From: Candidatus Methanomethylophilaceae archaeon
GTDB taxonomy: Archaea; Thermoplasmatota; Thermoplasmata; Methanomassiliicoccales; Methanomethylophilaceae
Reading direction: 5' to 3'
Length of the DNA stretch: 7,661 nucleotides
Assembly: GCA_017455785.1 (NCBI GenBank)
Contig: JAFSYZ010000158.1
Coordinates: 1 to 7,661, forward strand
Positions 1 through 7,661 of the stretch are shown here, one piece after another. Positions within the stretch are counted from its first letter, which is position 1; each line of letters opens with the position of its first letter. The notes under the pieces are model-generated. The model was not told the DNA's origin. It ran no database searches and saw only the letters and a program-made list of their open reading frames with translations. A program made the position numbers and the translations under genes.

Positions 1-72
1 AAACTCGCCAAAGTTGATTACAGGGCCCTCGAGAAGAGGGAGATCGAGAGATTGGAGTCGACCTCAGAGTAA
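1..72 (+). CDS. 3' end of an unidentified plus-strand gene (partial)
   Basis: Frame 1 is open from the window edge to a TAA stop at 70-72 and gives 23 residues, KLAKVDYRALEKREIERLES followed by TSE. The peptide is strongly charged and looks like an amphipathic helix or coiled-coil tail. Third codon positions are mostly G or C, as in the neighbouring genes, which suggests real coding sequence. It would be the only plus-strand gene here. It converges on the carbonic anhydrase gene, whose stop codon lies at 64-66, so the two 3' ends overlap by nine bases. The start and most of the protein are outside the window, so no function or family can be given. A chance open frame of this length remains possible. 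Confidence 0.5.
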   Translation, partial: KLAKVDYRALEKREIERLESTSE

Positions 73-624
73 GAACTCCACACGTCCGGATTGTGTGTCG
101 TATACAGCACCGACGATGGTGGCGCTGTCGTCCATCATATCGTCCGCGATGAGCATCATACTGTTGAGGACGTTCAGTTTAGTAGCCTCATACGGGTCCG
201 TCTCGAAACCTATGCCGGCACGGACATCGTTTATGATCTCCAAAGAATGCCTGTCATAATGTCCCTTGATCGCTTCTATGACGGCACCGCAATTCGTATG
301 TCCCATCACCAACACAAGATTCACACCCAGATGGTCGACGGCATATTCCATGCTCCCAAGAGTACTGTCGTCGACCACGTTGCCCGCACATCTCACAACG
401 AACAGGTCGCCTATCCCTGTTGAGAAGATAACTTCAGGGATGACACGTGAATCCGCACATGTCAGCACAGCTGCGAAAGGATGCTGTCCGTTCTCGGTAG
501 TGTAGGAGCGCCTGGAGATACGGATGTCACCGTCATAGGAATCCGATTCCACGAACCTGCGGTTACCTTCCTTCAGTCTCTTCAGTGCTTTCTCCGCCGG
601 TATGCTCCTCTTGAGCGTGGACAT
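64..624 (-). CDS. Beta-class carbonic anhydrase
   Basis: This encodes a 186-residue cytoplasmic zinc enzyme that interconverts CO2 and bicarbonate. The beta-class zinc site is visible: Cys56 with the Asp58-Arg60 dyad in CADSR, and His109 and Cys112 in GHTNCGA. The family segments GDLFVVRCAGN and SMEYAVDHLGV lie between them. The N-terminal ALKRLKEGNRRFVE helix is also typical, and the length fits a compact beta enzyme. The ATG at 624 is preferred. A TTG at 654 would add ten residues that do not look family-like and would read through the GATATC repeats. No clear Shine-Dalgarno precedes either start, so the mRNA may be leaderless or short-leadered. A terminator separates the gene from the upstream transporter operon, so it is probably a separate transcription unit. 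Its role in an autotroph or methanogen would be supplying CO2/bicarbonate, which is inference. Confidence 0.93.
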   Translation of the reverse strand: MSTLKRSIPAEKALKRLKEGNRRFVESDSYDGDIRISRRSYTTENGQHPFAAVLTCADSRVIPEVIFSTGIGDLFVVRCAGNVVDDSTLGSMEYAVDHLGVNLVLVMGHTNCGAVIEAIKGHYDRHSLEIINDVRAGIGFETDPYEATKLNVLNSMMLIADDMMDDSATIVGAVYDTQSGRVEFLL

Positions 625-652
625 GATATCTGGATATCGATTATCTGATATC
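625..652. repeat. Clustered GATATC motifs upstream of the carbonic anhydrase
   Basis: Perfect GATATC hexamers occur at 625-630, 633-638 and 647-652, with a one-base-expanded copy GATTATC at 639-645. Together they form an imperfect 28-base dyad that ends at the carbonic anhydrase ATG (622-624). The position fits an operator or part of a promoter. An AT-rich hexamer recurring by chance is the alternative. No known regulator is recognised. Confidence 0.4.
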
Positions 653-664
653 AATGAATTGATG

Positions 665-695
665 AAAAATATCGACCCGCCTCGGAAGGCGGGTC
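665..695 (-). terminator. Intrinsic-type terminator after the second transporter operon
   Basis: A perfect nine-base-pair stem (GACCCGCCT at 674-682 with AGGCGGGTC at 687-695) has a four-base loop at 683-686. On the minus strand it is followed by ATATTTTTC, with five T at 669-665. It begins 17 bases after the ATPase stop codon, as expected for the end of that operon. The same T-rich stretch could also serve as part of the carbonic anhydrase promoter. Confidence 0.8.
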
Positions 696-711
696 ATGAA
701 TATGTTTCCTA

Positions 712-1518
712 TCAGCGTCCGTCTATCTCGTCGCTCATTATGGGGGCACCGAGTATGACCAACGGCACACCGTGCTCACCGTCGTTGGTGACACGGCATT
801 TGATTCCGTAGACCTTCTCGATGTTCTCCGCGGTGATGACCTCTTCCGGCGTACCATATGCGAATATCTTACCGGGTCTCTCCAGCATGATTACCTTGTG
901 GGAGTACTTCGCGGTGACGTTCAGATCGTGACAGATTGTGAGGATTATGATTCCCAATTTCTCCGCCACTCCCCTGAGCAATTCCATCACATACACCTGG
1001 AACTTGACATCCAGGTTGGCTGTGGGTTCATCGAGTATGAGCACCTCGGTCTCCTGCACCAGTCCCCTGGCGATGGATACCTTCTGATGCTGTCCTGCGG
1101 ACAGCTCGTTGAACCTGCGGTCACCGAGGTCCCTTATACGCATGATGGTCATCGCCTTGTAGACCATCTCCAGATCCTTCTTCCTGGATCCCCAGCGCCT
1201 GTGGTTATGACGTCCTATCATGATTGTATCCACAACGGACATCGAGAACACGTCCTGCGAGAATGCAGGTACGTATCCGACCACTTCGGAAACCTCACGG
1301 TGGGTCATCTCCTTGATGTTCCTTCCGTTGATGAGTACCTCTCCGGTGAGTGGATTGACGATCTTACTGACACACTTGGCCAATGTGGATTTACCAACCC
1401 CGTTCGGACCGATCACACAGTACAGTCCCGGCTCCGTTATGTTCAGATTGATGTTGTGGAGAACGATATGACCCTCGTCGTATCCGAAATCCACATCCTT
1501 GATCTCTAACGTTGTCAT
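712..1518 (-). CDS. ABC transporter ATPase, FecE/BtuD type (second operon)
   Basis: This 268-residue protein is the nucleotide-binding subunit that drives the importer encoded just upstream, on the cytoplasmic face of the membrane. Visible motifs are Walker A GPNGVGKST (37-45), signature LSAGQ (139-143), Walker B VLILDEP (159-165), D-loop ANLD (167-170) and the switch His197 in CHD. The segment aligning with the Q-loop reads YVPA, where related ATPases such as FhuC have LPQ, so Ala85 replaces the usual glutamine. A Gln lies three residues later. Length and C-terminal tail are normal for iron-chelate/cobalamin ATPases. The ATG at 1518 lies four bases after the permease stop. It is preceded by GGTGAT, a perfect match to the archaeal 16S 3' end, and that site contains the permease stop codon. 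The transported substrate is not determinable from the ATPase. Confidence 0.93.
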   Translation of the reverse strand: MTTLEIKDVDFGYDEGHIVLHNINLNITEPGLYCVIGPNGVGKSTLAKCVSKIVNPLTGEVLINGRNIKEMTHREVSEVVGYVPAFSQDVFSMSVVDTIMIGRHNHRRWGSRKKDLEMVYKAMTIMRIRDLGDRRFNELSAGQHQKVSIARGLVQETEVLILDEPTANLDVKFQVYVMELLRGVAEKLGIIILTICHDLNVTAKYSHKVIMLERPGKIFAYGTPEEVITAENIEKVYGIKCRVTNDGEHGVPLVILGAPIMSDEIDGR

Positions 1519-1527
1519 GATATCACC
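1519..1527 (-). promoter_or_regulatory. Ribosome binding site of the second-operon ATPase
   Basis: The minus strand reads GGTGATATC immediately before the ATG at 1518. GGTGAT is complementary to the archaeal 16S rRNA end (ATCACC). The TGA inside it is the permease stop codon, so termination on the permease and initiation on the ATPase are physically coupled. Confidence 0.7.
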
Positions 1528-2716
1528 AGGTGGACTTGTTCTTGCGTATGACCAGCCAGATGAACACCGGACCGCCTACGCATGCCATGATGATTCCCAC
1601 GGGAACCAAGGTCGGGGCTATGACCATCTTACCTACCAGGTGTGCAACCACCATCAATGCCGAACCGAATGCGGCAGATGCGGGTATCAGGTACCTGTTG
1701 TCGGCACCTATGAACATCCTGATGATGTGCGGGCACACCAATCCTACGAATCCGATCAGACCTGTGAAACTGATGATACCTGCGCTGACCACAGCGGTCA
1801 GGATGAGACATATGATACGGAGCTTGTCCGCGTTGATTCCCATGGCCTTGGCGTTCTCATCGCCTGTGGACAGGACGTTGATACGTGATGCCAGGTACAT
1901 CGACACTATGACACCGATGACGGTGATGACCGCCATCACCGGGAGATCGTTCCACTGTACGAGCTGCACATCTCCCATGAGCCAATTGTCCAATGCGGAC
2001 ATTGCTGTTCCTCCGGCCACGAGACGTATGATACTGGTGGCGGCATTGAACACGTACATGATACCGATACCGGTCATGATGATGGTGATCGGTGATGCGT
2101 TGGTCATCTTGGAAATCAACAGGATGACCAATACAGGGATCATGGAGAATGCGAATGCGAGAAGGACTGTCAGACTCGAGATCTGCACCAGGATCGAACC
2201 AGATGCGATAGCGAGTGCTGCACCGAATGATGCTCCGGACGATATACCTGTGGTATACGGGTCCGCCATTGGGTTCCTGAGGACACTCTGCATGACAGCA
2301 CCGCAGATGGCCAATCCGGCACCGCCCAACAGTGCACCGAGCACTGGCGGCGTCGCGTACAGAGTCCAGTGGACGACCGAATCATCAAGATCGGCCTGAC
2401 CCAACATGTAATCCCATAGGATCTGGATGGTCTGTATCATGTCACCGCAGAGAGGCCCGCTCTGAATCGAATAGATTGCAGCGAACAGGGCGACCACGAT
2501 CAACAGTACGATCATGGCGATCCTTACTCTGACCGACTTCGCGTAACGTGATACGGTATCGGAGAACATCTCATCGTCAGAGATATCGTCCGTCCATGAA
2601 TCCACAGAATCCTTGACACCATCGGACAGAAGGACGTCCTGTTTGATGTCGCTAACGAACTTCAACTTATCACAACTGAATGGGATGCCCCGAAGGGCAT
2701 CGGTTTGTTCAGGCAT
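1523..2716 (-). CDS. FecCD-type ABC transporter permease (second operon)
   Basis: This 397-residue polytopic membrane protein of the FecCD/BtuC family forms, as a dimer, the channel for substrate delivered by the upstream binding protein. About ten membrane segments follow residue 66. Family landmarks are RNPMADPYTTGISSGA (147-162), the coupling segment STGDENAKAMGI (283-294), GFVGLVCPH (322-330) and PVGIIMACVGGPVF (372-385). Two things are odd. Residues 1-66 form an extra, acidic, soluble N-terminal tail that is probably cytoplasmic. The RxPR motif before the conserved helix (RLPR and RFPR in the other two permeases here) is replaced by ATPP at 121-124. The ATG at 2716 overlaps the binding-protein stop by eight bases (ATGCCTGA) and has no clear Shine-Dalgarno, so coupled translation is likely. 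A later ATG at 2569 (Met50) is an alternative start. Confidence 0.92.
   Translation of the reverse strand: MPEQTDALRGIPFSCDKLKFVSDIKQDVLLSDGVKDSVDSWTDDISDDEMFSDTVSRYAKSVRVRIAMIVLLIVVALFAAIYSIQSGPLCGDMIQTIQILWDYMLGQADLDDSVVHWTLYATPPVLGALLGGAGLAICGAVMQSVLRNPMADPYTTGISSGASFGAALAIASGSILVQISSLTVLLAFAFSMIPVLVILLISKMTNASPITIIMTGIGIMYVFNAATSIIRLVAGGTAMSALDNWLMGDVQLVQWNDLPVMAVITVIGVIVSMYLASRINVLSTGDENAKAMGINADKLRIICLILTAVVSAGIISFTGLIGFVGLVCPHIIRMFIGADNRYLIPASAAFGSALMVVAHLVGKMVIAPTLVPVGIIMACVGGPVFIWLVIRKNKSTW
2684..2701 (-). promoter_or_regulatory. UUCG-capped RNA hairpin at the binding-protein/permease junction
   Basis: The minus-strand RNA can fold a perfect seven-base-pair stem, GATGCCC with GGGCATC, closed by C(UUCG)G, one of the most stable RNA tetraloops. 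It starts eight bases after the binding-protein stop codon and lies within the first codons of the permease. No T-tract follows, so it is not a simple terminator. It may protect the 3' end of the binding-protein mRNA or lower permease expression. Confidence 0.6.
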
Positions 2717-4070
2717 TCAGTTCTGAGTAGACGAGAGGAGCGAACTTGGAGTTCTTGACGTCACCCTTGAAGTTGGTGAAGTTGTCGTAGTACTCTTGCA
2801 TAAGGCTCCATGCCTCATCCTCGTTGTATGCGTTAGGCCAGATCTTCGAGGCGAGCACGAGTATGCTTGCATATCCTGCGAGCGTACAGGTCTCGAACGG
2901 CATTGCATACAGCTTTCCGTTCTTTCCTGCTGTGGACTTGTCGAATCCGTGCTGGATCCATGCCTTGAAAGCATCCTGATACTGCTGTACTGTGACGTTC
3001 TTGTCGCTTGCGTATGCGAACATCGCAACGACGAACATATCAGGGTTCAGAGCGACCAACTGGTCAGCGGTCATCTCATCGAATCCGTCTGCTGCAGTGG
3101 TGGTGACCTTGGATGTCACGGGGAGCTTCTCCAACAGTGTGACATCTGCTGTGGTCATCGGACCGGAACCGTGTGCATCAACGTAGAACGCTTCATATCC
3201 GGGAGCGCAGTAGGGGATGATGTAGCTCAATGCGGTAGCACCGGCTGCGTGTCCTGCTGCGATCTTAGCGTTGACCTTCTCCATGAACTCGATGAAGGGT
3301 TTTGTCTTATCCTGCAGGTTGTACATCGCACCGAGCGTGATCAGTGTATCCAATGAGTCCACTTTGTTGACCGCACGGTTCAGCGGGAGCTTGATGATGG
3401 TGAATCCGAGTGCCTCTGCAGTGTCGCAGTAGCTTCCGAATCCCTTGGGGTGGTCTCCCATCATGATACGTACTCCATCAGCCCACATGACATCGAGTGC
3501 AGGCGTCTTCATTCCGAATGACTTGTATTTGGAGATGTTAGGGTCTAGTGCGGGATCCAGGTTGGATGCGTCGATATCACTGTTGGCGACATATTTGATC
3601 TTGTCATCGATTCCGAGGATGACGGCCATGTCGATTCCAGTACTCCACTCGGTACAGATACCGTAGCTGGTTCCGAGTACACCGGTGAGCGGGTACGGGA
3701 CGTGCCTTACTGTTCCGTCCTGGTCTAGGTAGTACATCGTTGCTGACTGTCCGTTTACGAACTTCTTCACGAGAGCGACGTCCTCATTGTTGATGATTCC
3801 GTCATCGTTGGCATCCACCAGGGGCTCATCTACCCTGTTCCAAATCTTCTTTCCGCTCTCAATGTCCTTGACATACTGTTCAAGACACTTGACATCGTCA
3901 TCATTCAGATAGTTGTCCATGTTGGCATTGCCCAGTACCCTCATCTTACAATCGAGGGATTTGTCGGAAGTGGTAGAACCGTTTCCGTTGTTAACAATGA
4001 CAACAGCCGCTATTCCCGCGACCAATACGACGGCCACGATAGCGACGGCAATTACTACTTTGTTGTCCAT
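2709..4070 (-). CDS. Anchored substrate-binding protein with dockerin-like domain
   Basis: This 453-residue protein lies outside the membrane and captures substrate for the following permease and ATPase. Residues 5-26 form one hydrophobic helix with no lipobox cysteine, so it acts as a signal anchor. Residues 45-68 and 84-107 are two dockerin type I-like, EF-hand-type calcium loops (GNANMDNYLNDDDV and DANDDGIINNEDV). From about residue 112 a periplasmic-binding-protein-2 (TroA/BtuF/FepB fold) domain begins. It is recognised from the LNPDMFVVAMF segment and the C-terminal YAMPFETCTLAGYASILVLA...WPNAYNEDEAWSLMQEYYDNF region. The ATG at 4070 is chosen over an in-frame ATG at 4112, because GGTG sits six bases upstream and the longer form would absorb a leader hairpin. 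The substrate could be an iron chelate, heme or a corrinoid; nothing here decides. The partner of the dockerin repeats is unknown, and they might only bind calcium or act as a spacer. Confidence 0.9.
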   Translation of the reverse strand: MDNKVVIAVAIVAVVLVAGIAAVVIVNNGNGSTTSDKSLDCKMRVLGNANMDNYLNDDDVKCLEQYVKDIESGKKIWNRVDEPLVDANDDGIINNEDVALVKKFVNGQSATMYYLDQDGTVRHVPYPLTGVLGTSYGICTEWSTGIDMAVILGIDDKIKYVANSDIDASNLDPALDPNISKYKSFGMKTPALDVMWADGVRIMMGDHPKGFGSYCDTAEALGFTIIKLPLNRAVNKVDSLDTLITLGAMYNLQDKTKPFIEFMEKVNAKIAAGHAAGATALSYIIPYCAPGYEAFYVDAHGSGPMTTADVTLLEKLPVTSKVTTTAADGFDEMTADQLVALNPDMFVVAMFAYASDKNVTVQQYQDAFKAWIQHGFDKSTAGKNGKLYAMPFETCTLAGYASILVLASKIWPNAYNEDEAWSLMQEYYDNFTNFKGDVKNSKFAPLVYSELNA

Positions 4071-4076
4071 ATTTAG

Positions 4077-4083
4077 CACCTTT
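4077..4083 (-). promoter_or_regulatory. Ribosome binding site deciding the binding-protein start
   Basis: The minus strand reads AAAGGTG, with six bases between GGTG and the ATG at 4070. The alternative ATG at 4112 has no comparable sequence upstream. This favours the shorter protein, which then begins directly with its hydrophobic anchor. Confidence 0.7.
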
Positions 4084-4097
4084 AAGAATCCGTTTCT

Positions 4098-4111
4098 TGT
4101 CGTTACCGACA
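4098..4111 (-). promoter_or_regulatory. GNRA-capped hairpin in the binding-protein mRNA leader
   Basis: The RNA TGTCG-GTAA-CGACA forms a five-base-pair stem with a GUAA tetraloop of the GNRA class. It lies between the predicted transcription start (near 4120-4128) and the ribosome binding site. It could stabilise the 5' end of the transcript. The stem is short, so chance is possible. Confidence 0.4.
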
Positions 4112-4130
4112 TGTTGGATTATACATCCAT

Positions 4131-4145
4131 CTACGAATTACGTAG
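4131..4145. promoter_or_regulatory. Candidate operator dyad CTACG-N5-CGTAG
   Basis: A perfect five-base inverted repeat with an AT-rich five-base spacer (AATTA) abuts the downstream side of the TATA-like box of the binding-protein operon, just before the expected transcription start. That position fits a repressor site for an archaeal metal regulator. A second small dyad, GGAT-N5-ATCC, follows at 4116-4128. The regulator is not identifiable. Confidence 0.5.
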
Positions 4146-4154
4146 TATAAATAA
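4145..4154 (-). promoter_or_regulatory. TATA-like box of the binding-protein operon
   Basis: The minus strand reads TTATTTATAC, a good archaeal TATA box. With usual spacing, transcription would start about 20-30 bases downstream, near 4120-4128. This leaves a leader of about 50 bases containing a hairpin and the GGTG ribosome binding site. No clear BRE is seen upstream. Confidence 0.55.
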
Positions 4155-4169
4155 CCACGTGCGAAAAGG

Positions 4170-4201
4170 AAAAAAAATGTAGCACCCTACCCTACTGGGT
4201 A
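4170..4201 (-). terminator. Short hairpin plus T8 tract between the two transporter operons
   Basis: TACCC (4188-4192) pairs with GGGTA (4197-4201) around a four-base loop. A run of eight T follows on the minus strand (4177-4170). Archaeal termination depends mainly on T-rich tracts, so this is a plausible final stop for the upstream operon before the next promoter. The stem is weak. Confidence 0.45.
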
Positions 4202-4202
4202 T

Positions 4203-4215
4203 TGTATAAAATACA
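4203..4215. repeat. TGTAT-N3-ATACA dyad, possible second TATA or operator
   Basis: On the plus strand TGTAT (4203-4207) and ATACA (4211-4215) flank AAA as a perfect inverted repeat. On the minus strand the centre reads TATTTTATAC. It may be the T-rich tail of the adjacent hairpin, an upstream TATA box for the binding-protein operon, or a regulator site. The sequence does not decide between these. Confidence 0.35.
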
Positions 4216-4250
4216 GGGGTGCGGACATCTATTATGACCGCGAACCCCTG
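4204..4250 (-). terminator. Bulged hairpin terminator after the first transporter operon
   Basis: CAGGGGT pairs with ACCCCTG (4244-4250 and 4214-4220 on the plus strand), and the stem continues as GCGG/CCGC (4238-4241 with 4221-4224) after a two-base bulge. The loop is 13 bases. On the minus strand it is followed by TATTTTATAC. It lies about 33 bases after the ATPase stop codon, in the right place to end that operon. Confidence 0.5.
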
Positions 4251-4283
4251 AAATATGACAGGTTTAACGTCTATTTTGATGAC

Positions 4284-5102
4284 TCACTCCAACGGTACCT
4301 CGTCCTCTGGTGGCCCCTTGTAACGCTTCGGCAGTACATAGATCTCCCCATCCCTGTCGAATCCCACTGATGCCTCCACCTCGTAGACCTCGCGTATGAG
4401 CTCCTCGGTGATGACCTTCTTCGGTTCCCCGATGGCGATGAGCTGACCCTTTTTCATTATGATACAGAGGTCGCAGTACCTTGCCATCAGCGAGATATCG
4501 TGCTCTGCGACGAGGATGGTCATATCCTGTTTGATCATGGCCCTGAGATACTCCATCACATCAAGCTTGTACTTCATGTCAAGGTGGGATGTGGGCTCAT
4601 CGACAAGCATCAGACGCGGGTTCTGCACATACGCCTTAGCGATCAGCACCCTCTGCTGCTCTCCGGAGGACAGCATGTTCAGTGCCCTGTCCTGAAGATG
4701 GTACACACCGAACTTCTTCAGCGTATCAACCACGATGGATTCATCCTCCTCGGTCTCCCACCACATGTTCTGCAGATAGGGATACCTTCCGAGCATGACG
4801 GTCTCGAACACCGTCAGACCGAATGATGCGGTCATTTCGGCAGGAACGTTCGATACCAATCTCGCTACCTCAGCGGGTGTCTTCGGCATCACCGATTCAC
4901 CGTCGATCAGGATGTCACCGCTGGTAGGCATGTGCATCTTGTTGATGCAGCGCATCATGGTGGTCTTACCGCATCCGTTGGGACCTATCAGTCCGACCAG
5001 CTTACCCGAAGGGATGCTGAATGATATGTCCCTGTCTGCGTGATATCCATTCTCATAAACCTTGTCCAAATGACGGACCTCTAATAACGGAACCTCATCC
5101 AT
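4284..5102 (-). CDS. ABC transporter ATPase, FecE/BtuD type (first operon)
   Basis: This 272-residue nucleotide-binding subunit energises the pair of permeases encoded immediately upstream. Motifs are Walker A GPNGCGKTT (40-48), a divergent signature LSSGE (144-148), Walker B LMLVDEP (164-170), D-loop SHLD (172-175) and the switch His201 in AEHD. The Q-loop position reads NVPA, with Ala88 where glutamine is usual, the same change as in the second-operon ATPase. The C-terminal tail (EVEASVGFDRDGEIYVLPKR) is of the kind seen in iron-chelate ATPases. The start at 5102 gives an eight-base overlap (ATGGATGA) with the permease stop and a purine-rich GAGGGGGA upstream. An in-frame ATG at 5150 would add 16 residues that do not resemble the family. 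Transcription after this gene runs into the hairpins at 4170-4250. Confidence 0.92.
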   Translation of the reverse strand: MDEVPLLEVRHLDKVYENGYHADRDISFSIPSGKLVGLIGPNGCGKTTMMRCINKMHMPTSGDILIDGESVMPKTPAEVARLVSNVPAEMTASFGLTVFETVMLGRYPYLQNMWWETEEDESIVVDTLKKFGVYHLQDRALNMLSSGEQQRVLIAKAYVQNPRLMLVDEPTSHLDMKYKLDVMEYLRAMIKQDMTILVAEHDISLMARYCDLCIIMKKGQLIAIGEPKKVITEELIREVYEVEASVGFDRDGEIYVLPKRYKGPPEDEVPLE

Positions 5103-6195
5103 TGTAAATCTTCCCCCTCTTGATAAGCAGATAGGCGAACACGGGGACACCTATCATGGTTGTGATAGCTCCCACAGGGAGCTCTGTACCTGGAATTATC
5201 ATTCTTGCCACCAGATCGGCAAGCATCATCAGCACCCCTCCCAATGCGAGGGATGCGGGAAGGACCAGCCTGTGGTCCCCTCCGAAGAGCATACGGCACA
5301 AGTGCGGGACGACAAGTCCTACGAACCCGATTATACCGCAGAACGCGACACAGAAAGCGGTCATGACCGAAGCCAATACCAACACGATAGCGTTGAACTT
5401 CTTGACGTCAAGACCCATCTGTCTGGCCTGATTCTCACCAAGGAGGATCAGATTCAGCTCTTTGGCATATCTGAACAGCAGCACCGACATCACGATCACG
5501 GGGATCAGTATGAACAGCGCCTTGTCCCATGTGATGTTGGCGAAAGAACCGAACAGCCACAGCAGGACATCCGATACCTTGTTACCGGAGAACACGATCA
5601 TCAGCGTCTGCACGGCACCGAACACCAATCCTATCACCACTCCAGACAGCACATATGCGTTGGTAGTTGCATCGGCCCTGTGCGCCAGGACCATAGTAAG
5701 ACCGAAAGCCAAAAGACCGCCGATTATGGCGGCTATCGCTATCAGGTAGATGGAATGTGATGATATCAGTCCGAAGAACGTGAAGTTGAACGCTATGACA
5801 GCGATGGCGAAGGTTCCGGCTCCGGATGACACACCCATGATGTACGGGTCGACCAACGGGTTGCGGATGACTGCCTGGTAAGACGTTCCTGCTATCGACA
5901 GACCCAATCCTACAGCTATGGCCGCTACCGCCCTGGGGAAACGTGAACTGAACACCATGACCTCCTTGTCGGTCATAGCTGAACCGTCCTTCCCTATCGC
6001 GGAGAACAGGTTGGAGAGTGCATCTATGGGATCCAATATCGCCGTCGGTCCGATGCAGAGCATCATCACGAATACTATCAGCAGTAGTGCAGTGCCAACA
6101 GTTGCCAGGAATACCATCCTGTGTCTCTTCCTCTCGATATGGGTCTCACCCTTGCCGTCTATGACGGCCCTCAACTTGTCACGGAAGTCACCCAT
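5095..6195 (-). CDS. FecCD-type ABC transporter permease (first operon, second copy)
   Basis: This 366-residue inner-membrane channel subunit of the FecCD/BtuC family has a charged cytoplasmic N-terminus (1-26) followed by about ten membrane helices. Motifs are RFPR (85-88), RNPLVDPYIMGVSSGAG (111-127), the coupling segment LGENQARQMGL (252-262), GFVGLVVPH (290-298) and ELPVGAITTMIGVPVF (338-353). It is closely similar along its whole length to the permease domain of the preceding gene, so the pair is a tandem duplication. The two probably assemble as a heterodimer like FecC/FecD, although homodimers are possible. The ATG at 6195 overlaps the upstream stop by eight bases (ATGGGTGA) and has GGGAGGGG as a good ribosome binding site. 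The substrate is unknown; iron chelates, heme and corrinoids are the family possibilities. Confidence 0.94.
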   Translation of the reverse strand: MGDFRDKLRAVIDGKGETHIERKRHRMVFLATVGTALLLIVFVMMLCIGPTAILDPIDALSNLFSAIGKDGSAMTDKEVMVFSSRFPRAVAAIAVGLGLSIAGTSYQAVIRNPLVDPYIMGVSSGAGTFAIAVIAFNFTFFGLISSHSIYLIAIAAIIGGLLAFGLTMVLAHRADATTNAYVLSGVVIGLVFGAVQTLMIVFSGNKVSDVLLWLFGSFANITWDKALFILIPVIVMSVLLFRYAKELNLILLGENQARQMGLDVKKFNAIVLVLASVMTAFCVAFCGIIGFVGLVVPHLCRMLFGGDHRLVLPASLALGGVLMMLADLVARMIIPGTELPVGAITTMIGVPVFAYLLIKRGKIYNG

Positions 6196-7661
6196 CGTAA
6201 CCCCTCCCTCTCTTCACCAGAAGATAAGCGAACACCGGCACACCTATGATGGTGGTGATCGCACCTACCGGCAATTCATAACCTGACAGCAACACCCTCG
6301 CCAGAAGGTCCGCGGCGACCATCAGGAAACCGCCGAATGCCATTGATGTCGGAAGCATCAGACGGTGGTCCCCTCCCAAGATCATCCTGCTCAGGTGAGG
6401 TATCACCAATCCTACGAATCCTATGATTCCGCAAAAAGCTACACAGAACGATGTCAGCACCGATGCTATTATGAGCATGACGGCATCGAAGCGCTTGGCG
6501 TTCAATCCCATCTGTCTTGCCTGGTCCTCTCCCAGGAGAACGAGGTTGAACTCCCTCGCCCATACCAATGGGACCAGGGACAGCGTCAGCGACGGCACCA
6601 ATACCAGCCATACCTTGTCCCATGTCATGGTGCTGAACGAACCGTACAGCCACGACAGAGCGCTGGCGACCTTAGTACCGGCATCGATCATCAGCACCGA
6701 CTGTATGGCGGCGAACACCAATCCTATGACTATTCCCGCCAACACGTAATTAATGGATTTGCCTCCGGTCTTCAGCGCCATCAGCATCGTGAGTCCGAAT
6801 GCCACCAGTCCGCCGATGATTGCGGCGAAGGCTGTCAGGTACGGGCTCTGTGCGGCGAACAGACCGAAGAATGTGAAATCGAATGTTATGACTGCGACAG
6901 CGAACGTTCCCGCTCCTGAGGATACTCCCATGATATATGGTTCAACCAGCGGGTTCTTGATCACTGCCTGATACATCGCACCAGCCACGGAGAGACCGAT
7001 ACCTACAGCAATAGCGGCAAGCACACGCGGCAGCCTCTGGTTGTAGATCAGCATCTCCTCGTAGTTGAGGTTGTGTCCCCCTTTACCTATAGCGGAGAAC
7101 ATCGCCGATAACGCATCGGGAAGGGCCAACGTGGTCTCCGACCCGACACAGAGTGAAACAAGACTGACGACCAGGGTAATCAGCACACCGAAGAACAGCA
7201 CGGCGCGAACCTTACGCTTGCTCTTGGTGTTGTGCGAGTAGTTCTCGCCGAAGAAGTAGCGCATCACCCTGTTCCTGATCTCGGAGAACGGGTGGTCCCA
7301 CTTCAGTGCATATTTCAAAACCGCCCAGAGTATGATGAGGAACACGACGAACACGGCGATGATTATCAGGAGTATCTGCCAGAACGGCATCTCCTGCACT
7401 ATGACCGGAACGACGGGTTCCGCGAACGAGTTGAGATAGATCTGGACACCGTTGTCATCGCTTATCACCACGTAGTTATCCACGACGACCGGAGGGGCCA
7501 TGGCGAAGGAACTGATGCCTTCCACCTGACCGATTATCTCACCGTCCATCGTGAGTATCAGTCCCTTGTGTGATGAGTAGGTTGATATGTACATGTACGT
7601 TCCGTTGACCAACACAGCGGAGCTGTGAGGGGAATCATAGCCCCTGACCTCCCTCGTTATT
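6188..7661 (-). CDS. Beta-propeller-like domain fused to FecCD-type permease (5' partial)
   Basis: The frame is open to the window edge. A GTG at 7615 has no ribosome binding site and sits in the middle of a domain, so the real start is outside. Of about 490 visible residues, the first 80 carry two stretches with the PQQ/WD-like propeller-blade pattern: SSAVLVNGTYMYISTYS...GLILTMDG, then APPVVVDNYVVISDDNGVQIY. Next come a strong membrane helix (about 94-119), a basic linker (120-151) and a full FecCD permease with RLPR (209-212), NPLVEPYIMGVSSGAG, LGEDQARQMGL and GFVGLVIPH (414-422). The extra helix would place the propeller outside and the permease N-terminus inside, as the family requires. 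The propeller may act as a tethered receptor in place of a separate binding protein, which is inference. A separate permease starting near Met at 7264 would be the conventional reading, but no ribosome binding site or gap supports it. Confidence 0.88.
   Translation of the reverse strand, partial: ITREVRGYDSPHSSAVLVNGTYMYISTYSSHKGLILTMDGEIIGQVEGISSFAMAPPVVVDNYVVISDDNGVQIYLNSFAEPVVPVIVQEMPFWQILLIIIAVFVVFLIILWAVLKYALKWDHPFSEIRNRVMRYFFGENYSHNTKSKRKVRAVLFFGVLITLVVSLVSLCVGSETTLALPDALSAMFSAIGKGGHNLNYEEMLIYNQRLPRVLAAIAVGIGLSVAGAMYQAVIKNPLVEPYIMGVSSGAGTFAVAVITFDFTFFGLFAAQSPYLTAFAAIIGGLVAFGLTMLMALKTGGKSINYVLAGIVIGLVFAAIQSVLMIDAGTKVASALSWLYGSFSTMTWDKVWLVLVPSLTLSLVPLVWAREFNLVLLGEDQARQMGLNAKRFDAVMLIIASVLTSFCVAFCGIIGFVGLVIPHLSRMILGGDHRLMLPTSMAFGGFLMVAADLLARVLLSGYELPVGAITTIIGVPVFAYLLVKRGRGYDG

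Follow-up and report, generated by a model that had tools for sequence, protein, structure and literature searches.

A beta-propeller fused to a BtuC-type permease in Methanomethylophilaceae: a candidate corrinoid importer with a predicted extracellular head

Permeases of the FecCD type serve heme, siderophore, F420-precursor and corrinoid ligands. Among type I ABC importers, GlnPQ and OpuA carry classical substrate-binding domains fused to their permeases. Propellers are described in two related settings. The Bacteroides protein BtuG is seven-bladed and lipid-anchored, and binds B12 over the TonB-dependent outer-membrane channel BtuB (PMC10404256, PMC6143338). In mycobacteria, the propeller of Rv3035 binds the binding protein FecB (PMC12802301; PDB 9p3f). 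A further precedent comes from the transcobalamin-like SLBB proteins, one of which, from Clostridium, combines a transcobalamin-like domain with a beta-propeller, B12 scavenging being predicted; the word “permease” does not occur in the main text of that source (PMC1796856).

The archaeal gene presented here brings such parts together in one chain. Its full-length relatives, of ~930–1200 amino acids, are built from a signal-type helix, a transcobalamin-like domain, a propeller, an extra transmembrane helix, a basic linker and a whole permease, in this order. A propeller–permease fusion was not found described in the open-licence PMC literature searched.

The fusion gene and its relatives

The window, that is, the whole stretch of DNA analyzed, is the complete contig C30 (7661 bases) of a draft assembly, which comprises 303 contigs and 1.76 Mb. 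The fusion gene runs off the contig end and its 5' part lies beyond it (Table 1). What is left encodes in one frame the end of a propeller, an added helix and a complete FecCD permease. The open frame and the relatives thus bear out the original prediction of a single frame joining propeller, added helix, cytoplasmic linker and whole FecCD/BtuC-type permease. The FecCD domain occupies residues 162–483 of the frame (Pfam PF01032, 278.4 bits, cut-off 26.5). The propeller fragment alone is too short to match Pfam or PQQ models, and scores 47 bits with a propeller profile for which the paralogue and relatives, but not the window, were used, in a search reporting only matches above 35 bits. It had been read as two PQQ-like blades: by alignment it does cover approximately the last two, of a propeller that has apparently eight in full-length relatives. 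The added helix corresponds to helix 597–622 in the structure model of a relative, and the linker is positively charged in 25 of 25 aligned fusions. The folds and the membrane topology, including the position of the propeller outside the cell, are predicted.

Table 1. Coordinates of the features of the window
Feature	Positions	Strand	Evidence
Propeller–permease fusion gene, C-terminal 490 codons	6188..7660	minus	open frame, paralogue, alignment of 25 fusions
Last part of the predicted extracellular propeller, ~last two blades, ~86 residues	7403..7660	minus	alignment with full-length relatives
Added transmembrane helix at the propeller–permease junction	7316..7384	minus	hydrophobic stretch in the translation
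Basic linker, predicted cytoplasmic	7211..7315	minus	net charge +6
FecCD/BtuC-type permease domain, complete	6212..7177	minus	Pfam FecCD (PF01032)
Second FecCD permease subunit, no propeller	5095..6195	minus	Pfam FecCD, 285 bits
ABC ATPase of the operon	4284..5150	minus	Pfam ABC_tran, 110 bits
Second FecCD operon, binding-protein-like gene	2709..4112	minus	weak Peripla_BP_2 match, 18 bits (cut-off 27.5)
Second FecCD operon, further gene	1523..2716	minus	
Second FecCD operon, further gene	712..1518	minus	
Beta-class carbonic anhydrase, downstream of the second ABC operon	64..654	minus	Pfam Pro_CA, 109 bits

A draft genome in so many pieces, with the gene itself cut, invites the suspicion that the join arose in assembly or sequencing. 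The probability of this is negligible because a paralogue and relatives, some of them in single-contig genomes, have the same join. The same genome has the paralogue on contig C12, as one 927-amino-acid frame, 69% identical, with a FecCD domain of 273.7 bits; it too is cut, by the start of its contig. When 389 genomes of the phylum were searched with a profile, at most two candidates being scored per genome, one-frame, stop-free fusions spanning the profile turned up in 31, as counted from the result rows. Thirty belong to the family of the window (including the window's genome, cut at the start) and one (G041) to a sister family; G064 and G069, two members of the window's family whose fusions are in pieces or at an edge, are excluded from the count. 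Single-contig genomes are found among the 31 (e.g. G006, G012, G017 and G035). In total, 68 distinct fused permeases were collected (merged by their last 500 amino acids). With these, the alignment of 25 fusions and the paralogue, an assembly error is rejected. The orthologues of identical domain order that the original prediction called for therefore exist and are not always two separate genes, yet there is a related clade in which the genes are separate.

With the fused head as query, matches occur in 76 of the 102 genomes of the family, and with the split head in 79 of the 147 of the order, fused and split forms being mixed in both counts. The matching loci come from Methanomethylophilaceae and other Methanomassiliicoccales, including rumen, faeces and termite-named records. 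The fused protein of Candidatus Methanoplasma termitum is annotated as “cobalamin import system permease protein BtuC”. At one locus, L177 of Candidatus Methanomethylophilus sp. 1R26 (3824–4792 and 4425–7037), the frame that encodes the N-terminal part of the head differs from that of the rest, which may be an assembly fault or a real break.

Operon partners and head-less forms

The start of the second permease gene overlaps the stop of the fusion by 8 bases, and an internal start of the ATPase gene near 5102 would give a short overlap with the stop of this permease. In 56 of the 68 distinct fused permeases, an ATPase gene is directly downstream; in 10 this place is taken by a second permease gene, and in 2 no gene was seen there. 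In 59, a gene of the Peripla_BP_2 type precedes the fusion by no more than 600 bases (some large overlaps stem from overlong start choices), and the remaining nine are at a contig or locus edge. Partner genes score 110 (L044), 107.9 (L034) and 99.3 bits (L033) for Peripla_BP_2 (PF01497; cut-off 27.5). The relatives thus have permease, ATPase and binding protein in one operon, a BtuCDF-type arrangement, of which the upstream side is cut in the window. The absence of a binding-protein gene, as originally noted, is an effect of the contig end, and the design proposed from it, a propeller receptor in place of a binding protein, is rejected on the same 59 upstream genes.

In the window's own genome, the start of a binding-protein gene lies at the end of contig C150, and could belong to either of the two fused genes of this genome. 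It is preceded by an MtaA/CmuA-family methyltransferase gene (below cut-off), a family that performs a corrinoid-dependent step of methanogenesis. All 80 complete binding proteins (counted only if above 150 bits, under 540 amino acids and away from an edge) carry a transcobalamin-like domain, as does the head. Just upstream of the binding-protein gene, three loci encode small proteins with an N-terminal hydrophobic helix (L044, 7619–8197; L165, 1314–2102; L172, 1457–2317). They have a weak transcobalamin-like match, of about 20–25 bits, and are possibly a third corrinoid-binding surface protein. In the second operon of the window, two repeats near the N-terminus of the binding-protein-like product resemble EF-hand or dockerin-type calcium loops, with no model match.

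FecCD domains of at least 290 amino acids and at least 300 bits were gathered, and merging of identical ones reduced 210 to 114. Of these, 69 are fused, 26 have the propeller as a separate upstream gene, four have a binding protein upstream and no propeller, nine are second subunits and six are others. Two rows labelled OTHER or FUPS were reassigned by hand, bringing the second subunits to 11. A quick tree of 119 rows, five of them outgroup and several long branches being flagged, groups the split forms in one clade (support 99) whose sister (99) is a fused gene, L056. This topology would fit a single fusion with a later fission as well as repeated fusion. Nested among the fused rows, beside the fused group of the window, is a clade (98) that comprises the 11 second subunits and one additional permease without head; the second permease of the window belongs to it. 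Two second subunits (L038, L039) still start with an extra hydrophobic stretch before the permease, as expected if second subunits are duplicates of the fusion after loss of the head. Independently of the fusion, the adjacent gene pairs of the split forms support the idea that head and permease work together. At five loci (L035 of G001, L188, L189, L195 and L206, the permease of the last cut by the contig end), the binding protein keeps its transcobalamin-like domain while the permease is without propeller head.

The head and its putative ligand

The propeller of the full-length relatives is predicted to be PQQ/BamB-like and apparently eight-bladed. Full-length proteins match PQQ_2 with 41.2 (C12 paralogue) and 37.7 bits (L044; cut-off 27.6). 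The best structural matches are YxaL, the designed Cake8 and BamB, and BtuG is not among the 50 matches listed. A PQQ-like propeller could be a redox, hydrolase or sensor domain, or a cell-wall anchor regulating the transporter. This is very improbable: the best matches are proteins not known to be enzymes, and glycines and aromatic residues make up most of the invariant columns. Furthermore, pqqE is described as absent from the order (PMC10804542).

The transcobalamin-like domain precedes the propeller and falls outside the window. DUF4430 of Pfam (PF14478) has no match in ten N-domains (five fusions, two split heads, three binding proteins) and reaches only E 0.1 in one of 16 binding-protein N-domains; the domain was therefore folded alone and matched by structure. 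The predicted structure shows a beta-grasp fold in which a beta-hairpin is inserted behind the helix, and its nearest matches are B12-binding beta-domains; fold, insert and matches are those that define the transcobalamin-like SLBB clade. Foldseek alone retrieves transcobalamin only at E 0.027, and the two domain profiles, searched against PDB sequences, matched nothing or reached at best E 0.11. A subgroup of fused proteins (L030, 8904–12485; L178, L182 and L183) is longer, ~1190–1206 amino acids. In L030, the 230 additional residues separate the propeller from the added helix and by eye resemble more transcobalamin-like repeats; the observation for the other three is their length.

The ligand is likely a corrinoid, probably cobinamide or a cobamide. 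Several neighborhoods point in this direction. In M. termitum, the ATPase gene is followed by a Sir2-like gene and then by CobD-like, CbiB, CbiS, CobS and CobY-like genes, CbiB, CbiS and CobS being above cut-off and the CobD-like (best model) and CobY-like ones below. Beside other operons, CbiB and CobS are above cut-off in L042, L210 and L211, CobS in L209 and L212 (CbiS there being below), and CbiB in L030; CobD-like genes also occur in L042, L047, L055 and L030. Both CobS and a fused-type frame were available in 62 genomes. The two are at most 10 kb apart in 16 of these, from six genera, some fusion ends being rounded from match ends; in the other 46, CobS is on the same contig 18–310 kb away (14) or on another contig (32). 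Near split-gene loci it is found in none of 26 genomes, taken with one split locus per genome (Fisher p 0.002 against the fused forms, relatedness ignored). G001 (locus L035), a relative of the same genus that lacks the propeller, carries in a row the genes for the binding protein, two permeases, the ATPase, CobS and a CobY-like protein. At three loci (L212, 5524–6648; L044, 17565–19004; L209, 7149–8456) the CobS domain is C-terminal in longer frames with 100–200 extra N-terminal residues, either an overlong start choice or a fusion. Within the window, no RNA element reaches Rfam gathering scores.

The window permease misses the cut-offs of its best two NCBIfam BtuC models (212.9 of 461 and 210.9 of 334 bits), and the BtuC, BtuF and corrinoid-ATPase models all stay far below cut-off, with FecD, FhuB, heme and F420-0 models scoring nearly as high. 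For the window ATPase, the F420-0 model scores best, ahead of the corrinoid ABC ATPase model, both below cut-off. The binding protein scores higher for a PGF-CTERM-anchored model (74.1 bits) than for BtuF (44.4 bits), and its nearest solved relative is 4m7o, named “Iron-binding protein” (E 6.6e-20), ahead of BtuF (1e-8 to 7e-8). Since FecCD permeases serve all these ligands, the scores fail to separate them and the nearest solved binding protein is called iron-binding, the system might import heme, a siderophore or an F420 precursor, its transcobalamin-like domain binding another small molecule. The SLBB source likewise warns that archaeal members may scavenge another metabolite, as these archaea often make B12 (PMC1796856). 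Such a ligand is nevertheless improbable, given the B12-binding domains that are the best structural matches of the N-domain, and the genes for corrinoid salvage that adjoin the operon in several genera. A dependence on imported corrinoid for want of biosynthesis is unsupported: 75 of the 102 family genomes have CbiD and 90 have CobS. The CbiD count, by which most of them may make corrinoid themselves, weighs against the corrinoid reading, as do the CobS genes beyond 10 kb, their absence near split-gene loci, the low CbiS scores of L209 and L212, and the family-model and binding-protein comparisons above.

Proposed mechanism and comparison with known systems

It is reasonably probable that the fused gene encodes the permease through which corrinoid (vitamin B12) is imported, its head capturing the corrinoid and handing it on. 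Outside the cell, the head and a membrane-tethered binding protein would each expose a transcobalamin-like domain. Corrinoid would be caught by the head, which would also keep the loaded binding protein, or take it up, above the pore; together they would pass the ligand to the BtuC-type pore, import being driven by ATP hydrolysis, and CbiS, CbiB, CobY and CobS would rebuild the cofactor inside the cell. As a head-less second permease gene follows in the window's clade, the transporter there would be a heterodimer with one head, and that of most relatives a homodimer with two.

Alternatively, the head may be only a docking platform, recruiting the loaded binding protein and positioning it over the channel without contact to the ligand, in the way that Rv3035 binds FecB. 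This is rather unlikely: the head carries a transcobalamin-like domain, unneeded for a pure dock, and the FecB–Rv3035 complex is described as acting in cell-envelope building and not in import (PMC12802301). The presence of this domain on the head favors capture and hand-off over docking alone; the head may itself bind corrinoid, beyond docking the binding protein. Against a capturing head counts that it is dispensable, as the four distinct permeases with an upstream binding-protein gene and no head indicate. A more specific version of capture and hand-off, put forward tentatively and itself doubtful, is a double clamp, in which the domains of the head and of the tethered binding protein would hold B12 under the propeller and pass it into the fused BtuC-type channel. 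It would be a single-membrane counterpart of the Bacteroides BtuG lid, letting gut methanogens compete for corrinoids.

The carriers of the fusion are methane-producing archaea, many of them from animal guts. Hydrogen (H2)-dependent methylotrophic methanogenesis runs on corrinoid proteins, and corrinoid supply may therefore limit these archaea. Abundant and diverse BtuC proteins are described as a mark of the order and rumen btuC expression is tied to low-methane sheep, in a source whose main text does not contain the word “propeller” (PMC10804542). If the head captures corrinoid, it would explain how a single-membrane archaeon competes with Bacteroides-type B12 scavengers, and would show a transcobalamin-like domain functioning as part of an ABC importer. 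The fused, split and head-less forms, together with homodimers and heterodimers, offer a natural direct comparison within one transporter.

Compared to E. coli BtuCDF, the archaeal permease adds an extracellular head and an extra helix, and the binding protein an N-terminal transcobalamin-like domain, while its subunits stay below the NCBIfam cut-offs of the BtuC, BtuF and corrinoid-ATPase models. With GlnPQ and OpuA it shares an extracellular receptor part fused to an importer permease; here, this part is a propeller with a transcobalamin-like domain, it sits on a FecCD-type permease, and a separate binding protein is kept. The transcobalamin-like SLBB proteins likewise bear a transcobalamin-like beta-grasp domain on extracellular proteins, but their operons are described as paired with CbiO/CbiQ cobalt-type transporters (PMC1796856). 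The likeness to BtuG is that of a beta-propeller above a corrinoid transporter (PMC10404256, PMC6143338), whereas the archaeal propeller is PQQ/BamB-like, apparently eight-bladed and fused to an ABC permease. Rv3035 is also an eight-bladed propeller and binds a FecB-type binding protein, but it is a separate protein in cell-envelope building, with no permease in the complex as described (PMC12802301). By analogy, BtuG and Rv3035 may bracket the proposal, the former binding B12 itself and the latter a FecB-type protein.
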